Shown here: one piece after another, positions 1 through 64,000 of the stretch
How positions within the stretch are numbered: the first letter of the stretch is position 1
Layout of the letters: each line of letters starts with the position of its first letter
DNA from: Clytia hemisphaerica
Taxonomy: Eukaryota; Cnidaria; Hydrozoa; Leptothecata; Clytiidae
Assembly: GCA_902728285.1 (NCBI GenBank)
Contig: CACVBU010000064.1
Coordinates: 1,589,640-1,653,639 of the forward strand
Direction of reading: 5' to 3'
DNA length: 64,000 nt
Made by a program: the position numbers and the translations under genes
The notes under the pieces: model-generated
Told to the model about the DNA's origin: nothing
Database searches by the model: none
Seen by the model: only the letters and a program-made list of their open reading frames with translations

Positions 1-728
1 AGTCTATTTTTAAAGGTCATATTACATTGTGCCTGTGTATTGGAGATTATTTTTGAGATGTTTTTAACAGGGACAATTTGGATCAATTACAGTAAAAGAA
101 GGGAGAAAAATTAATCCTTGATATTTTAAATATAGCACTAGATCATTAATACACTGTAATTTATACCTTAAGGTCAAATTGCGAAGTAAGAAAGAAGAAA
201 ATTTCAAAAATGATTTTCAATGCAACCATGTCGTTGTTTAACTTACACTGAGGTACCTAGCACTTATTAAGTTTTATGACACACGCTAGGGGGGGGGGGT
301 AGGTGCCATCCCCACCCCACTTTTTTGCAAAGTAAAAACTTTTGGTTGCGTTTCCTTAGACTCTATATTCATTGCCCCCCCCCCCATTTTCAATTTCATG
401 GCGTGGGCCCTGCTTTTTACATAAACAAGGTCAAATTATGAACAGTGGAACTAGTTAGTTGATGAATGAGCTCAAAAATTAGTATATCTTGTTGAGTAAA
501 ATGTGTTTTCAAATTCTATTGCTTATGGATATAGCTTTGGATGTGTTTATCCTTAAACTGAATTTTTCTTTTCTCAAAAAAAAAACCTTTAATAATAAAC
601 TGTGAGTTAATCCATCTATCAGACAGCCAAGCATCCAATAAACGTCTTTTCAACATTCCAAAGTGACAGTTTCGGACATGATTTACTCTTAATCCTGCGG
701 TCAGACGCTTTGTAAAGAAAGTAACTTT

Positions 729-960
729 TAAAAAAGAACAAACTATATAAGAACATAAGGCTTCGATGACCGAAATATTAAGAACAAGCTAAGAACATTT
801 TTAAGGTTGTGGGTCTCTCAAACACCCGATGTCTAAGGAAAATGGACAGAAATACTCAAAGAATGGTGAAAATAAGAACACCTTAAGAACATTTTCAGGC
901 TTAAAACTCGAAAATTCAAAAGGCTTCAAACATTTTGGATGCTCTTATAAAAAAATGTGT
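729..960. mobile_element. MITE, AAGAACA family
   Basis: Inverted ends with AAGAACAAACTATATAAGAA and GCTCTTATAAAAAAATGTGT. The interior has alternating AAGAACATTTT words in both halves. Confidence 0.75.
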
Positions 961-1416
961 AGAAATAGTGACTTTTAAAACAAGGATGATGCATGAATGT
1001 TTTCTTAAATTGAATCAAATTAGGTATCAGAAAGCACCAGGTATTATCTATTTTAAGGAAATACTATATTTGTAGCGAGCTTCAGTTATAAAATGCCGAG
1101 ACATGAATTATATCCTTAAAAATTCTGGAGGATAAACCATCCAAGTAGACGATTCTAGTTATTAAAATTCTTTAAATTTTTAAGAAATTTTACTTCTATT
1201 GCGTGCAACACATCATTATGTAACGGTTACACAAAGGGATATTTTATCCTGGCCGAGTCTGTTTGAGAGTATAAAGGGCTACAAAAAAGAAACTTAAGCT
1301 ATGAAAACAGTCCACATTGGCAAAAAAAGGCAAACGAAATTTGCGTGTGTAGGAATCAATTCACTATTTCCTTCTCCATGTTTGTTATGATTTGTTCAAT
1401 TTTGGCATTTTATGTT

Positions 1417-1680
1417 TACGTGTTTTTTTTTGTAAGAACATCCGAAATTTTTGAAGCCTTCGCATGTTCTTAACTTTGAGTTTTAAGCTTAAAAATGTTC
1501 TTAGAATGTTCTTATTTTCACCATTTTGTGAATATTTTGGACCATTTTATTATTTTCCTAAGAAATAGGGTTTTTTCCAGTCAGCAAAACCCTAAAATGT
1601 TCTTAACTTGTTCTTAACATTTTTTTGCCATTTTTTAAAGACTAATGTTTTTATATAGTTTGTTCGTAAAAAAACGTGTA
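1417..1680. mobile_element. MITE, AAGAACA family
   Basis: Ends ACGTGTTTTTTTTTGTAAGA and TTTGTTCGTAAAAAAACGTG. Interior matches the other family copies. Confidence 0.8.
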
Positions 1681-2087
1681 TTGTGAAATTCGTGCTCTGA
1701 TCCAAGGAGAAATCACAAGAATCAGTACTGATGATAATCTCAAGTTTGTTTATTATCGTTCAATGTTTATATTGGCACACAGCAAGCAGCGACCATATTT
1801 GTATAATAATTACATATTCATAGCAGTACATATAGTGACGTGAGCGGAATCTAGTGCGGAACAAATTTTTGTAAACCGGAAAAGTATGTTGATTTGACAG
1901 CGGAACAAACTACGGTCGTTATCAACTCCTCCCAGGAGACACCAAACCGGAAATATATGAAATTATATTTTTTCATTTAATCTCCATTTTTGTTGCCAAT
2001 TTTTTTAGCAATTATTCTGGTATTTTCTTCCTGTTTTGACAAATTTTGATGACATACATATGAACGGACATACCTTTATAAGATCTT

Positions 2088-2448
2088 CAGTGTAGTCTCT
2101 TTAACTCGAACCTTGAACCTCGAACAGTTGACGCTCTCTCTAATTTGATCTTCAAGGGGAATTGGATTTTCATCGAATAAGGGAGCTTATCGAATAAGGG
2201 AGCGTCGTTTGTGAGAGTTTCTTGTTGACGTGGACTTTCAATTTCATCGAATAAGGGAGTCTATCGAATAGCAGAACGTCGAATTAGAGAGCGTCAGCTG
2301 TATCTCGAATATCTTATTAACTCGAACAAGTTTTATGGTCCCTTCAGTTAACAATGCCTTTATAACTTTAAACCCCATGACTCGAGATTTCCTCAACTCG
2401 AAAAATTTTCGTTTCGTGTGCATTTGTGAGTTATGGAGACTCCACTGT
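2088..2448. mobile_element. Tc1/mariner-like MITE with a second one nested
   Basis: Outer ends CAGTGTAGTCTCTTTAACTC and GAGTTATGGAGACTCCACTG. An inner element at about 2,124-2,302 has ends ACAGTTGACGCTCTCTCTAA and TTAGAGAGCGTCAGCTGT. Confidence 0.7.
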
Positions 2449-3509
2449 TTTTTGATTTTTGAATCGAGACTTGAGTGATATTGTGACATTGTCTTGAACA
2501 AATATTCTATGGTGTAGAGATCTCTTGATTTTTCTCATTTCCCGTCTAGCATTTGAAAAGTTGTGAGAAACGATTCTGTAAATCTGTTGAAGTGATTGAG
2601 ATTTTAAAAGCCTGTGAAAATCAAATAGAGTAGGAAAAAGTTCGTGTATCAGTCATCGTGAAAAGCCTCTCTTTTCATCAACAAAAGTTTTGTTTGCTTT
2701 AGTTTTAGCATTGTGGTTATCTTAAGCCAATGGCCCTCTCGAAGAAAATTCACTTCAAAAATCAATCATCGAGTTCAATATGGGCTCATTTAATCCTTCG
2801 TCACTATCCTTACAACAAGATTTTCGAAGCTTTCTTTCCTAATTTAAAAAATGTTATCCGTACTATGAAATGATAATTATTGTACTACACTGTGAAATTT
2901 TAATCAAGAACGATAGACTGCTCTCGGAAAAGTTTCTATCTAAGTAGTCGGGGTAGTTCAACGGGGAGTTCAACTGTTTTGCGTCTTTTTATATCTGAAT
3001 ATATCTGAAACTTCTGAATATAAAGGGGAATATATGTAGGTTTCCAAAGTTGACAGAAGCAAATATCTTGCAATGCAGCATACAGTATATAATCTTTTTT
3101 GAGAATTTTTTGACAGAACTTGATAGGTTATGCTGTACATGGGTTCTAACTTATTAATCTGTAAGATAAATACGGAAAGAAAAATTGGATCTTGTATATT
3201 TAAACGTTTTAAATCAATTTATAATCAGTTTATCCTCACATATCATCAACATTCATATCCAGGCGTTATAAAGACGTTTGAATGACGTGATAACGGGTGG
3301 GCTGTAGGTGTTTTTTGAGAGTGTTGTTTATCAAATAAGAAACTATAACGGTTTCATGCACCTGCAGGATCTAAACTTGCGCATTTTGATGTAATTTATA
3401 CGGTAAACAAGACACATATCGTTCTATGTTAATTTGGGATGCGATCCCCTATGTAGCAAGTTGTCTCACACGTGCTTATGCTAGTACTACCATAAATTTG
3501 GCTTTAAAT

Positions 3510-3640
3510 ACACCTTTTCGACCGGGTATTTTTTTGTCCGTTTTACCACCCTAAAATTATCCCAGTCTTTTTTTCGCACCTCAAAGACACTAGAAAAAAG
3601 TGTAAAAAAAAGGATTGGATCGAGTTTAGGGTGGTAAATT
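3510..3640. mobile_element. MITE fragment, CACCTTTTCGACC family
   Basis: ACACCTTTTCGACCGGGTAT end, with GCGAAAAAAGGA-type words on the other strand. Fuller copy at 27,270-27,446 (ends ACACCTTTTCGACCGTAG and CGGTCGAAAAGGTGT). Confidence 0.5.
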
Positions 3641-4507
3641 AAATAATAAAATGGAAACCATTTCATTACTTACTCCACCATTATACCTATGTCTCTTATC
3701 CTGCAGATAATCTATCTTTGTTGTCATAGCAACCGTTGCAAAAAAAATGTTCCTTTATTAGCTGATGAAGGCCTTCTCTTTTTATATATTTAAAAACATG
3801 TTGATTTCACAATCGCCGGATTTCTGATTTTGAATGTTCATTAGATTTTAATCGTTAATTACGAGACTGGTATAGTAATTAAAATCACTCCATGGTGCCT
3901 TTAAACATGAGATTTGATAAGATAAACTATTTATCCTACTTTTGGTAGGGTATTGAGATGTTCAACTTTCATTATACCACATTATAAACAACATTTTTGT
4001 TACGGGTTTTATGACGGGGTATTATCCAAAATGACGGCAGTCGATGACACCACCTTTTCATGAATTAGTTTTAAGTAAAACAGTTCAAAACATAATTTTC
4101 TCTGCTTAAAAGACTCTTTAAGCCAAAAGAAATGACTCGTTCGTCTAGTAGCTCTTATTTTCTTTCAACATTATATACATTACACATAATTTAATGTGTG
4201 TAAAATTTGAGAGGATTTCCATATTAAGATTTATCTTTAAAACTTGTAGCGGGTTTCAAAATGTTGTAAGCCTGCGTGGGTTGGCACAGACTTCTTAATC
4301 TTTGATTTATAGATATTGTGTGTAATATGTTTAATATTCTTACATCATTTTTTGTCTGTGTTTTAAAGCCAAAGAGCTCGCAGTCATTTTGGATTAGTGG
4401 AATTCCTCTCAAAGCCCCCTCTCAAAGAAGGTTGTTGTAGACGAACTGATTCAAGTTTCTCCTGATATCGATTACCATCATATCTTTCAAATGGTGACCT
4501 CACTTCA

Positions 4508-4783
4508 GGCCCCCCGGGGATGGGGGGGGGGCACTCTATTCAAAACGACCATACGTGCGGCCCAAAATTAGGCCTTTGGAATCGAAATTTGGAAAATTTG
4601 AGCAAATTTGAGCGAAAAACTGACCCTTACGGTGTATTTTCTTGGAAATTTTTGACTGTTTTCGGGCAGAATAAACAACTTTGTGATTTCGACTCTTACA
4701 GTGCACTTTGGGAAGCTTGGAAAATATGCTCTTAAGGGCCGCACGTACGGTAGGTCATTAACCTTGAGTGCCCCCCCCCCCCA
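4508..4783. mobile_element. MITE with poly-G/poly-C ends
   Basis: GGGGGGGCACTCTATTC..ACGTGCGGCCC and GGGCCGCACGTACGG..GAGTGCCCCCCC are inverted. A half copy lies at about 35,740-35,860. The 71-codon ORF here is a by-product. Confidence 0.65.
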
Positions 4784-4853
4784 GACTTGATCGATATGCA
4801 GAGTAAAAGCATCGTTGATGAATTCTTAACGAGCACATTTAAGCATTTTATGC

Positions 4854-5049
4854 ACAGTTGACTCTCTCCCTAATTCGATCTTAAAGTATACAAATTTTTT
4901 TTTCGAATTAGAGAAATATTCGAATTACAGAGAGTAACTTGAACTTTTCCGCAGAGGGGACCAGCAATATTACAGAATTGGTCCATTGTTTTATTCGAAT
5001 TACAGAAGAATTTTAATAATAGAAATTCGAATTAAAGAGTTGGCTGTAG
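4854..5049. mobile_element. Tc1/mariner-like MITE
   Basis: Ends ACAGTTGACTCTCTCCCTAA and AATTAAAGAGTTGGCTGTA; TTCGAATTA words inside. Confidence 0.7.
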
Positions 5050-5747
5050 TTAGAGAGAGATAATATACCGTCCTTTATGATACATCACGCGAAATTCTCA
5101 AAATATTTGTTACCCACCCACTATTTTCATTGACAGATAAGAAAGACATACAGAAACACTTGAGAAAATTACTAAATCATAATATTATCTTTACGTCTTT
5201 AATACCAGCCAAAATAAAAAACCTGTCATATATTTAGAAGCACTTGACATCAAAACCTCTTGTGTCGTCAGTGCCTGGGTAACTAAACATCAACTCGCTG
5301 ATGACGTCAGGAAAAATACACTTGATATTTTCAGGGGGGGAGGAAGTTTTTGCGGTAGTCAATACCATATTTTCCCAGTCCTATAGACTTAGATATCATT
5401 ATATTTCTGCGATTCGCGAGAATTGCGAATTTTAACTTTCAAAGTATGATTTTAACCATAGTTTGGACTCTTTCTATTTCGAAAAGGTACAAATAATGCT
5501 TTATAATTTGGATAATCGATTCGACTTTTAGAAGCGTTCATTCTTTTAAATGTTATCATTTTTTTCATACTTTGACAGTTTATATACTTTAAAACCAAAA
5601 CAGTTTTAACATTTTAAAAACATCATATTTGTTAATGATTTTGTGAGAATCAAAATTATTGACAAAAATTATATCATATGGTATTACGAAAAGGGAGATT
5701 ACCACATTATATTATCGCTCGCAAAAATTTCTTTAGTTCGATATTCT

Positions 5748-5929
5748 AAAGGCTCGGGGACACGAGAAGTTTCCCGAAAGATTTTGTCCCAGGGCCAAAA
5801 GTGAGATTTCACTTTTATTGGTAGAAAGAAAAATGGGGTGGACACACGAGAAAGCGTTTCAGGTTGGTGGGATGGAGCATGTTGCATTTCACCAACGCGA
5901 AAAAAACTTCTCGTGTTCCCAAGCCTTAA
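5748..5929. mobile_element. MITE, GCTTGGGGACACGAG family
   Basis: Ends AAGGCTCGGGGACACGAGAA and TTCTCGTGTTCCCAAGCCTT. Interior GGTGGGATGGAGCATGTTGC shared with the copies at 44.4 and 53.4 kb. Explains the ORFs in this stretch. Confidence 0.78.
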
Positions 5930-7278
5930 GTTTAACCTCGTATCGCCAGCTTTATAATTGCAACGATTTTTTGCTGATGAGGGTATCTCTGCTAACTCTC
6001 AGTTTAAAAAATACTTGTTTCTATTTTCCTGTTATTTGTTTTTTTCTTGAAGCATTCGATAATTATCTACTCCACAATCACAAATGCATATCGATAATTA
6101 CAGAAGGGAGATTGAAATTACAGCAATTGGATTAAAAAGACTTTCATACTCATATTGTTCCGTTTTCTACGTGCAAATGTCTGAATCTCAAGTTTCGAAT
6201 ATTTCAGTCCGGAAACCTGTTGTATATATAGACTCTTCGACAAATTCTTACGCTGAACTTTTTTGTTCAAATTGTTGAAATCTATTCACACAGAAATTAG
6301 TATCTCAAATATTGAATTCAAAACTCATTATGTTGACAGCCCATGACCAAAATTTCTCTCCATAAAGCAAACCCCACGATTTATCTCCAATATTTCAAAG
6401 ACAAAACACACAACATTATCCTATTAAGTCAACCACAAACCCCATGAAACTATTTCTCACTTATCAAACCCGCAAATCTTTCCCATACTCAAATCATCAC
6501 GAAATCACGAAATATTCAACTTCTAATCCTTTTAATGATAGATTTGAATGGTAGAATTCGTCCATCATAGTATATGGAAATAATAAAATCAAATTTAACG
6601 AATTTAGAGTCCTTAAATCCGTTAATAGGGCTTCGAAACAATCAACCAGTCTACTATTTTCTTATAAGTCCTAGAAATCGAGTAACGCTTTAAAATGAAT
6701 AAATTTGTCACGAAACTATAGCAAAATATTACTTTCCTATATCAATGTAATGTGCTGCTCCGCTTCTTGAGTTATATTTCATAACCTTTTCTCCATCGTT
6801 CTTACAAAATTCATATCAAATCAAATTATGAGGCTTGAGGGTATTTTATTCCTCATTATAAGAATACAAAGATTGAGGGGTATTGATCAAAATGTGTGCT
6901 TATATAGATTGCAAGAACACGTTTACTTTCCTATTGGTATGAATTTTAAATTTATCTTTGGTATAATTTTGAACTACTATCAAGTATGAAACTCTAATAT
7001 AATCAGTTGTCAGCAACAAAACAATTTAAGAGACAGATTCTCTCATCATCAAGACAAAGTAATTAGATTACTCCCATGAAATGATTGAAGTTTGTGCATT
7101 TTGTATTTAACAGAAAAACAATATTCAGCGTGAGGTCATTCCTGAGCTCTGCATGTAGACATTTTTCTAGAAATGATCACATAGGAACTTATGTGTTTTT
7201 AAGCTCCATATAGAAATTAAACGATTTATAAAAAGCTCAAATTTGATCCTGCTCTTCTCTTACAGTTTATACGCCTCA

Positions 7279-7634
7279 TACCTTAAGGGAAGAAATTTTC
7301 GCGGGAACAGAATTTCGCGGTTTTCGCGGATTTTGCCTAAAACCGCGAAATTAAGTTCCCGCGAAATTTTACAAAGTCGTCAATCCGCGAAATTAAATTC
7401 CCGCGAAATTTAATTTATTTCATGCATTCCCCCAAATTCGTACTATTTCAAGCCTTAAAACAAGTTTTTTGCTTATTTAATAACGTTTTTGGTCAAAAAT
7501 ATACTGCAACCGCGAAATTAAATTCCCGCGAATTTTTCGAAAATTGATGAACCGCGAAATTAAATTCCCGCGAAAAAAAATAATTTGACCAACTGCGAAA
7601 TTAAATTCCCGCGAAAATTTCTTCCCTTAAGGTA
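7279..7634. mobile_element. MITE, TACCTTAA family, intergenic copy
   Basis: 356 bp, the same length as the copy at 54,255. Ends TACCTTAAGGGAAGAAATTT and its complement ATTTCTTCCCTTAAGGTA, TA at both edges. The interior repeats TTCGCGG / CCCGCGAAATTAAATT blocks in place of the TGGCGG blocks of the GPCR copy. Confidence 0.85.
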
Positions 7635-8260
7635 TACAAAGCTTTCTTCGAAGTTATGGGAACTCATTCGATTTTAGGCAAAGAGAAAATAAATCCAAAA
7701 CACATTTTCACCGTTCAACATACTACTCAATCTTGGGTGTATTCATTTTCATAGTGTCAATGGAGTATAAAGGTCTCAAGTCTTCAAGTATCTGTTTTTC
7801 GTTGCTGGAAAGATCAAATTATGATTTGGCACTATAGACTATCACAATACAGCCTGGACCCTGTATATAGTGATTATTATTTTTTAGCCTGGAACCTTTA
7901 GAGTGATTTGTTACTAAACTATAGCATAGTCTAGCCTGGACCCCGAATATGTTGGAGAAAATAACTCCACGTATTGAACATGTACAGCTAGCTTAGCTCC
8001 ACAGAGAAGGGTAAATATTTATCGAATGATAGCTCCCAACATTCAAAAGGGATTTCAAATAAATAAACATCAACTATGAGAACATAAAAGTCAATAAGAT
8101 TGATGGCTTTTTGATGGGAGAAAATATCTTAAAAACAACATTTTTGATGATCGTGTTTTTAAAAGAATCCATGGTCTAACGGTCTAAGTAAGCTCTTTAG
8201 GATGATTATTCACTAACAAATCCGGCAAAATCTGGAGTGAATTTCGCAAATGATTACTTT

Positions 8261-8501
8261 ACGTTTTTTTTTATAAGAACATCCAAAATATTTGAAGCCT
8301 CTGGATGTTCTTAACTTTTTTAGTTTTAGGCCTAAAAGTATTCTTAAAATGTTCTTATTTCCACCATAATGGGAGTATTTTTGTCTTTTTCCTAAGAAAT
8401 CGGGTGTTTTAAAGTCAACAAAGCCTTCAAAGATACTTAACTTCTAAGATTTTGACCATCGAAATCTTATGTTTTTGTATAGTTCGTTCTTATAAAAATG
8501 T
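8261..8501. mobile_element. MITE, AAGAACA family
   Basis: Ends ACGTTTTTTTTTATAAGAAC and TCGTTCTTATAAAAATGT; TTAACTTTTTTAGTTTTAGG core shared with the other copies. Confidence 0.78.
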
Positions 8502-11268
8502 AAACATAGAAGTTAGTTTATAACCCAAGCGGTAAAGCGATATTGCAGATTCCTGTACAAAGCGACTGGGTGCACTTGTTAAAAAAGTCCTTTAATCTAG
8601 TCTTTATGGTTAAAAGTAAATATTTTCATTTTTCTTCTACAGACAGTTAGGCCACGTACTGACAAACATTGTCCACCTATTAATTTCCGGTTACCCATTG
8701 TTAAATGAACATCAATCAACTTGGTCCAAAGATTTTTTTGCACTGTTTATCAAGAGCCAGCAAAAGATATTATTTATCTTTTGGTGGCGAAAAAACAACT
8801 AACGGTCAAATTTTCTGCAACGTGGTTTAACCGTTGTCGAATCTAACTGAAACATATAACTCGAATTCCCTCATAACTCCATTGCACATTTTACGTTCCT
8901 TTAGCTCACAAACCCCTACGAACGATTCTTTAGCATTTAAGTCACCGGAACAGAACTGATGAGCCATTCAAAAGGCTGGCTTGACTGGGCAGTTCTTATG
9001 AAGTTTTCAGAATTTTCAAGGCTTAAAACTGTTTAAAATCATTGCTGTCATAAATAATTTCTGAATTATGAGGCTCAGATAGTTCTTAACTTGTTCATAG
9101 GTTTTGCCAATTTTCAGCCTCGTGTTCTTATGAAATTTGTACATTAAAAATTATTTTGAATATCCAAACCTGCTACTAGGATTCAAAACAGTCACACTTA
9201 TATAATTCATTTTGGTACAAATTCGCTCCTTTATTTTATTTATCAGATCAATCAATTCGCTCCGCCCTAGATATTGCTGGGGCGGGCAGTCTTTACGTAA
9301 ACCAACGAACATCACTGTTTAAAAAATTTGAAAATTTCCTTTTTTATCAATAAAGCTGAACGCCTTAATGTCAAACATGGAGAGATAATTTTTTTCTCAT
9401 TTTCTCGCGTGCCTGGGCAAAGATGAGCTACTTAGCTACTTAATCGTAGACTAGACTAGTATTAAATACCTTACAGTCCACCTCCGCAAACGAAAAAAAA
9501 TTAGCTTAGATGCCAACTTCTTTTTTATCCATATTAGGGAAATGTAGAATGAAGGAATTTTTCTCTTTCTTCTCCTTTTGGAATGTTCCAAAATTAGGAA
9601 TTTTATTTCTAAGAATATAAAACATTCTTTGAATTTTCAAAAAAAGCAAAGTAGATTTATTGTAAATTATGAGCATACTTATTATATTAAAATTCCAATA
9701 ACATAAAACTAAGTTTTGACCAATGATTTATTTAGTTAAGGAAATCCTGACTAGACTAGAATTTAATCTCTTACTCCTAGCTTTGAAACACGTCCAGGAT
9801 ATCTCACAATTACGCTACAAAAAGGGTACAAGCAAACAATACAATTAACAGATTAAAAATAACAATAATTTGTGTCAAATATCGTCTAAGACAAGTATAG
9901 CTTTATAGGATCACTTTCTCAACGTAAAGATGAGATTAAAAGCGCATTAACATGTTGGCTACACAAAGATTGCCGTGAGAGCCAATTCGTTTAAGGATAA
10001 TAATTTTCCTAATTTGAGTTCAGGGTTTAAGAATTTATTCACATAACAACGACTACATGTCCCAGTTACTTTGACTAATGCTTGAACTGACAGTAATATC
10101 CATTTTAAATTCTACTCGAAACAAAGACCTCGTAAAGAGAAACAAAATGCTCGTAAACTTACCGATTGGAAATCGTAACCCCATTCCGTATCTTCAGTTG
10201 AATTTTTGCGTTTGTTGAAGAAATTTGCGGTTGATGAAAGTACAGGATCAGCTACGCTATTCATCTCGTAAATAAATCCTCACGTAACTTTGTAATAAGT
10301 CAATTATAGTATTATTAAGTATGATCGGCAAATTTAAATTTCTCTTAGTCACCAAGCTAACGAATTCTTTCGTCGAGTTTGTATCTATCCTTTAAGATAT
10401 GATGAACATTTGTATTCTCAAATATGTTCTCCTTAATGTCTCTTTCGTGTATGATTGATAGAGTTTTTAATAAACTTATATCTTTGCGCGTCAATTATAA
10501 TGTATAACCATCAAAACTTTTTTATCATATAAAACGCTGTTCAGAAATGTCTTGTCCAGCGATCAAAGCCAGGAGAATATGAAGTTGTGTGATGTAGCAA
10601 TAAAGATTGATTGGTCAAAGTTAGTCAAAGTGAAAAAGGGGAAAGAGTTTCTACCGAACGTGTGAAAATGTCCAGTAATAAAAATGTGTGTCCGGCAAAA
10701 TAAGAAACAAGTGTCCGTTTAATGCGACCAGCTAAAACCATATATAAAGATCTCCAACAAACCAAAAAATCATCAACTCCAATATACCACAAAAGTAACG
10801 ATTCTTTCTTTGTATTCAAAAAAATCAGCTGTGTGTAGTTAAAAATGCGCAAAAAAAAGAAACAGCGCTTTTTTTTCAACAAAAAAAAATCCGTAAGCTT
10901 TTGGCTGACCGGCTTGTTAGAAAGAGAAAAGAGAAATAGACTGTTTTTAATAAATGACATTCATTTTGTCTAAAATGACGTTTTCTCTCTTCTATATGTT
11001 TATTATTGATAGAGCAAGCTATCATTAACGAATATCAGGGAATCACATATAATTCTCCTGAGTATCCAAGGGAATCACCCTCCATCATTGCGTTTTATTT
11101 CTAATCAATCATATTTTGATATTACACTCTCCTCCCTCTTAGAGATCTGTTGCTCAATATATTGACATTAAGGTCTTATCATGGTTTTCAAGTTGCTTAC
11201 TTAATAAAGTAGAGAGTCAACTCACTCCACTAAATAAATCTCCCTGGTTCTGACTATTCTCAAAGCAT

Positions 11269-11507
11269 ACATGGTTTTTTATAAGAACAACCAAAAGTTT
11301 TGAAACCTTCTGATGTTCTTAACTTTTTTAGTTTTAAGCCTAAAAATGTTCTTAACATGTTCTTATTTTCATCATTTTTTGAGTATTTTTGTCCGTTTTC
11401 CTAAGAAATCAGGTATTTTAGAGTCTGTAAAGCCTTAAAATGTTCTTACCATTTTGGCCATCGAAGTCTTATGTTCTTATATAGTTTATTCTTATAAAAA
11501 AATGTGT
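11269..11507. mobile_element. MITE, AAGAACA family
   Basis: Near-full copy: ends ACATGGTTTTTTATAAGAAC and ATTCTTATAAAAAAATGTGT. Confidence 0.78.
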
Positions 11508-11782
11508 ACATGTTTTATAAGCAAATGTTTGCGCCTATATCAGGCTTAAACAATAGAGCAGTTGTTTGGGTACCAAAAAACTGAGCCCATATATGCTTAT
11601 AAACGTTACGCTTATAGAAAACTGACATGTATTAATTTTTTTTGAAATGGTCACATCTTCCATATTTGGCAAACAGAACCGTTCGATCCATTTTTACCAT
11701 GAGTCTGGTGAGATTCTCAGATTTCGTTCTTGTTTTATTTGGTCAAATCTATAAGGGTATCCTGGAGTCTGGAATAGCTATT

Positions 11783-12078
11783 ACACGTTTTCTTTTTATA
11801 AGAACACCTAATATTTTTTAAGCTTTCGGATGTTCTTGACTTTTTGAATTTTAAGCCTAAAAAATATTTTTAACATTGTTTTTATTTTCATCATTGTGTG
11901 AGTATTTTTTCTATCTTCCTAATGAATTGGGTGTTTTAGAGTCCACAAAGACTTAAAATGGTCTTCCAGAAAATGTTCGTACATAGGGGGTGGAGGATAT
12001 TGTGTCTGGGGGGTAGCGTCTAATTTGGCTACCAAAACCTTATGTTCTTATATGGTTTGTTCTTTCAAAAAGCGTGTA
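11783..12078. mobile_element. MITE, AAGAACA family, with a G-rich insertion
   Basis: Ends ACACGTTTTCTTTTTATAAG and TCTTTCAAAAAGCGTGTA. A G-rich segment at about 11,970-12,030 (ACATAGGGGGTGGAGGATAT) belongs to the family seen at 41,690. Confidence 0.72.
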
Positions 12079-12238
12079 TTTTAAGCAATTAGAGGAGAAC
12101 AAAGTAGTAAAAATAGAGCAGTAGAGAGCCTACAATTCCTGAAATGACTTAAAAAACGTGTGCTTACTTATAGGGGAGAGTGGAATAAGTAGGGGTGGGT
12201 ACTCTGGGCGAAAGTCCATAAAATGGGGAGTCTATATT

Positions 12239-12508
12239 GGGCCATTCCATTTTATGTCCATACCGGGGGGATGGACGAACATTTCCAGTAGGTAATCCGA
12301 GAAAAATTTCCAGGCCGTGTTTTCTCATTTTTCCAAGGGGGTAAAAAGTTGTTCTGACTTTAAGGGATGAAAAGAATTTTTCCATGGGTATTTTTGCAAA
12401 CTTTGCTATTTTCCAGGGGGTATCCAGATATTTCCAAGAATTATTTTTTACTTGAAAAGGTTCGTCCAACCCCTCCCCCCCCGTACGGTTTTTTAATGGA
12501 ATAGCCCA
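12239..12508. mobile_element. MITE, TGGGCTATTCCATT family
   Basis: Ends TGGGCCATTCCATTTTATGT and AATGGAATAGCCCA. Interior has GGACGAAC and TTTCCAGGGGGTA words. Second copy at 26,364. Confidence 0.72.
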
Positions 12509-12713
12509 TTAAGTGATTTTGGGGTGATTTTCCAAAATATAGCTAAAAGCTACTAGCTATTTGGTTAGGGTTTTATAAATCTTATCAGGTGTGGAGATTT
12601 TACATGCTGGTTTCTCATAATCCACTTGCAAAATCAAACACATAAAGCGGGCTGTGTGGGTTTTCTTCTTCATAAAGTTGAATTTATATCATTAACCATA
12701 GCTTGATATTGGT

Positions 12714-13163
12714 ACAACCCCTTCTCCCAGACCCACTGGGAATCCTTCCCACTGGAAGAATTGGCCGAAATATCGTCCCCTGTGGGACATTATCCTCCAA
12801 TTTTTGTCCCCGCTGAAAATAATCAGATAAGCAAATCCCCACTGGAAAATATTACAACCCCTTCTCACAGACCCACTTGGACCCTTTTCCACTGGAAAAA
12901 TTGGCCAAAATATCGTCCCCCAGTGGAATTATACTCCAATATTTGTTCCCGCTGAAATTTATCAGATAACCAAATCCTTCTGCAAAATATATCGTGCTAA
13001 TTTTTCAATCCCCACTGAACTTTCTGGCTCGAAAACAATGAAATTCAAATCCCCAGCCATCAAAAACATGGGAATTTCAATCTCAATCAAGTCTTGATTC
13101 ATTGCTTCATTGGTTCAGCCCACTGGCTGATAAAATCCCACCAGGTCTGTGAGAAGGGGGTGC
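12714..13163. mobile_element. MITE, CCCCTTCTCACAGACCC type, with internal duplication
   Basis: The end segment ACAACCCCTTCTCCCAGACC is present twice in tandem (12,714 and 12,850), about 139 bases apart, before a normal far end GGTCTGTGAGAAGGGGGTGC. Confidence 0.75.
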
Positions 13164-13164
13164 A

Positions 13165-13380
13165 TTCTTAAGCTTTTTGGATGTTTTTATCTTTTTGAGT
13201 TTTCAGCCTGAAATATTCTTGTGTTGTTAATCTCACCATTTTTGTGAGTATTTTGGTCAATTTTCCTAAGAAATTGAGTGTTTTAGTGTCTTCAAAGCCT
13301 TAAAATGTTCTTAACTTGTTCTTAAGATTTTGGCAATTGAAGCCTTATATTTTTATATAGTTTGTTCTTATAAAAAAACA
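13165..13380. mobile_element. MITE, AAGAACA family, truncated by its neighbour
   Basis: Left end missing where it meets the 12,714-13,163 MITE. Right end TTTGTTCTTATAAAAAAACA intact. Confidence 0.68.
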
Positions 13381-13699
13381 ACGGGTACATCCTTTTAAAA
13401 AAAGTTCGATTAATTTTCCTGCTTCCTATAAAATAATTCAACAAACCTTAATCCGATGCCAGAAATATTTTTTCAAAACAAATGTTTTTGGTGGAAATTG
13501 ATTTTGGCACGCAGTTTTGATTTATCAAGTAATGTTTTCTTATATTTTAAAACCACTTTGACTGAGTGAGTCTAACTATTCTGAATTTGCTTATTCGTGT
13601 ACCCTTCGGAAAGAAACCTCCAACTGAAAAAAATGGAGACTTTTCTTTCCCTTTTTTAAATTTTTTTTAAATCAAATTACAGTGTCGTTTGTTCAGCTA

Positions 13700-13886
13700 G
13701 CCCGGGTGGTACTAGGGTTGGCGGGTGAGGGGCATATGCGGACAGGACCTCCTAAAACCGACCCTTAGAGAGACTTTTTTGAAAAATGTTCTTTGATTTT
13801 TTTAAAAAGTGGTTCCCTTAGAGAGACTTTTTTACAATTTTTTCACTTTAAATCAAAAAAATTAGTAATCCCCCCCACCCGGGTCA
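13700..13886. mobile_element. MITE, GAGAGACTTTTTT family
   Basis: Inverted CCCGGGTGG / CCACCCGGG ends, interior ACCCTTAGAGAGACTTTTTT repeated. Larger relative at 61,430-61,745. Confidence 0.6.
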
Positions 13887-14280
13887 GCTAGAAATGATAC
13901 ACGAAACCTGAGAATATATCTCATGCTTATAAATAATTTGAGCATACCATATCAAATGATTTGTCTTGACGAGCGACATAAAATTCCTGTTGTTGTCACA
14001 TTTTCTCTTATAAGGAAAAATGAATATGGCATATTATTCTCTTAGGAGACAATTATTAACGGGAACGCGGTTTCTTGTCTATTTGTTTTTTTCATATAAC
14101 TTTAAACTAGCTATAGTCTAAGACGAATACGAATAATAAAGAATAACCTCAAACACGCAAATGATCCGTCGGCCGGAAATCTTTCCGCGCGGGTGAAAAA
14201 TAGTCGGTGGGGCTCAATGTTGTAAACTATGTAATATCATAATATCACTATATCACACGGACGATAACATTGATACAATA

Positions 14281-14405
14281 ATGACCGGTTAGTGAGGGCT
14301 GTACTGAGAAATATTGCCCGAGGTCAAGTAACGACCGAGCTTGCGAGGTTGTTGCGTTGACCGAGGGCAATATTTTCAGTACAGCCCGAAAAAAACCGGT
14401 CATTA
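14281..14405. repeat. Long palindrome with ACCGGTCATTATTG arms
   Basis: AATGACCGGTTAGTGAGGGC..TGTACTGAGAAATATTGCCC is inverted as GGGCAATATTTTCAGTACA..ACCGGTCATTATTG. A further AACCGGTTAACAA at 14,703 may be the outer end of a larger element. Confidence 0.65.
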
Positions 14406-14818
14406 TTGTATTTGTTAACCGTTTCCTTCAACTTTGATTGATTTTTAGCGCTTTACCCAGGAAAAATAGCGAAATAAAGCAGAAAAAACAAGCGAAAAGA
14501 GATAAAAAAATTGCTATAATTTCTGACGTCAGAAATAAAAAATGAGAGAAATGATGTCAACGCATTGTTCATTTTCCTTTGAAAAAGTGACGTCACAATG
14601 AATTTTCCTAACGACGGGCAACTCTGGACAATGTAGGCCCGTCGTCATGCGAAAAGAACCAATTGCATTGCGCAAAAAGCCATGTAGCCCGCTTCGAAAA
14701 AGTAACCGGTTAACAACGTCTAATATTACTTCCTGCAGTATATAAAGTTGCCATATCTATTTTCTTGGACACCAAAATACTAATTTTTTTCTAAAAACAT
14801 TGACATCATTACTGTAAT

Positions 14819-14987
14819 ACACGTTTTTTGTAAGGAAAAACTAAAATAACCATAATTATATAAACCTTCGACCCAAAATATGAAGAGTATTTTAAGAACA
14901 TTTTTCAGCTTAAATGAAATCAAAAAAGTTAAGAACACCCGAAGGGTTTAAAAATTTTAGGATGTTTTTTATAAAAAAGCGTCCATA
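14819..14987. mobile_element. MITE, AAGAACA family, internally shortened
   Basis: Ends ACACGTTTTTTGTAAGGAAA and TGTTTTTTATAAAAAAGCGT with part of the core deleted. Confidence 0.6.
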
Positions 14988-15242
14988 GGTAGCCATGTAT
15001 CCGTTCTTATCTTTTTTATTACTTCCATGTCACCCCCAGTGGTTTACGTAGTTGCATGAACACCCTGAAAATTGTCTAAAATAATCAAAAGTCGACCCTT
15101 GATTTTCGAGCGCGCGCTTCATTTTTATGACTTTTTTCCAAGCAAAAAGGATTCAAGCCAAAAAGTGCGATCGCAGTGTGCGCAAGTGGATACCAGCCTG
15201 TAGTAAAGTGTCACCGAAGCTTCACGTTATCATTCAGATATC

Positions 15243-16056
15243 TACAGTGGAACCTCTAATTAGCGGACACCATCGGGGAAAGGGGTTAGTGTCCGCTAAT
15301 TAGATACAAGAAACCTGAGAATTATCTCATGCTTATAAATAATTTGGGTATATATCGAATGATTTGTCTTGACGAGCGACAGAAAATTCCTGTTGTTCAC
15401 GTTATCATTCATATATCTACAGTGGAACCTCTAATTAGCGGACACCATCGGGGAAAGGGGTTAGTGTCCGCTAATTAGATACACGAACCCTGAGAATTAT
15501 CTCATAGTGTCCGTCTTTTAGAAACTTTTGATCTCGGAGCTCAAATTTTTGAATTAGGCCATCACAGGGTGTCGAAAGTACAAAATTTAGACCCCTAAAG
15601 TACTTATCTGCAGACAGTAGGCCATAGAAGAACAAAAGAAAGGTTATTAAAACGCAACTATTTAGAAAGAAAAGAAAATCTAGAAATATAACACCAAAAT
15701 TGAAAATACAATTCATTGAATGGGTCAAGGGAAAACTGGAAATTTGTAGAAATAATATGAATAATAAGACCAATAAGTGCTTGAAATAAAAATATCTAAA
15801 AAATTTTTTTTGATTTTGGACGTCTGTGACCCGTTTGATATTCAATGTCCGCTAATTGGAGAGTTAAAATAAGGGTTTTGAACATTTCGTGCGAAAAAAA
15901 TTGTCCGCTAATCAGAGGGTCCGCTAACTGAGTGTCCGCCTTTTAGAAACTTTTTTATGAGTATTTGACTAGGAAACGGCCGGGGAAAATGAAATTGTCC
16001 GCTAATCAGAGGTGTCCGCCTTTTAGAGTGCCGGTTAATTAGAGGTTTTACTGTAT
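15243..16056. mobile_element. Tc1/mariner-like non-autonomous element
   Basis: Ends TACAGTGGAACCTCTAATTA and TAATTAGAGGTTTTACTGTA with repeated TGTCCGCTAAT words, the usual termini of TA-inserting Tc1/mariner/pogo MITEs. A duplicated left end lies at 15,243 and 15,417. No transposase ORF. Confidence 0.8.
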
Positions 16057-16068
16057 TTTTTTTAAACA

Positions 16069-16611
16069 ATCCCCTTCTCACAGGCCCGGTACGTTTTTTC
16101 AGTCAGTAGGGTTAAAAATAGCAGACCAAAACCATATTATAAAGCCCGAAGGACTAGATGTCGTGCTTTTGCTGAAAAGTGTACAGAGGTTAGGTAGGAA
16201 ATGCTACCTAGGTCACGTGACATTACAATAGAATTCCAGCACTTGACAAAATAAGAAGCTTTGCGGGTTTTCGAAAACAATAGGAGTAACATTTTTTTGC
16301 GATATTCACTTTTTTTGCTTGGAAGAGCTTAATGCACGACATCTAGCCCTTCGCGGCCTTTACAGAAATCTGTGATCAAAACTTGATGGGGATTGATATT
16401 CCCATGTTTGTTATGGTTGTTTCATTAAATTCCATTGTTGTTGAGCCAGAAAATTCAGTTGGAATGGAACAATAGCACGACATTTTGCAGTGAGGATTTG
16501 CTTATTTGATTATTCTCAACAGGGACAAAAAATTTAAGTATACTTTTTCACTGGGGACAATATTTTGGCCGGCGGTTAGAGGTCGGGGCAGTGGATCTGT
16601 GAGAAGGGGTG
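16069..16611. mobile_element. MITE, CCCCTTCTCACAGACCC type, split by a CCCGAAGG element
   Basis: Ends AATCCCCTTCTCACAGGCCC and GGATCTGTGAGAAGGGGTGC. A second MITE occupies 16,138-16,372. Confidence 0.72.
16138..16372. mobile_element. MITE, TATAAAGCCCGAAGG family (nested)
   Basis: Inverted ends TATAAAGCCCGAAGGACTAG and CTAGCCCTTCGCGGCCTTTA, interior TAGGTCACGTGACATTAC. Same family as 58,793-59,039. Confidence 0.75.
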
Positions 16612-18018
16612 CTTTACGCCTCAAATATCCAGTCTATTTCCAAACGTCAATGTGTGGAATATTTCACACAGTGCATTTCATAAGTTTTTAAAAATTGACT
16701 CGCATACTAAATATGTTTGATGCCTTTCACTGTCTGGTGACGTCATTAAAGAAACTCGAACCCAGTTTTGAAATCTACAAGGTGAATGTGTTTACTCTTA
16801 CCTATCTCTACTGCGTCATTTAATATTTTCTAAAAACAGGATTAAGAAAAATAACCGTTGCACAGACTATAACATTAGACTAGCAAATTAGCAATCATAT
16901 CTGTCAGGGTCCACTTTTCTCAAACTCTGGCGGCACGTCCCCGTCTTTCGTCAAGGTCAGTACCCCCCCCCCCCCCCCCGGGGAGAAACATCGATCGTCA
17001 GACTATTTGTAATATAAATCTGATCTGATCATTATTTAAACGCCGCCCCTACCAGACCTTATTAGGAGCCCCTTTTATTAATTTTGACTGTCAAAAGAGT
17101 CCTTTATTTTGTTTTAAAGATAAAATTTCCAAACCATCCGTCAATATAGTTATTCCTGTTAATCTGATTTAAAAACATTTTCAAAAGACTTTGATGGAAG
17201 ATTTTGCTTTGCTGGGACCCAGGGTATGTAGGCCAGTTATCTGCATCTTAAAAGGAACATTGCCTTTTAAACTCCGTAATGCTTTCGCACTGTCTTTCAG
17301 TGTTATGTCATCATGAGTAATGTTTTGTCAGTAGACACGTCACCAAATAAAACCAGACACTATGTCAGACGATAGTTCAAAATAACTTTGTCATTTTGGT
17401 TCCAATTACCTGATGACGTCACAGTTAGGGATGAAAAATCCGATGCTCCTTAATTCTTCGAGTTATCAGATCATCTATATTATAATACGCTTAAATCGGA
17501 ACTCTCCCATTCTCGCATGAGGCTTTTTCGCTAGCGATTTTTAAATACACGGCAATTTTTTTCGCGCCTTTTTGATTGTATATTCAATTCTATTCGCCAA
17601 GTGCACTTCCATTCAAGAGAGCACATTTCTCCTTGATGGAGAAACACAACTGACTGTGCAATAGCACTATCAGCATAATTTGTAGTTTTTTAAAAAAAAG
17701 TTTATGTCGGTTATAAAATAATTTTGATTCACATGGGAATACGTCGAAGATAAAATTTGAGTTTTCAAAAAGACATCATATTTATGATTACCCTTGAGAT
17801 TAATAAAGCTCCGATGACATTTCCCTTCTATTTGACACTCTGATAAAAACATTTCAATTTAATGGACTTGACAATATGAGAAAAGTTGATGACTTATTCC
17901 CAATTCAATTATGAAATTTTTTAATCAATGTTTGCTATTTTTTGTTCTATTGAGATAGCAAAATGAAAACGCTTTTACTTACGCATTGAGTTTAATTGTT
18001 AAATAATTGTTGGCTCTG

Positions 18019-18714
18019 TTAACCTTTCCAGCGCGCAACATTTTTATATCTTCAGCCCGTCTGCGCGCAACGTTTTTTGATGAAAATGCAATTTTCACGA
18101 TAACCGTTATAACTTTTAGAAAAATTAACTTCAGAAAAAAACCCTTATATTTTTGGAAAGCCCTACCTTTCCCCTTTCTAAATATGTTTAACTGAGTACT
18201 TCAAACAATTTTGGACAGAAATTATGAAGCCAGACAAAAGGTATATGAAAAAACAATGTCGCGAAAAAGTCATTTTTTGGTGCAAAACTTCAAAAAATTA
18301 TAGAGAACTGAAAAATTGATAAAAACACTTACTTTTTTCTTTAGAATGTTTCTTTATAGTTAGGAATACAATTCCATACTTTTGAAAAAAGCCAAATAAA
18401 ACTCTAAAAACACTTTTATAAACCCTTACTTTCATAGCTAACTTTCTGCCTCCTCCAGTTTCACAAAATCACGCAACATAGCTTGGTCTACCATTTCTAT
18501 TTTTGAAAAATGTTGCGTCATACCAAAACAAACCCCGATTGTTTCTTATCGGAAATTTCACGCTGATTCCGATTTTTTAATCGGATTTACCGTACCTCTG
18601 ACGGTTGGGGCGTAATCCGACCAAATATAAAGGTCACCTTAAAAACGTATCAGATACGTCTTTCGGAACGTATGGCGAACGTATCAGATACGTCTTTCGG
18701 GGCGGAAAGGTTAA
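18019..18714. mobile_element. piggyBac-type MITE (TTAA flanks)
   Basis: Flanked by TTAA on both sides. Ends CCTTTCCAGCGC and GGGGCGGAAAGG are inverted. Insertion at TTAA with CC.TT termini is characteristic of piggyBac. No transposase. Confidence 0.65.
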
Positions 18715-19424
18715 GAGGTATTGAAAAAAGGCACTCTTTATATTCCACCGTAAAGCAATGTGGTCTTTGGAGTGATCGGTGTTGCCAAGTACCTCTAATA
18801 CTGAATTTGAATTTCTATTTGTTTTTTATCTTCATCCTTGCGTGAGGAAAATAAATAGTCTTTCCTCTCCCAAAAACCCAAAAAAAAGCACGTTTAAAGT
18901 ATGACCGATTTCTCGCGAGAAATTTTTAACTCAATTTTCACCAATATTTGCATGAGCATTATTTTTAGCGAGTCAAGAACATTATTGTTTGAAGGTTTTC
19001 AACAAAAGAAATTATGACAAATTTATACAATTTAATAAGGAGAAGAAAAATCAAAATTCAACTAAAAATACTTTCACCATATTTTTTAATGTGCATTAAT
19101 TTTAGTGTCCCCTTAAAAATTTTAAACATCAATTTTTACGAAAAAGGCCTAAATTTAAGAACATTTCTTCTCGCAAAATAAGTACATTTGTATACAAATC
19201 CCTACAAGTTTCTGAAAAATAGAAAAGCGAGCGAAGCGAGCGTATTAAAAGGAGTAAGAAGTCGTCTCGGACGCCGCCGGGACGGCTAGTGTGTTATATG
19301 ACGGGAACTTTGTTTTTCTTTTTTATATATCATTTGGGTCATATCATCATTTTAAGCATAAGCTAAGAATTAAGTCTTGAAACAATGTCCCTATTTTTTC
19401 AAGAACAATAGAAAACTTCGTGGG

Positions 19425-19865
19425 GAAAAGTATGCTGAACCTGAACAAGGGACGGACATCTACGTATGGAACGTACAATGCTGGACAAAAGGTTGGTAGA
19501 CTTCTGCAATATTTGCAAAATACTTCAATATCGATCAAAAACAAGTTCCCAAGAGGCTCTGGGTGCTTTCCAAACCCATTCAAAGCTGTTCAAACATGTT
19601 CAAAGTCACCCACTGCAGTCTAACCGCAAGGGCAAACCACAAGGGCTTGATCAACTGGCTTACACCAGTATCAAAGCGCTGATTTTTTGCTTGTGGTTCC
19701 CTCAAAAGCAATTCAAAAGCAATGCAACGACTTCAAGAGTGTTTTTCTTAACTTCCATCCCCTTTCAGACACATAGAAGAGTCATTTTGCTCTATTTCTC
19801 ATCATTTTTCACTGAAATTTCATTTGTCTACAACCTTTTGTCCGGCATTGTACGTAGTCTTTCAC
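19425..19865. mobile_element. Element with 34-bp inverted repeat
   Basis: ACGTACAATGCTGGACAAAA at 19,470 is inverted as TTTTGTCCGGCATTGTACGT at 19,838. The 160-codon ORF crossing it has no recognisable domain. Confidence 0.5.
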
Positions 19866-20869
19866 TCATGAGAAGTCGGGTTAATTTTAAACGGTGGACT
19901 TTCAAACCTAGCCTTCTCTCGACGAAACAACTTACAGGAGAAATTTGATTGTCTTAAAGCCAATCCGATTATTCTTTTAATTCTCATGCAATGATAAAAA
20001 GATAACTTTTTTCTACTTCATTTTTCATCTTCACTTTTTTGAATTATTATTCCTGAAAATTATAATGCTCTGAATTATCTTTTCAACTGTATATAAAATG
20101 TTGTTGAATACCTGTCACGCGCAGAGTGATCAGAGTCATCTTTTCAACGGGTATTTTAACTTGTCAGAATTGAAGCATTCGTTGAAAAATGGTAAGCAAA
20201 ACAAAGATTAGTGCCCCACTTAAAGTGGGTGTACAACAGTAAAAGTAACTCAACATAAATTCTGTTTTTTAGTCAGCCGATAGGTTAGGATGTTATAAAA
20301 CACTAAAACAGATGAAAGCTCAAAAATTAATCTTGCGCAATTTTTGAAGCATGACAATAAATATCAATGGGTGTCAAAACAAACGTTCAACTAAAAGAAG
20401 TGGGAATTCTTAGGGATTTTCTAAAAGAGAGACCACGTACACAAGGTATTTCGTGGTGTTTATCTTTCTGCTTGTGATAAATTTCATGAATTGCATGCCA
20501 AAATGATTGTATTTATTGGGATCGCATTGAGCTTTTTCTTATAAGAAGCGCCAGCTTATAAGAACATGAGCCAAAACCTATAAGTTAGGTACCTAAGAAC
20601 GAAATAGTAACCAGCTGCCCCTTAAATTCTGTTCTCAACTCCCTTCTTAGTGAAGTAAAGAAACTAAGCAACAAATATTTTTTTTGCATCAATGTTGAGC
20701 AATTAAAGTAGCGAAGCCTAAATTTATTGTGTCATATAAAAACCGTATATAGTTGACAAATGTTGCTACAAAGTATTAGTAAATGTGACTCGTTTCATTT
20801 TTGTTGCCAACAACAGGCGGAGTTCTTGAGAAAGTTTGGAGAGATTTCCATTTGATTGAGAGTGTGCCC

Positions 20870-21341
20870 TTCTCAGAGAGAAAAAGAGAGAATACCAGCC
20901 TTCGTCATTCTCTCAAGTGCCTCATAAACAGGTGGTAGGTGGGAGTGGAAGAGGTTTTTTGTTGAAAAGGGTTAAGATTACTCTTTTCTAAAGAATATGA
21001 TAAACTAGAATCAAGGCAGGTTAGTTAGAGCAAAAGAATAGACAGTCGAGAGACTATCTTCAGAAATTAATCAACGGGGATATGTTGGTGAGTCTGGGAG
21101 AACTTCACCGAAATCCATCTTTAAGTGAATTATCAATCGACGCTTTGCGAAGATTTCACTTCAAATAAATTTTCTTTTCGTTCGACCAACAGATCCAGGT
21201 GGATTTAAACTCACGTCAGTGAAGGAAGGCCGGTGTGCTGATCAAGCGTCGAGAGATGGCTCCTGGAACGTCGCACACGTTTTCTCGTCCTGGTGATTCA
21301 TGAAGCTCGGGGTAGATTTGCTGGTTGCAGCTACCGAGGTA
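20870..21341 (+). other. Possible 5' exon region of a plus-strand transcript
   Basis: A GC-richer, non-repeated stretch with two plausible donors (ATGTTG|gtgagt at 21,085 and ACCGAG|gtaaat at 21,341) and an acceptor (ccaacag at about 21,193). It contains only short ORFs, of 28 and 15 codons. Could be a leader of a gene ending near 25.7 kb, or a non-coding transcript. No direct evidence. Confidence 0.22.
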
Positions 21342-22076
21342 AATGTTTTACTTCTTTTAACGAAAGCTAATCTTCAAGCAAAAGTTTTTTTTTTTTGATA
21401 TACAGTTAACCCTTTCTTGATTCGAACCTCTAGTATTCGAATCTTTCTATAATTCGAACTATAAAACATTTTATCGGCGATCCAAAAAAATATCTGCAAT
21501 CTGATTGGTTAAAAAGAGTACAATTTATCTTGTATTTTACACGTACAAAATATGAATTGACGAGAAGATGTTGCTGCGTTGTAGCGGTAGAAGCAATCTA
21601 AAGTCAATTTGCTACAAAAGTGCCCTGCGCTTTTTTCCAACACAAAAAGTGCATTTTTTGGGTTACCGATAAACCAGTTATTAGACATTTGCTCGTACAG
21701 TATGGAAATATTTCACTCGTTCCAGATTTTCCGTATATTTTTCTCGACTAAAGGCTCTGAAAATATTGTACGGAAAAATTTCGGAACTCGTAAAATATTT
21801 CTCATATTGTACTCGCAACTGTCCGATAACTATTAGGGATTGGGAGTCGTATGAATTACTCTCTGTAATCCGAATCTTTCACTAATACGAAGAGTATTTT
21901 TATCGTCGAAATTCTGAAAACTAAGAAAATGAGAGTGGCAATTAAAGTGACTATCGTGGATTCTCAGGTCAAATTTCTGGAAATATTATCGAATTTGTCT
22001 TGACTGCCTCACTAATTAACCAATTATATGACATCATTTACGTTTGATTATAAATCCGAATTTTAAGTTTGTTGGA

Positions 22077-22740
22077 CCTACCCCGGTGGGGTGGAGGTCC
22101 TATAAATTAACCCATGTTCGTTCGTTCGTTAGTTAGTGTGTTAGTTACCAGCTTTTCTCGAGATTGGTTCATTAGTTTTTTCTGATTTTTGGCACAAAGG
22201 TGCATGACCATAAACCCTCGAATGTGACGGAGCCCGATTTTCGAAAAAAAAAATTTTTGGGCAAATTTGGGCCAAAAAACGGCTTAAAAACGGGTTTTTT
22301 GGACTTTGTGAAAAATTGGATCATTAATTTTTTCTGATTTTTAGCATGAAAGTAGGGTACAATCATAGTTAAAGCTTGGCTCAAGCAGATTTTTGCAAAA
22401 AAACTTTTTTTTTGGCTCAAAATCGCATTTTTATCTATAAGAACCACTTTAATGAGAAAACATCAATGTTCTTAGCCATATTATTATTATTATTTTTATT
22501 AGTTTTTTTACGATGAAAATGTCACGGTGGAGGGTAATGATTTGAGTTTTCTGTAAACACTTATTATTTTTTTGGCTGAAAAACGAATCTTTATCTATAA
22601 GAATCACTAATTATTTATGAGCATATATCAATGTTATCAGCCAAATTGTTTTATTATTATTTTTTCTAACAGAAGAAAATGTCACGGTAGAGTGCGACGG
22701 TTTGAGTTTTCTGGAAACCTTATTTATTAAGCTGTGCATT
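22077..22740. repeat. Dispersed-repeat-like stretch with two diverged internal copies
   Basis: ATCTATAAGAACCAC..CATCAATGTTCTTAGCCA and GATGAAAATGTCACGG..TTTGAGTTTTCTG recur about 175 bases apart (22,433 and 22,595). GTTCGTTCGTTCGTTAG microsatellite at 22,124. No coding signal. Confidence 0.45.
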
Positions 22741-25330
22741 TTTCTGATAGTGGTTTTTATAAAGAAAAGCGCTTAATAGCTTTTTTATTTCTTTTTCAAA
22801 AATCTCTTTCAATAGTGTTGATAGTTTCTCTCAATAGATATGCTTTCATTTTCTTTTTTTTTTTGTATTTTGACCAGTTATGTCTTATGTGTTTCAATGT
22901 TCACTGATTAGTTTGATAACCAGGTAGGTCCATAAAAGTATCGCTTGTTGTGAATTTGATTTTGTTTTATCAGATTTTGTGGTCTCTTTTTCCCGATGAT
23001 TTTCATCGAAACTTATCAGTATCTAAAGTGATAGACAGTTTGAGTCTAATTCTTTAGGCATTTTTAAAGACGTTAAAATACTTGATCTGTGGTAAGAGGA
23101 GGGCAAACCAAAAGATTGTTGGAGCTAGACAAGGAGAGCTGAATGCTCGAAAATTATTCTTTAAGCATGAGTAAAAACGGACCCTGTAGGACACTATTAA
23201 TTTCAATTCGGGGGGGGGGGCATTTGGTAACGAAGTAATCTGAGTTACCCATGCGTGTGACAGACCCGGTGAGACCGCCTACCCACTGGAAAGTGATAGA
23301 ATTTCTATCACCATTGGGATTTCTATAGAAATTTGACTGGGGGTAGAAGCTCCACGGTGCGTTCAGGGATGTGAGACAGGGCTGTTCTAAGAAAGCTGGT
23401 TAAAAATTTTAACAATTAAATCCCAAATTTTGAAAAAATTTCAACATTGAATTTGACTGACTACCCTTTAATTACCTTTTAAATGATTATGATTGTCTGT
23501 TTCGTTAATTCGTTAATTAAGTAGGCTGGAATCTAGATAAGAACACAAATTAGTCTAATCAAAGGATTTTGAATGACCTCACGACATGAGTTTGATTAAA
23601 ATCTTTAGTCGATGGCTTATAGGATTAGCGAACGTACAAGCCGTTTGATAAGTAGTTCAATACATCCTTTTAAAGACGAACTAAAAGATTAATTAATGAA
23701 ATACAACAAAAACACATAGCAACGTTGCTGGAGTTGGCGATATATGTTTTTGACGGATGATCTTTTTATTTATTAGGATGTTTGTGTAGTTGATTGATCA
23801 TATATGACAGAAATTTATATTGCTGACTGTGTGAGCATGCTGATGTCATATCAACACCGTTTGAAGTTTCTATTTAGGATGCCCTGTGCTTAAATCTTAT
23901 TTGGTAAGACTTGACAATAGACTACTATCTCAGCAATATTAAGATGTTTGGATAGTTGTTTGATTAATAATATCAAATGAATTCATATTGCTAGCTGTGT
24001 GAGCATGCTGAAGTGATATCCAACACTGTTTAAAAAACTTTTAGGATGCCCTAAATAATGTATCGATTTTTCAAAGATGACCCTGATTTGTTTACTGGAA
24101 TTGTTTATATTACAGTTGGAAATTTGATTTTCATTTGGTAAATTTCAAAAATGTTAACGTGGCGAAGTGATACTAAGTACTGTTTTAAGTTATTGTATGT
24201 CCTGTCCTCTGTTGATTACACATGGCTGATCTCTGGGGACGACGATGAGGTTTTTTATTAATCTCAATTGTCTAGGATATCTAGGATTCGTATTTGTAGC
24301 ATTTATCCAAAATGCATTTCAACAGTACGCGGATGACGATTGGTTAATCGTTCCGTACAATAAATTGTCTGGAAGCCTTTTGTTTCTTTTCATTGTTTCT
24401 TACTTGAACTTGTGTTGAGAAATTAATTTGTTTTGCTCACTTTTTGATCATGTGATTAAATCTTCAACCAATCCCAAGAGAAGTAATTGGTAACGTGATC
24501 AAAAGATGAGCAAATTAATTTTCATCCTTATTGATAATAACATAGGAAAAAGCTAACAAAAATTTAAAACAGTAAGCTTTTCAGACCAGTGTTTTTTATA
24601 AGGACTATGGACACCAAGAAAATCATTTGACTGACTGTGTGAAAACGTTAGTGTGATACTTAGCATATCTTAAGTTTTTTGGATATTTTGTGTGTTGATT
24701 TCTTATCAAATAAGACATCTGGTTTGCTTACTAGACTTGCAATGCTATTTTTGGGTTTCTCCTCTTAATTATATTTCGATTGACATTTTGGTACAATGCC
24801 CTAATTCCTGTCATCTCTTTAGTTTTTGCGAGCATTCTTTCAAAGAATTATCAAAAGTTACCACACATTTTTGACATAAATCTCGTACTGTATCTTATCG
24901 GAGAACAGGGTTTGTCTGGTTTCGTCTTAAAAAGTTGCCTGATGAATATATTTTGAGAGTAGTAGATAATAATTGGTTGGTTGTTCATTTAAAACCTTAA
25001 GACGTGAGACACGAGACCTAGACAAACAAAAGGGTCAACTTAGATGAGAAAGAATTTGAATCCAATTTAATGCTTTTTAATAATCTTTTTATAAAACCAT
25101 CATTGAAATCTAAAACCAATCATTATTGTTCTTTTAGGTACAAAAATCAACAAAAACTGACTTGAGATTTGCATAAGATTCCATGATTGGTTTGATAAAG
25201 AAAGTTTTCAGTTACATATTTATGTTTTTGTGAAGAAATCCATGTTGAAGATCACTTAGATCATGTTTGTAAATACTGGTGAGCACAAAGCAAATTCGAT
25301 ATATCGTTTGAAAATAAAGTGGATAAAACC

Positions 25331-25678
25331 ATGATGGTGGCAAGGCAGAAGCATCATATTGAACCAAGCAGTAAAAATGTTAAAGCCAAAAATACGGCAC
25401 CGACAGTTGTTCATCGTTCGAAATGTTTAAAATTGACTAATAAGATTAAAGTTAATTTAAACATAAACATTATGGATAAATTCAAAGTTGCGGAAGGTGG
25501 TGATGATAAACTACAAGTTCGATTAACGCTGGAATTGAATGTGAGAAATTTGCAAATTTTATATCGATATAAAACGTTGAATTTGAACATTCGATTGTTT
25601 GTGAATGATTTGAGGGAAGATCAAGAATCACTGGCAACCGTCAAAGTTACCAAGAAAGTCGACTATAGGATCTGGTGA
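25331..25678 (+). CDS. Unrecognised 115-residue ORF
   Basis: ATG at 25331, TGA at 25676-25678. The protein is basic (many Lys, Arg) with an alternating hydrophobic pattern in its second half (DKLQVRLTLELNVRNLQILY), which suggests beta strands. No family recognised and no repeat copy seen. The surrounding 23.4-25.7 kb is unusually poor in MITEs, which weakly favours a real exon. It could be a last exon, or chance. Confidence 0.3.
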   Translation: MMVARQKHHIEPSSKNVKAKNTAPTVVHRSKCLKLTNKIKVNLNINIMDKFKVAEGGDDKLQVRLTLELNVRNLQILYRYKTLNLNIRLFVNDLREDQESLATVKVTKKVDYRIW

Positions 25679-26064
25679 ATATAGCTTTATTGGGATAAAT
25701 AACCTTGAGAGGATGAGTTAACTCTCTTATCTTGGAACTGTGTAGATCTGCCTTTGCTTCGATTGATGTAGGAGATGGAAGACAGATCTATGGATAGTTG
25801 GCAGTTTCAAATTGTTGCTTGAAAAAGAGTGAAAAATGGCATCACATTTGAATTTCTTGTCGAATCTCATCAAAGTTCGAGCATTTTTACCAAAATTTGG
25901 TGAACTAAATCGTACCATTGGATTATTAGTTGATTTTTCTCAGCTTGTTACAACTGTTCTATATGACACAAAACGTCTTATCAATGCCCATCTAACATTC
26001 TCGTCATCCATATAACGTTAGATGGACGTTCAAACGTAGATATATAGGATGGTGAAGCTTTATG

Positions 26065-26344
26065 ACAACCCTTTATTCTCACAGACCCGGTAGAATTTTA
26101 TCAGCCGAGGGTAAAAATAACGGACTGAAGCTCGATAGGGATTGGTATTCCCGAATTCTTTATGACTGGGGATTTAAATTCCATTGTTTCAAGTCAAATA
26201 GCATAAAATTGTGCAGTGAGGATTGGTTTGTTTGATTATTTTCAGTGGGGACAAAAATTGTAGTATAATTTTCCACCGGAAACGATATTTGGCCTATTTC
26301 TTTCTGTGGGAAGGGTTTCCAGTGGGTCTGTGAGAAAGGGGTGT
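26065..26344. mobile_element. MITE, CCCCTTCTCACAGACCC type, TSD TTTATG
   Basis: 280 bp between TTTATG repeats (26059-26064, 26345-26350). Ends ACAACCCTTTATTCTCACAG and GTCTGTGAGAAAGGGGTGT, interior CAGTGGGGACAAAAATTG type blocks. Confidence 0.85.
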
Positions 26345-26363
26345 TTTATGAAGATGACCCAAT

Positions 26364-26607
26364 TGGGCTGTTCCATTAAAAAACCATACAGGCGGTAAAC
26401 GAACCTTTCCAAAAAAGAATATCGAAAATGTGTGAATACCCCCTGCAAACTGGAAAAATTTGCAAAAGTACCCTTGGAAAGATTGTTTTAATACCTTAAA
26501 TTTGAGGGTGGACGAACTAAAATACAGCCCCAGGAAAATTTTTCTCGGATTACTCTCTGGAAACGTTCGCTCACCCCCTTGTATGGATTTAAAATGGAAT
26601 GGCCCAT
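26364..26607. mobile_element. MITE, TGGGCTATTCCATT family
   Basis: Ends TGGGCTGTTCCATTAAAAAA and AATGGAATGGCCCA. Lies 14 bases beyond the TSD of the MITE at 26,065. Confidence 0.72.
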
Positions 26608-27269
26608 TTGCTTTTGAAAGTTGTTATTAAATTAGATATAAATGGAAACGTGGTAATATGATTAATACAATTCTAACGCTTAGTTAATTGGATACGGGCT
26701 TCAAATTTTGAGACTTGCCATTGGCCTAACTAATTTTGATTGATATAAGAGGAAAAAAGCAGACTTTGTTCAAGACAAAAAGAGGAAATAAGTTGATACG
26801 TAAAACCGCAATGACGCAAAAAATACAGTAAAATACACGGAAATGATGATTTTCGACTTTGTTAAAAGAGGAAATTTTATATGGTGAAGCTCTTGACAAT
26901 TAAGTAATAAACTTTCTTCTGTTCTACAAAATGATAAAAAAGATCTCAAGTAGAGCTTATACCTTATTTTAGATTATTTTTCCAGTCGTCGGGTACAAAG
27001 AAATATTCTTGAATAGTATAAAAATTGATACAGGCCTAGCGGAAACCTTTAGGCAAAATAGACTTTTTTTCTCCGGCGATTCCTGGTGAATTCAATCTCA
27101 TTTCGAGCATTTAGTGCCTCCACTTTAACGGTTGTTCTGCCGGGCTGGGGTAAGCCCTGCTTAGCCAGCACCCAAAAACGATACTACGACAAAATAATAT
27201 CGAATTTATGCTCGTTCTTCATTTTTTCTAGAAATCTGAAATTTCAAAGTTAGTATAAAACTTCTATCA

Positions 27270-27446
27270 ATACACCTTTTCGACCGTAGTCGTGCGGTCG
27301 ATCCAATCCTTTTTTGACACATTTCTCTATTGTCTATAGGTGCGAAAAAAGGACTGGAACGGTTCATCGATGGACGCTTTTAGTGGGATGAAGCGGACAA
27401 AAAAGTGCCCGCGCGGTAATTGGAAGCTACGGTCGAAAAGGTGTAT
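27270..27446. mobile_element. MITE, CACCTTTTCGACC family
   Basis: Inverted ends ACACCTTTTCGACCGTAG and CGGTCGAAAAGGTGTA. Internal TCCAATCC / GGACTGGA inverted words. The overlapping 87-codon ORF is a by-product. Confidence 0.65.
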
Positions 27447-28357
27447 AAATTTCCGAAGGCTCCTCTCTGTATATGCATTTTATGACGTTGAAGTATCTAA
27501 AACATGTTTGAAATTTGCGGAAATGATATACGGAACAATATGGAAATTTGATAACCGGATTTCAATCATACCGGAAATACAAAAATATTGTAACTTCTTA
27601 TGAATGGATTGTAAATAGATTTAAGTAATATTCTAGTTATGTGTACAAGTGTGGTTTTATTTTGCGGTGAGATACTGTACAAATTTTTAATAAAGGAATT
27701 TTTTCTCGGGAAATAGAATTTGATTAATATATTGTAGTTATTGTCGTGCTAGATCATGAACTTTAGGCCCCTGTTGTTTTGAAATCCATAAGAGCCACCC
27801 AGCTGGCACACAACGCTGTTTCAACGTTCATCTAAAGTTATGTGGACGCTTCGAACGTTAGGCTAACGTTAAATCAACGTTGATTGCCAGCTTGGCATCC
27901 ACTATCTACATACCAGGGTCACACAATCTAACACCCCTTACTATAAATCTGCTGGAAACCACTCTCAATGGAAAAATTTCCCCAAAAATCACCGTCCCTT
28001 TGTGAAATTACCCCGAAAATCCGTCCTCTTTGTGAAATAAGCCCAAAAATCTGTCTCCAAAAAGATCACAAATTGGTAATCCTACACTTTTGTTGCCACT
28101 GGATAAAAAGTCTCACTTTGGTATATTAGACAACGCTTTTAAGTTTTTTTCCAAATATTTGATCCTGCTTTTCTGGCAGTCCTATAGCTTAGATTACATT
28201 ACATTGTCATTCACATCTCCTCCTAAAAGCACTTTATTTAGCTTCAAAGTTTCAAATAAATTCGTATGCTATCGTTCGGATGAGTTGTATTTATACATTT
28301 TCAGGATGTTTGGTTCATGAACTTAGATATGGTCCAGCCTAAAAATGTATACATATT

Positions 28358-28661
28358 ACATCCCCTTCTCACAGACCCCGTGGAATTTTATCAGTCAATG
28401 GGGGTAAATATAACGGACCAAAACTGGATGGGGATTGATATTCCCATGTTTTTTATTGCTAAAGATTTGAATTACATTGTTTTCTAGCCAGAAAATTCAG
28501 TGGGGATGGAAAAAATAGCACATTATTTTTCAGTGGGGATTTGCTTATCTGATTATTTTCAGTGGGGACAAAAATTGGAGGAAACATTTCAACCGGGGAC
28601 GATATTTTGGCCAATTTTTCCAGTGGGAAGTGTCCCCAGTGGGTCTGTGAGAAGGGGGTGT
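28358..28661. mobile_element. MITE, CCCCTTCTCACAGACCC type, TSD CATATT
   Basis: 304 bp between CATATT repeats. Ends ACATCCCCTTCTCACAGACC and GGGTCTGTGAGAAGGGGGTG. The best-preserved copy, with four internal GTGGGGA blocks. Confidence 0.88.
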
Positions 28662-29534
28662 CATATTCTATCAAATTTTCCATTTAACCTTAGTTTCCAT
28701 CACCAGTAAAATAAAAGCGGGGCGGTGATTCCCATGTTTATTTCCTTAATTAGGCAATACTACTTTTTCTCTTCAAAACCACTGATATCAAAAATAACTT
28801 TTTGTATCACGTCAAAGCTTAAGATATGACGGAAATTGGTTACGGACAGGTTATAATTTCAACGACTTCCGGACAATGAATGTAGTGGCACACTTCTCTT
28901 CTAATATTAATGTCTGTTTCGGTTTTTTTAACGAATGAATCGATTACTGCGGAAGTAGAATGCAATTGTTATAGTAAAGTAAGGTAAGAGCTTTTCTCTT
29001 TTCATTGAAACTTTCCAGAACAATTTGGATTGGATGGTTTTTCCAATGAAGTATAAGCCGGACGGGGCAGAATCGAGTCTTTCTCAGACAAGGAAAAGTG
29101 AAGTCTTAAAATATACGTCGTATTTTTGAAGACGGATTGAATCTAGCGATTCCTTTGTTTTCGAGTGATATCGTTTTCGAAATTTAGGTGTAAATTTTAG
29201 TTTCAACCTGTCATTTGTAAAAAAATCAGGTGGACCGCAAGGGCCGCGCAACTTTGGTAGGATTTGGTAGGCTTCAAATACTACCAAGGAGATACGATTC
29301 TAGTCCTTCGGGCTTATACTTCATTGGGGTTTTCGGAATAAATATTTAGGCTATCAGTTGAACATTTCGTTCGTCCGTCCTACCACTATCGAGCTCCAAC
29401 TTTTAAGTGGCTTTCCGTGTAAAATTGCTCACTGCCTGAACTTTGGTTTATCAGACAAGTACACATCTTCTTTTATACAAGAACAAACCATATAAGAAAA
29501 TAAGTATTCGAGGGCCAAAATATACAGGACAAGT

Positions 29535-29800
29535 ACAACCCCTCTTCTCACAGACCCGTTGGGATTTTTTGAGCTAGTGGGGATTAAAATAACGGATCAA
29601 AACTCCTGTTTTTTTCATGGCTGTGGATTTGAATTCCATTGTTTTCGAGCCAGAAAATTCAGCGGGAATGGAGAAGTCACTATTTGCTTATCTATTTATT
29701 TTCAGTGGGGACAAAAATTAGATTATAATTTTCCACTGGAAAATATTTTAGCCAATTTTTCCAGTGGGAAGCGGTCTCACTGGGTCTATGAGGGGAGTGT
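29535..29800. mobile_element. MITE, CCCCTTCTCACAGACCC type, nested in an AAGAACA element
   Basis: 266 bp between ACAAGT repeats (29529-29534, 29801-29806). It splits an AAGAACA-type element whose halves lie at 29,466-29,534 and 29,801-29,930. Confidence 0.82.
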
Positions 29801-30694
29801 ACAAGTTAAGAACACTTTAAATCTTTACGATTAAGTAAAATTTCTTTGGAAATAGCACAAAAAACTTACAAAAAATGACGAAATAAAGAACAACTTAAGA
29901 ACACTTTTTAGGCTCAAAATTCAAAAAGTACAACGAGCGAAAAAATCTAGACCAGAATTTGAAGTTTAAAAAAAGTTTTGTTAATTTTTTTGAAGCTAGC
30001 AGTAAAGATATTTAAACGGAAAAAATTTCGAAATTCTGTTGGTTTTGCTGTTTGACCATTTTCAGAGGCGCAGGGAGTAATACGAGAGTACTTCTGAGCG
30101 AAAGCTGTCAAATAGCGATATTTTGTGTGGCAGTTACTTAAATTAAAATCATCAAAACTTAGCGAATCTGTCAGGAAGAGGGTTCTAAAAATTTCTGTTT
30201 CTGTATTGATTTTGAAGCGTTTTAAGACGAATATGATAGGATAAAAAGGTGTTATCAGGGAACTTTTTGCAGAATTTGAAAATTCTGAAAAAAAAGAACT
30301 GACAGAAAATCGTATTAAAACTGCTAATAGAGCAAAAAAATATCTTTCATAAAATTATTAGCTAATAAAAGTACAAACTACAAATCAAACAAAAAGAAAC
30401 ATAGATTTCTGACCAGCAGAATTATAAAATTATATTAAACTGAGTAAAATAGAGCACACTTAAATTTTACTTAAAAAATATCAGACTAAATAAAAGTTTA
30501 AACTTTGACTTGACCAGTAAAAACACGCTTTTCTATTTAAGAACAATTTCATAAGAACACCAGCGAGCCTCAAATTTAGGCCCTCAGAACAATAGCTTTA
30601 CTGTTTGGAACAGTATCAGGCTCAGCCAAAATTCACTGGCTCTTCAAAAAAAATAATCGTGCAATATTACAAAACGTTTTTTTCTAAGTCATAT

Positions 30695-31898
30695 TCACTG
30701 TCTCCAGGGTCCCAAGTTAAGTTTTGGAATCCTAGCGCAACTGATTCGACGATTAGAGCCATTATTCGGAACTCTCAATGCGTTGGGTTGAATAGATACA
30801 ACATTCTTGAGATTGGCACATAATACACTTGCAAAAGTGACTTTCTCAATAGCTTGCAATTGGCTTGGCGTGAAAACACCTTTGTTCCGGTAAAAGAATC
30901 GATCACCGTCTCGGACATCTTCAAATTGTTTCTGGATCAAGCAATTGAACGTTGGTCCTAGTTCTGAATTGGGAAGGTGAACTTCAGAGATTCCAGCTGG
31001 AAACAGATCGATATCATTGGGGCTTTTGTAGATTCTCCGGAAAGCTTCAGCAGCTTTTGGCAGGAAGGTAGATTGAGCGTCAGCCCATGTTTTCAAGGTT
31101 GGCAAACCACAGAATTTTCTGTAAGCGCCATATGTTGGTAAAGCATGATCCCGGGCACGTTGAATATTCAATGCCAATAAATCATAATGGAAGCCTTCGC
31201 CAGGACGTACGAATAATCGTCGGGCAATTCCTTTAGCAAAGTTGTTGTCAACTTCGTTAGATTGGTTACCGGTGATACCAAACATTGTTGGTTCGATGCC
31301 ACGAAAGTTGACAGGCTCGCGGTTAAAAAATGCTTTTTGTAGTGGAAGAGGTTCAGTAACAGGATTAAAGCCAGCGTCATTTTGTTGGAAAGAGTTGGGT
31401 ACCAAGCTATGACCGTAGCGGAATGCAGCGGCGGCGAACGAATTACTAATGGAAGGATCAACATTTGGATTATATCTTTTGTATGGTGAGACTTGAACCA
31501 AAGCTGGCAAATACTCCTCATAAACAAGATTAGCCCAGATGCCGCCAACAATCTTACGAGCAGTTTGGTAAATAATTTCCGCGGACATTCTAGGATTTAT
31601 TCTACGGAGTTCACGTGCGATTCTATTATGTTCACGGATCCATAAAGTATGCATAGAGTGTAAAGCTATGTTTTCATCACCTCTGATATCACCAACTAAA
31701 GAACATCCGCCCAGAGTACGGCATTTCGTTGTACGCTCACCCAACAGATCTTTGAATACGGAGCATGCAGCGAATCCACCTATTTGAGCGATTGGCATTA
31801 ACCCATCTTCGGTGATTGCCATCAATGCACGATCTAAAGATAGTAAATTTGATTGTTTCATTTGGTGATATACACCGTACTTAGACATAACCATCCCC
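30695..31898 (-). CDS. Peroxidase last coding exon: haem-linking Arg/Glu and proximal His
   Basis: About 400 residues, stop TGA at 30697-30695. It holds GDIRGDEN (catalytic Arg, haem ester Glu), MHTLWIREHNRIA, FRYGHSLVP (proximal His) and a C-terminal ISCARIPKLNL stretch with a conserved Cys. The only usable acceptor is gttaag|GGGG at 31898. ATG codons just downstream are internal, not starts. Confidence 0.93.
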
Positions 31899-34800
31899 CT
31901 TAACAATCAAATAAAACAATTTCCGCTAGAAATCTAAATTTCCGAATAATTCAAGGGACGAACCAATCTGGCCGGCTATAGAGACGCCATTGTCTTCATA
32001 AAAAAAGGAAGGATGGACATTTCACTAGCTGTATCCTTTATGCTGTCGAATGCCTAATTGTTACTCATTAGCCCTCGACTAAATTGTAAGGATTTATATA
32101 AAAATGGGTCCACTTTCTTCGGGAAACACTGTATTGTTTCTTAAAAGGTACTTACCATTTTGATCTCTTAATAATTCAGCTAGCTCATCGCTATTTCCGT
32201 AGATCTGCGAAGCGTCGATGAAAGCACTTAGATGATTTGGCATTTGACGAATTCCCGGACGCTTATTATTTTCCGGACAGAGGGATTCGGACTGACTGAA
32301 TGATGTACATTCTGCAGACGTGTCGTTGAAGAGGATGGGTAAACATGGGTAAATAAATGATTCCTTGAGATCGTCGCATCTAGTAAAATAAAAAAAGGTT
32401 GCATGAAACTGGCTGAAAACTTAGACTGGAGTCCTTTATATTCCGTGTAATACAGTAATATTAGTGCTGTATGATAATACGTTTTTTACAATATTCTTTT
32501 TGCGGTTTTATTTCGTTGCATAAAAGATTGCAGGGAATTTGACATGGCTACACTCATTTTTTTCGGGCGCTTGCAACGCAATAAGATTGCAGAGACTTTG
32601 ACCTGGCTACACTCATCGTTTTTTAAAAAAAACTGTTCAGTGTAGCCTTAGCTTTAAGCTTGAAACTATAAAAATTAAGAACATCCGAAGGCTTCAAAAT
32701 TTTTACATGTTCTAATAAAAGAAACGTGTATGATGCTTCACCTGGAATCAACGAAGTCAAAACATAAGACTTTTTAATATATTTGCTTCTTTCTCAAGAA
32801 AGTAAAAGCTATCTTACCTTCCAAAAACTTTAAGTTGACATCGGTTCATTTCTACTTCAGTCAAATCATGATCTAAAAACTGTCCAAATGACATGAAAGA
32901 AACAGCCAAACCATTCCCATTACCATTGTTAGTAGTTTCGACTTGAAATACAGCTTGTGAGACTTGATTTGCAGTTGGAACGACTGGTGAAGTGTTTGGG
33001 AAACCACGTGGTGTTGTGATTCCATCCACATAGTCAGCATCTAGATCATAATACAGTACAGTCTCTTTAACTCGAACTTCTTAACTCGAATGTCACCTTA
33101 GTTCGAACAAGTTTCGTGGTCCCTTCAGTTAACAATGTCTTATAAACCTTACTCCTTAACTCGAAATTTCCTTAACTCGAACAAATTTGTTTTCTCCGTA
33201 CATGTCCGAGTTAAGGATACAGTAAAAGATGTACTATTTTATTACATTTGATAGAATCACCATGTAAAAGACCCGATCGTAATGGAAAAAAAACTGTCTA
33301 TTAATTCCCGTTGATAAATTTTCCCGATTGAAGATTTTGTATCACTCTTGTAAACCTTTGATACAAATTGGTCCCAGGGAAAAATAATCAAGGAACCCAT
33401 GATGTCTTTCTTCGGACTTGTTTTAGTTTTAACACAAAGTCATTATAAAAAACCCTGGTCTGGTAATGTATTACTGTCAAATTGTCTTTTGTTGTGAATA
33501 AAAGGAAAGTTGCGATTTGCATACGTTTGAATCACGTTATCATTTTCGACTATTTGGATTGGTTTATTTTATGATCACATGATCAAAAACTATGCAAAAC
33601 AAATCAATTTAAGGTACGCTCTAACTCTAACGGTTAATAATCGAAGGAAAGAAAAGCCTACCAGACTGGGCCTTTTTATAAAAACTTTGTTTTAACACAA
33701 AGCAACTCTTGAATATCTTGTCAACTGTAGACTTAACAGTTTGTATACTTACCAACAATTCTAGCGAGAGCAGTTTCACTTGCTCCCCATTGCGGATTTC
33801 TTTCATTATTACACGTTCCATCAATGGTTCGGAATTCATTGCTAGCTTTGCTGCAATATATTCTTGTTCTTGGCTCTTGGCATTTAGCGAATGAGTTTTC
33901 TGAAAGCAAGAATGATGTATGTAATGTCATTAGCTTTACTAAAAATTAACACTTTGCCACCGTAGTCATCTGTAATCATAATCAAGTTACACCCCTTTCT
34001 CACAAGCCCGGTAAGGGATAAAAATAATGGACCATAAACTCGATGGGATTGATTTTCTTATGTTTTTAATGTGGATTTGAATTCCCTTGCTTAAAAATAG
34101 CACAATAAATATTTTCTACGGGGATAAAGATTATTGTATAATTTTCGACTGGGGACGATATTTTAGCCATTTTTCAGAGCGGCAAGGGGTCCTAGTGGGT
34201 CTGTGTGAAGGGGTGTACAAGTTAGAGATCTCCGACAAGAGAAATAGTTAGTGTCATTTGTATTAAGCTTCTTAATTAGTAATCAATAACCACTTGGTCA
34301 CAGCTAAAGATTTTTACTTACTTTGAATTATATTACTGGCTGGTAATAAATTGGAGCTTGGTAAACGATTAACATCAGAAAATCCTTGATATTTGAATTT
34401 CCTCAATTGAGCCAGACTGCTTCTTGACCATTTATTTGGAGTATAAATCAAAACATTGTTGAATGATGTTGGGATTCTATTTTCCAGTGAACGAACTCTG
34501 TTACCGTTGATTTTGATTTGGTAGATATATTTGCCGTTACTCTGTTTCCGTTGTGAGATTTCAACTCTGGTGAATCTATTTGTTGGTATTGTTGAGGAAG
34601 TATATATGTCTTCTTTATTATTGATGTTAGAGACGATATACAGTTGATGAGTGTTTGGGCGGAACCATACAGCTGGGATTCTGGATCCAATAGGATTACG
34701 GTTAGCTCCAGTAGTGAAATGGATGATACTTCTCCAGTTGTTGAATCGTTGTCTGTTTGGTCTGATGTTGAAACTGACTTCCCATTCTTTGGGCCATTTT

Positions 34801-36718
34801 GGAATTGTCTTCAGTATACGAGATGTTGATCCGAGGTTGAGATTCTCAATGAAGCCTTTCACTGAAACTAAATGATGGAATTATTGGTTAAAGCCAGGTT
34901 GATGATGTTTAAATTTAAGATCTAAATTACTACGTATGAAAAAATGCTGAGTGCAATTTAATAATTGCGGTAGTTTTAAAAAGAATCATCAAACAAAATA
35001 GAACGTTTTATGTCATTTGATTGTTCTATTGACCATATCAACTTCTGTCTAAAAGTTACGGCGTGCAATAAATATTGAATAAGTAAGAGTTGTGCAGACA
35101 AAGGAGGATTAAACAATATCGCCCGTCCAAATACTAGTATTCCCAGATTTTACTCTTTAATAACCTGAGGGAGGGGGATTAGAAATGTCAATTTGTTTCC
35201 AAAATAGGGGAAATAGAAACTAAAATTTGATTTTTCAAAAAAAAAGAGACCTTGCTTCTGAAAAATATAATTAAAGGTCAGATGAGAGTTGTGAAATTAA
35301 CAAAATTGAGAAGATGGTACTTGCAGAGATCTTAAAGACTTATATCATATCGAATTTTATTCCTAAAGACAATAAATGAGTGTATACCTGTTTCATCATT
35401 TGATTGTTCATCATCATTACCAATATCTTCTAAAGAACTTAAATCATTCATTGTATTTTCAACTGAATTGCCGTCATTGTTGAAGAAGCCATTTCTTTTT
35501 TTCGAATCTTCAATTGCTTCGTTACTGGTGATTGGTGTATCGTCAGGATCAGATTCAGAATTGATTTCCTTTCCATTTTCGTATGCATTCTCATAATCAT
35601 CAAGAAATTTGTTTCTTAACCTGAAATTTTGCAAAAGAAAAGAGGTCAAGATTATTTTCGACTAACCAGGTCCGGTCTGATTTTCAAAATTGCAAAATAT
35701 GGTCAGATTTTCGAAATCTTACAACCTTAGAGTGCAATTTTTCTCATCTTTGCTGATTTAGACTCTTTGGGAAGCTTGGAAAATATACCTTTAAGGGCCG
35801 CATATATGGACGTATATGGAAGGTCATTTGCCTTGAGCGCCCTCCCCCCGGGGGTTGAAACAGATATACGCTAACACTGTTTCACTTACCTATGTCTTTG
35901 ACGCTCGTTTTCCTTGATTTCTTTCATTAAATGTCGATACTTATTTTCCAAATATGCTTCCCTTTCTAAATCTTCCACCATCATCATTTCTCGGTCACGG
36001 TGTTGGTATCTACTCAATGCACCTGAAAAGAATTCACATTAAATATTTAAAAGGCGAGCTGATAAACTTGAAAAACCAAAATGGTTTCATGATCCAATTT
36101 AACTTTTTTTAACATTTAACTTTTATCTCAATTTAGAAAATTTAATACCAAAATTTCAAACTATTGCGATACTAGTAGATTTATCTTGGAAAATGACCTG
36201 CAAATACCTAAAGGACGTTACGGGTCCGGCTAGTTAAGGTTCTATACTTAAATAATTGCTTGGGGATTTTATTTGACCTGTTGAAAGTGAAGAAAAGGTT
36301 TCATGGTTGGTTACATTTTTAGCTCGAATCGAATTACTTTGAAGGCATAATTCTTTTTGATATTAATAAGGGCTTGAGCTTAACCGTTCTGTTGATGAGC
36401 TGATGTAATGTCTAATAGACCTTTTCATAAATTACGTCACGAACATCACTTGCCTCGTATTCAAACAATTACCATGGTGATTATGTCCCTTGAGACATTC
36501 AATGATTAAATGATTCTTTTATGAATAGGAAGTAGTTTAATAACATACGCTGGGAGTTAATCATCATGGCATTAATTTCAAAACGAAGCAAGTGATATTG
36601 GTAACGTAATTTATGGAAAGGTCTATTGGTTCTACTTGAGAATTTGATGAAGTCAAGAAGTTTCCTCACCTGTAGCCATGACAACGGCCAATAGGAGGAG
36701 CGTTGTCGATTTAAACAT
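30695..36718 (-). CDS. Secreted animal haem peroxidase with N-terminal LamG-like domain (8 coding exons)
   Basis: Coding exons in transcript order: 36718-36670, 36022-35890, 35620-35388, 34867(or 34861)-34322, 33899-33753, 33040-32818, 32379-32156, 31898-30695. All junctions are GT-AG and phase-compatible except the last. The product is about 919 residues: a signal peptide (MFKSTTLLLLAVVMATG), a charged Glu/Arg/Lys helix of about 45 residues, an acidic Asn/Asp/Glu linker, a LamG-like jelly-roll (about 140-300) and a peroxidase domain (about 330-905). Seen catalytic motifs: distal His in GQFLDHDLT, Arg and haem-linking Glu in GDIRGDEN, REHNRIA, proximal His in FRYGHSLVP. The residue matching the myeloperoxidase sulphonium Met is Asn, as in most family members. 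By family it oxidises substrates with H2O2 outside the cell, in matrix cross-linking or defence; the substrate is unknown. The final junction is one base out of phase next to a run of five G, so the gene is either mis-assembled by one base or frame-broken. Confidence 0.9.
32156..32379 (-). CDS. Peroxidase coding exon 7
   Basis: Acceptor tttactag, donor AAATG|gtaagt. The translation CDDLKESFIYPCLPILFND to NHLSAFIDASQIYGNSDEL is the conserved DxSxxYG region before the Gly-Gly turn. It ends in phase 1, whereas the next exon's only acceptor needs phase 2; see the finding on the G-run. Confidence 0.88.
32818..33040 (-). CDS. Peroxidase coding exon 6: distal haem side (DHD motif)
   Basis: Acceptor gatctag, donor GGAAG|gtaaga. 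The translation runs ADYVDGITTPRGFPN to SFGQFLDHDLTEVEMNRC and holds the distal His of the haem pocket in the DHD motif, next to the conserved calcium-site Asp. Phase 1 in and phase 2 out. Confidence 0.9.
33049..33225. mobile_element. Tc1/mariner-like MITE fragment in a peroxidase intron
   Basis: ATACAGTACAGTCTCTTTAA end with repeated TAACTCGAA words, the far end GAGTTAAGGATACAGTA. It starts nine bases beyond the acceptor of the DHD exon. Confidence 0.6.
33753..33899 (-). CDS. Peroxidase coding exon 5: start of peroxidase domain
   Basis: Acceptor tttcag, donor GTTG|gtaagt. The translation contains FRTIDGTCNNERNPQWGAS, the family's N-terminal signature (YRTxDGxCNN..NPxWG). Phase 1 in and phase 1 out. 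Confidence 0.88.
33989..34216. mobile_element. MITE, CCCCTTCTCACAGACCC type, in a peroxidase intron
   Basis: Ends ACACCCCTTTCTCACAAGCC and GTCTGTGTGAAGGGGTGT, flanked by CAAGTT-like repeats. Inside the intron between the LamG exon and the next exon. Confidence 0.8.
34322..34867 (-). CDS. Peroxidase coding exon 4: LamG-like (ConA-type) domain
   Basis: It encodes about 181 residues. Recognisable jelly-roll motifs are WPKEWEVSFNIRP, WRSIIHFTTG, SRIPAVWFRP and LYIVSNIN, the pattern of laminin-G/concanavalin-like modules common in invertebrate extracellular proteins. Two acceptors six bases apart (34867 and 34861) are both in frame. Donor CAAA|gtaagt, phase 1. The whole domain lies in one exon with phase 1 at both ends, the usual shape of a shuffled module. 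Ligand unknown. Confidence 0.82.
35388..35620 (-). CDS. Peroxidase coding exon 3: acidic low-complexity linker
   Basis: Acceptor atttcag|G, donor GAAACAG|gtatac. It encodes about 77 residues dominated by Asn, Asp, Glu and Ser (for example SESDPDDTPITSNEAIED), probably a disordered linker between the N-terminal helix and the LamG-like domain. Phase 2 in and phase 1 out. Confidence 0.8.
35890..36022 (-). CDS. Peroxidase coding exon 2: charged helical segment
   Basis: Acceptor ttttcag|GT, donor CATAG|gtaagt. It encodes about 45 residues rich in Arg, Glu and Lys with regularly spaced hydrophobics (DREMMMVEDLEREAYLENKY), which suggests a single helix or coiled coil just after the signal peptide. 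No known domain recognised. Phase 1 in and phase 2 out, matching both neighbours. Confidence 0.8.
36419..36512. repeat. 95-bp dispersed repeat, copy 1
   Basis: ACCTTTTCATAAATTACGTC to CCATGGTGATTATGTCCCTT, recurring at 51,521-51,607 in the GPCR intron. Here it lies in the first coding intron of the peroxidase. Confidence 0.7.
36670..36718 (-). CDS. Peroxidase coding exon 1: signal peptide
   Basis: ATG at 36718 opens MFKSTTLLLLAVVMATG, a short basic n-region followed by a hydrophobic core, and ends in phase 1 at donor ACAG|gtgagg. Upstream, the acceptor tttattttag at about 36,755 shows that the 5' part of this exon is untranslated and spliced from an upstream leader exon. The start is fixed by the signal peptide and by the in-phase join to 36022. 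Confidence 0.85.
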
Positions 36719-36949
36719 TGCTTAAGAGTTGTTGAAGAATTTCCTCTCTTTTCACTAAAATAAACAATAGATATCATTAAAATTTTGAAAGAAACCTAAC
36801 CTCTGTAATTCGAATTTTTCTATGATCTGGACCGTCAATAGAATACTCTCTGTAATTTGATTATATCTTTTGAAATAGTTTTTGCCCCGGAAAATCGAAT
36901 TAAAAATACCAAAGTGTAATCAAAATGTTTTTCGGGATTAGATAGCTGG

Positions 36950-37022
36950 CACACAACGTTTATCTAACGTTCACAACGTCCATATAACGTTAGATGAGCG
37001 TTGAAACAACGTTGTGTTCTTT
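36950..37022. repeat. CTGGCACACAACGTT palindromic repeat
   Basis: GCTGGCACACAACG with inverted AACGTTAGATG/CATCTAACGTT words. Further copies at 27,796-27,892, 25,985-26,035 and 42,131-42,170. Confidence 0.6.
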
Positions 37023-37486
37023 GGGATAAGATAGCGAAGTCAAAGCTAATTCCAATAGTTGTTTCAAGTTCCTTGGTTCCGGTGGGGGGGGGGTCGGATT
37101 ATTTGGGCAAATAGGGTGTCGGGAATGTGTAAGCCATGAATGTCCTTTTTCTAAATCCTCGAAAGTCTCTCAAAGGGATCGAAAAAACGATTCTGTGAAA
37201 GAGCTCCTAAATTATGAAATATGAAAAATAGACTCCCTTAAATGGTCAAAAAATCTCCGGTGATTTTGTACCGGGTTTACCGTGTTTGCGAACCTTTGAG
37301 AGATAATTTATAGCTCATATGAGCTATAAATTCTCTCTCAAAGATTCGCAAAAACGTCGCAGAGTGCAGTCCCTCAAAGGGTCGATTTGTGAGCTTTCGC
37401 TCGGACATACGCATCAACTTGCAAACATAGATTATTTGATTATTGATATTCCATCATTTATCCTCCGTTACACCTTAACCTCTAAG

Positions 37487-37782
37487 ACACCCCTGTCTCA
37501 CAGCCTCGGTGGAAGTTCTGTCCTCAGTGGGGATAAAAGTTTTTATTTAAAATCCCAATGAGAATTGAAATTCTATTGTATCTAAGCTCGAATATTTTAG
37601 CGGGAATGATTTTGGAGTGCGTTTCTTCTATTAAATTTCAAGTGGGGATAAAACCGATAAAATCAGAGTCAATTTCCCGCCAGTAAGGCTGAAATTCAGG
37701 GTATTTTTTCCACCGATTACAAAGTTTTGGGCAATTGTTCCATTGGGGATGGAGTTCCAACGGGTCTGTGACACAGGGGTGT
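37487..37782. mobile_element. MITE, ACACCCCTGTCTCACAG type, with 6-bp TSD
   Basis: Ends ACACCCCTGTCTCACAGCC and GGTCTGTGACACAGGGGTGT, flanked by TCTAAG on both sides (37481-37486 and 37783-37788). Inside are AGTGGGGATAAAA blocks. It lies in the peroxidase leader intron. Confidence 0.85.
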
Positions 37783-37894
37783 TCTAAGATTGTGAAGTGA
37801 ACACTTTTCCGAATACTTATGAAGAAGTGTTGATTAAAAATCAGTCTTCTAAATAGTATCGAAACATTTTCTAAAGATGAAATAAGAAAATTAC

Positions 37895-37978
37895 CTTATT
37901 ATGAAGTCCTTCTAAGTATCTTTGTTTGTCTTGATCTTTTGCTTGCTGCAGTCGATTTTGATTGGATATGATTATGAT
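37895..37978 (-). other. Probable 5' UTR exon of the peroxidase gene
   Basis: On the minus strand a TATA box (38011-38004) is followed about 30 bases on by a stretch ending CATAATAAG|gtaatt, a good donor at 37895. A matching acceptor (tttattttag, about 36,755) lies just before the signal-peptide exon. No ORF is needed. The 5' end is inferred from TATA spacing. Confidence 0.55.
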
Positions 37979-38003
37979 ATGATATGTATGATATGAAGAC
38001 CCC

Positions 38004-38011
38004 TTTTTATA
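38004..38011 (-). promoter_or_regulatory. TATA box of the peroxidase gene
   Basis: Minus-strand TATAAAAAGGGG is a strong TATA element with a GC-flanked 3' side, placed about 110 bases before a leader-exon donor. Position and orientation fit the peroxidase gene. Confidence 0.6.
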
Positions 38012-38184
38012 CAATTTTGTATCCTCCGAAAGTCCCACTTTCATTTTAGTTTTTGCAAAACGCAAATTCAAGCAGATTCTATTCTAAAAATTTTAAAATG
38101 GCAAAAATATTAGTCACAACCGAAAGGTATAAAACTGACTTTACTGTCCAATGACAAGATGACGTTTTTTTTCCCGTATAGTCA

Positions 38185-38608
38185 TACATGTTTTTTTTTA
38201 TAAGAAAAAGTTTCAAAAGACCAAATTTCTTAAGAAGAGACGGCTTCAATATCTAAAATATTAAGACATTAGCGTAGACAGGAAGGGTGCAAAATATTTG
38301 TAGGAGAGCTGATTTTTATAGCATCGTAATTATCTTTTTATATTATGAATAGATGATTACTATTTTATAAAAATCTGTTCTCCTACATAAAAGTTGCGCC
38401 TATGCTAATGTCAAGAACAAGTTAAGGTCGCATTTTGAGACTTTTTTGGACTCTAAAACACCCGATTTCTTAGGACATTGTACAAAAATACTCACAAAAT
38501 GGTGAAAATAAAATCATTGTAAGAAAGTTTTTAGGCTTAAAACTAAAAAAATTAAGAACATCTGAATGCTTCAAAAATAATAAAAGTTTCTTATTAAAAA
38601 ACGTGTAT
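38185..38608. mobile_element. MITE, AAGAACA family, split by a palindromic element
   Basis: Ends ACATGTTTTTTTTTATAAGA and TTCTTATTAAAAAACGTGTA. A second palindrome at about 38,270-38,412 (GACATTAGCGTAGACAG / GCCTATGCTAATGTC) is inserted within. Confidence 0.72.
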
Positions 38609-38770
38609 AATAAATTAATAAGATAAATTGTCTGTGATGGATTGTAAATAGAAAGTAAATCGTATACAATAAAAGATGGCATACAACAAAAATTAGATTA
38701 TAACGGAGCTTCATTATCGAGTGGGCAAGTAAATGGAGGCTCACTTTTCCATCTCATGTAGTCTTTACTA

Positions 38771-39021
38771 CACATCTTTTTAATAAGAAAATCCAAGATT
38801 TTTTTTAAACCTTCGGATATTCTTAACTTTTTGAGTTTCAAGCCCAAATAATGTTCTTAACATGTTTTTAATTTTACAATTTTGTGAGTGTTTTTGTTAA
38901 TTTTCATTACGATATAGGGTGTTTCAGAGTCCACAAAGCTTTAAAAAATGCTATTAACTTGTTCTTAATGTTTTTGCCATGGAAGGCCTATGTTCTTTCG
39001 TTCCTCGTTCTTACAAAAAGA
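38771..39021. mobile_element. MITE, AAGAACA family
   Basis: ACATCTTTTTAATAAGAAAA to CTCGTTCTTACAAAAAGACG, with the common core. Confidence 0.65.
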
Positions 39022-39135
39022 CGGTCTTTAGAGGCTCACTTTTTCATCTCATGCAGACTTTACCATGTACCAATAGATAATATTTTGTCATTTTTGTTAT
39101 AATTTTGATTTAAAATCAAGTACACTTTTTTTCTA

Positions 39136-39358
39136 TTACCATATAAGAACGTAGGCTTTGAAGGCCAAAAATATTGAGAAAAAGCTAAGAACATTTTAAT
39201 GCTTTTAAGGCTTTGAGGACACCTTGAAATGGACAAAAACACTCACAAAATGACAAAAATAAGAACACGTTAAGAGCATTTTTGTACTTAAAACATAAAA
39301 AGTTAAGAACATCCGAATGTTACAAAAGATTTTGTATGTTTTTATAAAGAATGTGTAT
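39136..39358. mobile_element. MITE, AAGAACA family, opposite orientation
   Basis: Starts ACCATATAAGAACGTAGGCT and ends TTTTTATAAAGAATGTGTA. Confidence 0.65.
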
Positions 39359-39629
39359 TCTCAATTCACCCATGGGAATTTCCAGACTAAGCAGGTTTTA
39401 AACCGTAGGCACGTAAAATAAAAGTGAGTTGAACGAAAGTCGAGGTCCTACAAGTTCAAATATTACATATTTTGGATGTAGGATTCTTGTAGGCGTTCAA
39501 TAAGCGCTTCTAACTCAAACTTTGTTTTAATTGATGGTGCAAGATCGCGAGACATCAAATTTCGAGTTAGTTCATTTATTTTCATACCTGTTTTAATTAC
39601 AAATTTGATTGCTTTACATGATTATTGTC

Positions 39630-39945
39630 TCCAGAAAAACTTTTAATAAACTTTTCCTTAGGAAGTTAGTCTGTGACTGCTGTCGAAGGCAACCAGAAGG
39701 CTCCTCTTTCGATACCTGTATACCGGAAGCTAGGGGAGGGCGCTTCTCTTTCTCCCTGGACTGCTCTACCTACCCTTGATCCTTCTCTTAATAACTGAGC
39801 ATCAAGCAGAGATGAATCAAGTACCATTTTTGTATTAAGTTAGAAGACTTTGAGATGACCCGGCCGTGGATTGAACCCACGACCTTGCACATCTTAGTCC
39901 GATCTTCTACCGTCACTGCATTTAACCTCTGCCATGGCCGTCTTT
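39630..39945 (-). repeat. tRNA-derived SINE
   Basis: On the minus strand, GGTCGTGGGTTCAATCCACG at about 39,865-39,885 is a T-arm with a perfect B box (GGTTCAATCC), preceded by an A-box-like TGGCAGAGGTTA near 39,935. It cannot fold as a normal tRNA (no intact acceptor stem), and a non-tRNA body follows. Confidence 0.6.
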
Positions 39946-40223
39946 TTCAACTTTTAACAAAGTGGCTTTTTCAAATCTTAAAATCATTATACTTGGATTT
40001 AGAAGAGATTAGAATCTTTTTCATAGCTCGTTAGATAGGTTAGAAATCGTTGTTTAAGTTATGAGAATAGAATCCAGTTAAAATATCCAAATTTGAAGCC
40101 TATCGCAATAGTATGGTCAAAACATATTCAAAATCTAAAAATAAAGAACACATATTTTATGGAAATAAAGCCATTTTTGACTTTCTTGACCCAAAACCTA
40201 GACACATTTTCAATTCCTTCTTA

Positions 40224-41103
40224 TTCATGATATGCACCATTGCAATGTCTTCCATTCCACCCAATAGCTGATTGGTTCAAAGTGACGTATCAGAAGCAGC
40301 CACCGACCTAAAATTTGCAAATATCTGTTCTGATTTGCCAGCTGGAAGGATTTTCACGAAACTAAGAACAGTTCCTCGTTTTCCAGGCGAGAAATTTTTA
40401 CTTCAGAACAGTTATATTTTTCCAGCTAGGAGGTAAAAATACTTTCAGAACAGATACGAAATTACCAGGCGATTGATTTTACGCGAGTTAACTGTTCTTA
40501 TCTACCAGGGCTGACAAAATCTTATAAGAACAGATCGCTAAATTCCAGCTTGACATTGAAGGACTTTTAAGAACAGAAACTTAATTTCCAGCTAACAGTT
40601 CGAACAGATCCACAATTTCCAGATGTTTTGTAGAACAGATGGAGAATTTTCAGCTGCCACTCCAGGCAACCACATTCAGGACTTTTTTTAGAATCCCTCA
40701 GAACAGATAGGAAATTCTTAGACACGTTATTTATAAATATAAGATATCAGACTATTTTTTCATAAGAACAGATCATATTTTTCCAGCTGGTCCCAATCTT
40801 CAGTAGAACAGATCATATTTTTCCAGCTGGTCCCAATCTTCAGTAGAACAGACCATATTTTTCCAGCTGGTCCCAATCTTCAGTAGAACAGACCACTTTT
40901 TTCCAGCAGACTTTTTTCTTTAGTTCGGTAAGAACAGACCGCCATATCCAGCTGGAACGTGCCTTCAGAACAGATATTTTGAAGTCCTCCTTCGGTGGAT
41001 GCTTTCGACGTATTGACTGATTTTACGTCACTCACAACCAATCAGCTGTTGGGTCCATGATGTAATGTCAGAAGACATTGCAGTGGTGCATATCATGAAA
41101 TAA
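40224..41103. mobile_element. TIR-bounded element with an internal array of AGAACAG/CCAGCTG motifs
   Basis: The left end TTCATGATATGCACCATTGC..AATAGCTGATTGGTT is inverted at the right end (AACCAATCAGCTGTTGGGT..GGTGCATATCATGAA). Between them, about 14 copies of a pair of words, AGAACAGAT and 5-9 bases later TTCCAGCTG, alternate with unrelated 15-25-base spacers in a 37-46-base rhythm. From 40,765 to 40,904 the unit is an exact 40-bp tandem repeat. No coding capacity. Confidence 0.85.
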
Positions 41104-41689
41104 TAATCACGAGTGTCACGCATCAACTTCAAACAACAAAAAAATATTTAAAAATCAAAAGGGAGTTGTTGTTGTGGGTGGGTTTCGCCCTCGTACAGTA
41201 TAATCATAAATGCCCATTTTGGATGTATCCGATGATAGGTTAACATGGGTCGGTTGAAACTTTATTGAGTCGCACATAAATGATTATTTATTTTTTACGT
41301 AGAACAGACGTGTATGGGTTTTTTAATCTAATCAATTTTTAATCTAAAGCTGTTTTGTTTTAATTAAGTTAGTCTCACGATAAAGAAAATGAATCATGAA
41401 AGTTCAAATCTTATACAATATTCCAAGCCTACGCTAAGTGATTATCAACACTTTAAAAATGCACGTCAAAATCATACTTAAGACCAAAAGTATTAGTGAA
41501 ATGTATATCAATCTTGACTCCCCTTCCAGGAGGTTGAGGTTCGGTTTCCCAGTCGTTGCTATGATTCACTTGGTAAGTGAATGTACTTTCACCCGGGTCA
41601 ACCCATGCCTTGTGAGGGTAATTGAGTAGACAGAAACTCAAGGCTGTCAGTGTCTGTTCTAAAATATTGAGAACCGAATATCACACCGT

Positions 41690-41932
41690 ACATAGGGGGA
41701 GGGAGTAGAGGATATAGTGTCCGGGGGATAGTAAAAAATCTACAGAATTTACCTTGTCCGGGGGGGGGGTAACTTGCTCTGTTTACTCTGTTTGGGGGTA
41801 ACTTTCCTCTGCTTGAGGGTAATTTTGATTGTGCATGGGGTCAACTTATGCTTGTCCGGGGGGTTAAACCTGCTGTCCGGGGGGTAAACTTCCAAAAAAT
41901 GTTATATCCTCCACACCCCTATCCACCCCATA
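41690..41932. mobile_element. G-rich MITE (ATAGGGG..GGAGGATAT family)
   Basis: CATAGGGGGAGGGAGTAGAG and TATCCTCCACACCCCTATCC are inverted. The interior is several GTCCGGGGGGTAAACTT words. Confidence 0.6.
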
Positions 41933-42351
41933 TTAATTTTTTTTCTAAAAATCCATCGTCATTTTGATTTTTTTGTTTCTATACATATAAAATCGGGTAA
42001 ATTCATTCAATTCATGACTCAGTTTCCCGGACTGCCGCGAGTCAACTCAATTTTCCCGGGATCGTTCAGCTTTTTTTATTGAATAACTGGCTAAATATTA
42101 TAAAGAATCGAATTTAGTACGAAAAATCACAGCTGGCACACAACGTTGTTTTAACGCTCAAATAACGTTATATATGATTTTATTGAATAACCGGCTAAAT
42201 TTTGTAAAAGGTTGAATTTTGTACGGAAAATAGCTAATGTTGAATAAGCAAACTGGCTAATTTTCTGAGGTATCTGATTTATGTTTTTTTCCGCTAGAAA
42301 GTGGACATTGGAATCTTAGTCCGGGATGCGGAAGATTAGCCGAAACTAGGG

Positions 42352-42524
42352 TACCTTATCGGGGAAAACTTCGTCGGGGAAAATTTTTGTCGGGGAAAAA
42401 TATTCGTCACTTGCTGGTTTTGGTAAACACATTAGGCCGGGGAAAATTTTCGTCGGGGAAAAATATTCGTCACTTGGCCGAAATTTCGTCACTTTTCCCC
42501 GACGAAGTTTTCCCCGATAAGGTA
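42352..42524. mobile_element. Palindromic MITE, CGGGGAAAA family
   Basis: Ends TACCTTATCGGGGAAAACTT and the complement TTTTCCCCGATAAGGTA. The interior repeats GTCGGGGAAAA and ATTCGTCACTT. Starts with TACCTTA and has TA edges, like the intron-forming family. Confidence 0.8.
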
Positions 42525-43008
42525 CACTACTTCGGATATTTCAAAAGATTTTAAATTTAAGAACACAGGTTGCAAGTCAAATCACGCTTATACTAAGTTT
42601 TTTATGTGCTTGTTGCATGACATTTATATCTGATTGGTCTGAATTTATAAATTTATGATAAAATTATTAGAAGTTCGAGTTGTAAACCAAGTAATATGAT
42701 GGGAATAAAATCACATAAAATTTTTCGAGTAATCAACTGCACTGCTATAATTTAGCAACCCGTGTATTGATGATACACTTAAAGGTTTTTATTTTTTAAT
42801 ATAAGTGCTTCCGTTTCATATTAGACACATATTTCATATCAGGACAGTGTCTACCTATTTTCGTATTATGCTGATATAAGCATGAAAAATTGTTTTTCTT
42901 TTCTTCTTTTTTGACCAATAATCTTTTCCGTGTCAAACCAATGTGATAAAGCTTGTGAATTATAATTGATGAGTAAGCAAACGATATCACTCTTATTTAA
43001 AAACAAAC

Positions 43009-43292
43009 CTTTAAAGTTCAGAAACTTTCGTGGGCAGAAACTTTCGCGTTGTTCGCGATTTTGATCCTTTTTCGCGAAAGTTTCTGCCAGGTAAGAAATT
43101 AAACTTCAAACTTTTCGCGAAAATAACTTTCCTACTCAGTTTTGCACTGTTTGCTAAATTGTTGCTTGTTTTATGAGTTTTTGTTGGCAAAAAAAATTTT
43201 ATATGAATTCCCGAAACTTAAATTCGCTAAATTTCGCGACTTTTTGACTTCGCAAAACATTCTGCCCGTGAAACTTTCTGCCCTTAAAGTAT
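43009..43292. mobile_element. MITE, related TACTTTAA-type element just 3' of the GPCR stop
   Basis: Ends ACCTTTAAAGTTCAGAAACT and, on the other strand, TACTTTAAGGGCAGAAAGTT. The interior has repeated TTTCGCG and GGCAGAAA blocks. Same layout as the TACCTTAA family but diverged. It lies 43 bases past the receptor stop and may fall in the 3' UTR. Confidence 0.65.
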
Positions 43293-43334
43293 ATAAATAA
43301 AATGATATTTGCATGTGCCTTTTGTGCTTCGAAT

Positions 43335-43592
43335 TCAGTTGAGAAATTGGTTATTGATTCTCTTTGTTCGTTTTTCGTTGAAAGCTTCTGTTGTGTTTCG
43401 TTGAGGTTTGAATAACATAACAAACATTTTGTAAATATAAATCAACAAAAAATTCAACGCGTTCAACAAATGAATACTGATCCAAAGCACTCGATCTTTG
43501 ACGTTGAAACTTTTTTGAGCAAAATAGATTCCAGTTGATGCAGCGATGAGCAAAACAGTCGTGAATGAAGAATAGATGACATGGTTTGTCTC
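43335..43592 (-). CDS. GPCR last exon: helices 6-7 and short tail
   Basis: Acceptor cttcattag|GAG. It encodes ETNHVIYSSFTTVLLIAAST, VLWISIHLLNALNFLLIYIY and MLFKPQRNT, then a short basic tail ending NNQFLN with TGA at 43337-43335. The tail after helix 7 is only about 25 residues, so long tail-scaffold motifs are absent. Confidence 0.9.
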   Translation of the reverse strand, partial: ETNHVIYSSFTTVLLIAASTGIYFAQKSFNVKDRVLWISIHLLNALNFLLIYIYKMFVMLFKPQRNTTEAFNEKRTKRINNQFLN

Positions 43593-46500
43593 CTAATGAA
43601 GAAAAAAAATTGTTAAATTTTCACAACTTTTGTTTAATGGTTAAGTTTAACATTATGGACGCAGTTCACGGCATACTGAATTTGGATGCACAATAACTCT
43701 GTCGCGAGCGCAGGGCTAGCAGTGTCTAGTAAGCTTGGTAATTTCCCTTTCCTAGGGTAGCGTATCCAGGGGGTGATTCTGGATGACTCGGAGGGTTCAC
43801 TTCTCTCTCTTCTCTCTTTCTCTGCTTATTGTCTGTGTTTCTTGAATAGAATCTTCAAACAAGATAGAAGTATATGATCTGTTACGGTTTCAAAAACATT
43901 TCAATCATGTATTCCTTACCGCAGAGTGTAATGCAAAGAAGTCAATTTATTTATTGCCTTGGCTAGATTTGTTTCAAAATGTTTTTGTGTTTAGACCATG
44001 CAAACACAATTCTGACAATTTCGGAGCCTTCAAAATCGAATTAAACACGTTTTCCTTTGGTCTTTCAATTTCATTCTCAAAAAACTAACCTTGAAGTGTG
44101 ATGGCAGTTTACGAGCTCTGAAAGCTTGAATCCCATTGGCTAATACCAACAATAGAACAAAGAAAAGTTGAATGACAACCGATGTGTTGTTTTGACACGT
44201 CTTCTCTTTGATAAATGATTCTGGATGATGAATTTCTTGCACCTTCGAAAAGAAAAGCCAATAATCATTTTGCTGATTTCAATCGAAGAAAGTGAAAAAC
44301 AAATTTAACTTGAGCTAGCAGCAAAAAACCAAACTTTGAGTTTTTCAAGACTTATGAGTATGATTCTTAAGGCTTGGGGGCACGAGAAGTTTTTTTTTTG
44401 GGGGGTTGAATTTCCTGGGTCGTTACCCGTACTGTAATTTTTTGAAGTTTTTTTTGTGTTGGTGTGTTGCAATCCATCCATCCCACCAACCTGAAACGCT
44501 TCCTCGTGTCTCCATCCCATTTTTCTTTCTACCAATAAAAGTGAAATCTTGCTTTTGTCCCTGGGATAAAATCTTGTGTCTTTTGGGTATTTCCCTCATC
44601 TTTTGTATCATGAAAAAAAAACACACTCAAAGGGACACACACTTTTTTTCTTGTGTTAATGGGATAGAGCATGTTGCATTGCACCAACACAAAAACTTCT
44701 TCTGTCTCCAAGCCTTGAAGCTTTACAAAAAATATGTAAAGGAAAATACCACAACTTGGCCCAGAATCCACAAAGCCTTTCTCTCGAGCATTTTTGTTTT
44801 CCCTAGTGGTTCGAACTATCGCGGCACTTTTAAAAGGAAAATACTTTAAGTATAAAAGTTTTTGCCTGTTTTATTCAAAATACGAATACACGTTTTTTTT
44901 TATTAGAACCTAGTTTATAAGAACATATAGGCTGAAATTCGTCGAAAAATTAAGAACATCTTATGAACATGCCCAGCCTCAGTTTGAAAAAAATGACAAG
45001 AAACTACAATTTTTTCCTCTTTTTAAGCAGTTTAACCGAATTTAGGGGTGGATCTTCAAAAGTCGAGAGTCAAATATTGTCCAAATTTTGCCAAATTTAA
45101 GTGCTCTTTATTTTGTATCATATTGTCGATTTGGAGTAGTCTGAAAATTTAAGAACGCATCTAAAAACATTTCAGGCTGAAAATTGCTAAAAAAATAAGC
45201 ACATCCAGGCTCAGCCAAATTTTAGGTGTTCTAATAAAAAAAAAACGTGTAGTCGAATCCCCCGGACAAACTGTTTAATTTTAGATTTGCTTTTTATCTT
45301 TAAAAGATTTTGTTTTGTTTCGAAAAGAATTCGAATCTCTCTAATCAAATAAGGCACATTTACATTTGAAAACATGCAAACCAAAAGAAAAAGAGAGACA
45401 AAAAATAAAAACATAACAAATAACAAAGGCTGAATGAATCTAGACCAGGCTCTATCAATCAAAAACAAACGAACAACTCAAAATCATCTTTTAAAAGAAG
45501 AAAACATTGGGTTTGAAAACAAAAGTAACACACAGCAGATGGACAAACATGACATACACAGACCCGGTGGGATGTTTTTAGCCAGTGGGATAAAAATAAC
45601 GGACTGAAACTCAATGGGGATTGATATTTCTATATTTTCTATTGCTGGGGATTTTGTTTTCAAGTCAGAAAGTTCAGTGGGGATGGGAAAATTAGCATAA
45701 TATTTTGCAGTGAGGATTGGTTTATTTGATTATTTTCAGTGGGGACAAAAATTGGAGGATAATTTTCCACCAGGGACGATATTTTGGTCAATTTTTGCAG
45801 CAGGAAGGGGTCCAAGTGGGTCTGTGAGAAGTGGGTGTTATACAAACTATCACTTCACTAAACGATGCTCACCTTAGCTAAATTAAAGGTGAATGTCCAA
45901 AGCAGTAACATTGTATCGATGATGAGAATGAGAGCAATAATCAACCATCCCAAAATGCCAATCATTTTCTTTTGTACCCCACTGATTCGTGTTTTTAAAC
46001 CAAAAATGACGTGCAATTTTTGGGTCTTGGCAAGACTGACTGATATTGTTGAAGTCAAGGATAAGCTGGAAATAGATTTTCATTAGATGAGGAATTTGAA
46101 TCAACTCAATTGTCTCTAATAACTAAAGTCTGTTCCGAAAATATTGGCCCCTTGCACATTTTGATACATGAAATCCTAAATTTCAAAATGGTATAAAAGC
46201 TTGTAGTTTGAGAGTTATATGGTTTTGGTAACATTAGAAAGGTATTTTTATATACTTTCTAACAGCACTCGGTTAATGCCCTTTTAAATCAACCAATCAA
46301 GGGGTCAGGAAGTATAGCCTTAAATCTGGTATATTGGTACAATTAGAATGTGTACACACGACTTTGAAGAATGTTAAAGGTATTTGAGAAATTCACTTTC
46401 AGGTCTTAACACCCCTGTCTCACAGGCTCGGTGAAATCTTTTTCTTCAGTGGGGATAAAAATCCTTATTGAGATCTCAATTCTATTGTTCCAAGGTTAAA

Positions 46501-49500
46501 AAATCCAGTGGGGATGGTTTTGGAGTGCAATTTTCAGACAATTATTTTCGAGTGGGGATGAAATGAAAGTCCATTTCCCAGTGGGGCTGAAATTCCAGGG
46601 TATTCAGGCTCGGATACAGAGGGAGGCTATAACCAATGGAGGAGAGTGCACTTTATTATCGTATTACCTTATATGGAAACTAATTACTCTCCATGAATAA
46701 GATAGCCTACCTCCTGTATCCGACCCTGGTATTATCCCACCGAGGACCAAATTTTTGCCAAATTTTCCAGTGTGGCTTGAGTCCCAGTAGGTCTGTGACA
46801 CAGGGGTGTTGTCTTACCCAGATGCTATTGGTCTTGCAATGCATTTCAAGTAAGTGGGTTCATCCATGAAAAATATCTGACACGTGATTGCCGAGAGAAG
46901 ATGAGCAGAGAGTTGGAAGTAGGTTGCCATTCGATTCGCATTTTTTACAATCGGAGTTTCACGAAGCTTCACAAAGATTATCATTGTAAATATAACAAGA
47001 CGACTTGAAGTCGAAAATTTCGCCTAAAGTTTAAACTGCATGGGAAAAAACAAGAAGTAGAGATGAAAGCTAATCTGAAGTCTATTTTACATCGAGCCTG
47101 GATGAAACAATTTTATATGAACAACGAGGCTCAAATTCGCTAAAAAGAAAAGATCAATTTACGAACAATGGTTGTTTAATTCTTAAGAACTAAAAACTGA
47201 AGGGCATATCACCATCTATAAAGAGTTATTAATTTGATTCTTATAGAAAAAAAAACCTTATCAGGGAAAACTTTGTCGGGGAGAAGTGACGAAATCTTGG
47301 CCAAGTGACGAATATTTTTCCCCGACGAAAATTTACCCCGGCCTTAATGCGTTTACCAACTACCAGCAAGTGACGAATATTTTTCCCCGACGAAGCTTTC
47401 CCCGATAATGTAAATATGTTCATATTGCGCCATCCCTTGATTACTTTGTAAGAAATAATTACCGAAGGCTATATCACCTTCTATCGAGAGTTATTGATTT
47501 GATTCTTATAAAGTATGTGCTTATAAGAAAAATAAATATGCTCATATTGCCTGTCATCTATTGTTTACTTTGTAAGAACTAATTACCGAAGGGTGTATCA
47601 CCGTCTATCAAGAGTTACTGATTTGATTCTTATAAAGTATATGCTTATAAGAAAAATAAATATGTCCATATTGCCTGCCATCTATTGTTTACTTTGTAAG
47701 AACTAATTATCGAAGGGTGTATCACCGTCTATCAAGAGTTACTGATTTGATTCTTATAAAGTATGTGCTTATAAGAAAAATAAATATGCTCATATTGTGC
47801 GCCATTTCTTGTTTACTTTGTAAGAACTAATTATCGAAGGGTGTATCACCGTCTATCAAGAGTTATTGATTTGATTCTTATAAAGTGTATGCTTATAAGA
47901 AAAATAAATATGCTCATATTGTGTGCCATCCCTTGTTTACTTTGTAAGAACTAATTACCAAAGGCTATATTACCATCTATCAAGAGTTATTGATTTGATT
48001 CTTATAAAGTATATGCTTATAAGAAAAATAAATATGATCATATTGTGTGCCATCCCTTGTTTACTTTGTAAAACTAATTACCGAAAGGTATATCACAGTC
48101 TATCAAGAGTTACTGATTTGATTCTTATAAAATATATGCTTATAAGAAAAATAAATATGCTCATATTGCCTGCCATCTATTGTTTACTTTGTAAGAACTA
48201 ATTACCGAAAGGTATATCACAGTCTATCAAGAGTTATTGATTTGATTCTTATAAAGTGTATGCTTATAAGAAAAATAAATATAATCATATTGTGTGCCAT
48301 CCCTTGTTTACTTTGTAAGAACTAATTACCGAAAGGTATATCACAGTCTATCAAGAGTTATTGATTTGATTCTTATAAAGTGTATGCTTATAAGAAAAAT
48401 AAATATGATCATATTGTGTGCCATCCCTTGTTTACTTTGTAAGAACTAATTACCGAAAGGTATATCACAGTCTATCAAGAGTTATTGATTTGATTCTATA
48501 TAAGTGTATGCTTATAAGAAAAATAAATATGATCATATTGTGCATGTGTGCCATCCTTGTTTACTTTGTAAGAACTAATTACCGAAGGGTATATCACCGT
48601 TTATCAAGAGTTATTGATTTGATTCTTATAAAGTATATGCTTATAAGAAAATAAAGAAAAAATCCAAACTGTGAAGCTAAAGACACAAAGATATATGACG
48701 TAATCCAAAGAAAACCCGCGAAAATCGTCCGTGGTTATACGAACATGTAAAATGTAAATTAAGCTTAGTAAGTTCGTCCACCGTATCAAGTACTTTCGTT
48801 TTCTAAATTTTCGTCCGAGGACACCGCCGCTGAATGCCTATCGTAATACTTTCGCTAAGGCGAAATTAATAAGTAGAATAAGTATGTAAACGAGAGAGGA
48901 GATTAAAATGACATCCAATTGATCCATTTTGATGTATTGATCTTGATACGGATCGAAACAGGTTGTTCTTTCAAAATTTGTCTCGTAAAAACCAAAACAT
49001 TCACCGCACTTATCATTTCCAACGACTTCTTTGTAAAATCCTGAAGATTTAAAGTTTACAAACTTAAATTTTGATAGTGACACTTCTACATATTTTGTCG
49101 TGTGAAGCCATGGGGGTACTGAGGCAAAAGTAGGTGCCTAGTATATAGGCAGGTGGTAAGGATCGGTTCTTTGACCTGCAAAAGTCTCTCTAAGGGTTAC
49201 AAAGAAAACAAAAATGTCCAAGCTGGCCTTGCCAGTGGCTCACTTAGTAAGTTAATAAACCTTCGGCCGCGAGGATTATATTTCGCAAGCTTCATGAATT
49301 TCTTTCGAAAATTCGCAAAATTTAACGTTCGCAAAACGCAAAAATTTTCAAAAAATTTTTATACCGTGCTGACACTTTTGACAAAACCATCCAAAACTGT
49401 TCACCCATTTTGGTTCTTTGTAAAAACCATGAATCAATTCTTCGCCTTTTCCACATTGTGGTTTGGTTAAATTGCAGAACGGTTCTGATTTATTTAATTG

Positions 49501-52500
49501 TCTTTGCGCGTTGTAGAGGTAAGGATCGCGGCGATTCTCTTCCCTTTCCTGTAAATGAAAAACAACAATGCAAAAATCTAAGCTTTCTTAAGAATGTGTT
49601 CCATTTTCTTATAACACACTTGACCTTATACACGGGATAGTATAAATTATAGCTACTCTTTTTACGCAACGATGTCCTGCCAACAAGTGAAAGATCGAAA
49701 GTTGTTTTGAGATGTGACCTCACATTGTATTGCTTTTGTAAAACAAACAAGAAGCCGTATCGGCGTGAAGGCCAAGCTGACGTGGCAATAACTGAATGTT
49801 CATTCGTACCGAGTACCGGTAATGTTGGCGGGACTAATTTCTGCGTTTTGGGTTTTGCGAAAAGTACCAGATTTATACTCTCGAAGTGCAAAAATGAAAA
49901 GCCAAAAATGTTCCAAACTTTGCCCAACAAAATATCAAAACAAAAGAAAGCAGATGCGCTAAAAAGTCCGCAATGGTAAATGAAAGCGAGTTAGTGATGA
50001 ATGTGACCAGAAGAGTATTTTAATAAAACAAAAAAAGCTATGCTATTGCATGCCTACATTATGTACAAAATAAATTCATTTTATATTTTTGATACTACCG
50101 TCAAAGTGCAAAAATTTTGCAAAGAAAAAAAAGAGTGTAAAAATTACTGGCGATTTTCCGTAATCATTCTGCTATTTTCCCCGGGTATACCGGCAGTCAT
50201 ATTGCTAGAAATCGCCCCGAAAAAAGCGAGACGCTTCTGTATGACCATCCAACTTTCTAAATTTCCTTCTTTGGCTATCCAAAACGTTTTTATCTTTTTC
50301 CGTTTTCAAGTGGAAAGTGGAACTATAGACCAGGAACCGGAATCTTATGCACTTTGACACGGTAATATGAAAGAAAACATTGGTTAATAAATTCAAACTT
50401 CCCATGTCACTGACCTTAAAAATGATCAAGAAAGGATCATCATTTTCACACGCTAGAATCATGAAAAATGTTTCAATCTTATTCAATTTAACACATAAGC
50501 TGCATTTAAGTATCCATTAATAAATTCCTGAATCAGTTTACTTAGAAAAATTCTGTGTCGAGCTTGAAAAATCCAGTCACCCAACGTTAAATGTAACAGA
50601 TCTAGAAATGACCATTTTCATGCTTAGCATCATTTGAAATATTTCAATCTTATTCAAATTTACATATATGCTGCATTTTAGTATCCGTTAACAAATTCCA
50701 GAATCAGTTTACATGGAAAAATTACGTGTCAAGTTTGAAAAATCCAGCAACCGGCCATTAAATGCGACAGATCCAGAAACGCAGAAAGGACCATTATCAT
50801 GCATAGCACCATGAAAAATATTCCGATCTTTTTCAAATTTACACATGAGCTGCATTGTAGTATCCATTAACAAATTTCTGAATCAGTTTACATGGAAAAA
50901 TTCCGTGTCAAGTCTGTAATATAAATTTCAATCCATCTTGAAAATAACCATGTTTTCACTTCATTTCGCAACCAAAAATAAAATAAATTTGACTCTGTTA
51001 CTAAACTCCATCCCATATGAGACAGCCTAAATATCACGCGGGTAGACGAGACAAAAAACAGGCGGTCGGGTGGTTGGGCGTTGTTTAGCCTGGATTCGTT
51101 AACTTATTGCGCTCACAGGCCCCGACAAAGCCAAAAACCAGTTTTCGACCAGTTGCTTTTTAAAGGCCCACTTGCGCTGCGCGGCTGGGCCAAAAAATAG
51201 CAAAGTTAATTATAAGATAGAAAACGTTCCATTTTTTTATGAATTGAAAGTAAAGTATTATTTGTGATTGATGTTGCATAGTGCTCAATGAAACCAGAGC
51301 TATATGTTTGTAACCTAAATGAAAACTTAAGAAAAGAAAAGTACTAAGAAAAGTATTTTCACCAGTGTGAGGAGTCAACGACCTCCCAACGCCTATCCAA
51401 TCTCGAGACATAGCATTTTACCTATTTTGATGACGTCATCAACTGAAAACGCCTAAAAATTCAGCCAAATTTCAAAGTCACTTTCAAGCCTCATACCCCT
51501 CCCTTCATCGGGATAATTACCTTTTCATAAATTACTTCACGGACATCGCTGTCCTCGTATTCAAACAATTCCCATGGTGATTATGTCCCTTGAGAGATTA
51601 AATGATTTAGTTCATAAGGCATATTACTATAGAACGTTTTCTTTATAATCAAAACATTCGATTGTAAATTTGCTCGAAATCAATTTTGCTATTTCTTTTG
51701 TTTTGCAAAAGCAATAGAATGTGAGGTGACATCTCGAAACAACTTTCGATCTTTCACTTGTTTGCAGGATATCGTTGCGTAAAAAAAGTAGCTTTAATTC
51801 ATTTAATTTCATCTGACTCAGCGTAAAGACACTGCCTAAAATAAGCTCCTTTTATTCCCGTAGAAAACCTTGAAAAATAGATATAATAACTTCTATACTA
51901 ACCTTTTGATAAGTGATACCTCTCCACATGTAAAGCAATTTTTTTAGCTCTTCGCTATTGCTAGCAATCTGATTGGCAAAATGTTGTCTTATGTTTACCT
52001 ATGGTTAAATTAAAGGGAATTTAATTTGGCTGATAGCTGGATAAAGTAAATTTGGCGGGAATTTATTTTGGTGGATGGAGGAAAAATTTAATTTTGGCGG
52101 GAACTTAATTTGGCGGATTTTGGCGAAATCCGTCAAATCCGCCAAATTTTCTTTCCGCCAAAATTTCTTCATTTTAAGGTAACACAATATGGTTGAGAAT
52201 ATTAGTTATTGTAGTCCTAGATTTTTTTCAAGATTCGCTGCTACACGCCTTTTTTATAAGAATCTTAACAGGCTGGGAATCGGCCTAGCAACAAACTAAG
52301 AACAATCTGAGCCTCAGATTTAAGAAATTATCAAAAAAGCACTAATTTCAACGGATTTTAAACCAATTTTCAATTTTTAACTACATAAACTAAGCATATT
52401 ACGAAAATCATTAAAACATTCATTTAAGCTTGAAAATTTAATTTTTTAAAGACTTAATCAAATAGAACGATCCTCACTGAAAGATATTGTGTAATTTCTT

Positions 52501-55500
52501 CCATCCCTACTGAATTTTCTGACTTGAACACAAAAGAATTCAAATCCTCTGCTAAAAAGAATATGGGAATATCAATCCTCGTCGATTTTCAGTTCGTTAT
52601 GTCTATCCCCACTAGCAGGCAAAATTCCACCAAGTTAGTGAGAAGGGGATGTATAGCTCGAACACGCACGGGAAAACAAACTTGTCCAAGTTATGGAGTA
52701 AGGTTCATAAGGCATTGTTAACTGAAGGGACGAGAAAACTTGTTCGAGTTAAGGAGACATTCGAGTTAAAAAGACTCCGTTGCATTCTCTTACATCAATA
52801 CTAAGCCATTGCTCAGTAGTCATTCCAGAGAATTGAGGATATGCGTATTTCAATCCATCCAAAATTTGTGGATAACCTTCGACTAATAGATATTTGAATT
52901 CAGTGATTAACCACATAATTTCTTCTAACTGTGTTCCTCCTAAAACAAACAGAATATTCCTCTTGAAATGCAGGGTATAGTATTACCTATTGAAATCCAA
53001 AAGCTCCCTTAACAATCAAAAGCGGTAAAATCGCAAATATTGGAATAAGTGCTGCAGTGCAGCTGTGTTTTATCATCTTGGCGCATTTGATTGTTAAAGG
53101 AACTTTTGGATTGTTATAGGTAAGTACGGTAGTTTTCCGATGGCTTCAAAGCATAGGCTGTATCAAAAACCCCAGTCTGGAAGCCTATTGTTTTAACTTT
53201 TTGTTAGATTTTGTCCTTTTTTGATAACAAAAGATAAAAACAGATTTGCTCAGATTTTGATCAAAATACTTAAGACTCCTCTTGGGATCGATTCGGAATT
53301 TAAGGCTTGGGGACAAGAGAAAAAAATAAGACACGCTGATTTTGTCCCAAGGACAAAAGTGAGAGACACGCAAATGTTATCAAAAGTGTTGTCGATTTCA
53401 CTTTTTTTGGTAGAAAGAAGAATGGGGTGGAGATACGAGAAAGCGTTTCAATTTGGTGGGATGGAGCATGTTGCATTGCACCAACGCGAAAAAAACTTCT
53501 CATGTCCCAAAAGTTTTTGTTAGTACAGGTTGACGTTAAGAATTTAAACAACTAAAGGCTTGGGGACACGAGAAATTTTTTCCGCGTTGGTGCAATGCAA
53601 CATGCTCCATCCCACCAACCTGAAACGCTTTCTCGTGTCTCATTTTTCTTTTAATACCATTTGTGCTTCTCTTACTTTCATCCCTGGGACAAAGTCAGCG
53701 TGTCTTTTGGGTATTTTCCTCACTTTTTATCCCATAAAACAAAAAAAGAAACCATGAGACACGCCCTAGTATTATTTCCCTAATGAAGAAATCCTAGTGA
53801 TTGTAAAATATTTTATAAGAATGGAAACCTCACCTGGTACATTTTGAAACTGTCTATAATGTTTTCTTCGTTTTAAGTCGCTTTCTTGAGATTGATAGGT
53901 CGCTGTTTCGTTATTGTAAGGTCTCACGTATGGAGCCAAAAAGAAATCGTTTTTTGCGTCTGAAATGAAAATTGTTTAAAAAAATTGCTTCCCCGTTAAG
54001 CAATCAATCAAAATACGAAATGGCGCAAACCCTGTACCAATCAGGTTGCTATTTTCGATTGTTAAAACGAATAATCAAAACAAAAGTTTTACCTGGGTGC
54101 CAGAAATAGTGAAACGCGTCTTGATACCCGAAGGACTTGTAAGTAGTGTATAAACCATAAATATAAATCGCTCTCAGGTTCTCGTGCGCTTTGACAAAAG
54201 CAATGGAGTTGTTCACTTGTGTCTCATTATTGCGGTCGATGTAAATTTCCTTAATACCTTAAAGGAAGAAATTTTGGTGGAAATTTAATTTAGCGGATGG
54301 TCGAATAAGTTTGTTCAGAGGGGATTTAATTTGGCGGATGGCTGGAAAAAATAAATTTGAAGGGATTTTAATTTGGTGGTTGCAGGATATTTTTGGCCAA
54401 AATCGTTATCAAATAAGTAAAACAACCTGTTTAAAGGCCTGAAAAAGCAGCAATTTGGGGAATGCGTTATATACAATTAATTTGGCGGGAGTTTAATTTG
54501 GCGGATGGAGGAAAAAATAAATTTTGGTGGAAACTTAATTTGGCGGATTCTGGCCAAATCCGCCAAATCCGCCAAATTTTCTTTCCGCCAAAATTTCTTC
54601 CTTTAAAGATACATTGATATTTATCTGCATATTCCATGTGTGAGAGATGACAGAATGCTGAATCTTTTCTTTCGGTGCAATTCTTTCTGATCACTGAATC
54701 GTCTTCCTTAAATTCTTTTATGTAGAACACTGCACTGTAAGTAACACCAAGAGATGACAGAAATGTCTCTGTTGATTTTCCTTTTGAATAACTACATTCA
54801 AAACTGAAAATGTTTGTTGGTTTCTCTACTAAAATGCTAGGGTACATTTCCTGCCATGTGACAGACAGTAAAGGTATATCTTCATTGAGGAGAAGATAAC
54901 TCAAGAATCGCGTTAATTCATGAGACATATAGGTTAGGATGATAGTTGTTTCTCGATTGTGCGTTGTTGTGGCATTCCCATGGGAACACATCCCGCTCGT
55001 GTTTGTGACAGGGTGTTCGATGAAAGGTAGAGCGAAATCGTTGACAGCTTTGATTGAGTTCTTTATATCAATGATACAATAGTACTTGTACCTGTACATG
55101 TAAATATGAAAATAAACCCACTTTTTGACAAAAAGAAACATAGAAATCATTTTAGTTCTTTTTTTTTCTTTGTTATACCTACAAAAAGGAAGGGTTTTTG
55201 ATTGGGAGCTAAAAGAAGTGATGACGAAAAGTTTTTTTCCAATTTCGTCACCTCCTATAAAGTGAAACCCCTACAACTTTTTCTTACAAAAGTTGTTGCA
55301 GAAAGTAGCACACACGTTTTTTATAAGAACAAATTATGTAAGAACACATGGCTTCAAGTACAAGAATATCAAAAATAAGTTAAGAACATCTTAAGACTTC
55401 ACGCACTCTAAAACGCCCAATTTCTTAGGAAAATGGACAGAAATACTCACAAAAATGTTAAAATAAGAACATGTTAAGAACCTCTTTAAGGCTCAAAACT

Positions 55501-56282
55501 AAAAAAGCTAAGAACATCCGAAGACTTCAAAGATTTTAGATGTTCTTATAAAAAATTGTATCGTGTATTGATCGGAAGTTACATTGTGTCTCTTTATAAT
55601 CCAGTTTTCTATTTACATCACGAGAGAGAAACAAACACTGCATAAACGAAGTTTTTAGATCAAATGATGAAAAGTTTTTAACCCTAAAGAATGTTCTTAA
55701 AATATTCTTATTTAACTATTTAATGAGTATTTTTGTGAGCTTTCTTGACAAAAAAAATGGAACAGCGGGGAAAAGTTTTTTGGCTTAATTTTCGAGTGGA
55801 GCGGTCGTCCCACCGGGTCTGTGAAACAGTTTTGTGAAAAGGAGGTGTTTATCAAATATTTCGAGCTGAATAAAAAATTTAATATTAGCAGATTCATATA
55901 AAACGTCACGAGTAAAGCTCCTATTGGCTGAGACATGCAAAGACATTTTGAAAAAATATGCTTATATGTGCAATGTTCAGCCAATCAGAGCTTTACTCGA
56001 CGTTTTTTCGTGACTTTTTTACATGAATCTGCTAATAGGAAATACGTGTATTTACCTGTTTCTTTTATTCTCGTGATAATCCAATTTTAGAGGGTTCTCA
56101 TCAGGGACAAGATGTGATAAGATATCTGCAGTCCATTGAGCATCTAAACAATGATGTTCGAATCCTGGTTGACAATTGGTCATTGTAAACAATCCAAGAA
56201 TGTCCCAAACGATAGGTTCCTTTGCCATAGTTGCTGGGAATATGTTAAGCAAAAGCAAAAATTTCATAATATTCGCTGCCAT
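43335..56282 (-). CDS. Class C G-protein-coupled receptor (Venus-flytrap plus 7-helix), one or more exons unidentified
   Basis: Exons in transcript order: 56282-56056, 55091-54613, 54257-54093, 53959-53834, 52939-52794, 51968-51903, unresolved part, 49085-48850, 47023-46818, 46065-45873, 44242-44090, 43592-43335. The first six join in phase and give 403 residues: signal peptide plus a periplasmic-binding-like ligand domain with many N-glycosylation sites. The last five join in phase and give a Cys-containing linker (CGECFGFYETNF) and the 7tm_3 domain. Family hallmarks are RETPIVKNANR, LKCIARPIASG, LAKTQKLHVIFGLKTR, RARKLPSHFKETNHV and FKPQRNT. These resemble the metabotropic glutamate/calcium-sensing branch more than GABA-B, but the linker is shorter than a full nine-Cys domain. 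The receptor should sit in the plasma membrane and couple an extracellular small ligand to G proteins; the ligand is unknown. The intron between 55091-54613 and 54257-54093 is a MITE. Confidence 0.88.
44090..44242 (-). CDS. GPCR exon: extracellular loop 2, helix 5
   Basis: Acceptor tcttttcgaag|GTG, donor TTCAAG|gttagt. It encodes a Cys-containing loop (EKTCQNNTS), helix 5 (QLFFVLLLVLANGIQAF) and RARKLPSHFK, the class C start of intracellular loop 3. Confidence 0.88.
44368..44720. mobile_element. MITE, GCTTGGGGACACGAG family, in a GPCR intron
   Basis: Ends AAGGCTTGGGGGCACGAGAA and TTCTGTCTCCAAGCCTT with internal CATCCCACCAACCTGAAACG. Confidence 0.75.
45555..45839. mobile_element. MITE, CCCCTTCTCACAGACCC type, left end truncated
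   Basis: Starts at ACACAGACCCGGTGGGA and ends GGTCTGTGAGAAGTGGGTGT. In the GPCR intron after the helix 3-4 exon. Confidence 0.75.
45873..46065 (-). CDS. GPCR exon: helix 3, loop 2, helix 4
   Basis: Acceptor tatttccag|C, donor GCTAAG|gtgagc. It encodes SVSLAKTQKLHVIFGLKTR, matching the class C KTNRi.lIF motif at the inner end of helix 3, then GILGWLIIALILIIDTMLLL (helix 4). Phases 2 in and 0 out agree with both neighbours. Confidence 0.88.
46409..46810. mobile_element. MITE of the same type abutting a GPCR splice donor
   Basis: Ends ACACCCCTGTCTCACAGGC and CTGTGACACAGGGGTGTT, 6-bp duplication GTCTTA (46403-46408 and 46811-46816). The right duplication is the minus-strand donor TAAGAC (+2 to +7 of gtaagac). 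It carries a nested palindrome at about 46,612-46,730 (CGGATACAG..CTGTATCCG). Confidence 0.85.
46818..47023 (-). CDS. GPCR exon: end of helix 1 to helix 3 start
   Basis: The translation contains LVIFTMIIFVKLRETPIVKN, NRMATYFQLSAHLLSAI and YLKCIARPIASG. TPIVKxxNR and the Cys that pairs with extracellular loop 2 are class C hallmarks. Donor TCTGG|gtaagac, phase 2. A MITE begins seven bases beyond the donor. The 5' boundary (tttag at 47024) is less certain than the core. Confidence 0.82.
47257..47411. mobile_element. CGGGGAAAA MITE inserted in the first satellite unit
   Basis: Ends ACCTTATCAGGGAAAACTTT and CTTTCCCCGATAATGTA, interior GACGAATATTTTTCCCCGAC. It interrupts a 124-bp satellite unit, so it is younger than that unit. 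Confidence 0.75.
47412..48652. repeat. Satellite: about 10 copies of a 124-bp unit in a GPCR intron
   Basis: Units start near TTTACTTTGTAAGAACTAAT and contain TATCACCGTCTATCAAGAG and GCTTATAAGAAAAATAAATA. The spacing of the TTATAAGAAA landmark is 124 bases (47521, 47645, 47769, 47893). A diverged half unit at about 47,160-47,256 precedes it. Long ORFs here are by-products of units near 123 bases. Confidence 0.93.
48850..49085 (-). CDS. GPCR exon: Cys linker and first membrane helix
   Basis: It encodes a beta-rich tail, the Cys linker NDKCGECFGFYETNFERTTC, then DVILISSLVYILILLINFAL (helix 1). Donor GCGAAA|gtatta is weak but in phase 0 with the next exon. The acceptor (tatgtag or gtagaag) needs phase 1 from an exon not found. 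Confidence 0.72.
50415..50452 (-). CDS. Possible small GPCR exon (NDDP motif)
   Basis: Between tgattctag and TTTAAG|gtcagt, 38 bases encode CENDDPFLIIFK, resembling the family's FDxNGDP-type strand at the end of the ligand domain. It needs a phase-1 donor upstream that I cannot identify, and it sits in a tandemly repeated segment, so it may be chance. Confidence 0.35.
50420..50925. repeat. Three diverged tandem copies of a 175-180-bp segment in a GPCR intron
   Basis: The landmark GAATCAGTTTAC recurs at about 50,530, 50,702 and 50,881, and ACCATTTTCATGC-like words precede each. The first copy contains the possible small exon's splice acceptor. Confidence 0.75.
51903..51968 (-). CDS. GPCR exon 6: Venus-flytrap, 22 codons
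   Basis: Acceptor ccaatcag|ATT, donor CAAAAG|gttagt, phase 0 on both sides. It encodes IASNSEELKKLLYMWRGITY, like the family segment just before the FxGxxGxVxFD strand. That next strand is not convincingly found. Confidence 0.7.
52012..52186. mobile_element. MITE, TACCTTAA family, shortened copy in a GPCR intron
   Basis: The right end CCGCCAAATTTTCTTTCCGC then AAAATTTCTTC..TTTTAAGGTA is nearly identical to the 54,255 element. The left end is decayed. It lies between GPCR exons 5 and 6. Confidence 0.75.
52462..52652. mobile_element. MITE, CCCCTTCTCACAGACCC type, partial
   Basis: Only one end (CACCAAGTTAGTGAGAAGGG) and internal CATCCCTACTGAATTTTCTG blocks remain. In the GPCR intron between exons 5 and 6. 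Confidence 0.6.
52669..52785. mobile_element. Tc1/mariner-like MITE fragment in a GPCR intron
   Basis: Words TGTTCGAGTTAAGGAGACAT and GAGTTAAAAAGACTCCGTTG match the complement of the 33,049 copy. Ends about 10 bases short of the exon 5 donor. Confidence 0.55.
52794..52939 (-). CDS. GPCR exon 5: Venus-flytrap
   Basis: Acceptor gttttag|GA, donor ATTGAT|gtaaga, phase 0 out. It encodes GTQLEEIMWLITEFKYLLVE and AYPQFSGMTTEQWLSID, fitting the second lobe. Confidence 0.78.
53300..53765. mobile_element. Two GCTTGGGGACACGAG MITEs head to head in a GPCR intron
   Basis: One runs 53,300-53,515 and one 53,556-53,765. They share GGTGGGATGGAGCATGTTGC in opposite orientations, about 30 bases apart, and could fold into a long hairpin in the intron between GPCR exons 4 and 5. 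Confidence 0.72.
53834..53959 (-). CDS. GPCR exon 4: Venus-flytrap
   Basis: Acceptor catttcag|AC, donor CCAG|gtgagg. It encodes DAKNDFFLAPYVRPYNNETA and a Lys/Arg-rich stretch. Phase 1 on both sides. No stop in this frame, and both neighbours join in phase. Confidence 0.78.
54093..54257 (-). CDS. GPCR exon 3: Venus-flytrap, downstream half of the MITE-split exon
   Basis: Acceptor ttcttcctttaag|GT inside the MITE end, donor CCCAG|gtaaaa. Translation IKEIYIDRNNETQVNNSIAF then ENLRAIYIYGLY continues the flytrap fold directly from exon 2: the join makes one Cys codon (T+GT). Phase 1 out. Confidence 0.82.
54255..54610 (-). mobile_element. MITE acting as an intron (TACCTTAA family)
   Basis: A 356-bp element including one TA at each end. 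Ends read TACCTTAAAGGAAGAAATTT inward from the left and, from the right, TATCTTTAAAGGAAGAAATT. The interior is TGGCGGAT-rich and imperfectly palindromic. It lies inside a flytrap coding exon of the GPCR; removing it with one TA leaves an uninterrupted reading frame. Minus-strand splice sites AAT|GTATCT (54612) and TTCTTCCTTTAAG| (54258) are made by host G plus TA duplication and by the element's own end. Confidence 0.85.
54613..55091 (-). CDS. GPCR exon 2: Venus-flytrap lobe
   Basis: Acceptor acatgtacag|G. It encodes 159 residues, including TTIILTYMSHELTRFLSYL and EDIPLLSVTWQ, which match the conserved family segment where a test for alternative S..s..ia..l leads into iPqiS. It ends CAAT|gtatct at the edge of a MITE, phase 1. 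If unspliced, the frame reads about 47 codons into the MITE before a stop at 54,467. Confidence 0.82.
55310..55560. mobile_element. MITE, AAGAACA family, in the first GPCR intron
   Basis: Ends ACACACGTTTTTTATAAGAA and GTTCTTATAAAAAATTGT. Confidence 0.72.
55883..56036. mobile_element. Palindromic MITE in the first GPCR intron
   Basis: ATTAGCAGATTCATATAAAA and GTCACGAGTAAAGCTCCTAT are inverted at the right end (GAGCTTTACTCGACG, ATGAATCTGCTAAT). It lies 20 bases into the intron after GPCR exon 1. Confidence 0.75.
56056..56282 (-). CDS. GPCR exon 1: signal peptide and start of ligand domain
   Basis: Start chosen at ATG 56282 (aaaATGGC context), giving MAANIMKFLLLLNIFPATMA, a typical signal peptide. 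Upstream in-frame codons allow a longer start but would bury the signal. The mature part includes WDILGLFTMTNC and a Cys pair. Donor AACAG|gtaaat, phase 2. Confidence 0.8.
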
Positions 56283-57101
56283 TTTGCTATTATATATCAA
56301 CTTTTTTAAACACTGACAAAAAGAATTTCTTCTTTTCAAAATATCTGCGAATGTAAGATTACAAAATTATATCCCGAACCATAGGTTTATTTGCAATTGC
56401 AGTTATTGATAGGTAAAGCAAGAGCCTGCAAGAGCCAAGCAGTTTTTTTATAAGAGCAAACTATATAATAACATATGGCTTCAATGGCCAAAATATTAAG
56501 AATTATCATCAACATGAAAAATATGAGCAATCTGATTGGCTAAAAGCGTGTACATAAATGCTGTATTTCATATTGTACTGTACAAATACAAGACTGCGTT
56601 CAAGATTTGGTAAGCGAGAGATCGTATTTTGTACCGGGTGCACCACAAAAAAGTTTCTCTCTTTAAAACTAATTTTCTCAAAATCTAAATATTTTAAAAG
56701 AACCATTCCTATTTTATTGGAAAGAAGAAAAGTAAACTTAAATTTTGATGGGTCATTTATTAAATCAGATCGAAAGTTATGCTCAATTGAATAAAAATGT
56801 TGCTTTTGGAAAGTGCTCGAAAACGTTTGATTTGAACATACTTTGCCTTAAAATAGTCACAAATTTTCAAAAATAACGTGTAAAGGCAGATTTTTCGCTC
56901 ATATTTAGCTAAATTTCAGCCTCCTCAAATATTTAGATACAAGTACAACAATTACACCATTTCAATATGTCAAAAAAATCACGTTGATTTAATTTAGATG
57001 TTCAAACTTTAGGAGCATAGATGTTGTCTGCATTAGAATTTGTGAATCCAGTGAAAATTTTTGTTGTAGTTATGCAATATATATGTTCAACTACTCATAG
57101 A

Positions 57102-57395
57102 TATCTAATATAAAACACTAGATAGCTAATTTGTATTTTCCAAGCAACGGCAGGTGAAGCAAAATAATGCGCCATCTTTGTTGAAGGTAGATCACAGTAG
57201 GCCACAGTTTGGTACCGGCAATTTGTTCAACCAAGCAAAAAGACCTGAATAGCGCGAAGCGACGAAGAGAAAAATAGGGCTTGATCGCTCAAATTGCTGG
57301 CACCGAACTATGATCTACTTATCAAAGATGGCGGATTATTTTGATTAAAATTGGGACGGAGTAGCTCTATATAGTGTTTTATTTAAGATATCTGT
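57102..57395. mobile_element. Palindromic MITE upstream of the GPCR
   Basis: GGCGCATTATTTTG-type arm and AGATCACAGTAGGCCACAGT are inverted as ACTATGATCTACTTATCAAA and GATGGCGGATTATTTTG. Outer AAAACACTA / TAGTGTTTT also paired. Confidence 0.6.
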
Positions 57396-58084
57396 GTCAA
57401 CCACCACACATCGAGTTACCTTACTTTTAAGGTTCTACAAAAGTCATATTTAATACGAAGTGGATTTTTAAAAGGTTTCTGGCATGAAAAAAATATGTAT
57501 TTAATGGCTCCCTACTGATAAAAAAAGCTGTTTCCAATACTTTCTATACAGTCACTAGTGGTAGTATTAACAAAAAGAACCAAAATACTGACCCGATATA
57601 GACTTTCTTTACTTTATAATAGGAGATGTATTTGAAGATCTCAAATCGTTTTTGGTATTATAATAATTTCAATTTTAACTTTATATTAAATTGTCCTTAA
57701 AACATTATATACCAATGATTTTCAATAAATTCTTGAAGTGGAAATCTATTCCGTTGCATTTTCTCTTGGGCCCACGCACAAAGTCTTTCTTTCAATCTCC
57801 TTTCAAGTTTCTCAGTGCCCTTGACTATTTTAAGCGTGATAAAGATTAATCTATATTTAACCAGGCTCCTAGAAAAATTTACATGTTTTTAGGCTCCGTT
57901 TTAGTGGAAGTTCGATATGACTGTTGGTAGAATTTGTAAAAAATTAACCAAGTTTACTGTCTAAGACGACCCAAAATTGGTTTTACCGAAAAATCCCAAT
58001 TTTCATAGAATTCAGTTGTCTTTGTTTAAGGCTTTTGAAAATTTTGCAAATATGTATCTAGGAAGCGGATAAAATATTTTCCGT

Positions 58085-58345
58085 AAGCGGCCCAAGCCCT
58101 GAATTAAAGGTCCAAGACCTGCGAAATTTTGCGACTTTTAGTTTTTGCCCTGACTTTAGAATTTATAGCGGCTCAAGAGCTAAATCATCGGCCGGAAAAG
58201 TTAAAAAAACTAGTAGAATACATTAATTGTAAGATCATCAAATGGAAGTAGGAATAACGGATCATTTATAAAAAAAGCATAAGTCTAAAAAATCGCAAAG
58301 CTTCGCAGGTCTTGGGCCGGTAATTCAGGTCTTGGGCCGTTAAAT
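58085..58345. mobile_element. Palindromic MITE just 3' of the tubulin stop
   Basis: AGGTCCAAGACCTGCGAA and TTCGCAGGTCTTGGGCC arms, the word CGGCCCAAGACCTGAATTA near both ends. Within 260-520 bases of the tubulin stop. Confidence 0.55.
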
Positions 58346-58599
58346 CAGAGCTTTTGCGGAGGCGAATGAAATTTCTTCAGGAAAAATGATTCTTTCTTAC
58401 ATGTTATGTACTATTGCCAGACTTACTGAAGCTAAATTTACAATATATTCCATAAAAGCATAGTATTTATACTTCGTTAGCCAATACAGAATTTAGTCTC
58501 GTCAATCCAAGCGAAGTTTACAATGTTTTGTATGGAAACTCTAGTGCCTAGTCTCGTTAATCCAAATGAATTTTAAAATGTTTTGTATGAAAAGTTTTT

Positions 58600-58718
58600 T
58601 TAGTACTCATTATCATCTTCTTCTTCTTGATCATACGAATCCAATCCAACTTCTTCGTAATCTTTTTCAAGAGCAGCCAAATCTTCACGAGCCTCTGAAA
58701 ATTCACCTTCTTCCATTC
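58600..58718 (-). CDS. Alpha-tubulin C-terminal exon
   Basis: Acceptor ccctaaag|GA, stop TAA at 58602-58600. 38 codons: [20 protein letters not shown], then EEVGLDS, then an Asp/Glu tail ending EY. The frame is intact and the length is normal for an alpha-tubulin tail. Confidence 0.9.
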
Positions 58719-61700
58719 CTTTAGGGAAAAAATAATCATTAAAGCTTGACAGTCCCCGAATCATCCGATACTATGAAAAGTTGGGGTTCAGGCCATAGAT
58801 TTATAAAGCCCAAAGGGCTAGATATCGTGCTTTTGCTGAAAAGTGTGCCGAGGTTAGGTAGAAAATCCTACCTAAGTCACGTGACATTACGATAGAATTT
58901 CAGCGCTTGACCAATCAGAAAGCTTTGTGGGTTTTTGAAAACAATAACAGCAATATTTTCTGCGATATTCATTTTTTTTTTTTTGCTTGGAAGAGCTTAA
59001 AGCACTCCATCTAGCCCTTCGGGCTTTATAAATCTATGGTTAAGGCTGGTTCAGGGGGTACTCGTTTCCGCAATTCCATCCAACTCGATATAATTTTAGT
59101 AACACTTTTACTTTTTTTTTTTAAATGTATATTAAGAAAAAAACGACAAAAACAGTAACCAAAGTTTTACTAAAATTAATTTTCAATAAAATTTACGAGG
59201 TAAATGCTTCTTTTGGCTGGTTAAACAGCTATTCTTCTATTTAGAGCAAAGTTGACATTTTTCGGTTGGAGGTAGCACTTTTGGGGACATTTTTCTGAAC
59301 ATATACAAATTTACGTCCCGCGTACACAGATTTTGCCAAATAAATTTGAAAAATCCCTCTTGCTTATTACTTACACCCGTTATTGCACTCTGATATTTTT
59401 CAATTTTACAAAAGTTAAAGGATGCATGATACACTCCTTTTACTTTATAAGAACATTTTTACAAGAATAATTTGACTCAAAATCGCCAAAAAATAAGAAC
59501 GATTTAAGAACAATGCTGAGACTGAAATTCATGCAATTTCAAGCAATTGAGTGTTCAAAATTGGTTGCAAAGCCTAAAATACATTAATTTCAAACTATAA
59601 ATAAGAACAGAATAAGAAAAACTTGAAACTCAAAAATGTATTAACAGCCGAGCATCATATACAAGAAAGTGTATATCGTGGGAGAAGATTGGTAAAATAA
59701 TTTTCAGTATTGGAGGTAATACCATTGAGTTTAAAGCGCGAAGGCCTAGAGTAGAGCCTTTAACCATTATCAGGAAAGGAAAAGTGAAGCCACTTATTTC
59801 CCATCCAGAACGTGCCTAGAACGCGCCACACTCATGATGATGGATTGTATCTAGATGTTCCTATGTTTTTGAGGACTGCATTTTTTTGAAATCTAGCAAT
59901 AGACTTTACTTTTAATCCGCCAGTGTTTGTGTAAAAATCACGTGCTAATGTTCTAGATGGGAAATTAAGTAGCTTTATTTCCCATCCAAAAGTTTCTACT
60001 CTTGTCCCTTCGGGGCTTTAAACTAAATGGGTAATACTGCACAAGGAAAAATCTATATGATATCTCGTTTTCGAGATTTGACAACGGCTTAGAAGATAAC
60101 AGGTAAGTCGTAATGTCTACAAAAACAACTTAAAAGCAGAACCCTCGCACATATCACATCGCGTGTTCACCTTTAAATCAAGCCAGCACGCGATGTTTTT
60201 CCTTTTTGTTCATGTATTACGTATTACAGGGTTTCCTTTGAACACCCCTGTCTCACAGCCCCGGTGAAACTTTTTCTTGCAACGGGGATAAAATTTTCGA
60301 TTGAAATCTCAATGGGGATAAAAATTCTATTGTTCCAAGGATTAAAAAATCCAATGGGGATGGTTTTTGAGTGCAATTTCTAAGCAATGGATTTCGAATG
60401 GGGAAGAAATCAAAGTCAATTTCTCAGTGGTGCTGAAATTCTAGGGTATTTTCCCCACTGGGACTAAATTTTTGCCAATTTTTCTACCAGCGGGTCTGTG
60501 ACACAGGGGTTTTTTTGAATTGACTTCAGCTCCTTGGAAGGAAGGAATCTACTTTGAAAATGTTTAACCAACAATCCTGGAAAAAAACCGTCTGCTACAG
60601 CAGGGGTTTTATATAAGCTCGGCGAAAAAGTCTAAAAGTTCGTTTCACAGACTGACCACTTTTTTATAAAAATGTTTTATTCTTCATTTCATCAAAGATA
60701 TTCTTAACGCTTTTTTGGGGAAATCACCCTTAAACATTTTAACGATAAATCCTTAGGATAAAAATTAAATCTAAATTTACCAAGAAATAGACACCTGAAG
60801 CATAAAATGACATTTATGTGAAATTATTGAGACTTATAGGGGGCTAATTGGCAATTTACAGTTAAAAATACTCTATAAATGGCATTTTTAGGTTCCGTTG
60901 CTGAATTCATATTCATGCTTTATTCCCGGCCTAAAATCAAGAATTTGTCAGCGTTAATTTTTCATTCAACAGCCTATCAAAAACAAAACTAAACCCCTCT
61001 GCCAGACTTCTCTCCTCGTCAATTTATTAAATATCTATTGCAAACAAGTCCGAACGGTAAAGTACTCTGAATGTCCAGGAAAATAGTCAAAAGAACATTT
61101 CTTACTCAAAAAGAAGCAATAAAAATCTTAAGAAATTGAGAAATACCATGGAAAGAAAAAAACATTCAGTAAAATATTTCAAGATTTCTATTGCAAGTAT
61201 TTCTGTCAATTGCGAAAATGAACTAGTTTTTTCTTGTTTTTCACAAATCACTGAAGCTGTATTTTGACAGGATTTTTATTCAGACTTTTTTAAACAGCCC
61301 CTCTTTAAGAATGTTTGACTTAAATTTAGCCGAATACCAGGAAAAAACTTAAACAATTTTAGGCTCGAGTTTCTTAAATTACTAAATCAGCACATTTAAC
61401 ATTTATTACTCTACTTGCAACCTTGGAGGGGGGTACTTGGGTTGGCGAATGAGGGGTATGTGCGGACGGGACCTCCGAAAACCGACCCTTAGAGAGACTT
61501 TTTTGAAAAACTTTCTTCGATATTTGAAAAATGTTTTACCTTTAGAGAGACTTTTTACAATTTTTCTCTCGAAATCAAAATATTTTCCTAAAATTCGTGA
61601 ATTCTCCGACGCTTAGAGAGACTAATTTAAAACTTTCTGATTTATTTTCCAACCCTTAGAGAGACTTTGAAAGGTGGAAAACCCGACCCTTAATGTCCGC

Positions 61701-62529
61701 ACATACTCAGCACCCATTTTTGCCCAAATACCCCCCCCCCCGGACTTGCAAACCGTTTAATAATTTTTTGTCAATTTAAGTTTCTAAAGCTTGAGCGAAT
61801 TTTTCTTTGTAAATGACTGATTGAAATGATAATTATTAAGGTTATTTTAGCTGAAAATAAGATCAAATGCAGGTCAAATGAGGAATGAATTTGATAATTT
61901 TGGCGAGAAGCCAAGCAAAATAAATGTGCAGAAATAAACTTCAGAAGAGTCAGTCCAAATCCCAATTACTCCAAAACTTTTGAAGCTTACACGTTTTTTT
62001 ATTAAAACATTCAAAAATTTTTAAGCCTTTCGGATGTTCTTAACTTGTTTTTAATATTTTGGTCATCGAAGTCTTATGTTTTTATATAGTTTGTTCTTAT
62101 AAAAAAACGTGTATTTCACCCAATGATAAGAAACGAAAGAATGAAATACCTTCTCCCACGAACCAATGTACAAAAGCACGTTTGGCATACATTAAATCAA
62201 ACTTATGATCAACGTCGAGCCCAGGCCTCAACAATAGCTGTTGTATTAGATAACATACATACAGCGCGTTGAGTTCTGACCAAATCACCCCCTGGGACAA
62301 CAGTTGGTGGCTGGTAATTGATTCCAACTTTGAATCCAGTTGGACACCAATCAACAAATTGAATGCTACGTTTGGTCTTCATGAAACTGATAGCAGAATT
62401 CACGTCTTTGGGGACAACATCACCACGATAGAGCAAACAACAAGCCATGTATTTTCCATGTCGAGGGTCACATTTGACCATTTGATTGGCAGGTTCGAAG
62501 CATTGTTTAGTTATCATTTCTACAGAAAC
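58600..62529 (-). CDS. Alpha-tubulin, last two exons (5' part outside window), frame broken
   Basis: Exons 62529-62150 and 58718-58600, separated by a 3.4-kb repeat-filled intron. The first encodes [51 protein letters not shown] and [10 protein letters not shown], then [20 protein letters not shown]. The second encodes [20 protein letters not shown] and an acidic tail ending DDNEY. The final Tyr is the usual detyrosination site. Alpha-tubulin polymerises with beta-tubulin into microtubules. Some normally fixed residues differ ([18 protein letters not shown]), suggesting a divergent paralogue. After AWAR one extra base (GCTCGACGTTGATCAT) shifts the frame and gives an immediate TGA. Both splice sites and the tail remain intact. 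The earlier exons should lie beyond position 64,000. Confidence 0.9.
58793..59039. mobile_element. MITE, TATAAAGCCCGAAGG family
   Basis: Ends CCATAGATTTATAAAGCCCA and GGGCTTTATAAATCTATGG. Interior matches the copy at 16,138. Lies 75 bases past the acceptor of the tubulin last exon, inside its intron. Confidence 0.8.
59729..60025. mobile_element. MITE, GTTTAAAGC family, in a tubulin intron
   Basis: GTTTAAAGCGCGAAGGCC and CCCTTCGGGGCTTTAAAC inverted ends; TTTCCCATCCA words inside both halves. Confidence 0.55.
60242..60510. mobile_element. MITE, ACACCCCTGTCTCACAG type
   Basis: Ends ACACCCCTGTCTCACAGCCC and GTCTGTGACACAGGGGT, interior AATGGGGATAAAAATTCTAT blocks. The probable flanking repeat TTTGA is imperfect. 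In the tubulin gene's 3' intron. Confidence 0.75.
61430..61745. mobile_element. MITE, GAGAGACTTTTTT family
   Basis: GGTATGTGCGGACGGGACC and GTCCGCACATACTCAGCACC are inverted; five CCCTTAGAGAGACTTT words lie between. G and C runs at the two ends. Confidence 0.65.
61990..62114. mobile_element. MITE, AAGAACA family, deletion derivative beside a tubulin splice donor
   Basis: Ends ACACGTTTTTTTATTAAAAC and GTTCTTATAAAAAAACGTGT with about half of the core missing. It lies 36 bases inside the intron from the donor of the tubulin exon at 62,150. Confidence 0.75.
62150..62529 (-). pseudogene. Alpha-tubulin penultimate exon with +1 frameshift
   Basis: Acceptor catcacag|GTT (62529), donor GAGAAG|gtattt (62150, phase 1). 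Reading is perfect until AWAR at about 62,217. One surplus base between Arg and the expected Leu-Asp-His then shifts the frame, and deleting it restores the tubulin sequence to the donor. Not in a homopolymer, so less typical of sequencing error; pseudogene status is still unproven. Confidence 0.75.
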
Positions 62530-63154
62530 CTGTGATGATAAATAAAATTTCAGTCAGGTAGCCTTGAAAAATTCAGAATTCTACACAAACCCATCTTATA
62601 TTGAAGGCTCTAAAAGTAAATTTTTTTGAAAGTAGAATTTTTTTTTCCGGAATGGTTTTCTTAATTGGTGTATGGACAGACTATTTTTCTTTAAAAAATG
62701 TGCATGAAACATTTGCCAAAAATCACTTTTCTTGAGATTTTGAGAGAAGTAGTTTTTACAAAAATTTTCCGAAAATATGTTTTTGATTCGGGAAAAGATA
62801 CCCTATCTAGGGCAAAAATATTTTCAGAATGTATTTTCTTCGCTGAAATGAGATTTTAAAGTCGATATTCTTTTCTTCGCAGAAGTCTTCATTTTCTTTT
62901 TCCTCAAATTCTTTCATTAAGATTTTAGAATTTTTAGATTCGAGAATGCCAACCATAACATGGTTAACGTAACAGAAAATGTATGAAATGCTTAAGTTTG
63001 AGGGCTACATCAGGTAGGTTGTAGTATTTTTGTACGTGCAAAATATAAAAAAAATCACTATGGTCACAGCAATTAAATAGAACTGGGTATTCAAGTAGGC
63101 TCTGAAAGTTTTAACTCGACTTAAGATGGACAATCGAGTTGTATGATGATTAGC

Positions 63155-63468
63155 TCCCCCGGGGGTAACTACCCTTGCCGACTGACGGGGATGCTCCGCT
63201 GAGGTTCGAAAAATGGACCCTACGTGGGACTGGTTTTTTGAAAGAAATTGCCAAAATTTGAGGGAAAAGTGACCCTGAATGGGACTGAAATTGCAAAATT
63301 TTCTACTTTTTACCCAAATTTTCCAAAATAGACACCCTACGAGGGACTAATTTTTCTATTTTGGTGTTTTTGCGACCCTACCTGGGACTCATGGAGGTGA
63401 AAAAGGTACCCTGACCAGCGGCGCATATCCGTAACCAGCTTTGCTTTAGTAACCCCCCCCCCCCGAGA
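63155..63468. mobile_element. MITE with CCCTACGTGGGACT words
   Basis: AGCTCCCCCGGGGGTAACTA at the left and AGTAACCCCCCCCCC at the right are inverted. The interior has five ACCCTACxTGGGACTG-like words. Confidence 0.55.
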
Positions 63469-63514
63469 TTAGCTCTGTCAGTTAGTTAAGCTCATCAAAG
63501 AGCCAGCTGCTGAA

Positions 63515-63610
63515 ACTAAAGGTTTCAGTTCGCATCCCTGCCCCGTCCGATGCTCCGCTCATGTTCATGGATATTCGAGCCGGCTGGTCGTGGACCCTGT
63601 GCAAACAATC
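63515..63610 (+). repeat. Possible tRNA-related SINE fragment
   Basis: Weak B-box-like GGTTTCAGTTCGCATCC, preceded by TTAGTTAAGCTCAT, which resembles an A box. Only suggestive. Confidence 0.25.
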
Positions 63611-64000
63611 GAAAACTGTCTAAAAGTGTTGGATTGCTGGGCTATCTACTTACAATATGTACTCTATAGTAAGCGGTATTAGGATATGATAAGAAAACAA
63701 GACTCCCTTTATGTTCCTGAATCGAGGAAACAGCATAGTAATTTATCAAAACCCGTATAAAAAGTACTGGTCTGAACTGTTGCTGTAACTATTTGTTAAC
63801 TTTAATAACGATTATAAAAATCGATTTGCTAAGTTCTTTATCACGTTATCAAATACTTCTATCGGCATTGGTTCAAAAGTTAATCACATGATCAGAAAGT
63901 GAGAAAAAAAAACTAATTTCTAAACGCAAGTCTAAGTTTGAAACAATATAAAGGAACAAAAGGCTTCCAGACCGGGATGTTCTGGAGTTTTTATAAGATA

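Follow-up and report, generated by a model that had tools for sequence, protein, structure and literature searches.

A TA-flanked MITE within a coding exon of Clytia hemisphaerica that probably acts as a transposon-born intron

The window analysed here is a stretch of 64,000 nucleotides from contig CACVBU010000064.1 of the hydrozoan Clytia hemisphaerica, and it carries on its minus strand a gene whose modelled part spans positions 49366..56267. The first exon of this gene (56267-56056) is inferred. The exon of interest is split by a short inverted-repeat element into an upstream part (54613..55091), whose start was inferred from the open frame and an acceptor, and a downstream part (54093..54257), which is continuous with the upstream part in homologous proteins. 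Later exons were placed at 53959-53834, 52939-52794, 51998-51903 and 49548-49366. All exons except the first match P0004 (UniRef A0A7M5VEU9), an uncharacterized protein of 399 residues from C. hemisphaerica. It was the one protein found, from 872 candidates, in a search with the 376-residue host protein from which the element had been removed, and the two are identical at all 306 shared residues. When joined, the segments 55093-54613 and 54257-54093 and the four later exons reproduce 399 of the 399 residues of P0004. The first of these segments begins two bases before the inferred exon (55093 vs 55091), because the genomic AG at this place and the AG at the end of the inferred exon 1 yield an identical first codon. 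The other four introns of the gene are of the GT-AG type, with the donors CAG/GTAAAA, CAG/GTGAGG, GAT/GTAAGA and AAG/GTTAGT (a slash marks a splice or insertion boundary). P0004 has no start methionine and ends directly before a GT (CAGCACG/GTATAA), two features that fit what might be a transcript-derived fragment.

The 376-residue part of the host protein contains six N-glycosylation motifs; the N-terminus is hydrophobic, and hydrophobic segments follow further downstream. In the initial annotation the gene was named as a flytrap GPCR. However, the comparison of the gene parts with Pfam gave nothing above the cut-off, with neither an ANF/flytrap nor a 7tm_3 domain matched, and the comparison with PDB sequences gave nothing better than E 0.2, so that this name was not upheld and a class C GPCR is now a guess. 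Structure prediction for three homologues (see below) reached a mean pLDDT of 34.6, which is too poor for a fold search. Among viral contigs, the protein profile yielded 121 pattern stretches, none of which was confirmed by tblastn. Tandem repeated readings such as FLQSKQGMAHNMIIFIFLISIHFIRIKSITLDRL were observed on the minus strand at 47725-48445, downstream of the modelled host exons.

The element within the coding exon, hereafter copy A, occupies 353 bp (54257..54609, minus strand), as delimited by its inverted-repeat ends, by direct inspection and by two relatives in the window. On the coding strand, it is preceded by one copy of the target-site dinucleotide TA (54610..54611) and followed by another (54255..54256), and the junctions read CAAT/GTATCTTTAAAGG on the left and TTTCTTCCTTTAAG/GTATTAAGG on the right. 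The 5' terminal repeat, TCTTTAAAGGAAGAAATTTTGGCGG, is located at 54585..54609 and the 3' terminal repeat at 54257..54280. The ends are inverted repeats of each other, with 87.5% matching over 40 nt and, with the flanks included, 77% over 57 nt. The RNA from 54240-54632 is predicted to fold better than shuffled sequence (folding z -5.14; none of 100 shuffles folded equally well). The longest stop-to-stop frame confined to the element is 59 amino acids. Copy A is therefore short, bounded by terminal inverted repeats and devoid of coding capacity, as is characteristic of MITEs, i.e., non-autonomous DNA transposons with terminal inverted repeats. The other characteristics of this class were found as well, namely the target-site duplication, with TA on each side of both copy A and a second copy (copy B), and dispersed copies, which number three in 64 kb, one of them partial. 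Insertion of the element into the exon is near certain. The TA-flanked inverted-repeat element interrupting the coding sequence in the initial annotation is thereby confirmed, with its length corrected from 356 bp to 353 bp plus TA.

Removal of the 355 nt at 54258..54612 (minus strand) as a GT...AG intron joins the flanks as ...YQCIKEIYIDRN... in one open frame, and exons 1-4 without the element form a single open frame of 376 codons. Apart from the host G and one TA, this intron contains only the element without its final G. The host G at 54612 together with the 5' TA makes the GTA of the donor, the 3' terminal repeat bears the pyrimidine tract and the AAG acceptor and gives the first G of the following exon, and the 3' TA stays in the exon. 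Three further predictions made earlier from the letters of this locus hold: the frame is restored by splicing exactly as by deletion of the element plus one TA; the donor combines the host G with the duplicated TA, and the acceptor is the element's own terminal repeat, in agreement with the junction reading and with the complete match to P0004; and retention of the element would truncate the protein at 54467, where read-through translation meets its first in-frame stop (54467..54469, minus strand). Thus, an intron that runs from splice site to splice site of the insertion, as required for introners, is found here as judged by the public protein.

We further scored the candidate splice sites with a human-type matrix, applied here to a cnidarian host. 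The acceptor at the element end scores 4.62, which is above 98.6% of the 3324 AG sites on the strand (top 1.4%), and five other acceptors of the host gene score 0.82-4.98. The donor AAT/GTATCT has no G at positions -1 and +5 and scores -3.87, better than 66% of the 3060 GT sites on the strand and below all seven donors of the host gene, which were inferred by eye and score 1.58 to 9.12. With a weak donor and a strong acceptor, the strength of the splice sites cuts both ways. Two acceptor-like sites inside the element, 54438 (7.15) and 54341 (5.07), outscore the end acceptor and might lead to alternative products, should the donor be used; both are absent from the 25 best pairs that are open and in phase. 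Of 836 combinations of donor and acceptor examined across the exon, 95 preserve both its open frame and its phase. By score, the exact pair 54612/54258 comes second among these (0.74), after 54795/54257 (1.16), which drops 61 host codons. It ranks first among the ten pairs that keep at least 205 residues, being the sole one with no residues added or lost.

A U12-type intron was also considered, since GTATCTTT resembles a donor of the minor class. Introns of this type have a donor near GTATCCTTT and a branch site TTCCTTAAC that precedes the acceptor by about 10-20 nt. The present donor is one of 63 GT sites on the strand that match the U12 donor at seven out of nine positions (eight out of nine are matched at seven sites), and the two branch-like matches (6 or more) are placed wrongly, only 2-3 nt from the AG. 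The U12 assignment was rejected on these grounds.

The state of the exon before the insertion was approached through three homologous proteins (P0001-P0003; 51-59% identity), two of which came from the first protein search (45 candidates) and the third from a profile search, and whose ENA contigs measure 729, 776 and 637 bases, respectively. All three are uninterrupted across the site and read KQC-LKEIF, KQC-IKEIF and QQC-LKEIY, compared with YQC-IKEIY in the host, which corresponds to the exon after deletion of the element and one TA. The initial annotation had proposed to compare intron positions in orthologues, and the reading is continuous in each of these three homologues. As all three homologues read through, the exon was probably continuous before the insertion, at the level of protein readings; the introner-like feature of insertion into a previously continuous exon is thus seen at the same level. 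P0001 and P0002 extend beyond the end of the window's exon in the manner of plain open-frame calls and are therefore taken as unspliced exon readings. In the alignment, the homologues vary in length along a segment located 5 to 12 residues upstream of the insertion site, so that the insertion sits beside a loosely conserved part of the protein. MITEs are often found in introns, and the partial family copy of the window (copy C) sits in another intron of this gene, so one could imagine an old intron into which the element jumped later. However, the present intron holds no sequence beyond the element, the TA and the host G, and all three homologues are uninterrupted at the site; we regard this scenario as extremely improbable.

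With regard to expression, the available text of PMC12221839 describes Clytia RNA-seq data that were mapped with TopHat2 and genes that were predicted with Cufflinks and Cuffmerge, and that of PMC8728113 describes the entry of Clytia into Ensembl Genomes via MARIMBA. A0A7M5VEU9 probably descends from those gene models. Given this account of how Clytia genes were built from mapped RNA-seq, the intron junction of the public model probably rests on reads, as judged from the gene-building method. The spliced product is the same as the empty site, so it could not be told apart from the RNA of an allele that lacks the element, and a junction in RNA-seq therefore cannot decide alone without phasing. 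This identity is at the heart of another explanation, polymorphic insertion, according to which the assembled haplotype holds a damaging MITE allele and the RNA behind the public protein came from an empty allele. The junction can be placed at five equivalent positions, only one of which is GT-AG, and reads from the empty allele, once aligned to the filled assembly, would show up as the same GT-AG intron. The weak donor and the prediction of Clytia genes from genome-mapped RNA-seq are likewise compatible with this explanation. On the other hand, the ends of copy A are no longer alike, whereas those of copy B show no difference over 27 bases, a contrast that speaks against a very recent insertion, and the insertion-bearing haplotype is open across the 376 codons of exons 1-4. 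In a simulation of neutral decay of these exons, which assumed 12 indels per 100 substitutions and 19 essential splice and start bases, the probability of remaining intact was 0.35, 0.11, 0.0175 and 0.003 at 0.5, 1, 2 and 3% divergence, respectively. The age arguments from end divergence and the open frame are modest, because the source element may have been divergent already at the time of insertion. On balance, a polymorphic insertion appears unlikely.

A different reading of the same data holds that the element is retained and the gene is dying, i.e., that the filled allele is a null allele whose frame ends at 54467 and that the junction in the public model reflects the preference of annotation for an open frame. 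Such a scenario would draw on the weak donor and on the in-frame stop encountered upon retention, but it is difficult to reconcile with the description of Clytia genes as transcript-built, with the missing start methionine of P0004, which is unusual in a purely predicted gene, and with the 376 codons that carry no further damage. It is very improbable in our assessment. The more plausible origin is a transposon-born intron, that is, an insertion-bearing allele that is spliced at 54612-54258, which we consider likely, and the reads behind the public-model junction would then come from the spliced filled allele and not from the empty one. The functional intron of the initial annotation is accordingly retained in part: the complete match to P0004 and the read-through of all three homologues speak for it, whereas the efficiency of a donor that scores below seven host donors, and an empty allele that gives the same RNA, leave it qualified.

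Blastn within the window identified two relatives of copy A. Copy B is a full-length family member of 352 bp (7281..7632) with TA on either side, and it shows 77% identity to copy A in an alignment of 357 positions. Copy C is partial (about 52014..52179), shows 89% identity to copy A over 141 nt and lies within the intron 52793-51999, close to the acceptor site for the exon that begins at 51998. The boundary of copy C toward this exon is uncertain. Five family ends were located by pattern and scored as acceptors (2.32, 2.66, 4.62, 4.78 and 4.78). Copy B contributes its two ends to the top three and copy A its used end, and the degenerate ones are the unused end of copy A and the intact end of copy C. 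As the top scores are spread over ends of copies A and B, the acceptor-like end belongs to the family and not to one insertion. At each of the top three ends, the outgoing strand presents a pyrimidine tract followed by AAG/G, so that an exonic insertion at GTA in either orientation could become an exact intron that restores the mRNA. Within the first four exons of the host gene, 10 of the 74 NTA sites are GTA, hence about one in seven random exonic TA insertions would be equally neat by the choice of target alone. An exact intron corresponds to one of the three copies in the window, copy C being only part of an intron and copy B not being placed in a gene.

A three-way alignment of the copies gave six changes special to copy A and 18 special to copy C, but the left part of copy C is apparently misaligned, and a relative dating of copy A from this alignment was dropped. 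The start of copy C lies some 15 bases before the exon at 51998 (VNIRQHF...), so that the element may provide a portion of the pyrimidine tract for the acceptor in this region (51999-52018). A TA-CC is found right at the edge of the same exon (...CCATAG/GTA), and copy C, whose outer boundary is uncertain, could be the source of the acceptor itself. Searches for the family in other collections had little to add: Rfam had no matches in the window at gathering scores, two element patterns gave no match in viral contigs, and 61 bacterial and archaeal contig records that match the terminal-repeat pattern were judged to be due to chance, as blastn with the element gave only short matches, the longest covering 33 positions.

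The proposed origin of the intron can be outlined as follows. A non-autonomous TA-inserting DNA transposon of the MITE type, present at least three times in the window, would have inserted at a GTA of a continuous coding exon. The donor GTATCT would then have arisen from the host G and the 5' copy of the TA, and the acceptor from the pyrimidine-rich terminal repeat that the element itself brought along (TTTCTTCCTTTAAG). As the last base of the element is G and the second TA comes next, splicing would recreate the pre-insertion mRNA exactly, and the insertion would act as a new spliceosomal intron with the protein unchanged.

Transposons that behave as introns are not new. In work attributed to Rushforth and Anderson from 1996, Tc1 of C. 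elegans was reportedly spliced from exons at varied and often imprecise sites in new mutants. Like Tc1, copy A is a TA-inserting element that lies in an exon and would be removed from the pre-mRNA, but the removal of Tc1 is said to be often imprecise, whereas that of copy A is exact and agrees with the public gene product. Insertions of maize Ds and Drosophila 412 are also said to be spliced from exons; they share with copy A an exonic transposon acting as an intron and differ in the classes of elements and in the hosts.

The closest parallel is with introners. According to the available text of Gozashti et al. 2022 (PMC9860276), introners of Symbiodinium microadriaticum bring their own 3' splice site and obtain the 5' one from a 4-bp target-site duplication, and most introner families leave the mRNA length unchanged. 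Copy A shares with the Symbiodinium introners the signatures of DNA transposons and the unchanged mRNA length (as in most families there), but relies on a 2-bp TA and one host G in place of the 4-bp duplication. The same text counts 27,563 introner introns in 175 of 3,325 genomes, and places introners among animals and land plants in two groups only, both of them animals. Introner families comprise many similar introns, with copy numbers in a genome that range from 5 to more than 2,000, whereas a single intron is at hand here, and since membership requires several such introns in a genome, copy A is not filed as an introner family, although by analogy it works like an introner. In the part of PMC7789003 on Amoebophrya, introner elements are described with inverted repeats that are able to form a hairpin joining the exon edges and with direct repeats at the junction; copy A likewise has hairpin-capable inverted repeats and direct repeats at its junction, but those elements were defined among non-canonical introns and the intron of copy A is GT-AG. 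That the whole MITE family represents an orientation-independent introner family in a cnidarian is a tentative and rather doubtful extension. If it is true, Clytia should hold many such introns, concentrated at GTA. Among the five open-licence papers found on intron gain, DNA transposons and cnidarians, no title reports such a case.

The origin of new introns is a long-standing question, and since introners are reported as rare in animals in the text available from PMC9860276, an animal case matters. The kind of event is already known, and the present case is notable for its animal host and because Clytia is a laboratory animal, which makes experimental tests possible. The case unites an element, a target duplication, read-through homologues, sister copies and a fitting public protein. 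It also illustrates a trap, as exact recreation of the empty site means that RNA-seq mapped to the reference cannot separate the birth of an intron from a polymorphic insertion.

Two other features of the window were observed outside the host gene. At 62100-62553, there is an alpha-tubulin-like reading (identified by eye) with a frame break after ...VEAWARR, which looks like a broken copy. On the minus strand, 30698-31906 carries an animal haem peroxidase reading (Pfam PF03098, E 4.3e-107), with lactoperoxidase as the best PDB sequences and with further exons, by eye, up to about 33080.
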